This document shows, in pieces, positions 1 through 64,000 of a DNA stretch of 64,000 nucleotides. Origin of the DNA: Synechococcus sp. UW69 (GTDB lineage Bacteria; Cyanobacteriota; Cyanobacteriia; PCC-6307; Cyanobiaceae); assembly GCF_900474185.1 (NCBI RefSeq), contig NZ_UCNW01000008.1:62001-126000 (forward strand), given 5' to 3'. Position numbers and translations under genes: made by a program. Within the stretch, counting starts at the first letter, position 1. Each line of letters opens with the position of its first letter. The notes below the pieces were generated by a model that saw only the letters and a list, made by a program, of their open reading frames with translations, made no database searches and was not told the origin of the DNA.

Positions 1-1
1 C

Positions 2-640
2 AGCCATGACGCGTCACTCACCCCTTGGACCTGTGCCACACAGCATTACGGACACCTTGTCAATCAACAGATGCTCGTTGCACTGTTGACGGACGCCAAA
101 GATCGTCCAACCGTGCGTCACAAGACGCGTTTGAAGCTTGGTTGCAAGGGAGCAGGCGCTGATCTGACTTGGCCCTTATTCACTGCATCTCAGGACGAGA
201 AATTGAATGGGTTGGTCAACGACCGCACGGTGCAGCGGCTCAATTCGTGTCGCCGGCAGGTGCTGGAGCTGGAAAAAGATCTGCTGTCGATGATCCAGGC
301 CCGATCAGCACAACCGCTGATCGGCCAGCAGGTGGAAGGCCGTATCAGTGGTGTTCAGAGCTATGGCTTCTTCGTTGAAGTGGGCGAGAGTCGGGTTGAG
401 GGCCTGGTTCATGTGAGCTCCCTCAACGATGACTGGTACGAATACAGATCACGACAGAATCGATTGGTCGGTCGCAAGAACCGTCAGACCTATCAACTCG
501 GCGATCAGGTTCAGGTGCGTGTGATCAATGTCGATGTTCTACGCAACCAGATCGATCTCGAGGTCATCAGTCAGGGCGATGAAGTCTCCACCGAGCTTGA
601 ACCGTCTGAGCCGCTGCCTGTTTCCCTCAGCGAGCGCTGA
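2..640 (+). CDS. rnr: RNB-family exoribonuclease (RNase II/R type), 3' end only
   Basis: The reading frame is open from base 2, so the gene begins upstream of the window and only the last ~212 residues are visible. The C-terminal part holds an S1 RNA-binding domain (GRISGVQSYGFFVEVG, then EGLVHVSSL, ending near IDLEV), followed by an acidic tail. The residues before it, including an HYGHLVNQQ stretch, fit the end of the RNB catalytic domain. Such enzymes degrade RNA processively 3' to 5' in the cytoplasm. The catalytic aspartates lie outside the window, so RNase II versus R cannot be settled. The stop at 638-640 directly abuts the GTG of ubiX. Confidence 0.8.
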   Translation, partial: SHDASLTPWTCATQHYGHLVNQQMLVALLTDAKDRPTVRHKTRLKLGCKGAGADLTWPLFTASQDEKLNGLVNDRTVQRLNSCRRQVLELEKDLLSMIQARSAQPLIGQQVEGRISGVQSYGFFVEVGESRVEGLVHVSSLNDDWYEYRSRQNRLVGRKNRQTYQLGDQVQVRVINVDVLRNQIDLEVISQGDEVSTELEPSEPLPVSLSER

Positions 641-1252
641 GTGATGCATCCCTACGTTCTGGCCGTCACCGGTGCGTCGGCACAACCCCTTGCCGAGCGT
701 GCCCTGCAGTTGCTTCTGCTGCGAGGGCGCTCTGTCCATCTCGTTCTCAGCCACGGCGCCCATGAGGTCTTCCGTGCCGAACAGGGGCTGTCCATTCCCG
801 TGGATCCCCTGAAGCAAAACGAGTTCTGGAGAGACAGGCTTGGCGTGGAGAGCGGAGATTTGAGATGCCATCGCTGGAATGATCAAGCCGCCTGCATCGC
901 GAGTGGCAGCTACCGGACACGGGCGATGGTGATCGTTCCTTGCAGCATGGGAACCGTTGGACGCATTCACGCCGGAATTGCCGCTGATCTGATCGAACGC
1001 TGTGCGGATGTTCACCTCAAGGAGCGCCGTCCGCTGGTGATCGCTCCACGGGAGATGCCCTTCAACCTGATTCACCTCCGCAACCTCACTGGTCTGGCGG
1101 AAGCAGGAGCAACCATTGCCGCTCCCATTCCGGCTTGGTACACCCGGCCAGAGTCGTTGAACGAGATGGTGGATTTTCTTGTGGTGCGCCTATTCGATGG
1201 GCTGGAAGATGATCTTGCTCCGTTGAATCGCTGGAGCGGTCCACTGGAATGA
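641..1252 (+). CDS. ubiX: UbiX-type flavin prenyltransferase
   Basis: 203 residues, the normal length for UbiX. The N-terminus VLAVTGASAQPLAERAL is the flavin-binding GASG-like loop, and VIVPCSMGTVGRIHAG and PLVIAPREMPFNLIHLRN are the family signatures. The enzyme prenylates FMN to make the cofactor for UbiD-type decarboxylases; in cyanobacteria this probably serves quinone synthesis. The start is GTG 641 or ATG 644, immediately after the RNase stop. The end overlaps the next gene by four bases (ATGA), so the first three genes are probably co-transcribed. Confidence 0.92.
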   Translation: MMHPYVLAVTGASAQPLAERALQLLLLRGRSVHLVLSHGAHEVFRAEQGLSIPVDPLKQNEFWRDRLGVESGDLRCHRWNDQAACIASGSYRTRAMVIVPCSMGTVGRIHAGIAADLIERCADVHLKERRPLVIAPREMPFNLIHLRNLTGLAEAGATIAAPIPAWYTRPESLNEMVDFLVVRLFDGLEDDLAPLNRWSGPLE

Positions 1253-1722
1253 GCACGCTTCAGCGGCTACTGCTGATCCCCTGCCTGGCTCCTCTACTGG
1301 CGTTGCTCGCCTTTTCTGCGACCAATGTCGGAGACAAGACTCGGCTTCGCTTGCTGGTTTGGACGACCCCAGCCATGCCCCTGGGTGCGTGGACCGCGCT
1401 CGCCGCCGGTGGCGGCGCTGCAGGTGCAGCACTCACAGCGTTCCTGTTGTTGCCAGCGCAACGTCCTCTCAGTCGCAAGCGCCATTCCCCTGTTCATCCC
1501 GACGTCCAAGAGACGGAATCAGCCGTCAACGATTCGCCCCGCCGATCCACTACGACCCCAGGCCCTGAAAGGGATGTGCGCGAACCGGCCCCCACGGTTT
1601 CTGTGGCTTATCGCGTGATTCAGCGCCCTTCGTCTGAGCCCCGGCATCCACAAACCTCAGCCGTACCGTCTCCCTCACAGCAGTTCAGCGACTGGGGGGA
1701 TGATCCTGAAGCGAACTGGTAA
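1249..1722 (+). CDS. Small membrane protein, unrecognised
   Basis: 157 residues. Two hydrophobic segments, at about residues 5-25 (LLLIPCLAPLLALLAF) and 45-68 (GAWTALAAGGGAAGAALTAF), are followed by a long Pro/Ser/Arg-rich tail that looks disordered and ends DDPEANW. It starts inside the last codons of ubiX (ATGA overlap), which argues for translational coupling. I do not recognise a named family. The hairpin membrane topology with a cytosolic tail is inferred. Confidence 0.7.
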   Translation: MSTLQRLLLIPCLAPLLALLAFSATNVGDKTRLRLLVWTTPAMPLGAWTALAAGGGAAGAALTAFLLLPAQRPLSRKRHSPVHPDVQETESAVNDSPRRSTTTPGPERDVREPAPTVSVAYRVIQRPSSEPRHPQTSAVPSPSQQFSDWGDDPEANW

Positions 1723-1767
1723 GCAACGCACCAGGCTGCTTAAAGTTGCCGCAGTAACCCTGGATCG

Positions 1768-2205
1768 GTGAGCGAAACCCCTGTCGAGAAGGAGCCTTCA
1801 GGTCAAGAGACCCCTGCCAAGCCTGCGGCGAAAGCAAAGCCTCCGAAACCGGAGGACAAACCCTTCCCAGAGTTCATCGACTCGCTGTTTGTGCCGGCCG
1901 TCGCCAAACAACTGGCTGATCACAACATCACACCAGAACGGCTGGAGCGCGTGGATGGTCAGCGTCCCGTGGTTGGAGGGGATTGCCCAATGGTCATCGG
2001 CGAACTCCCTGGTGGACGCCGCTTCTGGCTCTGCTTCTCCAAGGCAGATATCAACAGCACAAAGGTGATTGCCTTGGCTGACCCCGGCAGTGATCCCACC
2101 CTGTTGGAAAGCTTCCTGATCGACGAAAAGCGGATGTCTCTGCCCCTTTTGGTCTCCCGCCTATTGCAACGCCTCAACGGCCAAAAGTGGTTGGGAGGTA
2201 ACTAA
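1768..2205 (+). CDS. DUF2996 family protein
   Basis: 145 residues from a GTG start. The first ~30 residues are Lys/Pro/Ala-rich. The remainder, beginning FPEFIDSLFVPAVAKQL and continuing through GDCPMVIGELPGGRRFWLCFS, matches my memory of the cyanobacterial DUF2996 family, whose function is unknown. It ends just upstream of acsF, which suggests a link to photosynthesis by position only. No signal peptide or membrane segment is visible. Confidence 0.75.
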   Translation: MSETPVEKEPSGQETPAKPAAKAKPPKPEDKPFPEFIDSLFVPAVAKQLADHNITPERLERVDGQRPVVGGDCPMVIGELPGGRRFWLCFSKADINSTKVIALADPGSDPTLLESFLIDEKRMSLPLLVSRLLQRLNGQKWLGGN

Positions 2206-2271
2206 CCGGTCGTTTTGAGCTCGGGGGTCGTCCTGACACGCCTACATTGGCAGGATCGTGAAACGCAACTG

Positions 2272-3342
2272 ATGGTCCCTCCCACCACCGTGGCCGAAGG
2301 CAGCGCTGTAGCCATCAAGGATCCTGTCAAGGACACAATCCTCACCCCACGCTTCTACACCACCGATTTTGAGGCGATGGCGGCGATGGATCTTCAGCCG
2401 AACGAGGCTGAACTAGAAGCCATCTGCGAAGAATTCAGGAAGGATTACAACCGTCATCACTTTGTTCGCAACGAGGAATTTGAGGGAGCCGCAGACAAGC
2501 TCGACCCGGAGACCCGCAAGGTCTTCATCGAATTCCTGGAGCAAAGCTGCACCTCTGAATTTTCAGGATTCCTTCTTTATAAGGAACTGAGTCGTCGGAT
2601 TAAGGCCAAAAATCCTCTTCTTGCTGAGTGTTTTGCTCACATGGCTCGTGATGAAGCCCGTCATGCAGGCTTCCTCAACAAGTCAATGAGCGACTTTGGT
2701 ATGCAACTTGATCTTGGTTTTCTCACCGCCAATAAGGATTACACCTTTTTCAAGCCAAAGTTCATTTTTTACGCGACATATCTCTCTGAAAAAATCGGCT
2801 ACTGGCGCTATATAGCCATTTTCAGGCATCTCGAAAAGAATCCCGAAAGCAAGATTTTCCCGATCTTTAACTTCTTCGAGAACTGGTGTCAGGACGAAAA
2901 CCGCCACGGCGATTTCTTCGATGCTCTGATGAAGGCACAACCCGATACGGTTCGCGGTCCGATCGCCAAACTTTGGTGTCGCTTCTTCCTTCTGGCGGTA
3001 TTCGCAACCATGTACGTGCGTGACGTTGCCCGCAAGGAGTTCTACGAGGCCCTTGGCCTTGATGCGCGCACCTACGACAAAATGGTGATCGAGAAAACCA
3101 ACGAGACATCTGCTCGCGTCTTCCCCGTCGTCCTCGACGTCAAGAACGAAAAGTTCTGGACTCGCCTTGAGCGCCTTGTTGCTAACAACAATGCCTTGGA
3201 GCAGGCCGACGCCAGCGATTCCATTGCTCCCGTCAAGTTGCTGCGGAAGCTGCCGTTCTGGATCGGTAACGGTGCCGAGATGGCAAAGCTATTTCTGATG
3301 CCAGCGATCGACAGCGAGCGTTTTCAACCAGCCGTGCGCTGA
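2272..3342 (+). CDS. acsF: Mg-protoporphyrin IX monomethyl ester oxidative cyclase (aerobic)
   Basis: 356 residues, normal for AcsF. It is the diiron oxygenase that closes the isocyclic ring E of chlorophyll. The two iron-ligand motifs are visible: DEARH at residues 127-131 and DENRH at 208-212. A longer frame opens at TTG 2215, but ATG 2272 ([10 protein letters not shown]) gives the normal family N-terminus and was chosen. The middle of the gene (about 2580-2850) is AT-richer than the flanks. It acts at the thylakoid membrane with an accessory subunit not seen here. Confidence 0.95.
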
Positions 3343-3374
3343 GGGTTATTCCCCAGCCAAATTCAGGAGTTTCC

Positions 3375-4783
3375 TTGACCAACGCCTTTTCCAATCAGTG
3401 GCGCGGACTTATGGAGTCCCTCTTGCATCGCGGCAGTGCTGCAGGCGCCGATCTGGTGGAAGTATTCCTCGAGCGAACAGATCACATCGGTTTGCTAGCT
3501 GAACAGGATCGGATCACCAGTGTCAATCCATCCTTTGCTCGTGGGGCAGGACTGCGGGTGTTCCGTGAAGGACGCGATGGCTTTGTCAGCACCAATGACC
3601 TCAGTGAAGCGGGACTGAAGCGTGCTCTTGACCAAGCCCTGGCCATGCTGGGACTTGAGCCCCAAGACCTCAGCACTTCCGCAGGTTTTGAAGGATTGAA
3701 GGCCCTGACGGATCACGGCTTGGCGAAGGCGGATTGGCTTGATCGCTGCCCTTCCCTGGATCAAGCCAGCCAATGCCTGCTGCAGGGAACTGCTCATCTC
3801 GAGCGCTTGGGCCAGCACCTACAGGTTCGCCGCGGCAGTTACGCCCGCGATTGGCAGGAAGTGCTGGTCGCTGCATCAGACGGAACCTTCGCGAGAGACA
3901 TTCGATTGCATCAGTCGTCGGGCTTATCAGTCCTGGCTGCCGACGGAGATCACCGATCCAGCATTGGCCGCCGCTACGGCAGTTCCGATCGCCCAGACGA
4001 CCTACGTGACTGGGATTCCGAAGCCAGTGCAGCAGAGGTCTGCAACAGCGCCGGCACGATGTTGCGTGCCGATTACGTGGATGCTGGACAAATGCCAGCT
4101 GTGCTGGCCAATCGCTTCGGCGGTGTGATCTTCCACGAGGCCTGTGGACACCTTCTCGAAACAACTCAGATCGAACGCGGCACAACCCCCTTCGCTGACC
4201 GTGTAGGTGAACTCATTGCTCACCCGGCCGTCACCGCAATCGACGAAGGCTTGAGTGGTGGATCCTTCGGTTCTTTGTCCATGGACGATGAGGGCATGGA
4301 ACCTGAACGCACTGTCTTGATCAAAGACGGTGTGCTGCAGCGCTTCATCAGCGACCGTGCTGGTGAACTGCGCACCGGCCACAAACGCACGGGAAGCGGT
4401 CGACGTCAGAGCCATGCGTTTGCAGCTGCCAGCCGGATGCGAAACACCTTTATCGATGCTGGATCCCATTCGCCTGAACAACTGATTGAATCCGTGGATA
4501 GGGGTCTTTATTGCAAGGCCATGGGAGGCGGGAGCGTTGGTCCGACTGGCCAGTTCAACTTCTCCGTTGAAGAGGGGTATCTGATTGAGAACGGCAAACT
4601 CACCAAACCCGTCAAAGGAGCAACGCTGATCGGTGATGCCAAAGAGGTCATGCCACGGATTTCGATGTGTGCCAATGACCTTGAACTGGCTGCAGGGTTC
4701 TGTGGTTCCGTAAGCGGCAGTGTGTTTGTCACCGTGGACAACCCCACATCAAGGTTGACTCGATCACAGTTGGGGGCCGCTGA
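3375..4783 (+). CDS. tldD: TldD-type metalloprotease subunit, frameshifted near its 3' end
   Basis: Starts at TTG 3375. The zinc motif HEACGH lies at residues 254-259, as in TldD, which works with its partner TldE/PmbA. The normal C-terminus of the family is not in the open frame: after FVTV (about base 4736) the +0 frame reads an unrelated Gln-rich tail to 4913, inside pmbA. Adding one base at 4736-4737 restores VTVGQPHIKVDSITVGGR and a TGA at 4781-4783, two bases before the pmbA ATG. The end given is the restored one. This is either a one-base sequencing deletion in a G run or a recent frameshift. Confidence 0.85.
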
Positions 4784-4785
4784 GG

Positions 4786-6153
4786 ATGACCAGCAACAAC
4801 AGCCTCAACGCCACACATCTACGAGATCGACTCCAGACTCTCGCCTCGCGAGAAGGGATTCGCTGTTGGGACCTCGGTGCTGCATGCAGCGACGATTGCT
4901 CTGTTCAGGTTGACCGGGGTGAAGCTAAGCAACTCAAGGCATCACAGCGGAGTTCCATCACAGTTCGCGTCTGGAACAGCGATGGCCTGGTCGGCATCAC
5001 CAGCACCACCGACCTCTCTGATGGAGGGCTAGAGCAAGCTCTGGTCGGGGCCCATGCGGCCAGTCGTTTTGGCAACCCCGACGAAATTCCTCAGTTTTCA
5101 CCTCTGGCCACGGCAGCACTGCCAGAACTGGATCGACCACTGCAACCCCGCCAGGGAATCCTCCCCCTGTTGGACACGCTTCGGGACGCAGAAGCAGACC
5201 TCTTGAGCCGCCACCGGGCCATTGAAACTGTGCCTTACAACGGCCTGGCGGAATCTCTATCCCAGAGCCTCTATTTGAACAGTGATGGGGCTCTGCGCCA
5301 GATGGAGCGCACCCAAGCCAGCCTCTATCTTTATGCCCGAGCCGAAGAGGCCGGCCGCAAGCCGCGAAGTGGAGGAGCCGTTCGTCTTGGGCTCGGCAGC
5401 AGCGAACTTGATGTTCAAGGCTGCATCAGCGAAGCGGTTGAGCGAACAATCAGTCATCTCGACTATCGGCCTATCGACACCGGCACTTACCGGGTCTGCT
5501 TTACACCGGAGGCTTTTCTTTCCCTGCTTGGTGCCTTTAGCAGCATGTTCAATGCTCGTTCGGTGCTCGACGGTGTGAGCCTGAGCCAGCGTGATTCGAT
5601 CGGTTCCAACGTGGCAGTTCCCTTCTTGAATCTGCACGATGACGGACTTCATCCTGGCCATATCAGTGCCGCAGCCTTCGATGGCGAAGGTACGCCAACC
5701 CGTCGTCTTTCCTTGATTGAAGGAGGAACACTGAAGAACTTCCTCCACTCTGAAGCCACAGCACGAGCATTCGGCGTTGAGCCCACCGGCCACGCGGGGC
5801 TGGGAGCCAAGGTTTCGGTAGGTCCGGACTGGTTCGTGGTCGGCTCCGATCCAGAGGTGACGAGCGGCAGCAGCCTGAATCACCGCACAGAATCCGGGCC
5901 ATTCGTTTTGATCGAAGATCTTTCTGCACTGCATGCCGGTGTAAAGGCCACCCAGGGATCCTTCTCTCTGCCGTTTGATGGTTGGTTGGTCAAGAACGGC
6001 GAAAGGGTTTCGGTTGAAGCTGCAACGGTTGCTGGTGACATCCGCACTGTTCTCAACGGTATTGCCCACCTTGAATCTGAAGCCGAAGTGACCCACCGCG
6101 GCGTGAGCCCTCACGTTTGGGTGGATGGTTTGTCCATCACCGGCGAAGCCTGA
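4786..6153 (+). CDS. pmbA: TldE/PmbA-type metalloprotease subunit
   Basis: 455 residues. It is the TldE/PmbA homologue, the partner that lacks the HExxxH zinc motif of TldD. Recognisable family stretches are SVLDGVSLSQRD, DDGLHPGHISAAAFDGEGTPT and the C-terminal IEDLSALHAGVKATQGSFSLP. In the studied bacterial system the heterodimer degrades unfolded or leader peptides, including those of some peptide antibiotics. It follows tldD with a two-base gap once the upstream frame is restored, so the two form one operon with fmt. Confidence 0.9.
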   Translation: MTSNNSLNATHLRDRLQTLASREGIRCWDLGAACSDDCSVQVDRGEAKQLKASQRSSITVRVWNSDGLVGITSTTDLSDGGLEQALVGAHAASRFGNPDEIPQFSPLATAALPELDRPLQPRQGILPLLDTLRDAEADLLSRHRAIETVPYNGLAESLSQSLYLNSDGALRQMERTQASLYLYARAEEAGRKPRSGGAVRLGLGSSELDVQGCISEAVERTISHLDYRPIDTGTYRVCFTPEAFLSLLGAFSSMFNARSVLDGVSLSQRDSIGSNVAVPFLNLHDDGLHPGHISAAAFDGEGTPTRRLSLIEGGTLKNFLHSEATARAFGVEPTGHAGLGAKVSVGPDWFVVGSDPEVTSGSSLNHRTESGPFVLIEDLSALHAGVKATQGSFSLPFDGWLVKNGERVSVEAATVAGDIRTVLNGIAHLESEAEVTHRGVSPHVWVDGLSITGEA

Positions 6154-6155
6154 CG

Positions 6156-7172
6156 TTGAGGATTCTGTTCTGGGGAACACCGGCCTATGCGGTGCCCACC
6201 CTTGATGCCTTGCATAAGGCTGGGCACACGATTGTGGGAGTCGTGACACAGCCGGATCGGCGGCGTGGTCGAGGGAAGCAACTGGTTCCTTCACCGGTGA
6301 AAGCGAGGGCTGAACAGCTGTCACTTCCGGTGTTTACACCGGTACGGATCCGACGGGATGAAGATTGCAAGGAGGAACTTGCTGCTCTCGGAGCCGATGC
6401 CTCAGTGGTGGTCGCCTTCGGACAAATTCTCCCCAAGGATGTTTTGGAGCAACCTCCCCTGGGTTGCTGGAACGGTCACGGATCACTTCTGCCCCGCTGG
6501 CGGGGTGCTGGTCCAATTCAATGGGCCCTGCTTGAGGGTGACGAGGAAACAGGTGTGGGGATCATGGCCATGAAAGAAGGGCTCGACACCGGACCTGTAC
6601 TGCTCGAGCAGAGGATTCCGATCCAGCTGCTGGATACCTCCATCGACCTGGCTGAACGGCTGAGTTCCCTCACTGCAGAGTTGATGGTGCAGGCCATGCC
6701 ATTGATTGAAGCGGCAGGTCCAGGACGAGAGCAAGAGAGATTGGCAAGGCTGAAGGTGCGTGCTCAGGCAGAGGAGTCGAGCTATGCACGCATGCTGGAG
6801 AAGCAGGATTTCAGGTTGGATTGGTCAGCCCCTGCTCTAAGCATTCACCGCAAAGTGATGGGGCTTTATCCCGGAGCCTTCACCCATTGGCAAGGCAAAC
6901 GGCTGAAGGTGTTGCGCTGTGAACCGTTGATCGAACGGTTGAAGGATCAACTCAGCACAAACAGCCGCCAACTTGTAGGCCAATGGCCCACCGGTGGACA
7001 TGCACCAGGGACAATCCTGGCGGTGCTTGAGGATCAGGGCCTGGTGGTCAGCAGTTCCGGCTGTCCTCTTTTGATTCGCGAAGCTCAGCTGGAAGGTAAG
7101 GCACGCAGCACCGCTCCAGTTCTGTTACAGCAACTCAAGGCCACCAGAGGAGATCGCTTCGACGTGGATTGA
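6156..7172 (+). CDS. fmt: Methionyl-tRNA formyltransferase
   Basis: 338 residues from TTG 6156, which gives LRILFWGTPAYAVPT, the standard N-terminus. The frame is open further upstream to 6117, but that would overlap pmbA. The folate-binding signature HGSLLPRWRGAGPIQWA and the C-terminal domain (SIHRKVMGLYPGAF) are present. The enzyme formylates initiator Met-tRNA. It lies two bases after the pmbA stop and ends one base before the stop of the convergent gene at 7174. Confidence 0.94.
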   Translation: MRILFWGTPAYAVPTLDALHKAGHTIVGVVTQPDRRRGRGKQLVPSPVKARAEQLSLPVFTPVRIRRDEDCKEELAALGADASVVVAFGQILPKDVLEQPPLGCWNGHGSLLPRWRGAGPIQWALLEGDEETGVGIMAMKEGLDTGPVLLEQRIPIQLLDTSIDLAERLSSLTAELMVQAMPLIEAAGPGREQERLARLKVRAQAEESSYARMLEKQDFRLDWSAPALSIHRKVMGLYPGAFTHWQGKRLKVLRCEPLIERLKDQLSTNSRQLVGQWPTGGHAPGTILAVLEDQGLVVSSSGCPLLIREAQLEGKARSTAPVLLQQLKATRGDRFDVD

Positions 7173-7173
7173 T

Positions 7174-7824
7174 TCAGGATTCCGTGTACAACGAACGCGC
7201 TTGAGTCCAGACCTGGTCGAGATCCTGTTCGGAAAGTTGAAGGGCTTCGGGGAACATGCTGGAGAGCCATTGCTGCCGTTTCAAAAGGCTGTCGGCCTCA
7301 AAGAATGTTTGCTGAGACGCGAGAACTCTAAATTTGAGAAATTCAAGCAACCGTGCACGAAGCCGAATCGTGTTCACGAGTTTGATACGTCTGCGTTCAT
7401 CTTGAAGATGAATTGTGCAGCCTTCGTTCACGCCAGTCAATCGAGGTGCGATCAGCTCCAATGTTGTTGGAGGTTGCCAGTGGCGTTGTTTTGTTTCGGG
7501 ATGGGGATAATAAATCCATCCCCCGACAACCTCAGCTTCTCGTGCCTTGATTTGCACACTCCAGAACGAGAACGTTTCAGGAGGATGGATCTCTGTCCAC
7601 CGAACTTTCTCGAACAGGTGATCTGGATTCGAAAGTGAAACTTCTAGGGGTGAAAAGTCAACATTCAACGTGCCAAAATAACAGTTAGTTAGGTCGAGAC
7701 CCAATGCCATGAATACAGGAGTTTGCATTCGAATCGTTCCATCCGGATAAGGAGATTCGTTGCTTGTTCCGGAAGCGACACCATGGCCAGCGCAGAGACG
7801 CCCAGTGAGCCATTCAGCGTTCAT
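7174..7824 (-). CDS. Conserved protein with a CTP-dependent riboflavin-kinase-like segment
   Basis: 216 residues, not a recognised cyanobacterial gene name. The N-terminus (LTGRLCAGHGVASGTSNES, then about 20 residues on, CYFGTLNVDFSP) resembles the archaeal CTP-dependent riboflavin kinase (DUF120) pattern of a GxVxxGxGxG loop and a PGTLN-type motif. The C-terminal ~70 residues (RLRARLLEFLKFRVL onward) are helical and charged, and not part of that family. The kinase resemblance is by eye and could be coincidental. It may be co-transcribed with the two minus-strand genes upstream. Confidence 0.7.
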   Translation of the reverse strand: MNAEWLTGRLCAGHGVASGTSNESPYPDGTIRMQTPVFMALGLDLTNCYFGTLNVDFSPLEVSLSNPDHLFEKVRWTEIHPPETFSFWSVQIKAREAEVVGGWIYYPHPETKQRHWQPPTTLELIAPRLTGVNEGCTIHLQDERRRIKLVNTIRLRARLLEFLKFRVLASQQTFFEADSLLKRQQWLSSMFPEALQLSEQDLDQVWTQARSLYTES

Positions 7825-7827
7825 TGG

Positions 7828-8166
7828 TCAACGAAGTTCATGATGACTGCAGCTTTCACAGGGTCCCTCGGGCCACACAGCACAGCGCAACAAAGGGCTG
7901 CGGGCATTGAAACGACAGTTTGGGTCGCCGATGACCCAGCCGTGTCGCCAGGGCGTTGCATCAGCAGGCCGAGACTGAGGTTTGACCATTAAGGCTACTG
8001 ACGCCATGACATAGCGCCCGTTGCGTAGGGCGTAGCGGTGGCGACGTTGCATCACTAGGAATGATTCATCCTTGACGACGAGCCATCGTCCAGGGTGTGG
8101 TGGGTCTGCAAGATCAACGCGGTTGATTAAATAATCACCACTGACGTGGCGAAGCTCAACAAGCAT
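7828..8166 (-). CDS. DUF6464 family protein
   Basis: 112 residues if begun at ATG 8166 (MLVELRHVSGDYL); a longer frame to 8232 would sit mostly inside the upstream gene. The stretch VMQRRHRYALRNGRYVMASV and the end HGWVIGDPNCRFNARSPLL...CAVWPEGPCESC agree with the cyanobacterial DUF6464 family as I remember it. Four cysteines near the end could bind metal. The start overlaps the 3' end of the TerC-like gene by 11 bases, so translation is probably coupled. Confidence 0.72.
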   Translation of the reverse strand: MLVELRHVSGDYLINRVDLADPPHPGRWLVVKDESFLVMQRRHRYALRNGRYVMASVALMVKPQSRPADATPWRHGWVIGDPNCRFNARSPLLRCAVWPEGPCESCSHHELR

Positions 8167-8893
8167 GGCTTTCGTCTTGATCGAGATCACTGGTTCGAAT
8201 TGACATTCCCCAAGCAAACAAAACCAATACAACCAGAAGCGTTAACCAGTCGGGTTGATTCAAGTCTGGAACGATGACGTGAACGATCAACCTAAAGGCA
8301 ACGAAAGCAACGGCAAGGAAACCAGCTGTTTCAAGGCGTGGGTACAGGTCAAGCCAGCGAATGAATAGGGCGGACGTGAAGCGCAAAGCCACGATCCCGA
8401 TAAAGGCTCCTGCACTGATCAGCAGGATTTGATCACTGATTGCCACCGCTGCGGCGACACTGTCGATGGAGAAGGCAAGATCAGTGAAGGCCAGAAGCAG
8501 AACGGTCTTGAGAAAGGGACGTTCACTGCGATCAGATCCATCGGCATCCAAAGCAGAGGCCAAATCGTCCGACCGGCTTTTGAAGTGATCCACCACAAGC
8601 CAAACGAGATAGGCAGCGGCGAAGAGCTGAACCCAAGTATTTTGCAAAACCCATTGGGCGACAACGATCAGGGCGATTCGCAACACCAGAGCCATGCCAA
8701 TACCAAGGTTGAGCGCCAGTCGCTCTTGCTCTGGCTGACGACTACTACGGGCAATGGCAGCAAGAGCGACGGCATTGTCAGCCGAAAGGATCAGCTCCAG
8801 GAGCACCAGCACGGGGAGTAGAGCAAAAATCTCTCCCCATTGGTCGGCACCTTCAAAGAAATCCGAAAGCGAGGGGAGCGAAGTGATGTCCAT
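8156..8893 (-). CDS. TerC family integral membrane protein
   Basis: 245 residues with about seven hydrophobic segments. The TerC signatures are visible: LILSADNAVALAAIA with its membrane Asp/Asn, and TDLAFSIDSVAAAVAIS, the internal-repeat counterpart. TerC relatives are implicated in manganese or calcium export and in metal loading of exported enzymes. In plants a TerC protein is needed for thylakoid membrane protein insertion. Substrate and membrane (plasma or thylakoid) cannot be told from sequence. The start codon is 38 bases from the divergent gene at 8932, so a shared promoter region is likely. Confidence 0.88.
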   Translation of the reverse strand: MDITSLPSLSDFFEGADQWGEIFALLPVLVLLELILSADNAVALAAIARSSRQPEQERLALNLGIGMALVLRIALIVVAQWVLQNTWVQLFAAAYLVWLVVDHFKSRSDDLASALDADGSDRSERPFLKTVLLLAFTDLAFSIDSVAAAVAISDQILLISAGAFIGIVALRFTSALFIRWLDLYPRLETAGFLAVAFVAFRLIVHVIVPDLNQPDWLTLLVVLVLFAWGMSIRTSDLDQDESHAC

Positions 8894-8931
8894 GGCGGCA
8901 GCCTAGAAAGTGCAAGCGCTGTTCCATTGCG

Positions 8932-9672
8932 ATGCAGATCCGGGCCGAGCTGTGTCACGTCGATACCCTGCGATGCATCGTGAGGGTTGAGGCATCGACT
9001 GACGGGGCTGTTTTAGGCAGCGCACTTGGCGAAGCAGCCACTGCAGAAGAAGCTGAGGAAAGGGCGTTACAACGTCTCAACACCAGGCTTCAGATCAGTC
9101 CTCCACAACGGCTGGAACAGGTTGCTGTCAGTCCCCAAGACAACGAAAGCTCAAAGGCAGCAGAGCATGTCGCGGTAGAGCGGCCTCGAAAGATTGAGGC
9201 GCCCGAGCCTGTTGCTCCTGCCCCCTCTGCCACTCCACAGATTTCCAACACCCAAGATCCACCTTCGGAAACACCGACGGATCCTGACGATTGGAGCGAC
9301 GAGCTCACCGCCATCGACCTCGAAATCAGACGCATCGGTTGGACGCGAGAGCAAGAGCAGGCGTACCTCACGCGAGCATTTGGCCTTGGCAGCCGCCACA
9401 AACTCACGCGCTACGCCGATTTGGTGGCCTATTTGCGACAGCTCAAGTTGATTCAAGCTAACGATGATGCCTCCACCGCCCCGGCGCCAATCCGCCGTGG
9501 AGACTTGCTGAACCAGGGAGATTCGATGTTGAAGCAGCTTGGCTGGAACTCAGATCAGGCCCGTGCATTTCTTCAACAACATCTCGGCTCGACAAGTCGA
9601 CAACAGCTCAGTGATGAACAGCTGCTTCAATTCAACATGCTCTTGGAGGAGCAGACACTCAAGTCATCGTAA
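8932..9672 (+). CDS. Conserved cyanobacterial protein with two related C-terminal helical modules
   Basis: 246 residues. Residues 1-55 form a compact domain (MQIRAELCHVDTLRCIVRV... with EALGEAATAEEAEERALQRL-like helix). A Pro/Ser/Glu linker follows to about residue 120. Two related modules then appear: one around IRRIGWTREQEQAYLTRAFG with RHKLTRYADLVAYLRQL, and one around LKQLGWNSDQARAFLQQHLG with RQQLSDEQLLQFNMLL. The repeated pattern is a helix, GSxSRxxLT, then a helix. I know similar cyanobacterial proteins of unknown function but cannot name a family. Confidence 0.75.
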   Translation: MQIRAELCHVDTLRCIVRVEASTDGAVLGSALGEAATAEEAEERALQRLNTRLQISPPQRLEQVAVSPQDNESSKAAEHVAVERPRKIEAPEPVAPAPSATPQISNTQDPPSETPTDPDDWSDELTAIDLEIRRIGWTREQEQAYLTRAFGLGSRHKLTRYADLVAYLRQLKLIQANDDASTAPAPIRRGDLLNQGDSMLKQLGWNSDQARAFLQQHLGSTSRQQLSDEQLLQFNMLLEEQTLKSS

Positions 9673-9900
9673 TTACCGAGTTGTCAGCCTTCTACTGCAA
9701 GCTATGACTGACTTTTGAGGGTCTTCTGCTCCACCGGTGTTGGGCATGGGTAGAACGTTGCTATGGACTCCACGCTGTTGATGTGGATCACCCGGCTTAG
9801 CCCTAACTGCTTGGAACGCTGTGGGTTAAAAGATCGGCGCGGATCTCCATCATTCCTGCTTTGACAGACAGGAAACGGATACTAATTTTTACTCTGGACA

Positions 9901-10092
9901 ATGAAACCTGACAACGAAATTATCGACCGACGCCACGAAGCTATTAGTTCGTACGCACTGGCAGCAGCGAAGCGGTCTAGGCAACCGATGAACTCAAAAG
10001 AAGTAACCGCCCAATCCACACGGGAAATTAGACGGTTCAACACTTCTCGTCGGGCCTCGCTCTACCCGGCTTTCAGGACAACGTGCTCCTGA
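9901..10092 (+). CDS. Possible small basic protein (doubtful)
   Basis: 63 codons from an ATG. The predicted product is rich in Arg/Ser/Ala and resembles nothing I know. Its 3' third is the GTCGGG..CCCGGC hairpin also seen in the dispersed repeat, which suggests the sequence may be conserved as DNA or RNA, not as protein. A weak hairpin with four T residues lies just after the stop (10102-10124). Treat as a candidate only. Confidence 0.2.
   Translation: MKPDNEIIDRRHEAISSYALAAAKRSRQPMNSKEVTAQSTREIRRFNTSRRASLYPAFRTTCS
10049..10070 (+). repeat. Solo hairpin related to the dispersed structured repeat
   Basis: The stem GTCGGG/CCCGGC (one G-T wobble) around a TCGCTC-containing loop is the same hairpin found at the 3' end of the two long repeat copies (11349-11370 on the minus strand and 41250-41271 on the plus strand). 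About 30 bases around it (tctcgtcggg..cccggctt) are also similar, but nothing upstream matches the rest of the element, so this is a truncated or independent copy. Confidence 0.6.
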
Positions 10093-10838
10093 CCATCAAA
10101 TAATGACTGGCAAGAGTCATTTTTAGAGAACATTGACGAGCAGTATGCGTAATCCGCATGAACAGGTTGGCTAATGAATGAAATCAAAGTTCAAACAACG
10201 TTTTAATCAAAGATTAAATTCTCCTAAGCCGCTTTGATGAAACTCCCCAATTTCTGCGCACGCATAGACATGTGATATTGCACTCTGCTTGAGAAGCAGA
10301 AAAAAGCCTGCAAGTCACAGGCTTTACTCAAAGCATACGAATAACACATAGCGACGCAATAGATGCACTTATTTATAAGAATGTGTTAGCGCCAGCCACT
10401 TACAGGAAACGACAGGCTGCTGGGAAAACCGACGCTCAGCTCATCGAAACAATTGACTCTTCAGCCTCCGAGTTCACACAGAAGCACGCTTATGAACAAC
10501 GATGGACTCGTCCCTGTGTCGCCGACGTGAAGCAGACGGTAATGACCGCTACCCAACACGCAGCGTGGACCTTGACGCTCTACTCCAACAACGTCGATGA
10601 CGTCCTCCGTCATCCGTTGTGAGAGTCGTTATCTGCGGAGTGAACGCCATGCCTATCTGCACTGATCGAAAGGGACTGGGGCGATGAGCTTCATCACGAA
10701 CGGTGCGATCGACGGGTCAAGCGTTGGTCTGCTGGCATCGCACAGGTGTTCACTCAGCTAGAAGCTGGAACAGGCATGGTTTGGTCACTGACAAGAGAGT
10801 TAGACCTGAGCAGGGTGGGAACAATTAATTCCAGCCTC
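10093..10838. other. Intergenic accessory DNA with hairpins, no convincing gene
   Basis: About 750 bases. I see a weak hairpin at 10102-10121, a pair of hairpins at 10284-10325 (listed separately) and a 79-codon open frame at 10383-10622 from GTG whose product (LAPATYRKRQAAGKTDAQL...) matches nothing I know. No tRNA or strong coding signal was found. Confidence 0.5.
10284..10325 (-). terminator. Double hairpin, terminator-like on the minus strand
   Basis: Two perfect hairpins in tandem: TCTGCTT-gag-AAGCAGA (10284-10300) and AAAGCCTG-caagtca-CAGGCTTT (10303-10325). Read on the minus strand, the second stem is followed by six T residues, the form of an intrinsic terminator. There is no recognised minus-strand gene close upstream (to its right), so what it terminates is unknown; a small RNA is possible. 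Confidence 0.5.
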
Positions 10839-11189
10839 ATGCTTGGACGACGTTCAGCATTCGTAGCCGCCTTGGCAGCAGTTCAAGCTGTTTCGATCGG
10901 AGCTGAGCCTGCCCATGCTGCTCAAAATTGCGGTGCGGGGGGGCATTGGATTCAGACAGGACCAGCTCTTGGCGCTGGCTATTGCAAGCAACACCACAAG
11001 CACAAGCATGATCACTACGTGTGTGCCATTGGTTATCACTTCGCAGGGAATGGTCGCTGCGTAAGGAATGGGACCTGGCGGACAGGCCGCAGACCCGTCG
11101 AATGGGGCCCCTACTACGAACCTCGGAACAAGTCAGGGAGCGTCTCCTTCCAGGGGCCGCACGGAGGAGAGATCAAGTTGACGTGGTGA
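10839..11189 (+). CDS. Small secreted His- and Cys-containing protein
   Basis: 116 residues from ATG 10839; the frame opens at 10746, but the internal start gives a clean signal peptide (MLGRRSAFVAALAAVQAVS... ending EPAHA, cleavage before AQNC). The mature part has four cysteines and a histidine/lysine cluster (QHHKHKHDHYVC), and ends FQGPHGGEIKLTW. Export to the periplasm or outside is inferred from the signal peptide. The His cluster could bind metal, but no family is recognised. It is the best-supported gene in the left half of the accessory island. Confidence 0.65.
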   Translation: MLGRRSAFVAALAAVQAVSIGAEPAHAAQNCGAGGHWIQTGPALGAGYCKQHHKHKHDHYVCAIGYHFAGNGRCVRNGTWRTGRRPVEWGPYYEPRNKSGSVSFQGPHGGEIKLTW

Positions 11190-11224
11190 AGAAGCGGCAG
11201 CATTGGCACGCCTATACCAACTAG

Positions 11225-11520
11225 GCCTATCAGAAATCTCGGAACAAGCCGACATTTTGTGGATCTCGGGAAAGTGCTCACTGCGGCACTACACCCACGC
11301 ACTTTTCGGCCCATCATCGAGTCGTCGGGTCGCTAGGTGGACCCGAAAGCCGGGCAGAGCGATGCCCGACGAGAGCAGCGATTTGGCCTCGGCTTCGGCC
11401 GGGGTCAAGTCCGTTCTTCCTTAAGAAATTTGGTGGTGTATCGCAAGACACTCCCTGGGCAATCAAGCTACTTACGTGGCCGAATCGCTCCGGTGATGCA
11501 TCACCGTCGGCCACACAACA
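11225..11520 (-). repeat. Structured dispersed repeat, copy 1
   Basis: Reads on the minus strand from 11520 to 11225 and aligns along most of its length with 41097-41408 on the plus strand. Parts visible: a stem GTGGCCGA/TCGGCCAC (11507-11514 with 11476-11483) enclosing the perfect palindrome CGGTGATGCATCACCG; a conserved block around AACGGACTTGACCCC; the hairpin at 11349-11370; and a distal block GATGGGCCGAAAAGTG. A frame of 111 codons (11314-11649) runs across it, but conservation between copies is concentrated in the stems, including third codon positions. Confidence 0.7.
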
Positions 11521-12301
11521 TTCACTGATTCTCGGCCGACACCGCATCGAATTCGAAAGCTGAACTCTCAGCCATCGCTCACGAAATACATGTAGAGCCG
11601 TTTTAAAACTAAGAGGTTCCAACCACCCCAGACCCAGGCCAACGCTCAAAGCCTGGGTTTTTTATTGCGTTTTCACAGCTAATCAACGCCAAACCAACTG
11701 CCAACAGGTTGAAGGCCTAGCTCTGCTATCGGCAACCCGCTGCGCTGCAACGCTTTGTAGTAGCGCTGAAGCGCGCGAGCAAGCCATTGCTTGCCTCAAT
11801 AGAGCCTCGGCGATTCAACGAAACAAATGATCGAGCCGTCACTAAGTCAGCCCTTTACTGAGATTTATGTAAAACGACATGCTTCTGGACGAGTACGCTC
11901 TTGGATCAATCAAATACCAAGGCTTCGACAAATAAAAATAAGCAATTGGACTCAGGAATGTTCCAATTCACTGACTTAAAACAGGTTTGCGGCAGGGACA
12001 GATACGGCGTCCATGCCGATTGCGGCAGAGTGAATCGTCTAAAACTCTGCGCATTCCGGCCATTTCCCCTGCTTCGTTCCTGAAGGGGGAGATGGCCCCT
12101 GTCTGTGGCCCCAGACACAGAGCTTGAATTCATACCATAAATATGAAGCTTATCTTTGATGAACTCAAGAGGTATTTCTGATCCACAAGAGAGACTCAAT
12201 AAAAACATGCAAAGCTTGCATGTTGAATAGCATTACTTGAATCAATATTACATGTCAGGACAACGACTGTAGACAGGAAAAACCTGTCGCTCCATGCAAT
12301 C
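11521..12301. other. Intergenic accessory DNA
   Basis: About 780 bases with no supported protein gene. It holds one strong plus-strand terminator at 11632-11663 (listed separately) and a perfect hairpin ACATGCAA-agc-TTGCATGT near 12206-12224. Open frames at 11901-12083 (+) and 11906-12208 (-) overlap each other and have no recognisable product. A second hairpin GACAGG-aaaaa-CCTGTC lies near 12273-12289, just beyond the stop of the minus-strand gene at 12302. Confidence 0.5.
11632..11663 (+). terminator. Strong intrinsic terminator with no obvious gene before it
   Basis: Perfect 8-bp stem ACCCAGGC/GCCTGGGT with an 11-base loop, followed by TTTTTTATT. The plus strand upstream carries no supported coding gene for about 440 bases, only the antisense of repeat copy 1 and the stretch 11521-11631. 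A short non-coding RNA ending here is the simplest explanation. Confidence 0.75.
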
Positions 12302-12466
12302 TCAGCCCAATTTTCCTTCAGCAATCGCGATCGTTGCGGAGAGCTGCTGATAATAAAGATTCAGCAGCATGGCAGCGACTCCTTTGATCTCATCATGATC
12401 GGAAGCTGATTCAATTGCCGCAGCAAATTTCTGCTTTTCAAATTGCTGGTGAAGCGGAAGCGTCAA
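12302..12466 (-). CDS. Small soluble protein, 54 residues
   Basis: Shorter than most length cut-offs. From TTG 12466 it reads LTLPLHQQFEKQKFAAAI, then an acidic stretch (ESASDHDEIKGV) and a helical end (AAMLLNLYYQQLSATIAIAE). An in-frame stop lies two codons before the TTG, so this is the only reasonable start. The amphipathic helical character and sensible codon choice support a real gene. Two long helices are likely. Function unknown. A perfect hairpin (GACAGG/CCTGTC) follows the stop by about 13 bases. Confidence 0.6.
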   Translation of the reverse strand: MTLPLHQQFEKQKFAAAIESASDHDEIKGVAAMLLNLYYQQLSATIAIAEGKLG

Positions 12467-12578
12467 GGCGGATCACCAACCAAGCCAAAACTTACATCAA
12501 AGCGCCCCAATACGACGGCATCAGTTGATACGTCAAGTATTTGACTCCCTCTGTAACATATGAAAAAGCTTGAGTCCT

Positions 12579-12767
12579 ATGGATCATGCGATTGCACACT
12601 TCTCCTATGACCTCACCGCATTGCGTTTGGAATACAAAACCACATGTGATGCACTAACGTACTGGCGTGGCGGTGAACCTGCAGAACAACAGTTCCTTTT
12701 GGAAAAAAAGCAAGAAGTTTTTCGTGCTCTGGCAGAAGCCAGCTTCAGTGATCAGATCTGGCACTAA
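12579..12767 (+). CDS. Small conserved-looking protein, 62 residues
   Basis: From ATG 12579 (MDHAIAHFSYDLTALRLEYK); a TTG nine bases earlier is possible. The product is helical and charged (EPAEQQFLLEKKQEVFRALAEA), with no membrane segment. Codon use looks like real coding DNA. I do not recognise a family. It stands alone between two minus-strand small genes in the accessory island. Confidence 0.5.
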   Translation: MDHAIAHFSYDLTALRLEYKTTCDALTYWRGGEPAEQQFLLEKKQEVFRALAEASFSDQIWH

Positions 12768-12847
12768 AGAAGTTCTATCACAAGCAGTGTCTTTAGGGTG
12801 TAGTTACTAAGGAAACTCCTCATAACAAAGCTGCTGGAAAGCAGATG

Positions 12848-13075
12848 TCAACTGCGATAACTAAACTCAAGCTTTGTCTTGGGTTTTTGATACTTAATAA
12901 CGTTCATAACCTGAAGACCAGTATTTTCAGACTTCCTTTCTTCAGCAAGAGCCTTGAGAATCATAGAACCGCAAGACTGCCAGTCTTCATTCACTTCGAT
13001 CAACTCTTTAGCCCGAAGATAGAAATGGGCAGCCTTCTCGAGGTGCTTGGATTTCTGGTCAATCGCTTTTGTCAC
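12848..13075 (-). CDS. Small soluble protein with a good promoter
   Basis: 75 residues, charged and helical (KAIDQKSKHLEKAAHFYL, then ELIEVNEDWQSCGSMILKAL), unrecognised. The call is supported by a promoter-like sequence on the same strand: TTGTTT at 13140-13135, a 16-base spacer, and TATAAT at 13118-13113, which would start transcription about 30 bases before the ATG at 13075. Function unknown. Confidence 0.55.
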   Translation of the reverse strand: MTKAIDQKSKHLEKAAHFYLRAKELIEVNEDWQSCGSMILKALAEERKSENTGLQVMNVIKYQKPKTKLEFSYRS

Positions 13076-13112
13076 TGTCGACTCTGTGATGGTCTTTGCA
13101 ACGTGTGGTCTT

Positions 13113-13140
13113 ATTATACCTCATGCTTTGACTAAAACAA
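13113..13140 (-). promoter_or_regulatory. Sigma-70-type promoter candidate
   Basis: On the minus strand, TTGTTT (13140-13135) and a perfect TATAAT (13118-13113) are separated by 16 bases. The predicted transcription start near 13106 lies about 30 bases upstream of the small gene starting at 13075. Confidence 0.55.
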
Positions 13141-13347
13141 ATCCTGTTCAGCACCTCGCAAGCAACTCATGAGCAGAAAATATTTAAAGTGGTTAGTTCA
13201 TTCCTTTGTCTCTACTCAAGACCGAAGCATAAGAGCACATATGCCTTAAAGTTTTGTGGCTGGTGATCAGGGCTGTTTTAACCAACTTTTGTTGACTGAT
13301 TGAATCCGATTCAGGACATGAAGATTGACGCCTAAGTCTAGGTGACA

Positions 13348-13659
13348 TTATCGACGAGTTGTCTTATACAGAGCACGATGAACGAGGGGGAAAGCGTAAG
13401 GCATTTGTTTAATTTCTTGTTTGATTTTCGAAAAACATGCAGCAGACCCATCTGAGTAATCCTGCTCGACAACACTTTCTTTTGCTTGCTCTAACGAAAA
13501 GCCTTCACGCAGTTTTGCCTCTAGATTGTAAGCCGCTTCATAACTTTGGCAGGGTCCAGCATGGACCAGTGATTGATCACTGAACAACATCAGTGATAAA
13601 ACAATAACATTCAAGAAGGGGCGTCTGAATTCAACTAAAGCATGCATATTTGAATACAA
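13348..13659 (-). CDS. Small secreted protein
   Basis: 103 residues; the start may be ATG 13659 or the ATG four codons on (MHALVEF). The N-terminus carries a hydrophobic segment (FLNVIVLSLMLFSDQS) ending LVHA before GPCQSYEAAYN, a good type I signal peptide. The mature part is about 65 residues with two cysteines (GPCQS and AACFSK) that could form a disulfide, and a repeated-looking helix (LREGFSLEQAKESVVEQDYS). Export is inferred; function unknown. Confidence 0.6.
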   Translation of the reverse strand: MYSNMHALVEFRRPFLNVIVLSLMLFSDQSLVHAGPCQSYEAAYNLEAKLREGFSLEQAKESVVEQDYSDGSAACFSKIKQEIKQMPYAFPLVHRALYKTTRR

Positions 13660-13878
13660 TCGAAGGAACTGATAATCAGTGATGGCAGGCTATTGCAAGG
13701 TTGCAATGAAGCTGATCAAAATCCTTTCGTTGTGATCAGTGCTAAGAGCTGTATCAGCAGTCACTTTTGGAAGTAGTTTGCCAAATCATATTCGGCCCTA
13801 AGTCTCCATTCAAGATCTCAATGTTTTCAATCGTTACCTTAGTCATGTTTGAGGGAGTAGTTGGCGTTAAAATTAAAC

Positions 13879-14385
13879 ATGGAAGACCACGACCGTCTTG
13901 TCCGGCAGTTGATCAGTGTGCTTCGGGACGATATGTCCGAAGCAGGGCGCGAACTCAGGAATCGAAGTGCTTGGGATCTTCAATGCCCTGTCGTCATCAT
14001 CGACGCCCGTACCAACCCGCATCGAATCGTCCGAACATCTGTTCGAGGCGTTACTGGTGCGATAGCCACAAGCAACGTCATCGACGATCCATTGATGCGC
14101 TCATTCCTTGAGCGGTTGCGTGAGGTTGGTGCGGATGAAGCTCTTGATGAGTTTATGCATGGTTCTGAAGCAGAACGGTTCTCCGAACTTTGGGACATTT
14201 ACAACGATGAAGCACAACAACAGGGCTTAGCGGTTTGGTCCCACAGTGACGCCGCAAAATTTGTGCTCAAGTCGAAATCGTGCTTTGACGATGGCCAATT
14301 GGCCTGCATTGCGATCACAAAGGCTGATGATCGTGATGCCCACGACGTTCTGACCTTCTCAGTCGACGCTTGCTGGTTGTCTTGA
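13879..14385 (+). CDS. Hypothetical soluble protein
   Basis: 168 residues from ATG 13879 (MEDHDRLVRQLISVLRDDM); an in-frame TTG at 13861 is an alternative. Recognisable character: a helical N-terminus, a beta-rich stretch (CPVVIIDARTNPHRIVRTSV), an acidic helical middle and an end with DAHDVLTFSVDACWLS. No family recognised. It is the longest frame in the accessory island and has normal-looking codon use, so it is probably a real gene. Two hairpins follow at 14398-14416 and 14467-14485, neither with a T tract. Confidence 0.6.
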   Translation: MEDHDRLVRQLISVLRDDMSEAGRELRNRSAWDLQCPVVIIDARTNPHRIVRTSVRGVTGAIATSNVIDDPLMRSFLERLREVGADEALDEFMHGSEAERFSELWDIYNDEAQQQGLAVWSHSDAAKFVLKSKSCFDDGQLACIAITKADDRDAHDVLTFSVDACWLS

Positions 14386-14477
14386 GATGTAGCGAACCTC
14401 TGGACTCAAGCCAGAGCTCCGAAGCTTCGTCCAACGCAGCCTCGCGGTTTCTCAGACGACCAGAGGGCTCCTGCAAG

Positions 14478-14612
14478 TCAGGAGCGGATCAGTTGCAATA
14501 CAACCAATAGTGCAGAAGCTCCAAGAACCCAATAGAGCCAGCTCAGCTGGGGAATCGTGATCGCGAACACAAGCCCGATCACAAAAAAAATCAGAAAACG
14601 GCCGAGGGTCAT
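14478..14612 (-). CDS. Very small membrane protein, 44 residues
   Basis: Below usual length limits. From ATG 14612: MTLGRFLIFFVIGLVFAITI, then PQLSWLYWVLGASALLVVLQ and LIRS. It has two hydrophobic segments separated by a short PQLSW turn, ideal for a membrane hairpin. The stop codon lies inside a GCTCCTG/CAGGAGC hairpin that could act as a weak terminator. It lies 40 bases downstream of the zinc-ribbon membrane protein on the same strand and may be in its operon. Function unknown. Confidence 0.6.
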   Translation of the reverse strand: MTLGRFLIFFVIGLVFAITIPQLSWLYWVLGASALLVVLQLIRS

Positions 14613-14652
14613 GAATGCACCATTACTTCCCTATTGAACCGAAAACCAGGCG

Positions 14653-14889
14653 CTAGGCCAGCTTCTCTGATTTGGATCTCGGAGGTGGTTGGGGATTGAA
14701 CATGATGGGTATGGATGACGCGACGAGTACTGCTCCCACAGTCAGCAGCACAAACAAAGGGATCGGACGTACCAGTGGTTGACGCTGTAAGGGAGTCGCG
14801 CAGCTGGAACAAAACGGAATAACCCCCTTCGGAGGGTGCAGCACAAGCGCTGGACCACAACAGCAAGACGGGCAGCGATAGCGCGGCAT
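14653..14889 (-). CDS. Zinc-ribbon-like small membrane protein
   Basis: 78 residues from ATG 14889 (MPRYRCPSCCCGPALVLHPP); in-frame starts at 14916 and 14946 are possible. Cysteines in the pattern CPSCCC ... CSSC form a probable zinc ribbon of about 30 residues, followed by a single membrane segment (LFVLLTVGAVLVASSIPIMF) and a short Pro/Lys-rich tail. This is the layout of small membrane-anchored zinc-ribbon proteins. Function unknown. Confidence 0.6.
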   Translation of the reverse strand: MPRYRCPSCCCGPALVLHPPKGVIPFCSSCATPLQRQPLVRPIPLFVLLTVGAVLVASSIPIMFNPQPPPRSKSEKLA

Positions 14890-15127
14890 CGACCGGTGGA
14901 ACGTAGCTGATCGCATCTTATTGATTGAATAGGGAGTACTTGCCATAAATTTTGTAGTTGCAGCAAAATCACTAACTTGTGAAACTAGTGAGTGCCGACT
15001 GGGTTGGTATTCAGCTAGATGGCGACGATGTAGTCAATCAATTAATTCTGATCGGCCATGGATGATCTGTGCTCTTGTGCCTAAGCCTGCGCCATTGGTG
15101 GTGATTGAGTGTCATCCGTCGGACCGA

Positions 15128-15280
15128 TCAAGACGCAATAGCCAAGGCGACATTGAGAACTGCTAGCCCTACCAGGAACACGCCTGCCAGCAGGGACGCT
15201 TCGGGGAAGTACTTGGCGATAACAAAGCCAACCCCAAGGAATACTGACGAGAGCAGGACGGCTGTGAGGTCAGTCGCCAT
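15128..15280 (-). CDS. Very small membrane protein, 50 residues
   Basis: From ATG 15280: MATDLTAVLLSSVFLGVGFV, then IAKYFPEASLLAGVFLVGLA and VLNVALAIAS. Two membrane segments joined by a KYFPEAS loop. The frame is closed on both sides and the hydrophobic pattern is too regular for chance. It starts ten bases downstream of the DUF3104 pseudogene stop on the same strand, so it may once have been the second gene of that transcript. Function unknown. Confidence 0.6.
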   Translation of the reverse strand: MATDLTAVLLSSVFLGVGFVIAKYFPEASLLAGVFLVGLAVLNVALAIAS

Positions 15281-15289
15281 GAACAGGAG

Positions 15290-15590
15290 CTAATGGGCCA
15301 ATTCAGCCTGACAAAACTTCTTCTCAACCGTGACTGTTTCAGGCCACCCACCCATTGACCAGATCAGATCCGTCACCTCATCGGCATCGATCCATGGAAT
15401 GATGCCGGTAGCGACGACAGCACCTGAAAGAGAGAATGCACCTTCAGGTCACCTGCGCCATCCTCCCAAAACGAAGTTGCCCCGTCCGCTAGTCCCCACC
15501 CTTACCACTCCGTTCTTCTGCATAGATCACAAAGTGACCTGATCAGACATGAAGGAACGGAGCAGTACAGCTTTTAACAGGAGCGCCGTG
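15290..15590 (-). pseudogene. Degenerate DUF3104-type gene (paralogue of 40262-40558)
   Basis: Read on the minus strand, fragments of a protein like the intact one at 40262-40558 appear in order: CAT GTC TGA TCA GGT CAC TTT (the Cys codon has become TGA) giving GHFVI; then GD followed by TAG where the intact copy has Trp; then SLFQV in another frame; and finally WIDADEVTDLIWSMGGW in a third. At least two nonsense changes and two frameshifts are needed to line them up. The stop at 15290-15292 is preserved. It is a relic and cannot make the full protein. Confidence 0.8.
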
Positions 15591-15642
15591 CTCGACAGAC
15601 ATCCCTCATCGGCTGACCAGTACGACTGACCTTAAAGATCAA

Positions 15643-15906
15643 CTACATGGCGCGAAAACTGCTTCCTGGCTCAAGGTCCCACGTCCAACCAGCGAGTGCT
15701 TCAATCTGTTGGTCGTCCGATTTAATCAACATCTCAGTAAACTCTTCCATGATTGGATTTAGATCCTCGTCATTGATATCAATGTCTTTGGCTGCTAATA
15801 AGTACTTTGAAACCAAAAGCTTTCGAACTGTATTGATGTCAATCTGAGGGTGAGCACTCGTGACGCGAGTGATGCGGTCAGTGTGCTTGGTCATTGTTGT
15901 AGGCAT
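15643..15906 (-). CDS. Small acidic protein, unrecognised
   Basis: 87 residues (or 83 from the second Met). It reads as a helical, acidic protein (INTVRKLLVSKYLLAAKD, then INDEDLNPIMEEFTEMLI), ending LAGWTWDLEPGSSFRAM. No membrane segment or signal peptide. Codon use looks coding. Unknown family; alone on the minus strand between the DUF3104 relic and mfd. Confidence 0.5.
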   Translation of the reverse strand: MPTTMTKHTDRITRVTSAHPQIDINTVRKLLVSKYLLAAKDIDINDEDLNPIMEEFTEMLIKSDDQQIEALAGWTWDLEPGSSFRAM

Positions 15907-16296
15907 ACCGGTTAAAAACTAGATTCGAACAGGCCGCTGCATGTAGCTTTCGTTGCTTTTACGGGGATCATTAGACGCACTCCAAGCATCTTTTGAGATT
16001 ATTGAAGAGTTCCCATTAATAAGAAAACAAGAGCTTCAGGGTGATATTGGCTTTTTAATTTCAAGCCTCAAACCGCTAGAAGACTGATCTCGCCGCTGGG
16101 CTTCTAAGCCTGCACTCATTGCAAATAATTAGTAGTGCTGACAAGAGGCTCTCGTCTAGAGACCCGACGAGGTGAACGGGAATGCACCCAACGGTTCGCT
16201 TCCTGGGTTGTTGTAGTGACAGCTGGTTGGCTTTCAGCTCGAACCTCACTTGACACCTGTGGATTGCGAAAATCGGTGATTGCCGAAATCTCCTCC
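15907..16296. other. Intergenic region before mfd
   Basis: About 390 bases. The open frame of mfd extends back to 16135 but lacks family similarity there. A perfect hairpin CTCGTC-tagagaccc-GACGAG lies near 16151-16171, and a TTGACA box is present at about 16245, without a good -10 at the right spacing. It probably carries the mfd promoter; nothing else is recognised. Confidence 0.4.
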
Positions 16297-19200
16297 ATGC
16301 CGCTCCGTTCTCTGGTGACCAAGTTGCGGGAAACTGCACTCACCGGTGAGCTCGATGAGCGCTCCAGCCGCGCCGATCGTCTGTTGATGCGCGGAGCAGG
16401 CCGTTGCAGCCGTGCACTGGTCTCCAGTGCACTCGCCCAACGTCGAGGCACGCCTCTACTGGTGGTGGTCCCGACGCTGGAGGAAGCAGGGCGTTGGACG
16501 GCACTGCTGGAGTTGATGGGCTGGAACCAGGCAAGTCTGTATCCCACCAGCGAAGGTTCTCCCTACGAACCCTTTGATCCCACAAGCGAAATCATCTGGG
16601 GACAACTCCAGGTTCTCAGTGATCTGTTGGGTGATCCCGATGCATCGTCATGGGCCATCGTGGCAACGGAACGTTGTCTCCAGCCGCATCTCCCACCTCC
16701 AGATGCGTTGAAGAGCACGACTCGCACGCTTCGTAAGGGTGATGAAGTCGATCTGGAAGAGCTGGGCGAAACGTTGGCCCAGCTCGGCTACGAGAGAGTC
16801 ACAACAATCGAGCAGGAAGGAAGCTGGAGCCGTCGGGGCGACATTGTCGATATCTTCCCGGTGAGCAGTGAGCTGCCTGTTCGGCTTGAGTTTTTCGGAG
16901 AAGAACTCGACAAGCTGCGTGAATTCGACCCAGCAAGCCAACGGTCACTTGATGCAGTCGATGCTCTTCGACTAACTCCAACGGGGTTCGGACCACTTGT
17001 GGCCGATCAGCTGCGCACGTTGATGCCTGATGGATTGGAGCGACTCCTCGGGAATCAAGCCACAGAACAACTTCTCGACGGTGGCACGCCGGAAGGCATG
17101 CGTCGGCTGATGGGCCTGGCCTGGGAGCAACCAGCCTCCCTGCTCGACTACATCCCCGACACCACAACAATCGTCATTGATGAACGTCGCCATGGAGTAG
17201 CCCACGGCCAGCAGTGGCTTGCCCACGTTGAAGAGCATCACCTTGAAATGGCTGCTGAGGCAGGTCTGGATCAATTCGAGTGTGAACAGATCTGGCCTGC
17301 AGTTCTGCATCGCAACATCAACGCCGCCTATGGGTTGACCGAGGTCTTCCATGGCTTCGACATGGCAGAACTGCTGGAGGTCGACCAGCACGCCAACAGC
17401 TTCGATCTGGCCAGCCGACCTGTCCCGGCCTATCCCAACCAATTCGGGAAGCTCGGAGAACTGATCAAGGGATTTCAGACCGAACGCACAGCTGTTTGGT
17501 TGATCTCCGCTCAGCCAAGTCGAGCTGTTGCCTTGCTGGAAGAGCACGACTGCATCAGTCGGTTTGTTCCAAACGCGGGAGATACCAACGCCATCTCGCG
17601 ACTGATTGAGCAGAACACACCCGTTGCTTTGAAAGTGAGGGGGACTGCAGAACTGGAGGGGCTGCAACTGCCGGCTTGGCGGATTGCACTGGTGACAGAC
17701 CGTGAATTCTTCGGACAGCAAAGTCTGAGTTCGAGTGGGTACGTCCGTCGTCGACGCAAGGCGGCCAGCCGCACCGTCGACCCCAACAAGATGCGACCCG
17801 GTGACTTTGTGGTGCACCGGAACCATGGAATTGGACGGTTCAAAGCCCTGGAAAAACTTGCGATGTCCGGTGACATTCGCGACTACCTCGTGGTTCAGTA
17901 CGCCGACGGAATTCTCCGCGTCGCAGCCGATCAACTAGGGAGCCTTGGTCGATATCGCGCCACAAGTGAAACGCCGCCTCAGCTCAACCGCATGGGTGGC
18001 AGTGCCTGGAACAAAGCCAAGGAACGGGCGAAGAAGGCGGTTCGCAAGGTTGCCCTTGACCTGGTGAAGCTGTACGCGGAACGACAGCAAGCAGCTGGTT
18101 TTGCGTTCCCAACAGATGGCCCCTGGCAAGTGGAGATGGAGGACTCATTTCCCTACGAACCAACGCCAGATCAGCTGAAAGCCACATCCGACGTGAAACG
18201 GGATATGGAGAAAGAGGAGCCGATGGACCGGCTTGTGTGTGGTGATGTTGGCTTCGGCAAGACGGAAGTCGCTATCCGCGCAATCTTCAAGGCAATCACC
18301 GCCGGGAAGCAGGTGGCAATGCTGGCACCGACAACGGTGTTAGCCCAACAGCATTGGCGGACGTTGTCGGAACGCTTTGCGCCCTATCCGATCAAGGTGG
18401 CGCTGTTGAATCGCTTCCGCACAGCATCGGAGCGAAAAAACATTCTGGACGGACTCAAGCAAGGAACCATCGATGCGGTGGTGGGAACGCATCAGTTGTT
18501 GAGCAAAGGAGCCGCCTTCCAACAACTAGGCCTACTTGTGGTGGACGAAGAACAGCGTTTCGGGGTCAACCAGAAGGAAAAAATCAAAGTGTTGCGGAAG
18601 GACGTGGACGTTCTCACGTTGTCGGCAACGCCAATCCCCAGAACGCTGTACATGAGTCTTTCGGGGGTTCGGGAGATGAGCCTGATCACGACGCCACCAC
18701 CATTGCGTCGCCCGATCAAAACGCACTTGGCCTCACTCGATCCTGAAGCCGTACGAAGCGCCATCCGCCAGGAATTGGATCGGGGGGGACAGGTGTTTTA
18801 CGTGGTTCCCCGTGTGGAAGGAATCGAAGAGGTGGCCGCTGGCCTAAGAGACATGCTGCCGGGCCTGAAACTGCTGGTGGCCCATGGCCAGATGGCCGAG
18901 GGCGAGCTGGAAAGCGCCATGGTGGCTTTCAATGCCGGCGAAGCCGATGTGATGCTTTGCACCACCATTGTTGAAAGTGGCCTGGATATCCCTCGCGTCA
19001 ACACAATCCTGATAGAAGACGCACACCGTTTTGGCTTGGCCCAGCTGTATCAACTGCGGGGCCGCGTTGGTCGCAGTGGAATTCAGGCCCACGCTTGGCT
19101 GTTTTATCCCGGAAACGCCTCGCTGAGCGATAACGCCCGTCAACGACTGCGCGCCATCCAGGAGTTTGCCCAGCTGGGCAGTGGCTATCAGCTCGCCATG

Positions 19201-19875
19201 AGGGATATGGAGATCCGTGGGGTGGGCAATCTGCTCGGTGTGCAGCAAAGCGGCCAGATGGAAACCATCGGCTTTGATCTCTACATGGAAATGCTGCAGG
19301 AATCGCTGGCCGAAATTCAGGGGCAGGACATTCCCAGTGTTGATGACACCCAGGTGGATCTTCCAGTGACCGCCTTCGTACCTGCCGACTGGATCACCGA
19401 CCCCGACGAGAAAATCGCTGCCTACCGAGCTGCTGCTGATTGCCTAACGGCCGAAGCTCTCGTGGAACTTGCCGCGGGTTGGGCCGATCGCTACGGGGCA
19501 CTGCCTGCTGCAGTTGTTTCTCTTCTCCAGTTGATGGAACTCAAACTTCTGGCGAAGCGCTGCGGCTTCTCCAGGATCAAACCGGAAAAACCCAACGTGG
19601 TGTTCGAGACCCCCATGGAAGAACCGGCATTCCGCTTGCTACGCCAGGGCTTACCCCAGCACCTGCATGGCCGTTTGGTTTATCAGGCCGGCAGTGGCAT
19701 CCAACACAAAGTGATGGCCCGTGGTCTCGGCGTGCTGCCCATGGAGAAGCAACTCGAACAGCTGATGGAGTGGCTTCGATTGATGGCGGCCCAGATTCCC
19801 GATGCCGATGGCAAAACCGAGGCGCAGCGGCAAGAGGAGCTGAGTGCCAAGAATGCGGAAGTGGTTGAGGTCTGA
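16297..19875 (+). CDS. mfd: Transcription-repair coupling factor
   Basis: 1192 residues from ATG 16297 (MPLRSLVTKLRETALTGE). The order of domains is that of Mfd: UvrB-like N-terminal region (SEGSPYEPFDPTSEIIWGQL), the RNA-polymerase interacting domain (DFVVHRNHGIGRF), then an SF2 translocase with Walker A GDVGFGKTE near residue 649, DEEQ at 750-753, SATPIPRTLYMS, and the TRCF motif RGRVGRSGIQAHAWLF. It frees RNA polymerase stalled at lesions and recruits UvrA. The upstream 54 codons of open frame lack family similarity and were excluded. Confidence 0.95.
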   Translation: MPLRSLVTKLRETALTGELDERSSRADRLLMRGAGRCSRALVSSALAQRRGTPLLVVVPTLEEAGRWTALLELMGWNQASLYPTSEGSPYEPFDPTSEIIWGQLQVLSDLLGDPDASSWAIVATERCLQPHLPPPDALKSTTRTLRKGDEVDLEELGETLAQLGYERVTTIEQEGSWSRRGDIVDIFPVSSELPVRLEFFGEELDKLREFDPASQRSLDAVDALRLTPTGFGPLVADQLRTLMPDGLERLLGNQATEQLLDGGTPEGMRRLMGLAWEQPASLLDYIPDTTTIVIDERRHGVAHGQQWLAHVEEHHLEMAAEAGLDQFECEQIWPAVLHRNINAAYGLTEVFHGFDMAELLEVDQHANSFDLASRPVPAYPNQFGKLGELIKGFQTERTAVWLISAQPSRAVALLEEHDCISRFVPNAGDTNAISRLIEQNTPVALKVRGTAELEGLQLPAWRIALVTDREFFGQQSLSSSGYVRRRRKAASRTVDPNKMRPGDFVVHRNHGIGRFKALEKLAMSGDIRDYLVVQYADGILRVAADQLGSLGRYRATSETPPQLNRMGGSAWNKAKERAKKAVRKVALDLVKLYAERQQAAGFAFPTDGPWQVEMEDSFPYEPTPDQLKATSDVKRDMEKEEPMDRLVCGDVGFGKTEVAIRAIFKAITAGKQVAMLAPTTVLAQQHWRTLSERFAPYPIKVALLNRFRTASERKNILDGLKQGTIDAVVGTHQLLSKGAAFQQLGLLVVDEEQRFGVNQKEKIKVLRKDVDVLTLSATPIPRTLYMSLSGVREMSLITTPPPLRRPIKTHLASLDPEAVRSAIRQELDRGGQVFYVVPRVEGIEEVAAGLRDMLPGLKLLVAHGQMAEGELESAMVAFNAGEADVMLCTTIVESGLDIPRVNTILIEDAHRFGLAQLYQLRGRVGRSGIQAHAWLFYPGNASLSDNARQRLRAIQEFAQLGSGYQLAMRDMEIRGVGNLLGVQQSGQMETIGFDLYMEMLQESLAEIQGQDIPSVDDTQVDLPVTAFVPADWITDPDEKIAAYRAAADCLTAEALVELAAGWADRYGALPAAVVSLLQLMELKLLAKRCGFSRIKPEKPNVVFETPMEEPAFRLLRQGLPQHLHGRLVYQAGSGIQHKVMARGLGVLPMEKQLEQLMEWLRLMAAQIPDADGKTEAQRQEELSAKNAEVVEV

Positions 19876-19902
19876 GGCCTGAAGTCAATTCTGAGAAAAA
19901 CG

Positions 19903-19931
19903 TTACCAACCACGCAATTCTTCGTTACAAT
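19903..19931 (+). promoter_or_regulatory. Promoter candidate for the small gene at 19955
   Basis: TTACCA at 19903-19908, 17 bases of spacer, and TACAAT at 19926-19931. The predicted start of transcription is about 17 bases before the ATG at 19955. It lies in the 79-base gap between mfd and the small gene, so the latter need not depend on mfd transcription. Confidence 0.45.
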
Positions 19932-19954
19932 GGCTGCATCGAAAACCGTTGGAC

Positions 19955-20122
19955 ATGGGTGAATTCGTCGAAATCGGTGCCGGTGGCGTCTCTCTGCAAC
20001 TGATCAGCGGCGTTTTCTGTGCCACTGCACTCGGTGTCTATGCACTGTTTCAACCTGGAGCGTCCGACGATGACGACTCCAACGGTGGTGGCGGTGGTGG
20101 CTTAATGCAGCCAATCTCCTGA
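19955..20122 (+). CDS. Very small single-span membrane protein, 55 residues
   Basis: From ATG 19955: MGEFVEIGAGGVSLQLISGV, then FCATALGVYALFQPGAS, followed by an acidic run DDDDSN, six glycines and LMQPIS. One membrane segment with a disordered acidic/Gly tail. The stop at 20120-20122 lies one base before the convergent protease gene. The size and pattern are like small photosystem-associated subunits, but I cannot match a named one. A promoter-like sequence lies just upstream. Confidence 0.65.
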   Translation: MGEFVEIGAGGVSLQLISGVFCATALGVYALFQPGASDDDDSNGGGGGGLMQPIS

Positions 20123-20123
20123 T

Positions 20124-21476
20124 TTACGGCAAGGCGTAACTCAGATTGGCTTTGCCTGGTTGGTATGTTGTGCCAACTTCTGAGAGAGAGATTCGTTCAG
20201 TCAACGCAGTGATGGCTTGTACGTATTGTGAATCTTTTTCTGTACCCAGGTCCTCAATTTTGAAGTTATTGATTTCCTTTTTCTTGACGAGGGCTTCAAT
20301 ATCAGGTTTGATCCCAAACTTGTGAATATCCGTTCCATTCGGAGTTAGATATTTAGCAACCGTTACAGTCATGCCCGAGCCGTCAGCAAGTCCGCGAACT
20401 GCTTGAACTACGCCTTTTCCGTATGTTTTGGCACCAACCAATATGGCGCGACCATTATCTTGAAGTGCGCCTGAAACAATTTCACTCGCACTCGCTGAAC
20501 CCTGGTCAATTAAAATCACAAGAGGTTTATCTGTTAAGGCGCTACCTGTGGCACGCCTGACATCGCGAATGCCTTCACGAGTTTTGGTGCTTACAATAAT
20601 TCCTTCATTGAGCCACTGACGTGTTATTTCCACACTAGCTTCGAGAAGTCCACCAGGATTACTGCGCAGATCAAGAACATAACCATCAGCGTCAGAATTC
20701 TCTAATTCTTTAATCGCAGTGCTCATTTCGCGAGACGCCTTAGCATTGAACTGCTTGAGACGAATATAACCAACCTTGTAACCTTTGGGAGAAGTGTTCA
20801 TCGAGCTTTCCACTGCATTAATCTCAATGCGTGCACGTTCAAGTGAAAAATCAATAACATCACCATCTCGACGAAGACCCAGCACGACGCTCGTTCCCTC
20901 AGGTCCGCGAATTAGTTTTACGGCATCTCCAGTCGACATCCCTTCCGTAGACACCCCATCGATTGTGACAATCACGTCCTTGGATTGAACACCGGCCCGA
21001 GAAGCAGGTGTGCCTTCAATCGGCGAGACAACAACGAGTTCCTCGGTTTCTTTGTCGAGACTGAGCTGAATCCCAACACCTAATAGTTCTCCGGATGTGT
21101 CAATCTGCATCTCTTTAAATTCTTTTGGATCCATAAAACGGGTGTATGGATCATCAAGGCTTGAGAGCATTCCTCGGATAGCCTCATAAGACTCCGTGGT
21201 TCCCAGGTAGGATTTACTCAGCAAATCAGCACGTAATTTTCTCCAGCTGTTCTCGTTGAAATCACCTGAAGAGTCGAGGTAATCGCGATAAACTATTTGC
21301 CAGACCTGATCAATTACCTCTTTGGGACTGTCAGTGATCGAGTCAAGTTGGTATGAGTAAGGAAGCGAAAAGCCCGGTTTGCTGAACGTAACAGCCGTAG
21401 TGATGCCACCAACTCCGAGCAAAAGCAGAAGGGGTGTTGAACGAAGAAATGACTCCAAAAAGCGACCTCGAGTCAT
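20124..21476 (-). CDS. ctp: C-terminal processing serine protease (S41)
   Basis: 450 residues from ATG 21476 (MTRGRFLESFLRSTPLLLLL), with an N-terminal signal or anchor. The PDZ domain spans about GIQLSLDKETEELVVVSP to EGTSVVLGLRRDG. The protease core has LDLRSNPGGLLEASVEI, the nucleophile motif IDQGSASASEIVSGAL and the lysine motif GKTYGKGVVQ. Cyanobacterial CtpA of this type matures the D1 protein in the thylakoid lumen; CtpB and CtpC paralogues exist, so which one this is remains open. The gene is clearly AT-richer than its neighbours. Confidence 0.88.
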   Translation of the reverse strand: MTRGRFLESFLRSTPLLLLLGVGGITTAVTFSKPGFSLPYSYQLDSITDSPKEVIDQVWQIVYRDYLDSSGDFNENSWRKLRADLLSKSYLGTTESYEAIRGMLSSLDDPYTRFMDPKEFKEMQIDTSGELLGVGIQLSLDKETEELVVVSPIEGTPASRAGVQSKDVIVTIDGVSTEGMSTGDAVKLIRGPEGTSVVLGLRRDGDVIDFSLERARIEINAVESSMNTSPKGYKVGYIRLKQFNAKASREMSTAIKELENSDADGYVLDLRSNPGGLLEASVEITRQWLNEGIIVSTKTREGIRDVRRATGSALTDKPLVILIDQGSASASEIVSGALQDNGRAILVGAKTYGKGVVQAVRGLADGSGMTVTVAKYLTPNGTDIHKFGIKPDIEALVKKKEINNFKIEDLGTEKDSQYVQAITALTERISLSEVGTTYQPGKANLSYALP

Positions 21477-21510
21477 TTCGTCTCCATGCTTACTCTCTAG
21501 CCTAACGAGA

Positions 21511-22707
21511 TCAGGCGGGCTCAACCCAGCGACCGTCCTCTTTGATCAACTGGATCAGAGCCTCAACGCCATCAGCTTCCGGAACCTTGCCGATTTCTTC
21601 GCGACCGCGATAAAGAGCAATGGTTCCGGGCCCTTTACCGACATAGCCATAGTCCGCATCAGCCATTTCTCCAGGGCCGTTGACGATGCATCCCATCACG
21701 GCGATATCAAGACCTTGCAGATGCTGGGTCGCATCCCGCACTTTGTGCAACACCTCCTCCAGATTGAACAAGGTGCGACCACAACTGGGGCAGGCCACGT
21801 ACTCGACCATGGTTTTGCGCAGTCCCAGGGACTGGAGGATCGAGTAACAGACAGGAATTTCCTTTTCTGGTGCTTCCGTGAGCGAGACCCGCAAGGTGTC
21901 GCCGAGACCATCCGCCAACAAAGTGGCGATCCCCGCCGTGCTCTTGATCCTTCCGTAATCTCCATCTCCGGCTTCCGTTACCCCCAGATGCAATGGGTAA
22001 TTGAAGCCTTCCTTGTCCATGGTGTCTGCCATCAGCCGATAGGCCGCAAGCATCACTGGAGCTCGCGAGGCCTTCATCGAAATCACGATGTTGTGGAAAT
22101 CAAGCTCATGGCAGATCCGAACGAATTCCATCGCTGATTCGACCATTCCCTCAGGGGTGTCCCCGAAGGTGAAGAGCATCCGCTCGGCAAGCGAGCCGTG
22201 ATTGACCCCAATTCTCAGGGCTTTGTTCTGATCCCGCAGCAGGGTGACTAGGGGTTCAAAGGTCTCGCGGATGCGTGCACCAATGGCCTCGAACTCTTCC
22301 TTGGTGAACTCCTGCCGGTCTGGATCGGGTTTATCGAAAACAAAAAGACCTGGATTGATTCGAACCTTGTCGACATGCTTGGCGACTTCCAGGGCGATCT
22401 TGATGCCGTTGTGGTGAACATCGGCCACAAGGGGAACCGTGCAACCCTGCGCCCTCAGCGAAGCCCGGATCTTGGCCATGGCTTTGGCATGACCAATGGA
22501 AGGTGTGGTCACCCGAACGATTTCGCAGCCGGCCTCCACAAGTCGCAAGATCCCGGCAACCGACCCCTCAATATCGAGAGTGTCCTCATTGATCATCGAC
22601 TGCACCACGATCGGGTGCTCACTTCCCACAGGCACATCCCCCACCATCACGGTGCGGGTTACACGGCGGTGGATCTTGGTGTCGTAACGCCGATCCAGGG
22701 CAGTCAT
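21511..22707 (-). CDS. ispG: 4-hydroxy-3-methylbut-2-enyl diphosphate synthase
   Basis: 398 residues from ATG 22707 ([20 protein letters not shown]). The frame extends further upstream, but that part overlaps the neighbouring glycosylase. The iron-sulfur ligands [14 protein letters not shown] and [17 protein letters not shown] are present, with the TIM-barrel motifs [15 protein letters not shown] and KVRINPG. It makes HMBPP in the MEP isoprenoid pathway, using reducing power from ferredoxin in cyanobacteria. Its start overlaps the glycosylase stop by four bases (ATGA). Confidence 0.95.
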
Positions 22708-23291
22708 GGAGCTGAGTTGGAAGCAGTCCAAGGCTCGCACAGGCGATGACGAATCGCGGCGAGATCCTGTCGGGTCAGATCTAGGGGAGCACCTGCCGCT
22801 TTGGAGGGATTCCGCAGAAGATACGAAGGGTGAAAAATCGGCATCACAGCCCGTCCATTCCAGCTCTGCCACTGGCCGCGTAACTGGGTCATGCCTCCTT
22901 TGATCCCGAGGATTGCTTCCACAGCGGTTGCTCCGGTGAGCACAATCACTTTGGGGTTCATGGCCTCAAGTTGAAGATTCAGCCACGGACGGCAGGCGGC
23001 CAGCTCTGCTTTCTTCGGTCGCCGGTTATTCGGCGGTCTGCACTTGATGGCATTGCAGATGTACAAATCACGGGAGGGGTCAAGGTCCGCCTCCCGTAGC
23101 AATTGATCAAGCGCACGACCGGAGCGACCTACAAAAGGGATGCCCTGGTCATCTTCCTGAGCTCCTGGGGCTTCACCAATCAGCATCAGATCAGCGTTTG
23201 GATTGCCGCGACTGATGACGACTGTCTGGCGCGTGCTGGCCAGTTCACAGGCCGTGCAGAGGTGGCAATTCTCCAGGCTTGAACCGGTCAT
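22704..23291 (-). CDS. udg: Family 4-type uracil-DNA glycosylase (iron-sulfur)
   Basis: 195 residues, normal for family 4. Motifs: the N-terminal cysteine pair CHLCTAC, motif 1 [17 protein letters not shown], the second pair of cysteines in [12 protein letters not shown] and AACRPWL, and motif 2 [13 protein letters not shown]. The four cysteines hold a 4Fe-4S cluster in this family. It excises uracil from DNA. It is the middle gene of a tightly packed minus-strand run: start overlap of four bases with the VOC gene, and end overlap with ispG. Confidence 0.93.
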
Positions 23292-23689
23292 GACATCGAA
23301 TCAGCAGAGGCCAAGGGAGCCAACAGCAACAGTGGATTGCCCTCAGGATCCTTGATCCAGGCCTCGGCACCAAAGGCTTCGACCCGCGCTTCCTCCAGAA
23401 GTGATCCACCACGCTCAAGGGCCGTGCTGAGAAGACTTTGAAGCTCAGGCAGCGGATCTAGCGATGGATCCAAACGTAAACAAGGAGCCAACGCACGCCC
23501 ACGCGTGGGAAAAGAGCGCTTGCGCGAGGGCCTGTAGATCTCAAGCCGAGTTCCATTGCCAAACTCAACGACGCAGTGGTGGTCTGCCATCCCAGGAATC
23601 AACCTGGCCTGGAACAAGTCGCTGTAAAAGCGGCCAAGGTTGCCGGTGTCATCAGCGGCCAGAACCCAACTGATCTGCATCGCGTTCAT
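23288..23689 (-). CDS. Glyoxalase/VOC superfamily protein
   Basis: 133 residues from ATG 23689 (MNAMQISWVLAADDTGNLGR); the frame extends to 23782 but would then overlap the divergent aminotransferase start. A single VOC module is visible: FYSDLFQARLIPGM, then HHCVVEFGNGTRLEIYRP, and the closing AEAWIKDPEGNPLLLLAPL. Such proteins bind a metal through His and Glu residues and act as isomerases, dioxygenases or binding proteins; the substrate cannot be inferred. It overlaps the glycosylase start by four bases. Confidence 0.8.
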   Translation of the reverse strand: MNAMQISWVLAADDTGNLGRFYSDLFQARLIPGMADHHCVVEFGNGTRLEIYRPSRKRSFPTRGRALAPCLRLDPSLDPLPELQSLLSTALERGGSLLEEARVEAFGAEAWIKDPEGNPLLLLAPLASADSMS

Positions 23690-23775
23690 TTGTGCGGTGA
23701 CATCAAGGTTGTCTGCGACACCATTTGAGGCAGGATGATGTCGTTTTAAACGCGCCGCGGGGAGGTGCGTTACTG

Positions 23776-24954
23776 ATGCCACGCCCGCCAGAACTTTCCG
23801 ATCGGGCCGTGGCCCTGAAACCGTCCTTGACGCTGGAGATCAGTGCCAAGGCCAAAGCGCTCCGCGACAGCGGCAAAGACATCTGCAGCCTTAGTGCAGG
23901 AGAACCGGACTTCAACACACCCTTGTTCATTGTTGAAGCAGCACAGCGGGCACTCGCATCAGGCTTCACCCGGTACGGCCCCGCATCCGGCGATCCCGAT
24001 CTACGTGCCGCGCTCGCACACAAACTGACTGTTGAAAACGAGATTCCAACCCAACCTGAGCAGGTTCTGATTACCAACGGCGGGAAGCAGGCGATCTACA
24101 ACCTGTTCCAGGTTCTGCTCAATCCCGGCGATGAGGTGCTGCTCTCTGCTCCTTACTGGCTGAGCTACCCGGAGATGGCTGCCCTGGCTGGTGCCAGCAC
24201 AACCATCATCCCCACGAAAGCTGATGAGGGATTCCACCTGGATCTCGACTTGCTGGAGCAGCAAATCACCACCCGCAGCCGTCTTCTGGTGATCAATTCA
24301 CCCGGAAACCCCAGCGGTCAGGTCATGCCACGGGCCGAGCTCGAGGCTCTCGCCGAACTTGTGGCCCGTCACCCCCAGCTGATGGTGATGAGCGATGAGA
24401 TCTATGAATATCTCCTGGCTGACGGCCAACAGCACTGCAGCTTTGCTGCGATTGCCGAGGAGATCCGCGATCGGTGTTTCACCGTGAATGGTTTTGCCAA
24501 AGGCTGGGCCATGACGGGCTGGCGCCTGGGATACCTCGCCGGTGATGCAGCCGTCATCAAGGCCGCCTCAGCACTTCAGAGCCAGAGCACCAGCAATGTG
24601 TGCAGCTTTGCCCAACGGGGTGCCTTAGCTGCGATTGAGGGATCCAGGGACTGCGTTCGAGAGATGGCGATCAGTTACAACCATCGGCGCACGTTGCTCA
24701 CAGAAGGACTTCTGGCGCTGGATGGCATCACGTTGACTCCTCCGCAGGGTGCCTTTTATGCCTTCCCGCGCCTGCCCGACGGGGCACCGGATTCCATGGA
24801 GTTCTGTCGCCAAGCCCTCGAACAGGAAGGCCTGGCTGTCGTCCCAGGCCTCGCCTTCGGCGACGACCGTTGCATCCGTCTGTCGTGTGCCGTTTCGGAT
24901 GAGACGATCAACGATGGTCTGAAGCGTCTGAAGCGACTGCTCAGTGCCATCTGA
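23776..24954 (+). CDS. aspC: Class I aminotransferase, aspartate aminotransferase type
   Basis: 392 residues from ATG 23776 (MPRPPELSDRAVALKPSLTL). PLP-enzyme motifs: ITNGGKQAIYNLFQ, VINSPGNPSGQVM, SDEIYEYLL and the Schiff-base lysine in NGFAKGWAMTGWRLGY. This subfamily (Ib) includes aspartate and aspartate/prephenate aminotransferases, so a role in arogenate synthesis is also possible. It lies 27 bases before the phn importer genes and could share their transcript. Confidence 0.88.
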   Translation: MPRPPELSDRAVALKPSLTLEISAKAKALRDSGKDICSLSAGEPDFNTPLFIVEAAQRALASGFTRYGPASGDPDLRAALAHKLTVENEIPTQPEQVLITNGGKQAIYNLFQVLLNPGDEVLLSAPYWLSYPEMAALAGASTTIIPTKADEGFHLDLDLLEQQITTRSRLLVINSPGNPSGQVMPRAELEALAELVARHPQLMVMSDEIYEYLLADGQQHCSFAAIAEEIRDRCFTVNGFAKGWAMTGWRLGYLAGDAAVIKAASALQSQSTSNVCSFAQRGALAAIEGSRDCVREMAISYNHRRTLLTEGLLALDGITLTPPQGAFYAFPRLPDGAPDSMEFCRQALEQEGLAVVPGLAFGDDRCIRLSCAVSDETINDGLKRLKRLLSAI

Positions 24955-24981
24955 TCCACTCTGATCCTCTACGACCTCTGT

Positions 24982-25896
24982 ATGTCTGTACGAGAACAGC
25001 GGGCCGTGATCGCCACCGGCCTGATCACTGGCCTGGCCATCGCGGCCAGCTGTGCTGCTCCTGAAAAAGACGCCAAACAGGCCGTCTTGCAGATCGGAGC
25101 CATCCCAGACCAGAACCCGGAGAAACTGAATCGCCTCTACGGCGCGCTCTCAGAGGAACTCAGCGAAAAGCTGGAGGTTCCCGTTCGTTATGCACCGGTC
25201 AGTAATTACGCAGCGGCGGTCAGCGCCTTCCGCACCGGCAGCCTTGATCTGGTGTGGTTCGGCGGACTCACCGGCGTGCAAGCAAGACTTCAGACGCCTG
25301 GCGCCCGCGTGCTGGCACAACGGGATATTGATGCCGAATTCACCAGCGTGTTCATCGCCAATGGCGCAAGTGGTTTACGCCCATTTACCAGTGCAGACCA
25401 ATTGGTTGAGCTGAAAGGACGCCGCCTGGCTTTCGGTTCAGAGAGTTCCACCTCAGGCCGCCTGATGCCCCAGTACTTCATGGGGGAAAACGGCGTAAAA
25501 CCTGACGATCTCGAGGGTGGAGGTCCCGGCTTTAGCGGTAGCCACGACGCAACCATCGCCGTGGTGCAAAGCGGTGCCTATGAGGTGGGTGCCTTGAATG
25601 AGCAGGTCTGGCGCAGCAATGTGAAGGACGGTCGTGTTGACCCCGACAAGGTGAAGGTGATCTGGAGGACACCGCCCTACGTGGATTACCACTGGGTGGT
25701 GCGCCCCGATCTTGATGCTCGCTTTGGCGATGGCTTCACCGACAACCTGCAATCCACGTTGTTGGAGCTATCGGCAGACACAGAAAAAGGTGCCGCGATT
25801 CTGGAGTTGTTCGGAGCGGAACGCTTTATCCCTGCTGAGGACGGCGACTACGTGATGATCGAAACTGTGGGTCGGCAGCTCGGCAAGATCCGTTGA
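24982..25896 (+). CDS. phnD: Phosphonate/phosphite ABC transporter, substrate-binding protein (PhnD type)
   Basis: 304 residues. The signal peptide ends AIAASCAAPEKD, a probable lipoprotein site at Cys24, although the usual leucine three residues before is alanine. The PhnD fold is recognisable from IPDQNPEKLNRLYG, SYNYAAAV-like VSNYAAAVSAFRTGSLDLVW, LAFGSESSTSGRLMP and SGSHDATIAVVQSGAYEVG. In picocyanobacteria one PhnD homologue (PhnD1) is reported to bind phosphite tightly, so phosphite or a phosphonate are both candidates. First gene of a phnD-phnC-phnE operon with four-base overlaps. Confidence 0.88.
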   Translation: MSVREQRAVIATGLITGLAIAASCAAPEKDAKQAVLQIGAIPDQNPEKLNRLYGALSEELSEKLEVPVRYAPVSNYAAAVSAFRTGSLDLVWFGGLTGVQARLQTPGARVLAQRDIDAEFTSVFIANGASGLRPFTSADQLVELKGRRLAFGSESSTSGRLMPQYFMGENGVKPDDLEGGGPGFSGSHDATIAVVQSGAYEVGALNEQVWRSNVKDGRVDPDKVKVIWRTPPYVDYHWVVRPDLDARFGDGFTDNLQSTLLELSADTEKGAAILELFGAERFIPAEDGDYVMIETVGRQLGKIR

Positions 25897-26597
25897 CGGC
25901 TCTGCTGGAGCTGACCCAGGCCTGCTTGGGTCAACGGCTCCAACCGATCACATTGACGCTACGCGCGGATGAGCGGGTGGTTTTGCTCGGTGCCAGTGGC
26001 GCCGGCAAAACCACTCTCTTGAAGCTCTGCAACGGGGCCTTGAGACCCGATGCTGGATCGGTGCACTGGTGTGGGCAACCCCATCAACACCTGTCGCGGC
26101 GGCAACAGCGGCGCATCGGCACGCTCTGGCAGGACCTTCGCCTGGTGGAGGAACTGAGTGTCATCCAGAACATCAACAGTGGAGCCCTCGGACGCCATGG
26201 TCTGCTCTGGGCTCTTCGAAACTTGATGGGTCCCCTCGAACAGGATTGCTGTCTTGAGGTGATGAACCAGGTCAATCTGGATGCCTCACTCTTAAATCAG
26301 CCCGTTCGAGAGCTTTCGGGAGGTCAGCGCCAACGGGTAGCCCTGGCCCGCTTGCTGCGTCAGCTGCCTGAAATGGTCTTGGCTGACGAGCCCCTTTCGG
26401 CTCTCGATCCCACCCTTGCGGACGATGTCCTCAACACTCTTCTGCTTTTACCGGCGTGCCTGATCAGCCTGCATCGCCCCGATCTAATTCATCGATTTGA
26501 TCGGGTTTTGGGGCTTCGTCATGGTGCCTTGGTGATCGATGCGGCCCCGGAGACGATTCATCGTGATCAGATGGAATGGCTGTACGCATCACCCTGA
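25893..26597 (+). CDS. phnC: ABC transporter ATP-binding protein (PhnC type)
   Basis: 234 residues from TTG 25893, overlapping the phnD stop by four bases. Walker A GASGAGKT at residues 33-40, signature LSGGQRQR at 141-148 and Walker B LADEPLSALDP at 163-173. The position between the PhnD-type binding protein and the double-length PhnE-type permease gives the assignment; the sequence alone would only say ABC ATPase. Confidence 0.88.
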   Translation: MTALLELTQACLGQRLQPITLTLRADERVVLLGASGAGKTTLLKLCNGALRPDAGSVHWCGQPHQHLSRRQQRRIGTLWQDLRLVEELSVIQNINSGALGRHGLLWALRNLMGPLEQDCCLEVMNQVNLDASLLNQPVRELSGGQRQRVALARLLRQLPEMVLADEPLSALDPTLADDVLNTLLLLPACLISLHRPDLIHRFDRVLGLRHGALVIDAAPETIHRDQMEWLYASP

Positions 26598-28102
26598 AAC
26601 CGGCGCTGCCGCTGATCCCACTGCTACCTGGCCTGAGCCTGCTTGGCATCGTGGCTGTGCTGTTCAGGGACGGTCATGGCGGAGGGCTGCCTCTTCTGCA
26701 GGAGTTCGCGGCTGCAGCGGTGCATCCGTCACTCGATCCCGTTGTGTTGGGAAGCTTGCTGAACGGTCTTCAAATCACCCTGGTCATCGCGTTGCTGTCG
26801 TGGGGAATCAGCAGTGTTCTCGGCGTGGGACTCGGTCTCCTCTGCTCCATCACCGTTTCGGAGATTGTGACGGGTGTGAGCTGGCCAGCAGTGCTTCTTC
26901 GTCGCTGCCTGGCCCCCCTGCGAGCTGTTCATGAACTGATTTGGGGGCTGTTGTTGCTCCAGGTGTTCGGGCTGAATGGCTGGGTTGCTGTCTGCGCTAT
27001 CGCCATTCCTTACACGGTGCTGATGGCGCGTGTGATTGCTGATCAGGTGGACTGTCATGTCTCCCCTGCCCTCCCCGTGCTCAAGGGCAGCGGCGCCGCA
27101 CCATGGGCCGTCATCCTCACGGGGCTTGTTCCTCCCCTGGCGCAGCCGCTTTGCAACCACGTTGGCCACCGCCTCGACTGCGCGCTTCGCTCAGCACTCA
27201 TTCTTGGCGTGTTCGGCCTCGGTGGCTTGGGTACGGACCTCAGTCTCAGCCTGCGCTCGCTCCAGTTTCAGGAGATGTGGAGTGGCCTGTGGTTGCTGGC
27301 CATCGCCATGGTGATTCTCGATCGTTGCCTTCGAATGCTGCGTGGCTGGTCGCGGATGCTGATCATTCCAGTGCTGAGCCCTTTGATCGCCATCGCCTGG
27401 GGCACACACCTGGATCTGCAGCTGTCATGGCCTGTCGGCCAGTGGTCTGTGCTCTTCGCCAACGTGATGGATGGGTCGCAAGGCCTGAGTGCTGCCCTTG
27501 AGATCTCTTGGCCAGCGGTGATTGCATCAACGTTATGGATCACTCTGATCGCCGGTTGCATTGCCACGGGCTTGCCTCCTCTGCTGCTTCTGGTTTGGCC
27601 TGGTAAGACCAGCCTCCGGATCCAGGAGTTGCTGTGGGGAGCGTTGCGACTACTCCCGGCCCCGCTCACAGCACTGCTGTTGCTGATGTTGGCCAAACCG
27701 AGTCTGGCCCTTGCAGGGCTGGCCCTTGGGCTTCACCACAGCGGTGTGATGGGACGGGTGCTGATGGACGACATTCGAAACACAGGGTTGCGTTCCGCCC
27801 AGACGCTGAAGTCCTGCGGCGCTTCCCCACGGGTTAGCTGGCTTTATGGACCGCTGGCTGATGTCAGCCGCCCTTACCTCACTTATGCGATTTACCGAAT
27901 CGATGTGATCCTGCGCGACACCGCAATCATCGGACTCGTCGGGGGAGCCGGCCTTGGCTGGCAACTGATGGAAGCCCTCAGTTCCTTTCACTGGTGGTTG
28001 GTGTTTTGGATCGTGCTGACATCTGCTGTGCTCACGCTGCTGGGTGAGAGCCTGGGCGAACGTCTTCAGGGGAGCTGGAACAGCCGAGCCATGGCGTTAT
28101 GA
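26576..28102 (+). CDS. phnE: ABC transporter permease, PhnE type, double length
   Basis: 508 residues, about twice the usual PhnE length. It contains two permease halves, each with about six membrane segments: the first half has the coupling region APLRAVHELIWGLLLLQVFG, and the second LLPAPLTALLLLMLAKPSLA with GLRSAQTLKSCGASP near the end. A single chain can therefore replace the usual homodimer. It overlaps phnC by 22 bases and ends with a four-base overlap with the SGNH hydrolase. The second half retains EAA-loop-like sequence (LMDDIRNTGLRSAQTL). Confidence 0.85.
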   Translation: MAVRITLKPALPLIPLLPGLSLLGIVAVLFRDGHGGGLPLLQEFAAAAVHPSLDPVVLGSLLNGLQITLVIALLSWGISSVLGVGLGLLCSITVSEIVTGVSWPAVLLRRCLAPLRAVHELIWGLLLLQVFGLNGWVAVCAIAIPYTVLMARVIADQVDCHVSPALPVLKGSGAAPWAVILTGLVPPLAQPLCNHVGHRLDCALRSALILGVFGLGGLGTDLSLSLRSLQFQEMWSGLWLLAIAMVILDRCLRMLRGWSRMLIIPVLSPLIAIAWGTHLDLQLSWPVGQWSVLFANVMDGSQGLSAALEISWPAVIASTLWITLIAGCIATGLPPLLLLVWPGKTSLRIQELLWGALRLLPAPLTALLLLMLAKPSLALAGLALGLHHSGVMGRVLMDDIRNTGLRSAQTLKSCGASPRVSWLYGPLADVSRPYLTYAIYRIDVILRDTAIIGLVGGAGLGWQLMEALSSFHWWLVFWIVLTSAVLTLLGESLGERLQGSWNSRAMAL

Positions 28103-28785
28103 GCAGTTCAAACGAAGCCCCCCGTCAGTTGATCGTGTTGGGGGACAGTGGGGTGCATGGATGGGGGGACCGAGAGGAGGGCGGCTGGTGTCAGAGGCTT
28201 CGCATGCGCTGGATGAATCTGCCTGCTGCTCCAGTCGTCTATCCACTGGGCGTACGCGGAGACGGCTTGGAACGCGTCGCGTCCCGTTGGCGGAGCGAGT
28301 GGTCCTGTCGCGGTGAACTGCGCCGACAGACACCTGGCGGGTTACTGCTCAGTGTTGGGCTCAATGACACAGCCAGAGTTGGTCGGATCGACGGCAGACC
28401 GCAGCTAGAGGTGGATGCCTATGCCTTCGGCATCAGCCAGCTCCTCGGTGAAATGGGGCGGGAGATTCAGGTCTTTGTTCTGGGCCTCACCGCAGTGGAT
28501 GAGCACGTCATGCCTTTTGCCGGCTGCCTCTGGTACAGCAATCGGCAGATCGCAGCGACAGAAGCAGCCCTGGCGGAACAATGTCGCGAGGCGGATGTTC
28601 CCTTCCTGCCCGTGCATCAGGAGATGCAGGAGGAGCCCGACTGGTTGACCTGGATGGAACCCGATGGGATTCATCTCAACGCCGAAGGACACCGCTGGCT
28701 GGACCAGCGCCTGGATCAGTGGGCGCCGTTACGCCAATGGGCCGGACTCGCTCCGCTTAACACATCAACACCTATCAGCATGTAA
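28099..28785 (+). CDS. SGNH/GDSL-type hydrolase
   Basis: 228 residues. Block I VLGDSGVHGWG carries the nucleophile Ser17, block III is SVGLNDTARVG with its Asn, and block V is the C-terminal DGIHLNAEGH with the Asp-x-x-His pair, so all catalytic residues are present. No signal peptide, so probably cytosolic. It could be an esterase, acyl hydrolase or phospholipase. It starts inside the phnE stop (ATGA) and belongs to the importer operon; whether it processes an imported phosphonate ester is speculation. Confidence 0.82.
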   Translation: MSSSNEAPRQLIVLGDSGVHGWGDREEGGWCQRLRMRWMNLPAAPVVYPLGVRGDGLERVASRWRSEWSCRGELRRQTPGGLLLSVGLNDTARVGRIDGRPQLEVDAYAFGISQLLGEMGREIQVFVLGLTAVDEHVMPFAGCLWYSNRQIAATEAALAEQCREADVPFLPVHQEMQEEPDWLTWMEPDGIHLNAEGHRWLDQRLDQWAPLRQWAGLAPLNTSTPISM

Positions 28786-28839
28786 ACGACCCCCACGAGA
28801 ACGACTAATGTGTGAGCCTCCTGACATTGGTGATCAGAC

Positions 28840-29007
28840 TTGGGACCTGACCGCTCTGCAGAACGCGCTTCCGGCAATCACCCTGCCCAGCGCAAAACCA
28901 CACTCAAGTGGGACGACAACGGTGAACTGACTGCCGTTGATATGGCACGGATTATTGACAGGCTCACCCAGCCAGAGCTTCGACGTTGCGATCTGGACCC
29001 GACCTGA
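28840..29007 (+). CDS. Possible small basic protein, 55 residues
   Basis: From TTG 28840, with a GGTGAT sequence a few bases before it that could serve as a ribosome site. The C-terminal half reads like real protein (TTLKWDDNGELTAVDMARII, then DRLTQPELRRCDLDPT), with an amphipathic helix. The first 20 residues are less convincing. A competing frame from ATG 28808 (CEPPDIGDQTWDLTALQ) stops at 28930; the two may be halves of one gene broken by a frameshift. Low confidence. Confidence 0.4.
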   Translation: MGPDRSAERASGNHPAQRKTTLKWDDNGELTAVDMARIIDRLTQPELRRCDLDPT

Positions 29008-29010
29008 AAC

Positions 29011-29175
29011 TCAGCTTGGCGCCATCGCCTGCTTTGCGGACTGGTAGAAGCTCAGATCAATGTCAGAGCGTCCTTCTGAATTCGCCATCGCCTCAACGCG
29101 TTTGCGGACAGCAGGACGTACGAAGAAAGGAACATCTTTTTTAAGGGCTGCCAGGGCATCTGGTTGCCAGTCCAT
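29011..29175 (-). CDS. PCP_red-domain small protein
   Basis: 54 residues from ATG 29175 (MDWQPDALAALKKDVPFFVR). It matches the PCP_red domain found at the C-terminus of ChlB (light-independent protochlorophyllide reductase) and as stand-alone small proteins: W..DAL..L..VPFFVRP.VRKRVE, then IDLSFYQSAK. The frame is open to 29259, but that start would touch the divergent sigma-factor start, and family members normally begin just before the W. A role with chlorophyll enzymes is inferred from the domain alone. Confidence 0.75.
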   Translation of the reverse strand: MDWQPDALAALKKDVPFFVRPAVRKRVEAMANSEGRSDIDLSFYQSAKQAMAPS

Positions 29176-29258
29176 CCGACCAAAACCGATGCACCCATGA
29201 TCCGGCACGAAAGTGCCGAATTGCGGCACCAAAGGGGCGACCGGTTGAAAGCGAAGCA

Positions 29259-30014
29259 TTGAACCGTTGGATCAGTTGCACTGATCCCTTGATTTCACAA
29301 CGTCACCTGCGGCAGGAATCCCGCCGCGTGCTGCCCCCCTGCATTGCGCGGCGCAATCAACAGGTGCTTGAACACCTCGGTCTGGCCCACTGCGCGGCCC
29401 GTCGCCAACAGAAACGCGGGCCTGAGGAATTTGACGACCTCATTCAGGAGTCGCGGTTTGGGTTGATTCGAGGTCTTGATCTGTTTGATCCACAACGGGG
29501 CATCCGACCCAGCAGCTATCTCCTTTCTCGAGCCACAGGTCAGATCCTTCATTACCGCCGCGATCGTTCTCGAACGATCCGAATTCCCTGGAGGTTGCGG
29601 GATCTGTACGCCGCAGGGAAGAAGATTCAACTCGATCGCGAACAGAACCAGCAACCGAGCCTCAGCGATCACCAGCTTGCCGACGCACTCTCAGTTCACC
29701 CAGAGCGTTGGGCCGCCGCCGTTCAGAGCCATGGGGCTAGCCAGGTCTTCGACCTGAGTGCCAGCCATATGGATCCAACACAACCTTGCGAGGACGATGA
29801 GCAACTGAACTGGCTGAAGAGCGTGATGCACCAGTTGGAGGGCACGCCAGGCATCGTTGTGCAGGCCCACTTGATCGAACGCAAGAGCATCAAAGACCTG
29901 GCTGAAGCCTTGAACTGCAGCCGTGCCTCCTTGCGGATTCATCTGAAAGTGGGACTGAAGCTCCTGAGGCAATGGGCCCAGCGCGATGGTCTGATCCCCA
30001 TCCAGACAAGCTGA
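29259..30014 (+). CDS. Alternative RNA polymerase sigma factor (sigma-70 family)
   Basis: 251 residues from TTG 29259; a GTG at 29328 (VLPPCIARRNQQVLEHLG) is an alternative. Region 2 is visible as FDDLIQESRFGLIRGLDLFD, followed by SSYLLSRATGQILHYRRDRS. Region 3 covers LSDHQLADALSVHPERW, and region 4 is the helix-turn-helix IKDLAEALNCSRASLRIHLK. The divergence from primary sigma factors suggests a specialised group-3-like factor. Its regulon is unknown. It ends one base before the convergent DUF92 stop. Confidence 0.82.
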   Translation: MNRWISCTDPLISQRHLRQESRRVLPPCIARRNQQVLEHLGLAHCAARRQQKRGPEEFDDLIQESRFGLIRGLDLFDPQRGIRPSSYLLSRATGQILHYRRDRSRTIRIPWRLRDLYAAGKKIQLDREQNQQPSLSDHQLADALSVHPERWAAAVQSHGASQVFDLSASHMDPTQPCEDDEQLNWLKSVMHQLEGTPGIVVQAHLIERKSIKDLAEALNCSRASLRIHLKVGLKLLRQWAQRDGLIPIQTS

Positions 30015-30761
30015 TCAAAGCGCCATCAGCAGCATGGCCAGGAGAGCGGCCAACAGGGTCTGGAGAGCATTGACCAGCTCATTGCTCAACCAGGCCACGC
30101 GATCCTGCACGAGGGCGCCAAGCAGGCTTTCGGCAAGGGTGGCCAGCAGACCAACCACCATCACCAGCCCAGCCAAGGGCCAAGAGGGAAGCAGCTGAAG
30201 CGCCAGCATGACGAGTGTCATCACAATGCTGCCGACGGCACTCGCCAGCGTTCCCTCGAGGCTGATGGCCCCCTCCGTTCCCGGAGGGACAGGGCGCAGG
30301 CTAGTGATCAAAACCGTGGTGCGACCGAAGCGTTTGCCGATCTCGCTGCCAAAGGTATCGGCGAGCTTGGCGGCGAAACTTGCGGCAAAACCAACCATCA
30401 GCAGCGCGCGGGGCTCGACACCGGCACCGATGAGCAACGCCAGGAACGCCCCAACCGCTGCCGAACCCCAGACATTTTCCGGGCCGCGCTGGCCACCGCG
30501 GGCTTCGGCGAGGCCCCGGATCTGCTTGTTCTGAAAACCGATCTTGGTGACCAGAGTTCCCAGGCTGAGATAGGCCACAACGGCAAGCCAGCCCGACCAA
30601 CCAAGACAACCCCAAAGGATCGTGCCTAGCGCTGCCGCGTGCACCCATCCCCTGCGGGTGAGCAAGGGTGTTCGCTGCGCCAAAGCAATCAAGACCGTGT
30701 TCACCACCAGGGCCTGAATCCAGAGTCCAGACATCACACCGTGTTGCAGTGCCCTAAGCAT
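30015..30761 (-). CDS. DUF92 membrane protein (phytyl-phosphate kinase VTE6-like)
   Basis: 248 residues with six to seven membrane segments. DUF92 signatures: RRGWVHAAALGTILWGCLGW, RGPENVWGSAAVGAFLALL, ASFAAKLADTFGSEIGKRFG and PVPPGTEGAISLEGTLAS. The plant member VTE6 and its Synechocystis relative phosphorylate phytyl phosphate, salvaging phytol from chlorophyll for tocopherol and phylloquinone. That role is inferred here by family. It is convergent with the sigma factor, with no gap. Confidence 0.85.
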   Translation of the reverse strand: MLRALQHGVMSGLWIQALVVNTVLIALAQRTPLLTRRGWVHAAALGTILWGCLGWSGWLAVVAYLSLGTLVTKIGFQNKQIRGLAEARGGQRGPENVWGSAAVGAFLALLIGAGVEPRALLMVGFAASFAAKLADTFGSEIGKRFGRTTVLITSLRPVPPGTEGAISLEGTLASAVGSIVMTLVMLALQLLPSWPLAGLVMVVGLLATLAESLLGALVQDRVAWLSNELVNALQTLLAALLAMLLMAL

Positions 30762-30820
30762 CTCCTGCCTTCGGGCTTGGCAGAGGGAGAATCGGTTTCG
30801 TTCGTTCTCTGGTCGACCGG

Positions 30821-31303
30821 ATGGTGTTCAACAGAAACAAGGGCTTTTTCCTCACCCTGGATGACGCCGCCGCTCCGGCCACCCTTGAGGTGCCTCAGAA
30901 AGAGGCTTCCCAGGAGAAGCAAGCAACACCTGAGCCCTCGGTAGCCAGCACCACACTGGAGGCTCCCAAGCCCACAGCCACTGCTGCTGCCGCTGCGGCT
31001 GCTCCCAAGGCCGCCCCTGCTCCCAAGGCCGCCCCTGCTCCCAAGGCTGCTCCTGTTGCCAAGGCTGCTCCTGTTGCTGAACCCAAGGGTGAAGACCGTC
31101 CGCAGTCCTCATCTGGGATGACCACTGCGGAAGCCATCGCAGCGGAACTCGCCGCAGCGGACGCATCACGTCCTGCCGTGACCTACACAACCTTCGCTCC
31201 CAGCAACCTCGCCCCAGGTGGCGGATTGCGCCAGCGTAGCCGTCGTCCCGGAGCCGCTCTGAAATCCTTCCGAGGAATTGCTCAGGATCTGTTCAAGAGC
31301 TGA
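30821..31303 (+). CDS. Low-complexity Ala/Pro/Lys-rich protein
   Basis: 160 residues. Residues 1-15 (MVFNRNKGFFLTLDD) and the last 40 (ending LKSFRGIAQDLFKS) look conserved and structured. Between them lies a disordered Ala/Pro/Lys region built on APKAAP repeats from an 18-bp DNA unit (about 31012-31080). Such linkers vary in length between strains. No family is recognised. Its 3' end overlaps the convergent rsmE stop by 11 bases. Confidence 0.6.
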   Translation: MVFNRNKGFFLTLDDAAAPATLEVPQKEASQEKQATPEPSVASTTLEAPKPTATAAAAAAAPKAAPAPKAAPAPKAAPVAKAAPVAEPKGEDRPQSSSGMTTAEAIAAELAAADASRPAVTYTTFAPSNLAPGGGLRQRSRRPGAALKSFRGIAQDLFKS

Positions 31304-32024
31304 TCAGCCCATCGCGCCAACGCACCAGTTCCACCGCACCCGCAACCGCCGCTGTGGAACTTCGCAGGATCGACGATCCCAGCTGGATGGGATGAACGCT
31401 TGCTTCGGTAAGCAATCTTTTCTCCGCGGTCGTCCAACCTCCTTCCGGACCGATCACCAACCAGGTGAGTTGAAGGGGGTCGCCTTTTTGGATCAACCAT
31501 TGATTCAACGCCGGAGGTTCTATCTCACGGGTCACACCCACCAGACGCTGGCCTTGGTCATCTCCCATCCATTGGGATAACTCCTCCACAGCAAGCAGCT
31601 GTGGCATCCACAACCGCTCGCACTGTTCCACAGCTTCACGAACGATGGAGGCCCAGCGCTCCGGTCGATGTTCGGCCTGGGGAACACAGCGCTCACAACG
31701 GATTGGCTGAATGCGATCAATGCCGAGCTCGCAAGCCATCCGGATCACCTCATCCATCCCCCGCCGCATCAGGGCCACGGCCAAACCAAGCTGAGGTTGA
31801 GGCGGCGCCTCAATGTGCACCGCGGTCGGGTCGATCTCAAGCAGGTTGGATTCCAGCAGTTTTGCGACTGATAGACGACCGCGACCATCGGTGACATCCA
31901 CCCGTCCACCACAGCGCAAACGCAACACCCGCCTGAGGTAATGCTGCTCTTCGGTGTTGAGCAGCACTGGGCCACCGGCCATCAAACGATCCGGCGTCAG
32001 GAGCAGCCTGCGGCGTTCAGCCAC
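31293..32024 (-). CDS. rsmE: 16S rRNA m3U1498 methyltransferase
   Basis: 243 residues from GTG 32024 (VAERRRLLLTPDRLM); the frame extends back to 32135 inside the upstream gene, which I excluded. Family motifs: HYLRRVLRLRCGGRVDVTDG in the PUA-like N-terminus, then KLGV-type region EVIRMACELGIDRIQPIRCER and the knot-binding VIGPEGGWTTAEKRLL with LGSSILRSSTAAVAG. It methylates U1498 of 16S rRNA with AdoMet as donor. The start overlaps the DUF3531 stop by eight bases. Confidence 0.92.
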   Translation of the reverse strand: MAERRRLLLTPDRLMAGGPVLLNTEEQHYLRRVLRLRCGGRVDVTDGRGRLSVAKLLESNLLEIDPTAVHIEAPPQPQLGLAVALMRRGMDEVIRMACELGIDRIQPIRCERCVPQAEHRPERWASIVREAVEQCERLWMPQLLAVEELSQWMGDDQGQRLVGVTREIEPPALNQWLIQKGDPLQLTWLVIGPEGGWTTAEKRLLTEASVHPIQLGSSILRSSTAAVAGAVELVRWRDGLISS

Positions 32025-32466
32025 CAGCAGGGAAAACGCTGTCGGGATGCTCTTCCACCGGCCAATTCTCGTTGATCCCACCAACGACAAGCTCCTCGAG
32101 CTGCACCACGTCGGAATCCAACTGGCGTAGCGCATTGATCAGCACGTCAATCGCGACACCATCCGAGGTCCCGAGATCCACCCAGCAACGTCCCCATTCC
32201 TGCTGGTACTCCAGCTGCCCCATGTTGTGCATCAGGGCCGGCATCGCCGACTCAGCAGCAGCATCGTCATAGGTCATCCAACTCAGATCAGCCCCTGCAT
32301 CATGGACCTGAAGGTTCTCGGCATTGAAGCCACCGAGACGTCCGATGACATACCAGCTATCGAACACACCATCGACATAATTCCGCTCCCCTTGACTGGG
32401 TGGTTCCGAGAATCGAATCCACAACCAGCAATTGAAGGGATCGACTTCACGAAAACGAATGTCCAT
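32017..32466 (-). CDS. DUF3531 family protein
   Basis: 149 residues, the normal family size. It begins MDIRFREVDPFNCWLWIRF and contains ERNYVDGVFDSWYVIGRLGG, FNAENLQV and DLSWMTYDDA, the pattern I remember for DUF3531, which is conserved across cyanobacteria and chloroplast-bearing eukaryotes. Function unknown. It is coupled to rsmE by an eight-base overlap and divergent from the ABC ATPase gene at 32508, with 41 bases between the starts. Confidence 0.8.
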   Translation of the reverse strand: MDIRFREVDPFNCWLWIRFSEPPSQGERNYVDGVFDSWYVIGRLGGFNAENLQVHDAGADLSWMTYDDAAAESAMPALMHNMGQLEYQQEWGRCWVDLGTSDGVAIDVLINALRQLDSDVVQLEELVVGGINENWPVEEHPDSVFPAGG

Positions 32467-32507
32467 GGGGCCATCGCGACAGCTACATCATCGTTCAAGC
32501 TGATCAA

Positions 32508-33146
32508 ATGCTCGAGCTCTCAGGCATCACCTATGCACCCGCGACGGCTGGTGCTCGCATCCTGGACGGTGTCAGTTTTCAGACGCAAAAAGGACGACCG
32601 CTTCTGATCGCTGGAGCCAGTGGTTCTGGAAAGACCTCGCTGTTGGAGATCATCAGCGGACTGGGGTCGCCAACATCCGGCAGCATCCACTGGAATGGCA
32701 GTTCCATGAAACGCCGGCAGCTTCGCTGGCTTTGCGGCATCGTCTTCCAGTTTCCGGAACGCCATTTCCTCGGTCTGAGCGTCGCTCAGGAACTGCGTCT
32801 GGGGCATCGCCGACTCGGCCATGAGCAGGAAAACAACGTGCTGGCACGCGTCGGACTCAGCCAAATCGGAACCACGACGGCACCGGAACGACTGAGCGGC
32901 GGTCAACAACGGCGGCTCGCCCTTGCCGTTCAAATGCTCCGAGGCGCTGAAGTGCTGCTGCTGGACGAACCCACCGCAGGCTTGGATTGGTCGGTCCGTC
33001 GCGACGTGCTCGATTTACTCGCCAGCCTGGCCCGTGACCAAGTGCTGATCCTGGTTACCCACGAACCTGAACTCTTCCAGGACTGGGACTGCCAGCGACT
33101 GCGGTTGCAGGGCGGTCGGCTCGAACCGATGACTACATTGCCCTGA
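32508..33146 (+). CDS. ABC transporter ATP-binding protein, small (CbiO/ECF-like)
   Basis: 212 residues: Walker A GASGSGKT at 36-43, Q-loop [10 protein letters not shown], signature [12 protein letters not shown] and Walker [12 protein letters not shown]. The PERHF after the Q-loop glutamine is typical of energy-coupling-factor ATPases (CbiO/EcfA). No permease gene is adjacent, so the partner is elsewhere. Related single ATPases occur in cyanobacteria and chloroplasts with no settled substrate. Confidence 0.8.
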
Positions 33147-33160
33147 GCTTCCGAGAGGAC

Positions 33161-34078
33161 ATGGCCGACCGGCTGGTACGCGCAACAGCCGCTGAAGGCG
33201 GTATCCGGTTGGTCGCGGTCTCAACAACAAACATCCTGCGGGAGGCAAGGGAGCGCCATGGGCTGTCGTTCCTGACCAGCGTGATGCTCGGACGGGCCAT
33301 GACTGCTGGCCTGATGCTGGCCAGTTCGATGAAGGTTCGCCACGCACGGGTGAATCTTCGTTTTGGCTCAGACGGACCGATCAAAGGCTTGATGGTGGAT
33401 GCCGGTCGCAATGGAACTGTTCGCGGCTACGTCGGAGAGCCTGCTCTTGAACTCGATCCCATCAAGGACGAGACAGGCCATTTCAGCTTCAACTTCAAGG
33501 AGGCTGCTGGCACCGGCTACCTCCATGTCATGCGTGACGACGGGAAGGGTGAACCCTTCAACAGCACGGTTGAGCTGGTCAGCGGTGGCATTGGCGAGGA
33601 TGTTGCCTCCTATCTGCTGCACTCCGAACAAACCCCTTCGGCCGTGTTTGTGGGGGAACAGATCAACAGCCAAGGCATCCATGCCAGTGGAGGGCTCCTG
33701 GTTCAGATCCTTCCCAAAGCTGCAGAGGAGCCGGCCTTGGTTGAGCTGATCGAACAGCGTTGCCGCGAAATTTCAGGGTTCAGTCAGCAGCTTGCCGAAA
33801 GTGGCGACCAGCTTGAGGACCTTCTTCGGGATGTTTTTCCCGACCTTGATCCCAAGCCCCTCGACGATGCCGAAGCAAGTCAGGAACTTCGTTTCTTTTG
33901 CCCCTGCAGCCGTGAACGCAGCAAGGCTGCTCTACTGCTGCTGGGCAGACAGGAGCTCTCTGATATGCGTGACAAGGATGGAGGCGCCGAGCTGACCTGC
34001 CATTTCTGCAGCAACCGCTATGACGTCAGTGCTGCGGAACTGCAGGAGTTGATTGATGCGTTGCCGGAAGCCGCCTGA
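33161..34078 (+). CDS. hslO: Redox-regulated chaperone Hsp33
   Basis: 305 residues. The C-terminal zinc switch is intact: CPC at residues 247-249 and CHFC at 280-283. Core motifs: [18 protein letters not shown] at the start, GDGPI-type [21 protein letters not shown], and QILPKAAEE. Oxidation of the cysteines releases zinc and switches on holdase activity in the cytoplasm. It follows the ABC ATPase by 14 bases, probably on one transcript. Confidence 0.94.
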
Positions 34079-34081
34079 GGC

Positions 34082-34777
34082 TTAAGCCAGAAAAAGAGCA
34101 GCAGCCCATAGCAAGAGTCCAGCCGGCAGTGCTTGGATCTGAAGAGGACTAAGCGCCAGCTGCTCGAAAGCGGTGGGAGACAGCGCCAGATTCAGCAATG
34201 AGCCTGCAGCCAAACCAATACTCAGCACGAGCAATGTCCATCCCAGGGATGCCAGCGGGCGACGACCACGGCGGATCTGACTGAGGAACACACCGATCGT
34301 GGCCAGAGCAAGGACAAGCTGAATGCTGGCGGCAGAGATCACCAGAAGAACGACGGCGATGATCCCGGCGATGATTCGCACTGAACGCCCCTGCCCCTCC
34401 ACGAGGGCCCAGTCCGGCTTGAGGCCGGAGAGAGATTGGGAGGGATCCGGCAACTTGTTGCGGAGGTTCGCAAAGACATTGGTCATCGGAACCTGGGCAG
34501 GCAGCGAAGGCAGCGATCCTGCGGACGCCTCCCGTTCAGATGCTGTCGCTGCTGCTGCGCTGACTTGACCCTGCTGACGGTCACGGAGACGGACCATCAA
34601 AACAGCGTCATAAGCCGCCTCGATTTTTGCCCTGGCCTGATCATCTCCTGAGACTTCGGCCAAACATCGAACCTTGGCTGCTTGAACCTGTTCAAAACCA
34701 GCATCACGACTCAGGCCGAGACGAACGAAAGGATCATCCGAGCTTGCGTCGGGACCAGATTCACCAAGGGCTGCCAT
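34082..34777 (-). CDS. CPP1-like (DUF3353) membrane protein
   Basis: 231 residues from ATG 34777 (MAALGESGPDASSDDPFVRL); the longer frame to 34876 overlaps the upstream gene. The N-terminus (DDPFVRLGLSRDAGFEQVQA, then IEAAYDAVLMVRLRDRQQG) is J-domain-like, followed by an RNKLPDPSQ segment and three to four membrane spans. This is the layout of CPP1/DUF3353 proteins; the plant CPP1 protects protochlorophyllide oxidoreductase. By family it is probably a thylakoid or envelope chaperone-like protein. Confidence 0.8.
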   Translation of the reverse strand: MAALGESGPDASSDDPFVRLGLSRDAGFEQVQAAKVRCLAEVSGDDQARAKIEAAYDAVLMVRLRDRQQGQVSAAAATASEREASAGSLPSLPAQVPMTNVFANLRNKLPDPSQSLSGLKPDWALVEGQGRSVRIIAGIIAVVLLVISAASIQLVLALATIGVFLSQIRRGRRPLASLGWTLLVLSIGLAAGSLLNLALSPTAFEQLALSPLQIQALPAGLLLWAAALFLA

Positions 34778-34818
34778 CGCGTCGATCCGGTTCTTCAGAT
34801 GAGCGTATCGGGGACCGT

Positions 34819-35052
34819 TCAGAACAGGGGCGCACCGTGACGAAAACCTTCGCTTCGCTCTAGCCGGCTGCGGCAACTGAGGGCATCCACGCGGTTCAAC
34901 CAGGAACGACGCTTGATCAACGGCATTTGTGGAGGCAGGTGGTACCCCTCGAGCATTTCCACTGATTCGTCATCGCCGCGAAAACACACGTATTCCGTGC
35001 CACCGTCAGCGTTGTTCTTCAGCAGCCAGAACGTACTCACGAGAGTTGTCAT
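34819..35052 (-). CDS. Small conserved protein
   Basis: 77 residues from ATG 35052 (MTTLVSTFWLLKNNADGGTE); the frame extends to 35121, but the extra residues look non-coding. It continues YVCFRGDDESVEMLEGYHLP and ends with an Arg/Ser-rich stretch. Length and codon use support a gene. I recall similar small cyanobacterial proteins but no name. It lies between the CPP1-like gene and prfC on the same strand. Confidence 0.6.
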   Translation of the reverse strand: MTTLVSTFWLLKNNADGGTEYVCFRGDDESVEMLEGYHLPPQMPLIKRRSWLNRVDALSCRSRLERSEGFRHGAPLF

Positions 35053-35124
35053 CGCAGCACGATTCTGGCGAGCGGGACGCGCAGGTGTGGGTGAGGCGAC
35101 CCACTGCGGACAACGTCGCAAGGG

Positions 35125-36771
35125 TCAAAGACTGATCGGCTCCACTCCACTCACCACAGGGGCAACACTGCTGAGTTCAAGATCGGGATGATCCTGCTTG
35201 AGTTGATTGAGATTCCACTCGTTCTTGAACAGCAGAACAGGACGATTCCAGGCATCGCGGACGGTTTTGCAATTAAAAATCCGACCCACCTTGTCGAGTT
35301 CGGTCCATCCGCCGTTGATCCAACGCGCGACCTGGAAACCCATTGGCTCCAGACGAGTTTCCACGCCGTATTCATTTTCGAGCCGGTGCTGAACAACCTC
35401 GAGTTGAAGTTGTCCGACAGCGGCCAAAATCGGATCCCGCTTGCTCTCATCCGTGTCGTAGAGGATCTGCACCGCCCCCTCTTCCCGAAGCTCGTTCACC
35501 CCTTTACGGAAATTTTTGAATGCCGAAGGGTTGGGGTTCCGCAGCCAGCTAAAAATCTCCGGACTGAAACAGGGAATGCCCTCATATTCGACTTTTGACC
35601 CCACATAAAGTGTGTCTCCGATGGAAAACATGCCCGGATTGTTGAGACCGATCACGTCTCCCGGATAGGCATCCTCGACAACGGCTCGGTCTTGACCAAA
35701 GAGCTTTTGGGGTCGTGAAAGGCGAATGGCCTTGCCCGTGCGGGCATGCTTCACCGTCATGTCCTTTTCGAAACGACCACTGCAGACCCGGACGAAGGCC
35801 ACACGGTCGCGATGCCTAGGGTCCATGTTGGCCTGGAGCTTGAACACGAAGCCGCTGAAACCCTCCCGCAGCGGATCCACCAGGCCATCGCTGCTGGATC
35901 GGGCGATGGGTCGTTGCGCCATCTCGAGAAAGGCATCCAGGAAAGGGCGAACCCCAAAGTTGGTCATGGCTGAGCCAAAGAACACCGGAGTGAGCTCACC
36001 GGCATGCACCATCTCGATATCAAGCTCGGCTCCAGCCGCATCCAGCAATTCCATCTCTTCAATGGCCAGGTCCAGGAGCTCGGCTTCCACCAGCTCCCGC
36101 AGTTCTGGATCCTCCAAAGAAAGGCGTTGCTCGCTGGCCTGTTTACCTCGCTCAGCGCGAGTGAACAGAACAACCTCACGGCTGCGACGGTCGATCACAC
36201 CGCGAAATTGTTCCCCACTGCCGATGGGCCAGTTCACGGCCCAGGGTGTCAGACCTAACTCCGACTCAATCTCATCGAGCAGGGTGAGCGGTTCCCGACC
36301 CGGTCGGTCCATCTTGTTGATGAAGGTGAAGATCGGGATCTGACGCATGCGGCAGACCTCGAACAACTTCCGGGTCTGAGGCTCGAGACCTTTGGCAGCA
36401 TCCTCAAGCATCACGGCGTTATCTGCCGCAGCCAGGGTGCGATAGGTGTCTTCAGAAAAATCTTGGTGACCTGGGGTATCCAGGAGATTGATGGTGGTGG
36501 CGTCGTAATCGAACTGAAGCACCGTTGAGGTGATGGAGATCCCGCGTTGTTTCTCCAGTTCCATCCAGTCGGAGGTCACCTTGCGCTGTTCACCCCGCGC
36601 TTTCACGGCACCGGCCTGCTGAATGGCACCGCCATAGAGCAGCAATTTCTCGGTGAGTGTGGTTTTTCCCGCGTCAGGGTGGGAAATGATTGCAAAGTTG
36701 CGACGGCGATCCACCGCTGAAGCGAGCTCCTCCGTCAGATCCCCGTCCGTTGTCGTCAGGCTTCCGCTCAT
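35125..36771 (-). CDS. prfC: Peptide chain release factor 3
   Basis: 548 residues. GTPase motifs: G1 HPDAGKTT at residues 31-38, G3 [15 protein letters not shown]4 [10 protein letters not shown]3-specific stretches include [16 protein letters not shown] and the C-terminal [22 protein letters not shown]3 removes RF1 and RF2 from the ribosome after termination. The start lies nine bases downstream of the methyltransferase stop on the same strand, so the two may be co-transcribed. Confidence 0.95.
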
Positions 36772-36780
36772 CGGCTTGGT

Positions 36781-37494
36781 TCAACCCACTAAGCCTGACA
36801 CCACCAGATAACGGTCGTCCTCCGCGGCCACCGCCAACTGGTCGAGACCCACCGTGCGGAGCTCCGCGGTGACCTCCTGAGGTTCGAAGGCCGCTGCCAG
36901 AGAGGCCGCGAAGTCGTGCTGCAACACCTGTGGAGCAGTCGGTAGGTGCTTCAACAACAGTTGCTGGACCTCAGCAGACGACGCCGGCCGCCGAAGATCT
37001 CGATGAAAAACTCGGCAACCAGGAGCAGCCAAACCTCGGCTGACCCTCCAAAGAAGGTCGGGTTGATGCAAGTGATGCAACAGGCTGTTGCTGACAACCA
37101 AATCAGCCTTCCCCAGAAGAGTTCCTTGCAGAACCTCCTGGAGGGTCAGACAAATGAACGAAATTTCCAGGCTTTGCCGCTGCGCCCGTTGGCGGGCCAA
37201 GACCAACATGGCTTCTGCACCATCAATGCCAATGATTCGTGCATGGGGAAAGAGTTCGGCAAGCCGAAGCGTGATGTTGCCCGGTCCGCAACCCAGATCA
37301 ACCACCAGCGGCTGAGGCGGCAAAGGTGATGTGCGATCGATGAGCTGCTGGACCCCCTCAACAGTGGCGCGATCGCCTGAACTGAAGTCAGCGGCGGCAT
37401 AGGCCTGAACCTGCGCATCACCGTTCATCAACTCAGGTTCTAAGCACCGCTGCATCATTTGCTGCCGATTCAGAGGCCAGTTTGAACGGGACAC
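36781..37494 (-). CDS. Class I SAM-dependent methyltransferase
   Basis: 237 residues from ATG 37494; ATG 37428 (MNGDAQVQAYAAADFSSGDR) may be the true start because similarity to related proteins begins there. The AdoMet site is VVDLGCGPGNITLRLAELFP, followed by IIGIDGAEAMLVLARQRA and DLVVSNSLLHHLHQP. The substrate is unknown; the form suits a small-molecule methyltransferase. It is divergent from nrdJ. Confidence 0.78.
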   Translation of the reverse strand: MSRSNWPLNRQQMMQRCLEPELMNGDAQVQAYAAADFSSGDRATVEGVQQLIDRTSPLPPQPLVVDLGCGPGNITLRLAELFPHARIIGIDGAEAMLVLARQRAQRQSLEISFICLTLQEVLQGTLLGKADLVVSNSLLHHLHQPDLLWRVSRGLAAPGCRVFHRDLRRPASSAEVQQLLLKHLPTAPQVLQHDFAASLAAAFEPQEVTAELRTVGLDQLAVAAEDDRYLVVSGLVG

Positions 37495-37576
37495 TGTTGA
37501 TGGTGGTGAAGAGACCTTGCCGCCACCATTGGTGGCGTTAGGGTTTCGCTACTTGTCCTTTGATCCAGCACCGCAC

Positions 37577-39907
37577 GTGACTCTCACCCCAAACCGTGTG
37601 GAGACCTCTGAGGGACCTGTCGCCGGGTTCGGCGACTTCCCCGCAACAGCACCAGCTGCCAACCCGGTCTTCTACCGCACCTACAGTCGGAAAACCCCTG
37701 GCGGCCGTGAGAGCTGGAGTCAGGTCGGCAGCAGGAACCTGGAAGGTCTCCGTGAGCTGGGCAACCTCAATGCCGAGGAAGTTGCCCTCTTGGCACGCAT
37801 GCAAGCCGAGAAGAAAGCTCTTCCCTCAGGCCGCTGGCTGTGGATCGGTGGAACCCGGTGGATCGAACAGCCCGAGAACTTCTCCGGCTCATACAACTGC
37901 ACCTCCACCAACCTCGTCGACTGGAAAGCCTTCAGTCTGATGATGGACCTGGCGATGATGGGCTGCGGTACGGGCGCCATCATTGAGCCGCACCTGATCG
38001 ATCGGCTTCCTGTGGTGCGCAACACCCTTGAAGTCCTCAGCGTCAGCGACATCGGCATTACACCAGCAGCCGAGCGTCAGGATGCCTGCAGCCACAGCAT
38101 TGATGGCAACAAGGTGACCATCAAGGTGGGCGACACCCGCCGCGGCTGGGTGGACAGCTATCAGCTGATGTTGGAGCTCAGCAGCGATGAACGCTTCAAC
38201 GGCGATCCGATTCAGATCGTTGTGGACCTCAGCGATGTACGCCCCGTCGGGGAAACCCTGAAAGGTTTCGGCGGCATGGCCAATCCTGTGAAGTTGAAGG
38301 ATCTCTACGGTCGTGTGGCCCGACTGCTCAACAAGGCCAAGGGACGCCGCCTGACTTCGGTGGAGTGCTGCTTACTCATCGACGAAGCCGCTGTCACGAT
38401 CGTTGCCGGCAACATTCGTCGCAGTGCTGGCATGCGTCAGTTCGCTGCCGATGACTTGGCCGCGGCTTCCTCCAAGGACAACCTCTGGCAGCAAGACGAG
38501 GACGGCAACTGGCGGATCGATCCCGAGCGTGATGCGCTCCGAATGGCCAATCACACCCGCGTTTATCACACCCGACCCACCAAAGAGGTGGTGCACGCGG
38601 CGGTGACCAAGCAGTTCCAATCGGGGGAAGGCGCCATCCAGTTCGCCCCCGAAGCCATTGCACGCTCCAATGCCGATCTGCTCAGCACCCCTGAACTGCG
38701 CAGTGAGTTCATCGAGATTTACTGCGACCAAGGTCGCGAAGAGGCCGGTCGTTGGCTGGTCGACAACCATGGCCCCATCGGAACCGAGGAGCTGGAGCAC
38801 CGCCTCAGCCGTTATGGGCTGAACCCCTGTGGCGAAATCCTCGGTGCCGACTTCCACTGCAACCTCGCAGAGGTGCATCTCAACCAGATCGACCCCAGCG
38901 ATGAGGAAGGGCAGGCCGACGCCTTCCGCGCTGGAGCCCTGTCGGTGGCCTGTCTGCTCAACCATCGTTTCGAGGTTGAGCGTTATCGCCAGAGCCGTGA
39001 GTGGGACCCGATCGTGGGTGTCAGCTTCACGGGTCTGTTCGACTTCTTTGTTCATGCCTTCGGATCTGAATGGCTGCGCTGGTGGGAAGCCGGACGCCCC
39101 GAGACCGAGGAAGGCCTTCGCTTCAAGGAGCAAGAAGCCGCATACCTGAGCCGCTGGAAAGAGATCGTTAATCAAACGGTGTGGGATTACTGCGACCGCC
39201 AGGGCCTACGTCGTCCCAACCGCTGCACCACCGTTCAGCCTGCAGGCACGAAGAGCCTGCTCACCGGAGCAGCCCCTGGCTGGCATCCCCCCAAGGCTCA
39301 GCGCTTCATCCGTCGGATCACCTTCCGTAAGGACGATCCTGTGGCCATGGCTTGCATGGACTACGGCTACACCGTCGTGCCGTCACAGTCCGACAAGGAC
39401 GAGGACGGTCGTTTGCTGAACGATCCCTTTGATCCCCGCTGCACCGAATGGTTGGTGGAGATCCCGACCGAGGTTAGCTGGGCGAATCTGCCTGGAGCTG
39501 ATGCCGTGGACATCAATGGCTTTAGTGCCATGGCTCAATTCGATTTCTACATGCAGGTGCAACGGCATTACACCGCTCACAACACCTCAGCCACGATCGA
39601 ATTCAGGGAGCACGAAATTGAACCCTTGGCCGAGGCTCTGCATCAGGCGATGGAGAACGGAGAGGGCTACATCTCTGCGGCACTCCTGGCCCGATTCGAT
39701 GCCAATGCCACTTTCCCCCGCTTGCCTTTTGAGCCAATCGATTTGGCCACATATGAGGAGCTGCAATCCGCTGTAGTGAAGCGTCGTGTCAGCATTGATT
39801 TCTTCGAGGCGCTACAGCGTTACGACCAGGGTGAGCTAACCGAAGCCGGCCCTGCAGGCTGTGACTCCGACAAATGTCTTCTTCCTCTGGCCAAGCCTGA
39901 GAGCTGA
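37577..39907 (+). CDS. nrdJ: Class II (adenosylcobalamin-dependent) ribonucleotide reductase
   Basis: 776 residues from GTG 37577 (VTLTPNRVETSEG); the frame opens at 37517, but the first 20 residues are not family-like. Features of the monomeric RTPR type: SYNCTSTNLVDWKAFSLMMD, GCGTGA, AVTIVAGNIRRSAGMRQF, NPCGEIL and CTTVQPAGTKSLLTGAAPG. The C-terminal redox pair CDSDKC is present. It reduces ribonucleoside triphosphates using B12 as radical source, so DNA synthesis depends on a cobamide. Divergent from the methyltransferase gene. Confidence 0.94.
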   Translation: MTLTPNRVETSEGPVAGFGDFPATAPAANPVFYRTYSRKTPGGRESWSQVGSRNLEGLRELGNLNAEEVALLARMQAEKKALPSGRWLWIGGTRWIEQPENFSGSYNCTSTNLVDWKAFSLMMDLAMMGCGTGAIIEPHLIDRLPVVRNTLEVLSVSDIGITPAAERQDACSHSIDGNKVTIKVGDTRRGWVDSYQLMLELSSDERFNGDPIQIVVDLSDVRPVGETLKGFGGMANPVKLKDLYGRVARLLNKAKGRRLTSVECCLLIDEAAVTIVAGNIRRSAGMRQFAADDLAAASSKDNLWQQDEDGNWRIDPERDALRMANHTRVYHTRPTKEVVHAAVTKQFQSGEGAIQFAPEAIARSNADLLSTPELRSEFIEIYCDQGREEAGRWLVDNHGPIGTEELEHRLSRYGLNPCGEILGADFHCNLAEVHLNQIDPSDEEGQADAFRAGALSVACLLNHRFEVERYRQSREWDPIVGVSFTGLFDFFVHAFGSEWLRWWEAGRPETEEGLRFKEQEAAYLSRWKEIVNQTVWDYCDRQGLRRPNRCTTVQPAGTKSLLTGAAPGWHPPKAQRFIRRITFRKDDPVAMACMDYGYTVVPSQSDKDEDGRLLNDPFDPRCTEWLVEIPTEVSWANLPGADAVDINGFSAMAQFDFYMQVQRHYTAHNTSATIEFREHEIEPLAEALHQAMENGEGYISAALLARFDANATFPRLPFEPIDLATYEELQSAVVKRRVSIDFFEALQRYDQGELTEAGPAGCDSDKCLLPLAKPES

Positions 39908-39965
39908 CACCTCATCACGTCCCGATAGAGTTGTTAGGTGTCTTCCGAGGCACCTGACACCCTCT

Positions 39966-40052
39966 GGAGAGGTGGTCGAGTGGTTTATGGCTCTGGTCTT
40001 GAAAACCAGCGTGTCTTCACGGGCACCGTGGGTTCGAATCCCACCCTCTCCG
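39966..40052 (+). tRNA. tRNA-Ser (anticodon UGA)
   Basis: 87 bases. Acceptor stem GGAGAGG/CCTCTCC, anticodon stem CTGGT/ACCAG with loop CTTGAAA giving anticodon TGA, a long variable arm (CGTGTCTTCACGGGCACC) as expected for serine, and T arm GTGGG-TTCGAAT-CCCAC. The discriminator is G and no CCA is encoded. It lies 58 bases downstream of nrdJ and at the left edge of the second accessory stretch, a common place for integration, although no integrase is seen. Confidence 0.95.
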
Positions 40053-40261
40053 CTTTCAACTACAAAGCACCCAGCGAGTGCTGGAGAGCGTTTGGCGGAC
40101 ATCCGCAACATTCCATTAATCGCCAGAACGAACGACCTCTGCTCAGCATCCATGCCCACTGGGACGACTTCACGGATCTAAGGAATTTGGACACTTAGCC
40201 GCTATTGCCACCAGACAGCTGCCTAGCTATGAGTACATGCGTACTGCAAGCAAAGCAAGAG

Positions 40262-40558
40262 ATGTCCGTTGATCACAGCATCCTCACCGTCAAAGCTGAC
40301 GCCCCGTTCCTTTATGTCTGCCCTGGGCACTTCGTGATCGTTGGTGGTGACCACATCGAACAGGGTGATTGGTGGATGGGCCAGGTGATTTTTTGCGAGG
40401 GAAGTGCTCGTCACCCCAAGATCCCGTCCCTGTTCCAAGTGGCTGATGTCGATACAGGAGCGATCAAGTGGATTAATGCCGACGAGGTGACGGATGTGAT
40501 TTGGTCAATGGATGGATGGCCTACCAGCACCCCCATTTACGAAAAGCACAAGGGATGA
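40262..40558 (+). CDS. DUF3104 family protein (intact copy)
   Basis: 98 residues from ATG 40262 (MSVDHSILTVKADAPFLYV). It contains GHFVIVGGDHIEQGDWWMGQ, HPKIPSLFQVADVDTG and INADEVTDVIWSMDGWP, the pattern of the small picocyanobacterial DUF3104 family as I remember it. A TTG-initiated longer frame from 40205 exists but is less likely. A decayed paralogue lies at 15290-15590. Function unknown. Confidence 0.78.
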   Translation: MSVDHSILTVKADAPFLYVCPGHFVIVGGDHIEQGDWWMGQVIFCEGSARHPKIPSLFQVADVDTGAIKWINADEVTDVIWSMDGWPTSTPIYEKHKG

Positions 40559-40652
40559 GGTCACGAGAAACGTGCCTTCTCCGAACAGCTGGAGGCTGAT
40601 TGAAAAGGGGGAGACAGTGCCTAACATCCACACACTGGTGACGGATCACTGA

Positions 40653-40934
40653 TTGGCATCTCCAGCAATTCAGGAGATCTTGCAGACTCCTGCTGATGCA
40701 TGGTTTGTTGTGCTGGGTGAATCGCGTCTCAGTGCAGCGGAATGGCGGTTCGCCCTCAGGTCATTTACGGCCAAGGTGGCGGTCTTCTGGTTGATTGAGC
40801 TGGCGTTCTGTGAATGGGATCCGCAAAGGCGAGTTTGCGATCTGGTGGAGAAGGGCTTCTTCCCCTGCCTAATCACGTATGCGGTGATGGATTTTCTGGT
40901 GATCCCGCCGCTCAGGCGATGCTGGCACCGTTGA
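40653..40934 (+). CDS. Small membrane-associated protein
   Basis: 93 residues from TTG 40653. One hydrophobic segment (FTAKVAVFWLIELAF) and a second weaker one (FFPCLITYAVMDFLVIPPL), with charged ends. Similarity to a named family is not recognised. Codon use looks coding, but the start is uncertain. It sits between the DUF3104 gene and the structured repeat. Confidence 0.5.
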   Translation: MASPAIQEILQTPADAWFVVLGESRLSAAEWRFALRSFTAKVAVFWLIELAFCEWDPQRRVCDLVEKGFFPCLITYAVMDFLVIPPLRRCWHR

Positions 40935-41096
40935 TGGAAGTGCTGGCCAACCCAGCGCTATCAGCACTCCGTCGAACATTCGATCAGGGCGTCAGTAAAG
41001 CACTCCCTTCCACCACAACAGGCATTGCATTGACGGCCTCAACAGACATCCAAGTCCAGGAGCTTGGTATATCGAAAATACTGTTGAAGTATCAAA

Positions 41097-41408
41097 GAAA
41101 TGTTTGTGGTCGACGGTGATGCACCACCGGAGCGATTCGACCACGCGCTCACATTGATAGGCGTGGAGACAATATGGAGTTCAGCACCAAATCTCTTAAC
41201 AAAGAACGGACTTGACCCCAGTCGAAACAAGGGTCAAATCTCAGCTCTCGTCGGGCATCGCTCTGCCCGGCTTCCAAGCCCCATTAGCAGCTTTGGCATG
41301 ACCACTATGGGCCGAAAAGTGTGTGATTTCGTTGAAGACAGCGACAATTTTTCGACATTCACAAATTCCGTTCGAGTCTCGGAATGATTCCCCTCTAGAT
41401 GGCCTAGC
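41097..41408 (+). repeat. Structured dispersed repeat, copy 2
   Basis: Aligns with the minus-strand copy at 11225-11520. From left to right: a stem GTGGTCGA/TCGACCAC (41106-41113 with 41137-41144) enclosing CGGTG/CACCG; a conserved block with AAGAACGGACTTGACCCC; a perfect 7-bp stem TTGACCC/GGGTCAA (41212-41218 with 41231-41237); the hairpin GTCGGGCA/TGCCCGGC (41250-41271); and a distal block with ATGGGCCGAAAAGTG. In copy 1 the first stem is GTGGCCGA/TCGGCCAC: both partners changed together. A 95-codon frame (41100-41387) crosses it. Confidence 0.72.
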
Positions 41409-41569
41409 CATGGTCGGATAAATAGACCGCCTAGGCACTAGGCAGACTCAATCCATCAGCAGGCGAGGCTTCGCTGACGTGCCAAAACAACACGAAAATC
41501 TCTGCAGAACAAAATCGCAGGCCATACAGCTTTCAGGCTTTGGCACTTAGTAGAAAGTATGTATGTCGA

Positions 41570-41689
41570 ATGATGGACCGGTATCGATTCTTGCAATCAC
41601 TCAGGACTGCGCTTGAGCATGGGAGTGAAGCCAACGATTGCGAAATTCCGGCCAAGCTAGACATCTATCGTGGCTTGAGACTTGAGTGA
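41570..41689 (+). CDS. Possible 39-residue protein
   Basis: From ATG 41570: MMDRYRFLQSLRTALEHGSE, then ANDCEIPAKLDIYRGLRLE and a stop. The product is charged and helical, and codon use is acceptable, but with 39 residues and no recognised relative it is only a candidate. It is convergent with the cysteine-rich gene at 41701. Confidence 0.3.
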   Translation: MMDRYRFLQSLRTALEHGSEANDCEIPAKLDIYRGLRLE

Positions 41690-41700
41690 GCTTGGCCTGC

Positions 41701-42087
41701 TTAGGACGGACGGTCGATGCTGCTTCCGTCGAAGTCGAAGATGTAAGCCGACTCCTCCGTCACCAGTTGGCGTATTTCCTGACGGGGGATATAAAGCAAC
41801 TCTGTCTCGCCGGCCTTGCAGGCTTCTGCATGTCGACAGTAGTAACAGGCATAACCAGCACAGGGTTTCTCGACCCTGGGGTCTTGATCGACGCAATGCT
41901 CTTCCATCAAGGAGCGCACAAGACGACAACAGAAATGCTGCTTCTGGATTTCCATCAACGTGAAATCCCTCAGCACATCTTGCATGCTGCGGTTCACCGA
42001 GGCGCAATACGCTTTCAGCAAAGTGTGCTCTGACTCGGCCATTTTGACGTTGACCACCTTGTCAGCATGAATTGCAGCCGCACCCAT
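41701..42087 (-). CDS. Ribbon-helix-helix-like protein with a cysteine cluster
   Basis: 128 residues. The N-terminal ~45 residues (VVNVKMAESEHTLLKAYCAS, then SMQDVLRDFTLMEI) have the strand-helix-helix character of RHH DNA-binding proteins. Then come eight cysteines in all, four of them in a tight C-x4-C-x2-C-x5-C cluster at residues 76, 81, 84 and 90 (CAGYACYYCRHAEAC). That would suit a zinc or iron-sulfur site. A GGAG ribosome site lies seven bases before the ATG. A metal- or redox-responsive regulator is an inference; no named family is recognised. Confidence 0.65.
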   Translation of the reverse strand: MGAAAIHADKVVNVKMAESEHTLLKAYCASVNRSMQDVLRDFTLMEIQKQHFCCRLVRSLMEEHCVDQDPRVEKPCAGYACYYCRHAEACKAGETELLYIPRQEIRQLVTEESAYIFDFDGSSIDRPS

Positions 42088-42773
42088 AGCGTCTCCAAGA
42101 CTATCAATACATTATGACGACACCGCAAGGGTGTTGAATTTACTTTTAAAAACACATCCAACTAACCACGATCAGAGATCGCTCATCAGACTCAAAACAT
42201 CTGAGACAGTTGGCTTCGAATTCAACGATCGACAACAGAAAGTTTGCTGCGGCGAGCCTAAGCCAAGGCAGTGAGTCTGAAAGGGTGAACAACACTTTTC
42301 CACGATCAACAAAACAACTGGTTAATTGCACAGTTCACACTATTCATGACAGGAGCATGAACCCTAGAGCAAGGCTTCAACCATTGTCAGTTAGAATCAA
42401 TCACAGCAGTAATAACTGGGTCAACGAACATAACAATCGCGTACTTCCAGCAACGTATTGCTACAGCAACAGTGATAACCACGAAGTTCCTGTCAACCAT
42501 TCAACCACTCTGTTGCTCAGGTAATTCGAACAAACTAAGCGGGACGCTGATCATCAATATTGGAAACAATCATGTCTCTGAACAATTCATTTCTTCGCCC
42601 TTTTGACATCCACCCACAGCAAGAGCTCATTGAATTAATGCCCTGATAGAACCAGAGATGCACAGGGGTGGGGCCGGCCCTGCCCAACGACGCAACAGCG
42701 CAGAGACGATCTTGGCCGTAAGGACAGAACAAAGCGCAGAGCCTCCATCGAGCAACCCAAAAGCAACCCTGCA
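42088..42773. other. AT-rich intergenic region
   Basis: About 690 bases. Short frames on both strands overlap and have no recognisable product; one minus-strand 31-codon frame near 42540-42635 (MSSCCGWMSKGRRNELFRDM) is conceivable. The left end must hold the promoter of the cysteine-rich gene, and the right end leads into the repeats upstream of the RHH gene. No tRNA or terminator seen. Confidence 0.45.
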
Positions 42774-42824
42774 GCTACTCCGAAGTTGCTTCTGGGTAAC
42801 TTGTAGGTACTCTTGAGTTGCTTC
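42774..42824 (+). promoter_or_regulatory. Operator-like direct repeats upstream of the RHH gene
   Basis: Two 19-base repeats 32 bases apart, GCTACTCCGAAGTTGCTTC (42774-42792) and GGTACTCTTGAGTTGCTTC (42806-42824), match at 15 of 19 positions, with a GGTAACTTG between them. They end 16 bases before the ATG of the RHH protein at 42840. RHH proteins commonly bind repeated operators in their own promoter, so autoregulation is likely. Confidence 0.55.
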
Positions 42825-42839
42825 GACAGCACACGGGTC

Positions 42840-43076
42840 ATGATCAAAACTTCCACCCGCGAAACCCAGGTCAAGCTCACGGTCTCGGTTCCACCGAGCC
42901 TTCATGTTCTGCTACGCAGCTGGGCCCTGTGCGAAGGCCGAGAACTCACCAGTGTTGTGCTTCAGTGCGTTGAGCACTCAGTGCGCCAACTCAAGAGCAA
43001 TGGCTCTATTCCCAGCGCAGCCATCCGTGCTTACGAGGGTGCCTGTGATGAACGCTTGGCTGTGGGAGGTCTTTGA
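42840..43076 (+). CDS. Ribbon-helix-helix (CopG-like) DNA-binding protein
   Basis: 78 residues from ATG 42840 (MIKTSTRETQVKLTVSVPPS). The pattern is a beta strand VKLTVSVP, helix SLHVLLRSWALCEG and helix ELTSVVLQCVEHSVRQLKSN, typical of CopG/RHH repressors. It is followed, with a four-base overlap, by a 140-residue unknown protein. The pair with operator-like repeats upstream has the layout of an autoregulated two-gene module such as a toxin-antitoxin or partition-type operon. Confidence 0.7.
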   Translation: MIKTSTRETQVKLTVSVPPSLHVLLRSWALCEGRELTSVVLQCVEHSVRQLKSNGSIPSAAIRAYEGACDERLAVGGL

Positions 43077-43495
43077 TCGTGCAGATCGAACGGATGGAAC
43101 AAGCTCTCCAGGCGCCGGTCATGGAAGCAGTGATTGCCCTAAGCGAACGGGTGCAAACTCTTCAGGACAATCCCGAGGGGCGCATCTACACCGCGTATCG
43201 CGCCATTGATCAAACTCTCACCCTTGGCTATTGCGACAACATCGAAGCGATTGATCAACAGATCCGCGATCGCGATTTTGTCGTCCTCGCTAGTCGTCGG
43301 GGAACCCGTCGTGAGCAGCGGTTGCTTCTGCTTACCCTCAAAGAAATTGGGATCACTGGCAGCTATAGCGATAACTGCTTTAAAGCCTCACCCCACACCT
43401 TGATTCATCTCAAACACCTCGGCTGGCCTCTTGGCCGCTTGAAGCACAGCATCAACAACAGCAAAACCCGCAAGCGGTTCAACTCTGAGCGGTGA
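43073..43495 (+). CDS. Unknown protein paired with the RHH gene
   Basis: 140 residues from TTG 43073, overlapping the RHH stop by four bases. The N-terminal half is helical (EQALQAPVMEAVIALSERVQ), the middle has DRDFVVLASRRGTRREQRLL and LTLKEIGI, and the C-terminus is strongly basic (LKHSINNSKTRKRFNSER). The middle and C-terminus could bind nucleic acid. No family is recognised. Its 3' end overlaps the convergent HIT gene by 17 bases. Confidence 0.62.
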   Translation: MIVQIERMEQALQAPVMEAVIALSERVQTLQDNPEGRIYTAYRAIDQTLTLGYCDNIEAIDQQIRDRDFVVLASRRGTRREQRLLLLTLKEIGITGSYSDNCFKASPHTLIHLKHLGWPLGRLKHSINNSKTRKRFNSER

Positions 43496-43961
43496 TTAAG
43501 GAACGACTGCGTTGAACTAACGAGGCCACAGCAGCTGGATCTAATGCAGCTCGATCACCTGAATCCATGGCGCGATAAAGGTCTGCAACGGCCCAGGCCT
43601 TGGAGGCCGGTTCATCGAGGTGTCGAGGGATGAGATGCAGATGAAGGTGTTGGGCACCTTCACCGAAGGCGATCGCATACACGCGCTCGCACCCGGTGAT
43701 CTGCTTCACAAGATGACTGGCATCTCTTACTGCGCGTCCCCAGTCTGAGGCCTCCGCCTCAGAGAAATCCACAGGTCCAGAACAGTGGCGTAGTGAATCA
43801 AGCAAGAGCCAGCCGGAGAATGGGGCTGGGTCTGGGTGATGGCGCAGCACCCAGAGCTCAGACCGCAGAATCTCATAACGCTGTCGGGCTTCAGGGTCGG
43901 CATGCAGCTGACAAATGGCACAGCTTTCCACGGAGATGGTGTTCAACGGTGCAGGGTTCAA
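43479..43961 (-). CDS. HIT family protein
   Basis: 160 residues from TTG 43961 (alternative TTG or GTG starts lie within the next 11 codons). The nucleotide-binding histidine triad is HLHLHLIPR, with His at 105, 107 and 109. CAICQLHADPEARQRYEI at the N-terminus holds a CxxC that may bind zinc. HIT proteins hydrolyse or transfer nucleotidyl groups. The substrate is unknown. It overlaps the stop of the membrane protein upstream by four bases. Confidence 0.82.
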   Translation of the reverse strand: MNPAPLNTISVESCAICQLHADPEARQRYEILRSELWVLRHHPDPAPFSGWLLLDSLRHCSGPVDFSEAEASDWGRAVRDASHLVKQITGCERVYAIAFGEGAQHLHLHLIPRHLDEPASKAWAVADLYRAMDSGDRAALDPAAVASLVQRSRSLITAQS

Positions 43962-44245
43962 CGGCGCACGGCTCCACGGCCGTTGCCGATCAAGCCGAAG
44001 TCAATGATGAGTCCGATCAAAACCACCAACAGTCCACTGAAGGAGGAGACTCCTCCAAACGACGCCTCAGCCCAGCAATACCCAAGAGTTGTTGTGGGAA
44101 GAAACAACAGGCCAAGAACGGGAAGGACTGGATTGGGAACACTGGTGCCAGTGAATGGCTGCAGAACGAAGCTGCTGTTGATCAACCACATCAACACCAA
44201 GACCAGGCGTGGGGCAAGCAAGCCAATCGCTGCCAGAAGACACAT
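43958..44245 (-). CDS. Small integral membrane protein
   Basis: 95 residues, start uncertain. Three hydrophobic segments: LLAAIGLLAPRLVLVLMWLI, PVLGLLFLPTTTLGYCWA and LLVVLIGLIIDFGLI. I recall similar short cyanobacterial membrane proteins without a known function. It overlaps the HIT gene by four bases and is probably co-transcribed with it. Confidence 0.65.
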   Translation of the reverse strand: MCLLAAIGLLAPRLVLVLMWLINSSFVLQPFTGTSVPNPVLPVLGLLFLPTTTLGYCWAEASFGGVSSFSGLLVVLIGLIIDFGLIGNGRGAVRR

Positions 44246-44312
44246 CGCGGTAAAGACGCTGAGTCATCCATAGCGCCGTCACCGGAGCAGGAAAGCCTCG
44301 TCACCAGAAGAT

Positions 44313-45008
44313 TCAGGTTTCGAAGGAACAATTCATCGCTAACTCGAATGGAACCGAAGCATCCGGCAGCGACAGGAGGGTGCTGGAAAGCATCGCCAGG
44401 TCACCGGGTTGGGTCATTTCTGCCGGTTGCACCGCCGTCACCGCACGAGCCATGTCGGTGTTAACCCAACTGGGGCAGATCGCGGTCACGCGAATCCCCT
44501 GGTCCCAGCCTTCATTGCGCATGCTCTGACAAAGCGCCATCAAGGCGTATTTGCTGACGGGGTATCCCGCCATACGCCCCTTGACGCGCTTGCCACTCAT
44601 CGAGACCAGAACCTGAATCCGCCCATGGCCACAGGACGCCAAGGATGGCCAGGCGGCGCGAGTCAGCCACCAGGGTCCCATCACATTGACGGACCAGAGT
44701 TCATCCAGGTCGCGCTCTTCGCCATTGGCAAACAGCAGCGGGGTGCGACGCAAAATTCCAGCACAATGAATCAGGGTGTCGATCTGTCCCCACTGGTGAA
44801 TGGTGGCCTCCACCCAGGCTTCAGCACTCGCGGGGTCCCTGGCGTCGTAGGGGTGATGGGCAACACGGTCGACATCAAGTTCGGCTCCCCTAAGTGAATC
44901 TGGATCTCGCAAGCCGAGGCTGAGACGATGCCCCTCATCAAGGAGCCGCTTCGCAATGGACCGACCGATACCCCGACTGGCTCCGGTGAGCAAGACAGTG
45001 CGTTGCAT
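44313..45008 (-). CDS. Short-chain dehydrogenase/reductase
   Basis: 231 residues. NAD(P)-binding GASRGIG at residues 9-15, NAG-like IHCAGILRRTPL, catalytic VLVSMSGKRVKG and YPVSKYALMALCQSM (Tyr and Lys). The classical SDR size and motifs are complete. Substrate unknown. Its start touches the LOG gene's stop, so the two are on one transcript. Confidence 0.85.
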   Translation of the reverse strand: MQRTVLLTGASRGIGRSIAKRLLDEGHRLSLGLRDPDSLRGAELDVDRVAHHPYDARDPASAEAWVEATIHQWGQIDTLIHCAGILRRTPLLFANGEERDLDELWSVNVMGPWWLTRAAWPSLASCGHGRIQVLVSMSGKRVKGRMAGYPVSKYALMALCQSMRNEGWDQGIRVTAICPSWVNTDMARAVTAVQPAEMTQPGDLAMLSSTLLSLPDASVPFELAMNCSFET

Positions 45009-45550
45009 CAGGTCACGTTCAAGAGTTGATTGAGAAGAGATTGTGGCGTCGATGCATCCACCAGGAGCGCTCGATTTGGCATCGTCATGAATCCTGTCGA
45101 GACGCAGTCATCCAGAAATCTCAGCAAAGCGTCGAAGTAGCCATTCACATTGAGCATGCCGATCGGTTTGGCATGAAAACGAAGCTGAGCCCATGTCAGT
45201 GCCTCAAACAACTCCTCGAGCGTTCCAAGACCACCGGGCATTGCAATTACCGCATCAGCCAACTCAATCATCCGCGCTTTGCGCTCATGCATCGAGCCCA
45301 CAACATCCAGACGGGTCAAGCCGGTATGCACGACCTCATCGAGCATCAACGGCTCAGGGATCACCCCGATCACCTCACCACCCGAGGCCAGAGCGGCATC
45401 AGCAACAGCACCCATCAAGCCAATCCGAGCTCCGCCGTAAACCAGGGCGATGCCTTTGGAGGCAAGCAAGGCGCCCAACTCATTGGCGGCAGTCTGGAAC
45501 AAGAGAGACTCTCCACTCCGAGAGCCGCAATACACAGCGATCCGATGCAT
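45008..45550 (-). CDS. LOG family protein (nucleotide 5'-monophosphate phosphoribohydrolase type)
   Basis: 180 residues from ATG 45550 (MHRIAVYCGSRSG); the longer frame is not family-like upstream. The signature PGGLGTLEE is at residues 105-113 and SMHERKARM precedes it. Plant and bacterial LOG enzymes release cytokinin bases from their nucleotides; bacterial members may also act on other nucleotide monophosphates. It overlaps the start of the SDR by one base. Confidence 0.88.
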   Translation of the reverse strand: MHRIAVYCGSRSGESLLFQTAANELGALLASKGIALVYGGARIGLMGAVADAALASGGEVIGVIPEPLMLDEVVHTGLTRLDVVGSMHERKARMIELADAVIAMPGGLGTLEELFEALTWAQLRFHAKPIGMLNVNGYFDALLRFLDDCVSTGFMTMPNRALLVDASTPQSLLNQLLNVT

Positions 45551-45643
45551 GACGCCCTTGCCGTGATCCGTCCATCTTCTCCTGCAGTGGCTGGCAGAAG
45601 CGACATCAATGCAGACAATCGCTACCAATGGCACCTTGTGACC

Positions 45644-46450
45644 ATGACCTCGTCTCGCCTTGAACTGCTGAGCCATCACCGGATTCGTGACCCAAGGCTC
45701 GGCCTCAATGAACCTTCCGGGCTGACATTGAACCTTGATGGATCAGCGCTCTACACCGTCAGTGATGACACCAAGGCGATTTTCCGCCTTGACCTCAAGG
45801 GAAGGGTTGCGGTCGCCGACTCGTTCTTCATCGGCCTCGACGACCTGGAGGGGATTGCTATCCGCAACGACGAAAGTGAACTGCTTGTGGTGCAGGAGGC
45901 GACAAATTCACTCGTGGTGGTGGATCTCTACACCCGGCGTGAACGCTCTCGCCGCCCCCTGTCAGCCATGCGCAACTACGACACCATCGCGGCCTATTTC
46001 CCAGATCCTCCAGACAACAATGGGTTAGAGGGAATCACCGTAAACACCAGCAACGACCACGTGTTTGTCGTCAAGGAGCAACGACCAGGTCTGTTGATCG
46101 AACTCGACCCCGCTCTCACAACCATTCTTTCAACGAGGGTGCTGCAAGCAGGCCAAGGGTTCACTCACCCCAGGCTCAAGTCCGACAAGATTGATTTTTC
46201 CGGGCTGAGTTACGACAGCAGGAATGACACGATCTGGATTGCCAGCGACAAAGGTCAGTGCCTGTTCCAATACGACTGGACACGTGATGTTGTTCTTCAG
46301 CGCCTTGATCTCACCATCAGCACTGGAGCCAAGGAAAGGCAGATCCGCAAACCCGAGGGCATTGCCTTCGATCCGCAACGGAACAGGATGTATGTGGTGA
46401 GCGATCGTGACGCTGATCTCTACGTGTTCAAAGTCCATGACGACAGCTGA
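45644..46450 (+). CDS. SdiA-regulated-type beta-propeller protein
   Basis: 268 residues from ATG 45644 (MTSSRLELLSHHRIRDPRLG). A much longer open frame upstream (from 45026) is antisense to the LOG gene and was excluded. Repeated blade-like motifs: NEPSGLTLNLDGSALYTVSD, LDDLEGIAIRNDESELLVVQ, and KPEGIAFDPQRNRMYVVSDR. This is the pattern of the SdiA-regulated family, predicted six-bladed propellers; no signal peptide is visible. Function unknown. It overlaps the next SDR by 14 bases. Confidence 0.75.
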   Translation: MTSSRLELLSHHRIRDPRLGLNEPSGLTLNLDGSALYTVSDDTKAIFRLDLKGRVAVADSFFIGLDDLEGIAIRNDESELLVVQEATNSLVVVDLYTRRERSRRPLSAMRNYDTIAAYFPDPPDNNGLEGITVNTSNDHVFVVKEQRPGLLIELDPALTTILSTRVLQAGQGFTHPRLKSDKIDFSGLSYDSRNDTIWIASDKGQCLFQYDWTRDVVLQRLDLTISTGAKERQIRKPEGIAFDPQRNRMYVVSDRDADLYVFKVHDDS

Positions 46451-47384
46451 GCAGCGCAGAGTCCTGATCACTGGTGCAAGCAGCGGGATCGGGCTTGAAG
46501 CGGCAAAGATCCTGCTGGCCCGTGGAGATGAGCTGACCATCCTTTGTCGTAATGCAGAACGGGCCGGTCAAACCCAAGCAGCGTTGTCTGGATCTGTTCA
46601 GACCTGTGTTGCAGATCTGGCAGACCTTGGGTCCGTCGCGAAGGCGATCGACCACCTCCGTCAGAGCCAAACAACATTTGATGCGATGGTGCTCAATGCG
46701 GGGTTGCAATACGCCGGACATCGTTCCCCCCGTTGGAGTCAACAAGGCATTGAACTCACCTTTGCGGTGAACCATTTGGCCCATCAACTCCTGGTTGAAA
46801 GATTGAAGGAGCACGCCCGAGCCATCGTCATCACCGCCTCTGAGGTGCACAACCCATCCACTGGAGGTGGGCGGGTTGGCCAACCTGCAGGACTCGGCAC
46901 GATGGAGGGCATTCACCAGGGGCCAGGGGCGGCCATGGTGGACGGCATAAGCCCTTTCAATGCTGATAAGGCCTACAAGGACAGCAAGCTCTGCAATCTG
47001 CTGATGGCCCAGGAGATTCATCGTCAAAGTCCTGGAGTCCCCGTGATGGCATGGAGTCCAGGACTGGTAATTCCTCGGACATCAGACGGTTTTTTCAGAA
47101 ACAGTCGCCAAGCCAATCCCATGGGGCAGGCCTTGTTTGGATTTGTCGCCCGAGATCTATTGAGATTGACGGAAAGCGTTGAACAGGCCGGAGGTCTTTT
47201 GGTGCAACTCATCGACGAAGAGCTCAACCAGCCTGGATTCACCTACTGGAGCAACGGGCTGCTGGGGCCTGGACGACATCAATTCAGCCCAACTGAACCT
47301 TCCGAAGAAGCATCCGACAGCAGCAAAGCGACGACTCTCTGGACGCTGTCGTCCAAACTGATCAAGGCGACGCTTTCAACATAA
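46437..47384 (+). CDS. Protochlorophyllide-oxidoreductase-like SDR
   Basis: 315 residues from ATG 46437 (MTTAEQRRVLITGASSGIGL). TGASSGIG at 12-19 and the catalytic YKDSK at 180-184 are present; the stretch AYKDSKLCNLLMAQEI and WSPGLVIPRTSDGFFRNSRQ are those of the light-dependent POR subfamily. VVIVASEVHDP-like ITASEVHNPSTGGG also fits. It is probably a POR paralogue and not the main POR enzyme, which I would expect to be closer to the textbook N-terminus. Coupled to the propeller gene by overlap. Confidence 0.75.
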   Translation: MTTAEQRRVLITGASSGIGLEAAKILLARGDELTILCRNAERAGQTQAALSGSVQTCVADLADLGSVAKAIDHLRQSQTTFDAMVLNAGLQYAGHRSPRWSQQGIELTFAVNHLAHQLLVERLKEHARAIVITASEVHNPSTGGGRVGQPAGLGTMEGIHQGPGAAMVDGISPFNADKAYKDSKLCNLLMAQEIHRQSPGVPVMAWSPGLVIPRTSDGFFRNSRQANPMGQALFGFVARDLLRLTESVEQAGGLLVQLIDEELNQPGFTYWSNGLLGPGRHQFSPTEPSEEASDSSKATTLWTLSSKLIKATLST

Positions 47385-47389
47385 AACTG

Positions 47390-47755
47390 TTGTTCAGCCC
47401 CATAGAAAGACACACAGACAACAGAAGTACTGATCAACGATGCGGTTCCAACAACCGCAATCACCCCAAAGCTGATCGTGACGGCAGAACGTCGGATCAA
47501 TTTCCCGTCACTGACGGCTCAACCAAAAGCCAAGCTGAGGACGGGGTCCATCAGCGGGGCGACGATCATGGCTCCAATGACGACAGCCGTGCTGTTGGAG
47601 ATCAACCCAAGGGTTGCGATCACCGCTGAACTGATCAGAAGAATCAAAAAGCCAAGCGAAGGCTTGGATGATGCGATCCGTGCTTCGTACAGCTCAGTAC
47701 GCGGGACACGACTTTCAAGATGCACCGCCCAATGCCCCGACAAGCTCTCCAGCAA
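47390..47755 (-). pseudogene. Interrupted DUF389 family membrane protein
   Basis: The minus strand encodes a DUF389-type segment: LGFLILLISSAVIATLGLIS, then NSTAVVIGAMIVAPLMDPVL and SLAFG, followed by an in-frame TGA (47519-47521) and, in the same frame, AVSDGKLIRRSAVTISFGV. Only one codon separates the halves, so a single nonsense change broke the gene. The C-terminal part then drifts and runs antisense into the SDR 3' end, and most of the normal N-terminus is missing. A truncated relic, not a functional gene. Confidence 0.75.
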
Positions 47756-48656
47756 GTGCCCCAGCGCCTTTCGCCTCTCAAGAACTCACGTTCCTGAATT
47801 GTGCACAGAGTTCTGAACGACACAGCAGACTTCACGACGATCACCATCACGAGATGACGGGAGTGCTGGCGGCCCTCGGTGCAGCCATGGCCTGGACTGG
47901 AGCCAGTGCTCTTTGGCGTTCGCTATCGGGTCGGGTGACGGCGATCCGGCTCAATGCTTTGAAAAACGGCCTGGCCAGCCTGGTGTTTCTGCCGGTACTG
48001 CTCATGCTTCCGCGGAGTACCGAGGGAGAAGCTGTGTTGCTGCTGCTGATCAGCGGCTTGATCGGAATTGCTGCAGGAGACAGCTTTTACCTGGGTGCTT
48101 TACGTCGACTCGGCACCCGTCGAACCCTCACCGTCGAGGCAAGCGGTCCGGTGCTGGCAAGCATCGCTGGAGTCCTTGTGATGGGGGACAGCTTGAGTTC
48201 AAGGAACTGGCTTGGCGCCATCCTGGTGTCGGGCGCGGTTGTGCTGATCGCGTTACAGGCCAAGGAAGCAAGCCATCAACAAGAGGGTGAAATCGGCACC
48301 GAACTGAGCAGCGGTCTGATGTTGGCCCTCGTCGCTGTGATCTGTGGTCTGAGCGGGGCCTTTCTTGCCCGTCATGTCTTGATCAGCTCAGAACTGACGC
48401 CACTGCAGACGGCAGCCATTCGCTTGCTGGGGGGATGGCTTGGTCTGATCCCCGTGATGAAGGGGGCCTGGAGAAGATCAGCAATGACACGGCAGGAGCA
48501 ATGGAAGCTTGTGGTCGCCACCCTGATCGGAACCAACGGGGGCATCCTGTTGCAACAGGTCGTGTTGCAGACCATGCCCGTTGGACAAGGCGTCACGTTG
48601 ATGGCTACGGCTCCGGTGATGGCTCTTTTTATTGGCCGAATGGAAGGTGATCCGAT

Positions 48657-49799
<1,143 letters not shown>

Positions 49800-49805
49800 G
49801 GGAAC

Positions 49806-50315
49806 TTAAGGACGACAGCCCAGGCTCTCACGGGTTGACACCCCGCTGATCGGGTTGGAGCCATCAGCCCTTGCGCAAAGGGCCCGCTGCTGAGGCAGAT
49901 CGATCACGGCGTTGGTGAAATCAGCACCATCAATCTGCGCGTCGGTAAAACGGCTCTGCATCATCATTGCGTTGGTGAAATTGGCACCACGCAGATCGGC
50001 GCCTTCGAAGTGACTGGCAAAGCCGACGACATCGGAGAGGTTGGCGTCACGCAGATCGGCGCCCTGAAGTTGAGAGGTGTTGATCACAGCTCCCCGCAAA
50101 TCTGTGCCGCTCAGATTCACCTCCCGCAGATCGGCCTTGAGGAACTCTTTCTCCTTGAGATCGAGGCCGTGCATGTCGGAGCTGATCTCCTGAACTGCAA
50201 ACTGTCCGCGGAGTTCCGGAGCCGTGATGGCCTCGGCCGACTCAGGCCAGAAGATGGTGCTGAGACCCAGCAGGATCACCGCCAGCAGCGAGGCCGTACG
50301 TCGAAGGGCGCCCAT
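49806..50315 (-). CDS. Secreted pentapeptide-repeat protein
   Basis: 169 residues from ATG 50315 ([20 protein letters not shown]); the frame extends upstream but without a better start. The signal peptide ends PESAEA before ITAPEL. The mature part has A(D/N)Lxx pentapeptide repeats: [51 protein letters not shown], and [10 protein letters not shown]. These fold into a right-handed beta helix. Similar cyanobacterial proteins are lumenal, so thylakoid lumen or periplasm is inferred. It is separated from cobW by six bases on the same strand. Confidence 0.82.
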
Positions 50316-50376
50316 GAGACCGGTAATTTGAGCAATCACGTTATGGCAAACACCAGCGGAGCGAGTCGTTATGGCC

Positions 50377-50976
50377 ATGAGCCTGCGGGTGGTGGTTCCA
50401 CCCCATCCCCTAATCGGTCATTGGCTGACGATGCTGCGGCACCGGGAAACCCCTCCAGCCCTTTATGCCACTGCACTGCAGGAACTGGGCCGCTGGCTCA
50501 CCTACGAAGCCCTGCGGGACTGGTTGCCCCATCGTCGCGACACTGTGCCCGGGATGGACGGAGACACCGAAGGCACCATCGTTGAGGCTTCTGTGCCCCT
50601 GATCGCCATCCCAGTTCTTCCTGGTGGCCTCGAGCTGTGGCAAGGAGGACGATCCGTACTACCTGATGCATCCCTTTGTTTAGGGACATGCCCGCAGGAG
50701 ATTGAGGCGAACGCTGGGGTGATTCTGTTTATTGATCAGATCCGCGATGGCCAGGCCACACTCCAGCTCCTGCAGGAGCTGCAAAACAAGGGTGTTGATG
50801 GGCGACGTCTGCGTTTAATCACCGCGCTGTGTGCCAGTCCTGGGCTGAAGCTATTGGGAGAAACCGTTCCCGACCTGACGCTGCACACTGCTTGCATCGA
50901 CGAAGGTCTGGGTGAACAAGGCGAGATTCGTCCGGGAATCGGTGACCCTGTGCGACGGCTCAACCTCAGACATTGA
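50377..50976 (+). CDS. Uracil phosphoribosyltransferase-like protein
   Basis: 199 residues from ATG 50377 (MSLRVVVPPHPLIGHWLTML); ATG 50371 is two codons upstream. The order PHPLIGHWLTMLRHRETPP, LGRWLTYEALRDWLP, AIPVLPGGLELWQGG and LRLITALCASPGLK follows UPRT. The PRPP-binding loop is weaker than usual, so catalytic activity is uncertain. It would salvage uracil to UMP if active. Divergent from the pentapeptide gene, with about 60 bases between the starts. Confidence 0.75.
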   Translation: MSLRVVVPPHPLIGHWLTMLRHRETPPALYATALQELGRWLTYEALRDWLPHRRDTVPGMDGDTEGTIVEASVPLIAIPVLPGGLELWQGGRSVLPDASLCLGTCPQEIEANAGVILFIDQIRDGQATLQLLQELQNKGVDGRRLRLITALCASPGLKLLGETVPDLTLHTACIDEGLGEQGEIRPGIGDPVRRLNLRH

Positions 50977-51012
50977 GAGCGTGACTAACCTTCAGACAGG
51001 TTGATTGCACCC

Positions 51013-51291
51013 ATGGCCCAGCAGCACGACACGGGCTCAGGCACCCTGGCAACGCTGGTCACCGGAGCAGTGCTCGGTGCCGCTGGTCTGGCCTGGTGGC
51101 TCTTGAATGAAGCCGACAGGCGTAGGCGCTATGGAGTGCAGAAGTCGATGTTGCATGCGCCGCGAATGCAAGACGGCTCTGAAGTGCTGGACAGCTCACC
51201 CAACGGTCACCTCGAGGAACGGGTGGAAAAACTGAACGCTGAGATCGCCCGCGTTCGCGCCCAACTTGAAGGTCTTGGTAGCGAAGGATGA
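51013..51291 (+). CDS. Small single-span membrane protein with a coiled-coil tail
   Basis: 92 residues from ATG 51013 (MAQQHDTGSGTLATLVTGAV). One N-terminal membrane segment (TLVTGAVLGAAGLAWWLL) is followed by a basic stretch (NEADRRRRYG) and an amphipathic C-terminal helix (LEERVEKLNAEIARVRAQLE) with heptad spacing. It stands 45 bases before ilvD on the same strand. Function unknown. Confidence 0.65.
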   Translation: MAQQHDTGSGTLATLVTGAVLGAAGLAWWLLNEADRRRRYGVQKSMLHAPRMQDGSEVLDSSPNGHLEERVEKLNAEIARVRAQLEGLGSEG

Positions 51292-51335
51292 GCGCTCGGT
51301 AGGTTGGCTTAATCGCCACTGGTCCGCTCCGTTCC

Positions 51336-53009
51336 ATGCTTCGCTCTGACGCCGTCACCAAGGGGATTCAGCGGTCTCCCAACCGGGCCATGCTGCGGGC
51401 CGTCGGTTTTGGAGACAGTGATTTTGGCAAGCCGATCCTGGGCATTGCCAACGGCTACAGCACCATCACTCCATGCAATGTGGGGCTGAATGACCTGTCT
51501 AAAAGGGCTGAGGAAGCAGCCCGACAGGCCGGAGGCATGCCTCAGATGTTTGGAACCATCACGGTGAGTGATGGCATATCCATGGGCACCGAAGGGATGA
51601 AGTACTCCCTGGTGAGTCGGGAGGTGATCGCCGATGCGATCGAAACTGCCTGCAACGGCCAGAGCATGGACGGCGTGCTGGCTGTTGGCGGCTGCGACAA
51701 GAACATGCCCGGCGCGATGCTGGCCATGGCACGGATGAATATTCCGTCGGTGTTCGTCTACGGCGGCACGATCAAGCCCGGCAAGCTTGGCGGCTGTGAT
51801 CTCACGGTGGTGAGCGCTTTTGAAGCTGTCGGCCAGCTGACCAGCGGCAAAATCGATGAAGCGCAGCTCACCGCGGTTGAGAAAAATGCCTGCCCGGGTG
51901 CTGGCAGTTGCGGCGGGATGTTCACCGCCAACACGATGAGTGCCGCCATCGAAACAATGGGTCTCAGCCTCCCCTACAGCTCGACGATGGCTGCGGAGGA
52001 CGAGGAAAAAGCCGACAGTGCAGCCCGCTCCGCTGAGGTGCTGGTCGAGGCGGTGAAAGCCAATATTCGCCCCCTCGATCTGCTCACCAAAGAAGCATTT
52101 GAGAACGCCATCAGCGTGATCATGGCGGTAGGTGGCTCCACCAATGCGGTGCTCCACCTGCTAGCCATTGCCCGCACAGCCGGTGTCGACCTGAGCATCG
52201 ACGACTTCGAGCGAATCCGTCAGCGGGTGCCGGTGATCTGCGATCTCAAGCCCAGCGGTCGCTACGTAACCGTTGATCTGCACAATGCCGGCGGTATCCC
52301 CCAGGTGATGAAGCTTTTGCTCGATGCCGGATTGCTCCACGGGAACTGCCGCACGGTCGAAGGAAAAAGCCTGAAGGAGCTTCTGGCGGACGTTCCAGGA
52401 GAACCACCCACCGGGCAAGACGTGATCCGTCCACTCAGCGACCCCATGTACGCCAAGGGACATCTGGCGATCCTCAAGGGCAACCTGGCGACAGAAGGCA
52501 GCGTGGCCAAGATCAGCGGTGTGAAAACGCCTGTGCTCACTGGACCGGCCCGGGTTTTCGAAAGCGAGGAAAAATGCCTGGCTGCCATCCTCGACAAGCA
52601 GATCAAAGCCGGTGACGTGGTCGTCGTCCGCTACGAGGGTCCCGTCGGTGGACCTGGCATGCGGGAAATGCTGGCTCCCACCTCAGCGATCGTGGGACAA
52701 GGCCTTGGGGACAAGGTCGCTCTGATCACCGATGGGCGCTTCAGCGGTGGCACCTACGGTCTCGTTGTGGGCCATGTCGCTCCGGAAGCCGCCGTCGGAG
52801 GAACAATCGGCCTGGTTCAGGAAGGCGACAGCATCACCGTCGATGCCGACCAACTGCTGCTTCAACTGAACGTGGATGAGGCCGAACTGGAGCGTCGTCG
52901 TGCGGGGTGGACCAAACCGCAACCGCGCTATCGCAACGGAATTCTCGGCAAATACGCACGGCTCGTCTCCAGCTCGAGCCGAGGCGCAACAACCGATCAC
53001 GACGACTGA
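51336..53009 (+). CDS. ilvD: Dihydroxy-acid dehydratase
   Basis: 557 residues, the standard length. Family motifs: [37 protein letters not shown] and [18 protein letters not shown] carry the iron-sulfur cysteines, and [19 protein letters not shown] closes the active site. It catalyses the penultimate step to valine, isoleucine and pantothenate precursors. It is convergent with the next gene, one base from its stop. Confidence 0.95.
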
Positions 53010-53010
53010 G

Positions 53011-53379
53011 TCAAACGGCCGGTTGCACCAGAGACCTTAAGCGTCGACCCAGCGCCTCCAAAGGAGTGGCATCCTGCGGCGCCGAGCAACGTTGGCCCGA
53101 GGCCCCATCCATCCAAACCGGATGTCGCCCGTGCCAGAGCATTGGGCGTTCGGGTTGATCCCACCAGCTGATCATCAGATTGATCTCATCACCACTCCGA
53201 TAAATCTCCAGCTCAAGATCCCGATCGGGATGGCGCTGGCCATCGCCATCCCGGCTTTCAATCCGCACATGAAGGTCGTCGAGTTGCTCCGGAGCTGAGG
53301 GGTCAATTAAGACCACCGCATGGCTCCATGGCTTGAGGCAAACGTCGGCCGCCTTGGCGATCAACACCAGAAGGTCCAT
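53011..53379 (-). CDS. Conserved hypothetical protein
   Basis: 122 residues, no signal peptide or membrane segment. Beta-rich, with SHAVVLIDPSAPEQLDDLHV, DLELEIYRSGDEINLMISWW and a conserved-looking RPMLWHGRHPVWMDG. It ends one base from the ilvD stop. It lies five bases downstream of the CIA30-like gene in the minus-strand carbon-metabolism run, so it may be part of that transcript. No family name recognised. Confidence 0.68.
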   Translation of the reverse strand: MDLLVLIAKAADVCLKPWSHAVVLIDPSAPEQLDDLHVRIESRDGDGQRHPDRDLELEIYRSGDEINLMISWWDQPERPMLWHGRHPVWMDGASGQRCSAPQDATPLEALGRRLRSLVQPAV

Positions 53380-53383
53380 CGGT

Positions 53384-53956
53384 TCAGGGCAAGGCGCGGA
53401 TGGATCGAATCAGCATTCGTATGGAGCCGGGGCGAAAGCCTGGATTGAGATCGCCCGCATCGCCGAACTTGGAGTGCAGCACCTGAATGCGCGTGATGCC
53501 ACTGGGATCGAAGCGCAACGGCAAACCAACTGGCTTGGCACGCACCGTGGGCCTGAGCTCAGTAAAAGGCACCACCACGCGGGTCACCCCATCGGGATCA
53601 GTTACTGCATCAACCACCCAGCGCAGACCACCAGGAATCAATTCGGTGAGTCCCATGGCCCCATCCCGGCAACCGATGGCAATCTTCAGCGTTCGACCCT
53701 CCCCCTCCACATCCAGCTGCAGAGCGGAGAAAGGAGAAAGGTCGAGCGGGGGTTGGAGGCGGGGCGAGCGACAGCTGACAAAACCGCCACCGGTTTCCAC
53801 CAAATCTCCCTCCAGAACGAGTCCTTCTGGGGAAACATGACAACCCGCACGGGATCGGCCGCCCATGATGGTGTCATTGAGGCTGGCCCAGTCAGCGAAA
53901 TCGCTGCCCTGGAAAAGAATCTGTTCAGAGGCCGGCGGCTGCATCCTGATCAGCAA
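53384..53956 (-). CDS. CIA30 family protein
   Basis: 190 residues. FSDW-type start FQGSDFADWASLNDTIMGGR, then GDLVETGGGFVSCRSP and LRFDPSGITRIQVLHSKFGD, a galactose-binding-like fold assigned to the CIA30 family (complex I intermediate-associated protein 30, NDUFAF1). In cyanobacteria related proteins are linked to photosynthetic or NDH complex assembly. It overlaps the pgl stop by 32 bases. Confidence 0.8.
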   Translation of the reverse strand: MLIRMQPPASEQILFQGSDFADWASLNDTIMGGRSRAGCHVSPEGLVLEGDLVETGGGFVSCRSPRLQPPLDLSPFSALQLDVEGEGRTLKIAIGCRDGAMGLTELIPGGLRWVVDAVTDPDGVTRVVVPFTELRPTVRAKPVGLPLRFDPSGITRIQVLHSKFGDAGDLNPGFRPGSIRMLIRSIRALP

Positions 53957-54638
53957 GGATCAGCACATCACTAGCAGGCTGAACCAAGCGTGCGGGAGTG
54001 CGATCGGCGGACTCAGAAGGATCCAGCAGGCGCCGCAGGGCTTCTTGCTTGCCGGCCCCACTCACCAGAAAAATCACTTGTCGGGCGGCACTGAGCACAG
54101 GAGCCGTCAAGGTGATCCGATCTAACCCCTTGCCACGACCAATGGTTGTCCAGCGATCCACAACCGTTGGAGCATCCGTACCGGGAAAAAGGGAGGCGGT
54201 GTGACCGTCGTCGCCCAGCCCAAGCAGCATCACATCAAACACGGGAGGGACACCCGAACAAAGGCGAGAGACCTGTTCAGCAAAAGCGTGAGCGCTGGCC
54301 TCCGGGCTCTCAAGTTCCACCGTGGGCACAGGGTGGAAGGAGGAAGAAGCTCCAGGCCCAGGGGCGAGCAGGGTGCGGCGCAACATGCCCGCGTTGCTGG
54401 ATTCATCCTCAGCAGCAACCCAACGCTCGTCACCCAGCACCACATCCACCCGATCCCAGGGCAGCCTCTCCTGACCAAGCAGTGAATAGGCACTGGCAGG
54501 GGTACTGCCACCAGAGAGTGCGATCTGGCATCGGTCTCTTTGATCCAAGGCAAGATCGATCTGGGCAGCGATTGTTTCGGCAGCCCGGCGGGCAAGGTCC
54601 TGGGGATCCCTCGCCCGCTCGACGCGGTAGTTCGTCAT
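53925..54638 (-). CDS. pgl: 6-phosphogluconolactonase
   Basis: 237 residues from ATG 54638 (MTNYRVERARDPQDLARRAA); the frame continues upstream into gnd's 3' end. Motifs: CQIALSGGSTPASAYSLL, WDRVDVVLGDERWV, NAGMLRRTLL and LLGLGDDGHTASLFPG. It hydrolyses 6-phosphogluconolactone in the oxidative pentose phosphate pathway. It lies ten bases downstream of gnd, its pathway neighbour. Confidence 0.93.
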   Translation of the reverse strand: MTNYRVERARDPQDLARRAAETIAAQIDLALDQRDRCQIALSGGSTPASAYSLLGQERLPWDRVDVVLGDERWVAAEDESSNAGMLRRTLLAPGPGASSSFHPVPTVELESPEASAHAFAEQVSRLCSGVPPVFDVMLLGLGDDGHTASLFPGTDAPTVVDRWTTIGRGKGLDRITLTAPVLSAARQVIFLVSGAGKQEALRRLLDPSESADRTPARLVQPASDVLILADQDAAAGL

Positions 54639-54648
54639 GGCTGACCGC

Positions 54649-56067
54649 TCAGCTGAGCCATTCGGTGTGGAACGTTCCCTCCTTGTCGACCCGTTGATAG
54701 GTGTGGGACCCGAAACAGTCGCGCATCGCCTGAACCAGGTTCTGGGGAAGGCGACCTGAGCGGTAGCTGTTGATGTAGTCGAGGGTGCTGCTGAAGCAGG
54801 GAACCGGAATGCCAGCTTCGGCAGCACCGGCAACCACCTTGGCCAGGCCGGGGAGACGGCGGTTGATCTGCTCGGCGAACCAAGGATCCACCATCAGGTT
54901 GGGCAGTTGGGGATCAGCGTCAAAGGCATCCTGAATCCGCTTGAGCAGGCGCGCGCGAATGATGCAGCCGCCTTTCCAGATCTGAGCGATGGAAGGCATG
55001 TGGAGCTCATAGTCGAGATCCTGGGACGCAATGCGTAGCAGTTCCATGCCCTGGGCATAACTGGCGATGCAGCTCAGCACCGTGGCATCCATCAACGGAG
55101 ACATGGCATTGTCAGGTGTCCCCAGATCAAAGTCCTTGATTGCGGGACCCTTGAGGATGGATTCAGCCGCCATCCGTTGGGGCCTCATGGAGCTCATCAC
55201 ACGCGCATTGAGCGATGCATAGATGGTGGGAACCGAAGCACCCATCTGCAGTGCAGTCACCACAGTCCAGAGGCCCGTACCCTTCTGGCCAGCCTGATCC
55301 GTGATCTTCTCGACCAGATCGGTTCCATCTTCAGGATCCTTGGTGCGCAGACACACCTCCGTGATCTCCACCAGGTAGGACGACAGCTCCTCAGTGGCAT
55401 TCCACTGACCGAGAACATCAGCCATCTGCACACCGGTCATTCCCTTGACCCGCTTCATCAGGTCGTAGCCCTCGGCCAGGATCTGCTCGATGCCGTACTC
55501 GATGCCGTTGTGGACCGTCTTGACCAGATGACCTGATCCACCGGGGCCGATGTAGGTGACACAGGGGCCATCCTCGACCTGTGCCGCCATCTTGTTCACG
55601 AGGCTCTCGATGGCCTCATAGGAGGCTTTCGTCCCCCCGGGCATCATGCTTGGCCCCTCCAAGGCGCCTTTTGCACCACCGGAGACACCCATGCCGATGA
55701 AGCCAAAACTCTTGCTTTCGAGCTGCTTCACCCGGCGTTCGGTGTCGTGATAATCGGAGTTACCACCATCAATCAGCAGATCTCCTTCTTCCAAATAGGG
55801 AGAAAGCTGATCCACCACAGCATCAACTGCGGGGCCCGCCTTCACCATCATCAAAATCCGGCGGGGGCGTTCAAGTTTGCCGACGAAGTCTTCAAGATCA
55901 GTGGCGCCCTGGATGTTCTTCTCCCTGCCGCGCCCATTCAGGAAGTCTTCAGTCTTCGCATAGGTGCGGTTGTAGACAACGCTGGAGAAGCCATTGCGCT
56001 CCGCATTGAGGACGAGGTTTTCCCCCATCACGCCGAGACCGATGAGGCCGAAGTGAGACTTGGACAT
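54649..56067 (-). CDS. gnd: 6-phosphogluconate dehydrogenase, decarboxylating
   Basis: 472 residues from ATG 56067 (MSKSHFGLIGLGVMGENLVL), the normal size. NADP-binding GLGVMGENLVLN, VKAGPAVDAV, GPSMMPGG, the catalytic Lys region GGSGHLVKTVHNGIEYG and the C-terminal DYINSYRSGRLPQN are all seen. Produces ribulose 5-phosphate and NADPH, the main source of NADPH in the dark. Upstream of pgl on the same strand. Confidence 0.95.
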   Translation of the reverse strand: MSKSHFGLIGLGVMGENLVLNAERNGFSSVVYNRTYAKTEDFLNGRGREKNIQGATDLEDFVGKLERPRRILMMVKAGPAVDAVVDQLSPYLEEGDLLIDGGNSDYHDTERRVKQLESKSFGFIGMGVSGGAKGALEGPSMMPGGTKASYEAIESLVNKMAAQVEDGPCVTYIGPGGSGHLVKTVHNGIEYGIEQILAEGYDLMKRVKGMTGVQMADVLGQWNATEELSSYLVEITEVCLRTKDPEDGTDLVEKITDQAGQKGTGLWTVVTALQMGASVPTIYASLNARVMSSMRPQRMAAESILKGPAIKDFDLGTPDNAMSPLMDATVLSCIASYAQGMELLRIASQDLDYELHMPSIAQIWKGGCIIRARLLKRIQDAFDADPQLPNLMVDPWFAEQINRRLPGLAKVVAGAAEAGIPVPCFSSTLDYINSYRSGRLPQNLVQAMRDCFGSHTYQRVDKEGTFHTEWLS

Positions 56068-56205
56068 GGTCTGGAGGACCACTGACAACTGTGCTCAGTG
56101 TGTTGAGGCCGGACCGCTTCGACCGCAAATCACACAAGTTATGTCAGGAATGGGCCATCAGATTTCGGGGCAGATGGCCTTCCTGACAAGGGTTCAAATC
56201 AACGA

Positions 56206-57501
56206 TCAGATCACCGTGCCATCGGGAATGGTGGCGTTTTTCTGAACAACCACAATGCCGTTGCGGATGTAGAAGCCCTGATCCGAACGATCCGCTTCCT
56301 CGACGTTGTCCTTGTTGATGATCGAGACACCCGAACCGATGCGAGTGTTCTTATCGAGGATGGCTCGTTTCACAGTGGTGCCCTTACCCACACCAAGTGG
56401 GATGCCACCGCGTTCCTGAAGAAGAGCGCGCTCTTCACTCGATTCGAAGAAATCAGAGCCCATCACCAGGGTGTCCTGAAGGACGACGTCACTTTCGATC
56501 CGGCTGCGCACACCAAGAACACAGTGGTGGATGCTGCAGGACTTCAAAATTGAACCCTCTCCAACGATCGAATTGGTGATCTGAGCGTCCACAAGTTTGC
56601 TGGGGGGCAAATAACGGGGACGGGTGTAGATGGGGAACTTCTCGTCGTAAAAGCTGAAGGGAGGCTTCGGTTGTTGCGTTAGCGCCAGATTCGCTTCATA
56701 AAAGGCACCGATGGTGCCGATATCTTCCCAGTAATCGTCAAACACATAACTCTGAAGATTGTCGCCCCTCGCGAGAGCCTCAGGAATGACTTCCTTGCCG
56801 AAATCCTTGTGGCCGGGATGCTTGTCGAGCAAGTCAAACAGGGTTTGACGGCTGAAGACGTAAATGCCCATCGATGCCAGATACGGCCTCTCCTTCGCGG
56901 AGTCAGCACTCAGACCGAAGCGTGAGGTATCAACAGCCATCTCGACGAGTGAATCCCCCTTTGGCTTCTCACGGAACTCCTTGATGGTGCCGTTTTCATC
57001 CGTGCGCATCAGGCCAAAGGCTTCAGCCTGCTTGGAATCAACAGGAAGAGCGGCAACAGTGAGGGCCGCGCCTGTGCGGCGGTGATGCTCGATGAAGCGG
57101 CTGTAATCCATCCGGTACAGCTGGTCACCGGAGAGGATCAGATATTCATCAACATCCCACTCCTGAAAGAGCCATTGGTATTTGCGTACAGCATCGGCCG
57201 TGCCACCAAACCAAGAGGGGCTGTCGGGCGTCTGCTGGGCCGCGAGCACCTCAACGAAACCTCCACCAAAGGTATTACTGAGGTTGTAGGTCTGGCTCAG
57301 ATGACGGTTGAGCGACGCACTATTGAACTGCGTCATCACGTACATCTTGTTGATGTCGGAATTGATGCAGTTACTGATAGGGATATCAATCAGACGATAT
57401 TTACCAGCCAAAGGGACAGCCGGCTTAGCGCGCATTTTGGTGAGCGGATACAGGCGCGTACCGGCACCTCCGCCCAGAATGATGGCCAAAACACGCTTCA
57501 T
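56206..57501 (-). CDS. glgC: Glucose-1-phosphate adenylyltransferase
   Basis: 431 residues. Sugar-nucleotide signature [20 protein letters not shown] at the N-terminus, DQLYRMDY and FREKPKGDS in the catalytic domain, and a left-handed beta-helix C-terminus with the regulatory lysine region [15 protein letters not shown]. It makes ADP-glucose for glycogen and is normally activated by 3-phosphoglycerate. It is 121 bases downstream of hemA on the same strand. Confidence 0.95.
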
Positions 57502-57622
57502 GCCGCTATCCCAAATCGGCGTTGCCGCAAGAACTTACTGGAGTTTTTGGCTTAAGAACCGTCTTCGGGAAGAATCAGTCGAGATTACTGGGATTCAGTT
57601 CGGGACTGAAAGGCTCAGCAGC

Positions 57623-58921
57623 TCAAGACGGCTCCAAATTGAACAGTCTTTCCACGATCCGAAGTGCCTGTTGACGATCCTGCCGTGTCTGCGGAGCCCG
57701 CAGCTGAGTGACTGGGGTGTGGAGGATCTTATTGATGATCCCCTTGCTCAAGGCCTCAACAACCTTGCGCTCTCTGGCTGAAAAATCAGGCCCCATCCTG
57801 CTAAGGGCCTTCTGCAGTTCCTCCGAGCGGATCGATTCCATGGAGGAACGCAGCTGGTTGATAGTCGGCACTGCCTCGAGGCTGTCCCACCATTCCAGGA
57901 ACTGCTGCGCTTCCTGCTGAAGCAACTGCTCGGCCTCTCGAGCGATGGCTTGGCGAGCTTCCTGATTGCGGGCGACGACCTCCTGAAGATCATCCACATC
58001 GTGGGATTCAACGCCGTCAACCTCGGCAGCATCTGCAGCGATGTTGCGGGGCACCCCGATATCAATCAGGCGAAGCTTGCTGCGACGGTTCAGTGGAGCC
58101 AGCCGGGACGCGTCAATGATCGGGTCATCCGCAGCGGTACTGGTAAACACCAGGGAACAGGTGCTCAGATACTGATCCAGATCTGAGAGCGGCCTGCACT
58201 GAACCGGAAGATCAGGGAAATCGGCAGACAGCTGTTCGGCACGGGCAACAGTGCGGTTCAGCAGCACCACCCCTGAAGCACCCTTGGCCTGTAAGTGCTG
58301 AAGCAGCAGACGGCTCATGCGCCCTGCACCAACCACAGCGATCTGCTCACTTTCCAGGGTGACCAGTTGATCAAGACCACGGGACTGCCCAAGCTTCAGC
58401 TGGGCAAGCTCAACGGCCGCTGAACTGATAGAAACGGCTCCCGTTCCAAGGTTGGTCTCACTGCGGACCCGCTTGCCTGTAGTGACAGCCTGGGTCAGCA
58501 AGCGATTCAGGATCGGGCCCAATGATTTGTGCTCTTGCCCGAGCCGCATCATCTTCTTGACTTGGGAGAGGATCTGTCCTTCCCCCAGCACAAGACTGTC
58601 GAGACCTGCTGCCACCCGCATCAGGTGGTCGACAGCGTCTTCGTGGTGAAAGCTGAACAGGTGAGGGGTCAGTTCACCTGTCTCAAGGCCGGAATGACTG
58701 CTGAGGAAGTCGCTGACAGCAGACACGCCGAGGTCGGGGTTCCGAACCAGGGTGTAAATCTCAAGACGGTTGCAGGTGCTGAGGATCGAAGCCTCGAGCA
58801 CCTGCTCATTACCGCGTAGCGATTGGAGCGACGTCTCCATGGTCTGCTCAGGGATGCTGAGCCGTTCCCGGATTTCCACCGGTGCCGTGCGATGACTGAG
58901 GCCGACGACGGCAATATGCAT
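57623..58921 (-). CDS. hemA: Glutamyl-tRNA reductase
   Basis: 432 residues. GLSHRTAPVEIRERL at the start, the active-site cysteine in STCNRLEIYTLV, GEGQILSQVK, the NADPH-binding VVGAGRMSRLLLQHL and GVPRNI. It carries out the first committed step of tetrapyrrole synthesis for chlorophyll, haem and bilins, and usually sets the flux. It lies within the carbon-metabolism run, 31 bases downstream of glpX. Confidence 0.95.
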   Translation of the reverse strand: MHIAVVGLSHRTAPVEIRERLSIPEQTMETSLQSLRGNEQVLEASILSTCNRLEIYTLVRNPDLGVSAVSDFLSSHSGLETGELTPHLFSFHHEDAVDHLMRVAAGLDSLVLGEGQILSQVKKMMRLGQEHKSLGPILNRLLTQAVTTGKRVRSETNLGTGAVSISSAAVELAQLKLGQSRGLDQLVTLESEQIAVVGAGRMSRLLLQHLQAKGASGVVLLNRTVARAEQLSADFPDLPVQCRPLSDLDQYLSTCSLVFTSTAADDPIIDASRLAPLNRRSKLRLIDIGVPRNIAADAAEVDGVESHDVDDLQEVVARNQEARQAIAREAEQLLQQEAQQFLEWWDSLEAVPTINQLRSSMESIRSEELQKALSRMGPDFSARERKVVEALSKGIINKILHTPVTQLRAPQTRQDRQQALRIVERLFNLEPS

Positions 58922-58952
58922 GGAGACGTTCCTCTCAACCAGTTAGTGACGA

Positions 58953-59957
58953 TCAGCTCAGAGCAATGCTCTGGGCACCGTCTTTGATGTGCACGGTGTT
59001 GGTGAAGCGGCAGGTGTTGTCCAGGTTGCTAATCACCAGGCTGCTGGTGCGTGTGCAGTCCGTTTCGAACTTAACTCCATTGAAGAGCAGACCATCAGTG
59101 ATGCCGCTTCCTGCGAAACAAACATGCTCACCGCAGGCCAGTTCCTCAGCTTCGTAGACCTTGTCGGGATCGGTGATACCCATCTCAGTCAGACGCGCCA
59201 GGTTGCCCTCTTTGGTCATGTCAGCCCATTCGGAAGTTTGAGCCACAGCCGGGTCGTAAACCAGCTGGCCCTGGAAATGGCCACCGAGAGCGCGCATGGC
59301 AGCAGCAGAGATCACACCCTCCGGTGCTGCACCAATGCCCATCAGGCAGTGGGTACCAGTGCCGGCAAAGCCACAGGCGATCGCAGCCTGAACGTCACCA
59401 TCAGAGATGGGTTGGATCCGTGCACCGGTGGCGCGGATCTCAGCGATCAGATCCTTGTGACGAGCACGATCCATCACAACGATGGTCAGTTCGTCAGGGG
59501 CAAGCCCCAGGCATTCGCTGAGGATCTTGATGTTTTCAGTGGCCGACTTGCGGATATCCACTTTGCCCTTGGCTGCCGGGGGCGCAGCCAGCTTCTTCAT
59601 ATAGAAGTCGGGAGCATTGAACAGACCGCCACGGTCGGATGCCGCAAGAACGGCCATTGAGCCACGTTGGTTGTAGGCACAAAGATTGGTGCCTTCGCAA
59701 GGGTCAACGGCGAAATCGACGCCAGGACCATTGCCAGTACCGACCTCTTCTCCGATGTAAAGCATGGGAGCTTCGTCGCGTTCGCCCTCACCGATAACGA
59801 TGCGACCTTGCATTTGAATTTGATTCATGCGCTTGCGCATGGCATCAACAGCCAATGCATCCGCTTCATCCTTCAGACCTTTGCCGGAGAGCGTGGCGGA
59901 AGCGATGGCGGCTTGCTCGACGATCTCGAGAATTTCCTGAATGAGGGTCTGATCCAC
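58953..59957 (-). CDS. glpX: Class II fructose-1,6-/sedoheptulose-1,7-bisphosphatase
   Basis: 334 residues, the GlpX-type bifunctional F/SBPase of cyanobacteria. Motifs: [20 protein letters not shown] for metal and substrate binding, [23 protein letters not shown] and [18 protein letters not shown]. It regenerates RuBP in the Calvin cycle and is redox controlled in cyanobacteria. First gene of the minus-strand run glpX-hemA-glgC-gnd-pgl, with its start 150 bases from divergent rpe. Confidence 0.94.
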
Positions 59958-60107
59958 GGGACTCCGGATGGGGTGGTACGGGTTGGCGAGATCTCCTGGA
60001 CGGGCAGTTTGCCGCCGCCGCAGTGGATCTCGACGTCTGAGCGCGGCTCACTGTATCAGTGGTTGCAGGAGTCCCTAAAATCACTCGGCATTTCGCGCTC
60101 CACATCC

Positions 60108-60791
60108 ATGAGCACCAAGCCCCTGGTGATCTCGCCGTCGATCCTGTCGGCTGACTTCGCACGCCTCGGCGAAGAAGTGAAAGCCGTGGACGAAGCAGGT
60201 GCGGATTGGATCCATGTGGATGTGATGGACGGGCGCTTTGTCCCAAACATCACCATTGGCCCCCTGATCGTCGAAGCGCTTCGTCCCGTCACCCAGAAGC
60301 CGCTGGATGTTCACCTCATGATTGTTGAACCGGAGAAGTACGTCCCCGACTTCGCCAAGGCCGGTGCAGACATCATTTCGGTGCAGGTTGAAGCATGTCC
60401 ACACCTGCATCGCAACCTCGCTCAGATCAAAGACCTGGGCAAAAAAGCAGGCGCGGTGCTCAATCCCTCGACTTCCCTCGACACCCTCGAGTACTGCCTT
60501 GAGCTTTGCGATCTGGTGTTGATCATGAGTGTCAACCCCGGTTTCGGCGGCCAAAGCTTCATCGAAAGCCAGGTACAGAAAATTCGCGACCTGCGCCGCA
60601 TGTGCGACGAAAAAGGTCTTGATCCCTGGATCGAAGTGGATGGCGGCATCAAGGGTGCCAATGCCTGGAAAGTCATTGAAGCTGGCGCCAACGCAATTGT
60701 TTCCGGCTCAGGGGTGTTCAACCAACCTGATTACGCAGAAGCCATCAAAGGCATCCGGAACAGCAGCAGCAAAGAAGCTGTTCTCGCCTGA
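60108..60791 (+). CDS. rpe: Ribulose-phosphate 3-epimerase
   Basis: 227 residues from ATG 60108 ([20 protein letters not shown]); the longer upstream frame is antisense to glpX. Signatures: [42 protein letters not shown], and [18 protein letters not shown]. It interconverts xylulose and ribulose 5-phosphate in both the Calvin and pentose phosphate cycles. It is divergent from glpX and followed by a strong terminator. Confidence 0.95.
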
Positions 60792-60819
60792 TCCTCAGGT
60801 CGTTCGCGTGAATAGCACC

Positions 60820-60848
60820 AAGCCCGGCATCCATTGCCGGGCTTTTTT
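60820..60848 (+). terminator. Intrinsic terminator of rpe
   Basis: Perfect 10-bp stem AAGCCCGGCA/TGCCGGGCTT with a 5-base loop (TCCAT) and a T tract, starting 29 bases after the rpe stop codon. Textbook form. Confidence 0.9.
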
Positions 60849-61000
60849 ATGGCCGGCAGACACCATGACCTCAAGCGAGGGCTCAGGTGGGATGGTGGCT
60901 TGAGGCCCCAAAAAGATTCAACGATCGAGGAATCCACAGTTTCATCATCTCCAAAGATTTGGAGCCACGGTGCAGCAAAAGAGACTCCGATAATTGTTTT

Positions 61001-61129
61001 ATGAACGTTGAAGTCAAGCTGGTTGCAGCATTCCTAGCCCTGAATGCTGGTGTGATTGCACTAGCTGTCGCTGGATATGCCAAGGGAGGTATGAACATCA
61101 GTGCCGTGCTTCAACACTTGAGCTCATAA
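61001..61129 (+). CDS. Very small membrane protein, 42 residues
   Basis: From ATG 61001: MNVEVKLVAAFLALNAGVIA, then LAVAGYAKGGMNISAVLQHL and SS. One membrane segment. The ATG is preceded by an AT-rich stretch with a TATAAT-like GATAAT box, and the stop is followed by a strong terminator, so this looks like an independent small gene; the longer frame from 60887 has no support. Function unknown. Confidence 0.7.
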   Translation: MNVEVKLVAAFLALNAGVIALAVAGYAKGGMNISAVLQHLSS

Positions 61130-61141
61130 GCCAGATGAAAA

Positions 61142-61170
61142 AAGGCAGTGGCCCACCACTGCCTTCTTGT
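61142..61170 (+). terminator. Terminator of the 42-residue gene
   Basis: Stem AAGGCAGTGG/CCACTGCCTT with a four-base loop (CCCA), followed by CTTGTTG. It starts 13 bases after the stop at 61129. The stem is preceded by a run of A residues, so it could also terminate transcription from the other strand. Confidence 0.85.
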
Positions 61171-61702
61171 TGATAACACCGGTCTACAAACAACGTCCAG
61201 CTCTCCGGCGTCTCCACTTGAGTTGAAATACTGATGCTTCAACCAATCGCCTGAACGATGGTGGAACTGTCGAAGTCGGAGGCGTCCAATGCGTGACGAC
61301 GGTCCAACTCAGCAGAATCTAGAAGCTGCCTGACTGGCCTAACAAGCCACACAGCCAGACGCTTCGTTCAGCTTCAAAGAACGCCAACAAGGTTGAGGCC
61401 ATCCCTGCTGGCAGGGGTGGCCTTCCTTTTTGAACATTTTACTTGTGCATAGCTTGCTGACATCAATGGCAAACTGGCAGCACATTGAACAAAGTATTCG
61501 TCTTGCCTCTAAAGATCGTTTGATAGTACGAACAAGGCACCAGAAGGAAGTAGACGTCTGGTCGGCCGAACAACTTGAGGACGGCAATCACCACAATCAG
61601 TGATATTGACCACAAAACAGAAATCGATATTATGAAAGGATGAAATAACGCGATGACCCACAGGTCATGGCGCGAGATTCACACATAACCAAGGAGAAGA
61701 CA
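61171..61702. other. Intergenic accessory DNA
   Basis: About 530 bases. A terminator-like hairpin (61397-61431) lies inside it with no convincing gene before it. A minus-strand frame at 61339-61587 is cysteine-rich and unlike known families. Short plus-strand frames such as MVELSKSEASNA near 61258 stop at once. A small RNA ending at 61431 is possible. Confidence 0.45.
61397..61431 (+). terminator. Terminator-like hairpin without a clear gene
   Basis: Stem GGCCATCCCT/AGGGGTGGCC (one G-T pair) with loop GCTGGC, followed by TTCCTTTTTG. It probably ends a plus-strand transcript, but no supported coding gene precedes it within 260 bases. Confidence 0.6.
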
Positions 61703-61885
61703 ATGAGCAGACGAGGAATCCATCCACTTTTAAGGGGTCTTGATCGGCCTCAACGGATCGCACCCTCCATACATCCCGTCCAGCCATCTGGTTTGGAGTC
61801 GGCACAGCGGAAACGTTATCTCCGATCAGAAGCGGAGGAAGCAGAGAAATCCACCACAACTCTCAGACATTGCTCATCTAATTGA
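61703..61885 (+). CDS. Small basic protein, 60 residues
   Basis: From ATG 61703 (MSRRGIHPLLRGLDRPQRIA), preceded by a near-perfect ribosome site AAGGAGA at the right distance. Rich in Arg, Pro and Ser, probably disordered; it ends KSTTTLRHCSSN. No family recognised. The good ribosome site is the main support. Confidence 0.5.
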   Translation: MSRRGIHPLLRGLDRPQRIAPSIHPVQPSGLESAQRKRYLRSEAEEAEKSTTTLRHCSSN

Positions 61886-61929
61886 GGTGAAATCGCTCTA
61901 ATGAGGCGCAAGCCAATCCAGGAGACATC

Positions 61930-62300
61930 TCATCTCTGCTGGATTGATGCCTTGCTCGATGAGTACAACACCTTAAGGCTGACGACGGCTTCACCATCTT
62001 CATCAAGTTCCAGTGCATCAGCAGCTCCATAGGCAAGGTCGATAACCGTGCCCTTCTTGAAGGGTTAACGGTCGTTGATCACGACAATCACACTTTCATT
62101 GGTGTCTCCTCGCTTCACTTTGACCTTTGCTCCCAAAGGCAACTGGAAGTGGGCTGATAAGAAGAGTGTGGGGGAGAGTCCACGTGGGCCTCGATCCCCC
62201 TCAGAGGTGGGGAGAGTCCGTTAGGCCTCGATCCCCTTGTGGCGGCCGCTTTCGCTGCCAGACCCACAAGTCCACCATGGTGAACATCGGCAGGAGCTAG
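61930..62300 (-). pseudogene. RlpA-like (double-psi beta-barrel) pseudogene
   Basis: On the minus strand, AHFQLPLGAKVKVKRGDTNE and SVIVVINDR, then TAA where the family has Gly, then PFKKGTVIDLAYGAADALEL, fit the RlpA barrel (typically INDRGPF followed by a VIDLS stretch). The in-frame TAA lies in the conserved core. Upstream, the expected FHG..TASG part is disrupted by a doublet of hairpins at 62171-62236. A functional RlpA-type lytic transglycosylase is excluded. It is a decayed copy. Confidence 0.75.
62171..62236. repeat. REP-like tandem hairpin doublet
   Basis: Two near-identical units (62171-62199 and 62209-62236), each GGGGAGAGTCC, a short loop, then GGCCTCGATCCCC. Each folds as GGGGA/TCCCC, GAG/CTC and CC/GG with a GA bulge. 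The loops differ (ACGTG versus GTTA) while the stems are identical, as expected for REP-type elements. They lie inside the RlpA-like relic. Confidence 0.65.
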
Positions 62301-62613
62301 CCCACACCACAGGTTTTCTTCAGACTGACGACATGCAAGGTTGATCGCGCCTGTCGCAGACAGCAATCCACCGCTCTGGAGGGAAGATGTACACCATCCA
62401 TCTCACCCCCTAGAAAAAATATCGTTAGCAATCGCGTCTTTTTGACACAGGCTTACTTGAAAGAGATGTTGGCCGTTTTGGAGAAGCCATGAATATCTCC
62501 CTTGAGAGCAATTAAGTAACTCAAAGTTGGTATTAAGTGGATAACTCCATGCACCGCAGTGGGTTTACAAAACTCATCAGAGAAATACACCAACCGCAAC
62601 GTTGGGCCTTCTG
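62301..62613. other. Intergenic accessory DNA
   Basis: About 310 bases, AT-rich toward the right. Nothing recognised except the possible remains of the 5' end of the RlpA-like relic on the left. The right end probably holds the promoter of the small gene at 62614. Confidence 0.4.
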
Positions 62614-62760
62614 ATGGTCTTTAGGTTTCTTCTGTTGGCATTCGCCGGAGCAACCGTCGTCTCTGTGGCTAACTCAAAAAAAGACTTCGCCCTTCTCGCA
62701 GGCACGTTCCTCGTTGGCCTTGGTGCCCTAGAAGCAGTGATGCATGTCTTTGGCGGCTGA
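62614..62760 (+). CDS. Very small membrane protein, 48 residues
   Basis: From ATG 62614: MVFRFLLLAFAGATVVSVAN, then SKKDFALLAGTFLVGLGALE and AVMHVFGG. Two membrane segments with a SKKD loop. A GC-rich inverted repeat (GGCCGG/CCGGCC) follows within 30 bases. The regular hydrophobic pattern supports a real gene. Function unknown. Confidence 0.6.
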   Translation: MVFRFLLLAFAGATVVSVANSKKDFALLAGTFLVGLGALEAVMHVFGG

Positions 62761-63074
62761 CTGAGGGATAGAAGGGGCCGGGGTCCGGCCACATCGGGAG
62801 TGGATTGCCCACTTTCCACTCGACAACAGACATTGTCTATTCCGTTACGGAACCGGATGTTTTTAGAGAAGAGCGGAAATAACCCCAGTTAGCACTGAGC
62901 CCAAATCACATCCTCGTTAAACATCGCTCTGGATGGGATCCGAATTGAATAAGTACCCGTTAATCACCATGATGAGCGCGATTACCTGTGTGCATCGTGA
63001 ATGTCAAAAGAGCTCATCGACATCAAAATCCACTGCGACATCTGGCATTACTGGTGACGGGATCCGAGGTGTAT
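62761..63074. other. Intergenic accessory DNA
   Basis: About 310 bases. Only the GGCCGG-ggt-CCGGCC inverted repeat near 62777-62791 stands out. No frame with recognisable coding character was found on either strand. Confidence 0.4.
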
Positions 63075-63320
63075 TCAGGCCCGTTCAGATAGATCACCTG
63101 CCATAGCGCGGTTCAGGATGACCTGCTTGATCATGGCGCGGTCTCGTTCCACGTAGATCCTCGCCATGTGATCTGGATTCGACTTGGAGCGCAGGTTATC
63201 CAGAGATTTCTCAAGCTTGCCAACAACCTCTTCAACGTGAGCGCCAGGGTTGTCTCCAAAGCTGTCGTAGTTGGCCAAGACCTTGTCGAGTTTTTTGATC
63301 AAGCGTGTGGCGGCAGTCAT
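63075..63320 (-). CDS. Small helical protein
   Basis: 81 residues from ATG 63320 (MTAATRLIKKLDKVLANYDS). Helical and charged: HVEEVVGKLEKSLDNLRSKS, then HMARIYVERDRAMIKQVILN. No membrane segment. It looks like a real gene from codon use and helix periodicity, but no family is recognised. A coiled coil is possible. Confidence 0.6.
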   Translation of the reverse strand: MTAATRLIKKLDKVLANYDSFGDNPGAHVEEVVGKLEKSLDNLRSKSNPDHMARIYVERDRAMIKQVILNRAMAGDLSERA

Positions 63321-63543
63321 TGATGGAAAAAAATTCTCGACAATTTTGGTCGTAGAAAGCTCTGTTCAACAACCTCGTCAGGCCCTCCACATCTTCCATA
63401 AGGCAGTGGTGTGTCATTGATTACACCCTCGTCCTCGGATCCCCCATCAGATTCCTCCTTTCCATGGGGGCTATCTCTCTAGCTCTCGCACCGGGAGCAG
63501 ACCCACAGGAGAAATGGGAGAAGAAGGGGGCTAAACAACCTGA

Positions 63544-63675
63544 TCACAAGGGGGAACGAAAGACACCAAGAAGCATGTCTTCGTCAGGAAGGCGAAAGCC
63601 AATGAGCATCGGATAGCACTGGGAACACTTCTCCCCATTGCCAGCACAATCAACAACGCTGTCAAAACAGAGCAA
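63544..63675 (-). CDS. Very small protein with four cysteines, 43 residues
   Basis: From TTG 63675, the only start (an in-frame TGA lies two codons before): LCFDSVVDCAGNGEKCSQCY, then PMLIGFRLPDEDMLLGVFRS and PL. Four cysteines in the N-terminal half (C-x5-C-x6-C-x2-C) could form a zinc or iron-sulfur site. An opposing frame (63464-63616, 50 codons, Lys/Gly-rich) is less convincing. Function unknown. Confidence 0.5.
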   Translation of the reverse strand: MLCFDSVVDCAGNGEKCSQCYPMLIGFRLPDEDMLLGVFRSPL

Positions 63676-63744
63676 ACCGGATCACCCGCATCAAAGAATC
63701 AGCTAATCATTTAACGCGGACAGACAAGACCTTGCAAGAAGATA

Positions 63745-63960
63745 ATGGCCACTAAAGCAAAACAGCGAAGATCAATATTCGACCCAGAAAACACCTATAA
63801 ATCATCAAAATCCAAGAAAAAGATTACTCGCGCCGATCACGCATCGCCAAAAGTTCACCCCAAGGTAATTCATATTCAGTCATTACTTGACCGTGAATAC
63901 ACAAGAACGAAACAGAGCATGCGGAAGAAATATTTTCAAGACGGGTATCCCGAAAATTGA
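63745..63960 (+). CDS. Small Lys-rich protein
   Basis: 71 residues from ATG 63745 (MATKAKQRRSIFDPENTYKS). Strongly basic throughout (SSKSKKKITRADHASPKVHP), ending RKKYFQDGYPEN. No signal peptide or membrane segment. AT-rich codons mark it as accessory. The high lysine content would suit a nucleic-acid-binding protein, but no family is recognised. Confidence 0.5.
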   Translation: MATKAKQRRSIFDPENTYKSSKSKKKITRADHASPKVHPKVIHIQSLLDREYTRTKQSMRKKYFQDGYPEN

Positions 63961-64000
63961 AATCTCTATCGGAAAGATAATCCGTGTCAAACAACACCAT

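Follow-up and report, generated by a model that had tools for sequence, protein, structure and literature searches.

The window analysed here is a 64-kb stretch of the 2.37-Mb genome of Synechococcus sp. UW69 (G000), positions 62001–126000 of contig C8, and it contains two long copies of a structured repeat as well as a decayed and a probable decayed copy (Table 1). The alignable length of the repeat is 274–275 nt, and copy 1 spans about 274 nt at 11251–11524 on the + strand; the extent first given for it, 11225–11520 and about 300 bases, was nearly right. Besides copy 1, long copies are present in the same genome at 41096–41370 (−) in the window (copy 3), at C2:46388–46662 (+) (copy 2) and at C11:110788–111052 (−) (copy 4). 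A further copy, weaker than the two decayed ones of the window, lies at C8:372042–372235 (−) with 24.3 bits. The similarity exceeds chance, as judged from the blastn E-values obtained with copy 1 (1.4e-49 for the copy on contig C2 and 1.5e-34 for that at 41 kb) and from the folding z-score of copy 1, which is −3.65 on the + strand and −1.02 on the other. What had been taken for a solo hairpin is the best-kept portion of the decayed copy at 9995–10165. At the gathering threshold, Rfam yields only one tRNA within the 64-kb window. The neighbouring genes gave no function for the element, one of nine proteins passing the Pfam cut-off (a TerC protein at 8156–8893).

Table 1. Features of the element and its surroundings in the window; percentages refer to alignment cells that are paired, and the counts after them to pairs altered on both sides.
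Feature	Position	Strand	Evidence or remark
Copy 1 of the structured RNA, a group C member (conserved extent only)	11251–11524	+	R1 273.8 bits, training member; blastn relatives; Rfam Cyano-2 31.8 bits over 11348–11523
P1, the weakest helix (11266–11272 with 11303–11309)	11266–11309	+	75.9%; 1 of 7
P2 hairpin	11325–11346	+	95.9%; 6 of 7
P3 hairpin, loop GAGCGAT at 11357–11363	11351–11368	+	96.3%; 4 of 5
P4 hairpin (helices 5 and 6)	11380–11411	+	86.7% and 86.2%; 12 of 14
Unpaired segment CTTAAGAAATTTGGTG, conserved and with a similar counterpart in canonical Cyano-2	11420–11435	+	Alignments
3' hairpin (helices 7 and 8): outer stem 11476–11483/11507–11514, inner stem 11491–11496/11501–11506, 5' bulge ATCGCTC 11484–11490	11476–11514	+	100% and 98.4%; 3 of 14
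Proposed pseudoknot, loop 11357–11363 with bulge 11484–11490	11357–11490	+	98.7%; five one-sided G-U changes, no double change
Copy 3, group B (tRNA-Ser site)	41096–41370	−	R1 252.7 bits, training member; Cyano-2 30.6 bits over 41099–41272; tree
Decayed copy lacking the 3' half	9995–10165	−	R1 38.7 bits, E 4.8e-10, outside training
Probable decayed copy lacking the 3' hairpin	62797–63032	−	R1 35.2 bits, E 4.6e-9, outside training
tRNA-Ser(UGA), lying convergent to group B copies and here some 1 kb away from copy 3	39966–40052	+	

Relatives of the element were detected by blastn in 20 of the 34 genomes of the genus. At E ≤ 1e-6, a covariance model built from 32 copies (R1) matched 44 loci in 21 of the 34 genomes, comprising the 32 training copies and 12 new ones. 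Under strict filters the same model found matches in 16 of 300 family genomes, in 1 of 59 genera, namely this genus alone. In the tree of the 32 copies, copies 1 and 2 belong to group C (seven rows, 96/93), and copy 3 clusters with the tRNA-Ser copies in group B (eight rows, 88/82). Group A does not come out as a clade; its ten rows have common flanks and include copy 4. The remaining seven rows are diverged and fall into none of the three groups. The term dispersed repeat is half right: groups A and B occupy shared sites, with flanks common between genomes, whereas three genomes carry two group C copies each. A group C copy of genome G023 (L029) is also found near tRNA-Ser(UGA), which makes the sites less than fully group-specific. 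Long matches to copy 1 are 72–80% identical, which indicates that its spread was not recent. A phage origin was considered and rejected: blastn gave no match in 50,697 phage records, and the lone match to a viral contig was without the closing half of the hairpin.

The proposed structure comprises 54 pairs, distributed over P1–P4, the 3' hairpin with its two stems, and a pseudoknot. Changes on both sides with pairing kept were observed at 26 of the 54 pairs in the 32 copies, compared with 12.6 in shuffles, a control that does not preserve the relatedness of the copies. Standard pairs accounted for 92.1% of the cells versus 86.9% in shuffles and at most 47.3% with the partners slid, the slid control being partly circular because the alignment was made by sequence alone and part of the structure was derived with RNAalifold from that same alignment. 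The observed covariation values were reached by none of 500 shuffles. Helices P2 to P4 and the 3' hairpin are shown by this comparison of copies. The outer stem of the 3' hairpin had been recognised correctly, GTGGCCGA pairing with TCGGCCAC in copy 1 (11476–11483 with 11507–11514) and GTGGTCGA with TCGACCAC in the copy at 41 kb (41106–41113 with 41137–41144). The compensatory C-to-T and G-to-A exchange noted there is real, the pair being UA in 15, UG in 12 and CG in 5 of the 32 copies, and random, non-compensatory stem changes, named in the preliminary description as a refuting outcome, were not found among these copies. The inner palindrome, described as perfect, is so in copy 1, whereas the innermost pair of copy 3 is G-U on the RNA strand.

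In the nested helices without P1, 165 cells are G-U, 13 are A-C and 65 are other mismatches. As G-U and A-C change places on the opposite strand, the excess of G-U assigns the RNA to the + strand of copy 1, and an RNA read from the opposite strand was rejected on this asymmetry. The earlier suggestion of selection on RNA structure is strongly supported by the covariation together with the same asymmetry. Over the 32 copies, the mean folding z-score was −3.20 for the RNA strand and −2.45 for the opposite one, with the RNA strand lower in 23 copies; the opposite strand thus also folds better than shuffles, which makes folding of single sequences a weak guide to the strand. Protein coding was rejected because frames are not conserved (only 9 of the 32 copies have a frame open from end to end, in differing frames), copy lengths range from 265 to 287 and not in steps of three, and the variable sites lack a three-base period (24/22/20 in six group A rows and 37/39/40 in three group B rows). 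Identity at third codon positions, remarked upon previously, therefore carries no coding meaning, even though a frame is open in copy 1. A simple scan found no consensus promoter at either long copy of the window. Among candidate intrinsic terminators, the scan flagged P4 of copy 1, yet P4 sits within the element and the candidate was discarded.

A pseudoknot is likely between the P3 loop GAGCGAU and the bulge in the 3' hairpin, AUCGCUC, two sequences that are complementary; of the 224 cells concerned, 215 are Watson-Crick, 5 are G-U and 4 are unpaired or gapped. The loop is intact in 27 of the 32 copies and the bulge in 31 of the 32 variant rows. With zero double changes in loop and bulge, covariation does not prove the pseudoknot. 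Joint loss of loop and bulge was considered as support and rejected: the 3' hairpin is missing from five of eight decayed copies, four of these having an altered loop, and among the three that keep the hairpin the loop is kept in one. Three copies have a short form consisting of P2, P3 and a P4-like inverted repeat (GAACCGYCYAAT..ATTGGGCGG) without the 3' half, namely that at 9995–10165 (−) in the window, L171 (G000:C8:371800–372450) and L166 (G023:C1:912400–913050), and the P3 loop is altered in all three. In copy 4 (C11:110788–111052), which occupies the group A site, the P3 stem and some of the P2 region are gone, and the 3' hairpin is intact.

The statement in the preliminary description that no known RNA fits proved wrong. 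When searched by E-value threshold, copy 1 matches the Rfam model of Cyano-2 (RF01702) with 31.8 bits (E 6.4e-6) over model positions 1–204 of 204, below the curated cut-off, and copy 3 scores 30.6 bits; the full-model alignment is co-linear and covers the 3' two thirds of the element. None of 20 loci, among which L005 overlaps with a second one, reached the gathering score of 40 bits, and the best variant copy has 37.3 bits. In the 34 genomes there are 11 sub-threshold RF01702 matches, and 9 of these coincide with independently found elements. This coincidence is the main argument for common descent with Cyano-2, since isolated matches of such strength can be false; RF01702 also scores 28.6 and 27.8 bits in another genus, where weak matches of this kind may be false. 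Homologues outside the genus were rejected as candidates: R2, a full-length canonical model, and RF01702 gave 16–29 bits in other genera, where, of the matches inspected, L092, L093 and L150 resemble protein genes, presumably for peroxiredoxin or photolyase, and L151 has no visible shared motif.

Canonical Cyano-2 is found above the cut-off in 19 of the 34 genomes, including the same genome as copy 1 (C11:90678–90880, 174.2 bits). Genome G029 holds five canonical copies together with two of the variant. The reverse test was weak in both directions, with at most 17.2 bits for R1 on 28 canonical loci and at most 18.1 bits for R2 on 32 variant loci, and the element is therefore called a sister variant and not a member of Cyano-2. 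Both RNAs occur in the same genus in several copies per genome and have the same order of parts, that is, a hairpin with a GAGCGA loop, a single strand resembling AAGA-A-UUUGGUG and a 3' hairpin with the AUCGCUC 5' bulge, the last present in 25 of 26 canonical rows. The GAGCGAU/AUCGCUC complement is retained in canonical Cyano-2, in which the loop is present twice; the second loop, complete in 25 of 26 canonical rows with one gap, is a Cyano-2 feature that the tip of the variant P4 lacks. P1 and P2 of the variant, on the other hand, have no counterpart in the Rfam model, which starts at P3, and the stems of the 3' hairpin differ. A further difference is a palindrome, GTR-N8-YAC, found in 17 of 27 canonical Cyano-2 copies and in 1 of 32 variants within 150 nt upstream, which resembles the consensus of an NtcA site. 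In the canonical copies (L056–L096) it lies 120–141 nt before the start of the Cyano-2 model, by raw count. Neither canonical Cyano-2 nor a variant copy was found in the near-complete genomes G001, G003 and G030 of the genus, where the RNA is either dispensable or too diverged. For the interpretation as a whole, including the parts put here as likely or conditional, it is quite probable that the element encodes a structured RNA without protein-coding function, related to Cyano-2 as a divergent sister and present alongside its canonical form in marine Synechococcus. Cyano-2 itself was described by Weinberg et al. (2010, PMC2864571); in the literature searched, which left most subscription papers out of reach, neither the variant nor a function of Cyano-2 was found.

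A related question is whether the element belongs to the Yfr103 family, which is reported to comprise seven paralogous ncRNAs of 290–328 nt that in a Red Sea sample supplied 55.2% of the reads of Synechococcus CC9605, with enigmatic function, a palindrome at −29 to −58 and occurrence in Prochlorococcus and KORDI-49 (PMC5069720). The similar length (about 300 nt), the several paralogues per genome, the conserved structure and the origin in marine Synechococcus agree with such an assignment, and the position of GTR-N8-YAC before canonical Cyano-2 would fit −29 to −58 if the transcript were about 290 nt or slightly longer. Yfr103 differs, however, in being reported from Prochlorococcus and from strains where neither R1 nor RF01702 scores, the two models having no credible match outside the genus among 300 family genomes under strict filters. 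The palindrome is moreover absent upstream of 31 of the 32 variant copies, and G002, which we take to be the genome of CC9605, carries five canonical and three variant copies and not the seven of Yfr103. Length and copy number of Yfr103 fit the Cyano-2 superfamily, and membership of the element in Yfr103 is regarded as possible, though it is the less probable outcome.

Two readings that dispense with a free RNA gene fare considerably worse. A mobile DNA repeat, for instance a non-autonomous transposon, with hairpins that serve as signals in the DNA would agree with the presence of several copies in a genome, with their occurrence on both strands and with the spacing of only 2.4 kb between two of them in G008. 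The G-U to A-C ratio of 165 to 13, however, favours one strand and points to RNA, the matches to copy 1 reflect old spread, and groups A and B keep common flanks between genomes; such an origin is very improbable. Slightly less credible still is a cis-acting riboswitch or leader, which the complex, pseudoknot-like fold would suit. In group B the element ends 41–54 nt from a convergent tRNA-Ser(UGA) gene in all seven loci measured, which leaves no room there for a cis-controlled gene, and no same-strand downstream gene is conserved at these loci; the neighbours vary between the loci compared. For group B, independence of a downstream gene is shown by this comparison, and the element looks free-standing.

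The RNA would have its own promoter and may act in trans as a regulatory or sequestering sRNA, its compact core exposing the conserved single strand AAGAAAUUUGGUG so that a target, either RNA or protein, can bind. The copies would stem from old duplications, with two sites inherited vertically, one group multiplied and some copies now decaying. A bolder proposal, which is speculative and held to be unlikely, is that canonical Cyano-2 and the variant form one superfamily whose GAGCGAU/AUCGCUC elements, with one or two loops per bulge, could pair within the molecule or kiss between paralogues. Transcripts that rank among the most abundant in marine picocyanobacteria would in that case be linked into a network that can be switched.

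Marine Synechococcus is a major phototroph of the ocean, and genes of the variant RNA are missed when Rfam is applied with its curated cut-off. The alignment supplies a tested fold, the strand, groups of copies and a pseudoknot open to mutation, so that the role of Cyano-2 becomes easier to address. Should Yfr103 be part of this superfamily, the results would concern an ncRNA family from which, in one study, more than half of the CC9605 reads came.

Some further elements were noted near the copies. About 108 nt downstream of copy 1, at 11633–11663 in the window, there is an inverted repeat CCCAGGC/GCCTGGG with a loop of 11 bases, followed by TTTTTT, and a similar inverted repeat is located upstream of L029 in G023. 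The 3.3-kb locus that holds copy 2 (L002, G000:C2:44893–48160) contains two glutamine-II riboswitch matches and one Cyano-1 RNA (RF01701). Cyano-1 resembles the element in being an sRNA family of marine picocyanobacteria; it differs in having a model of 69 positions, none of whose matches falls on the element.
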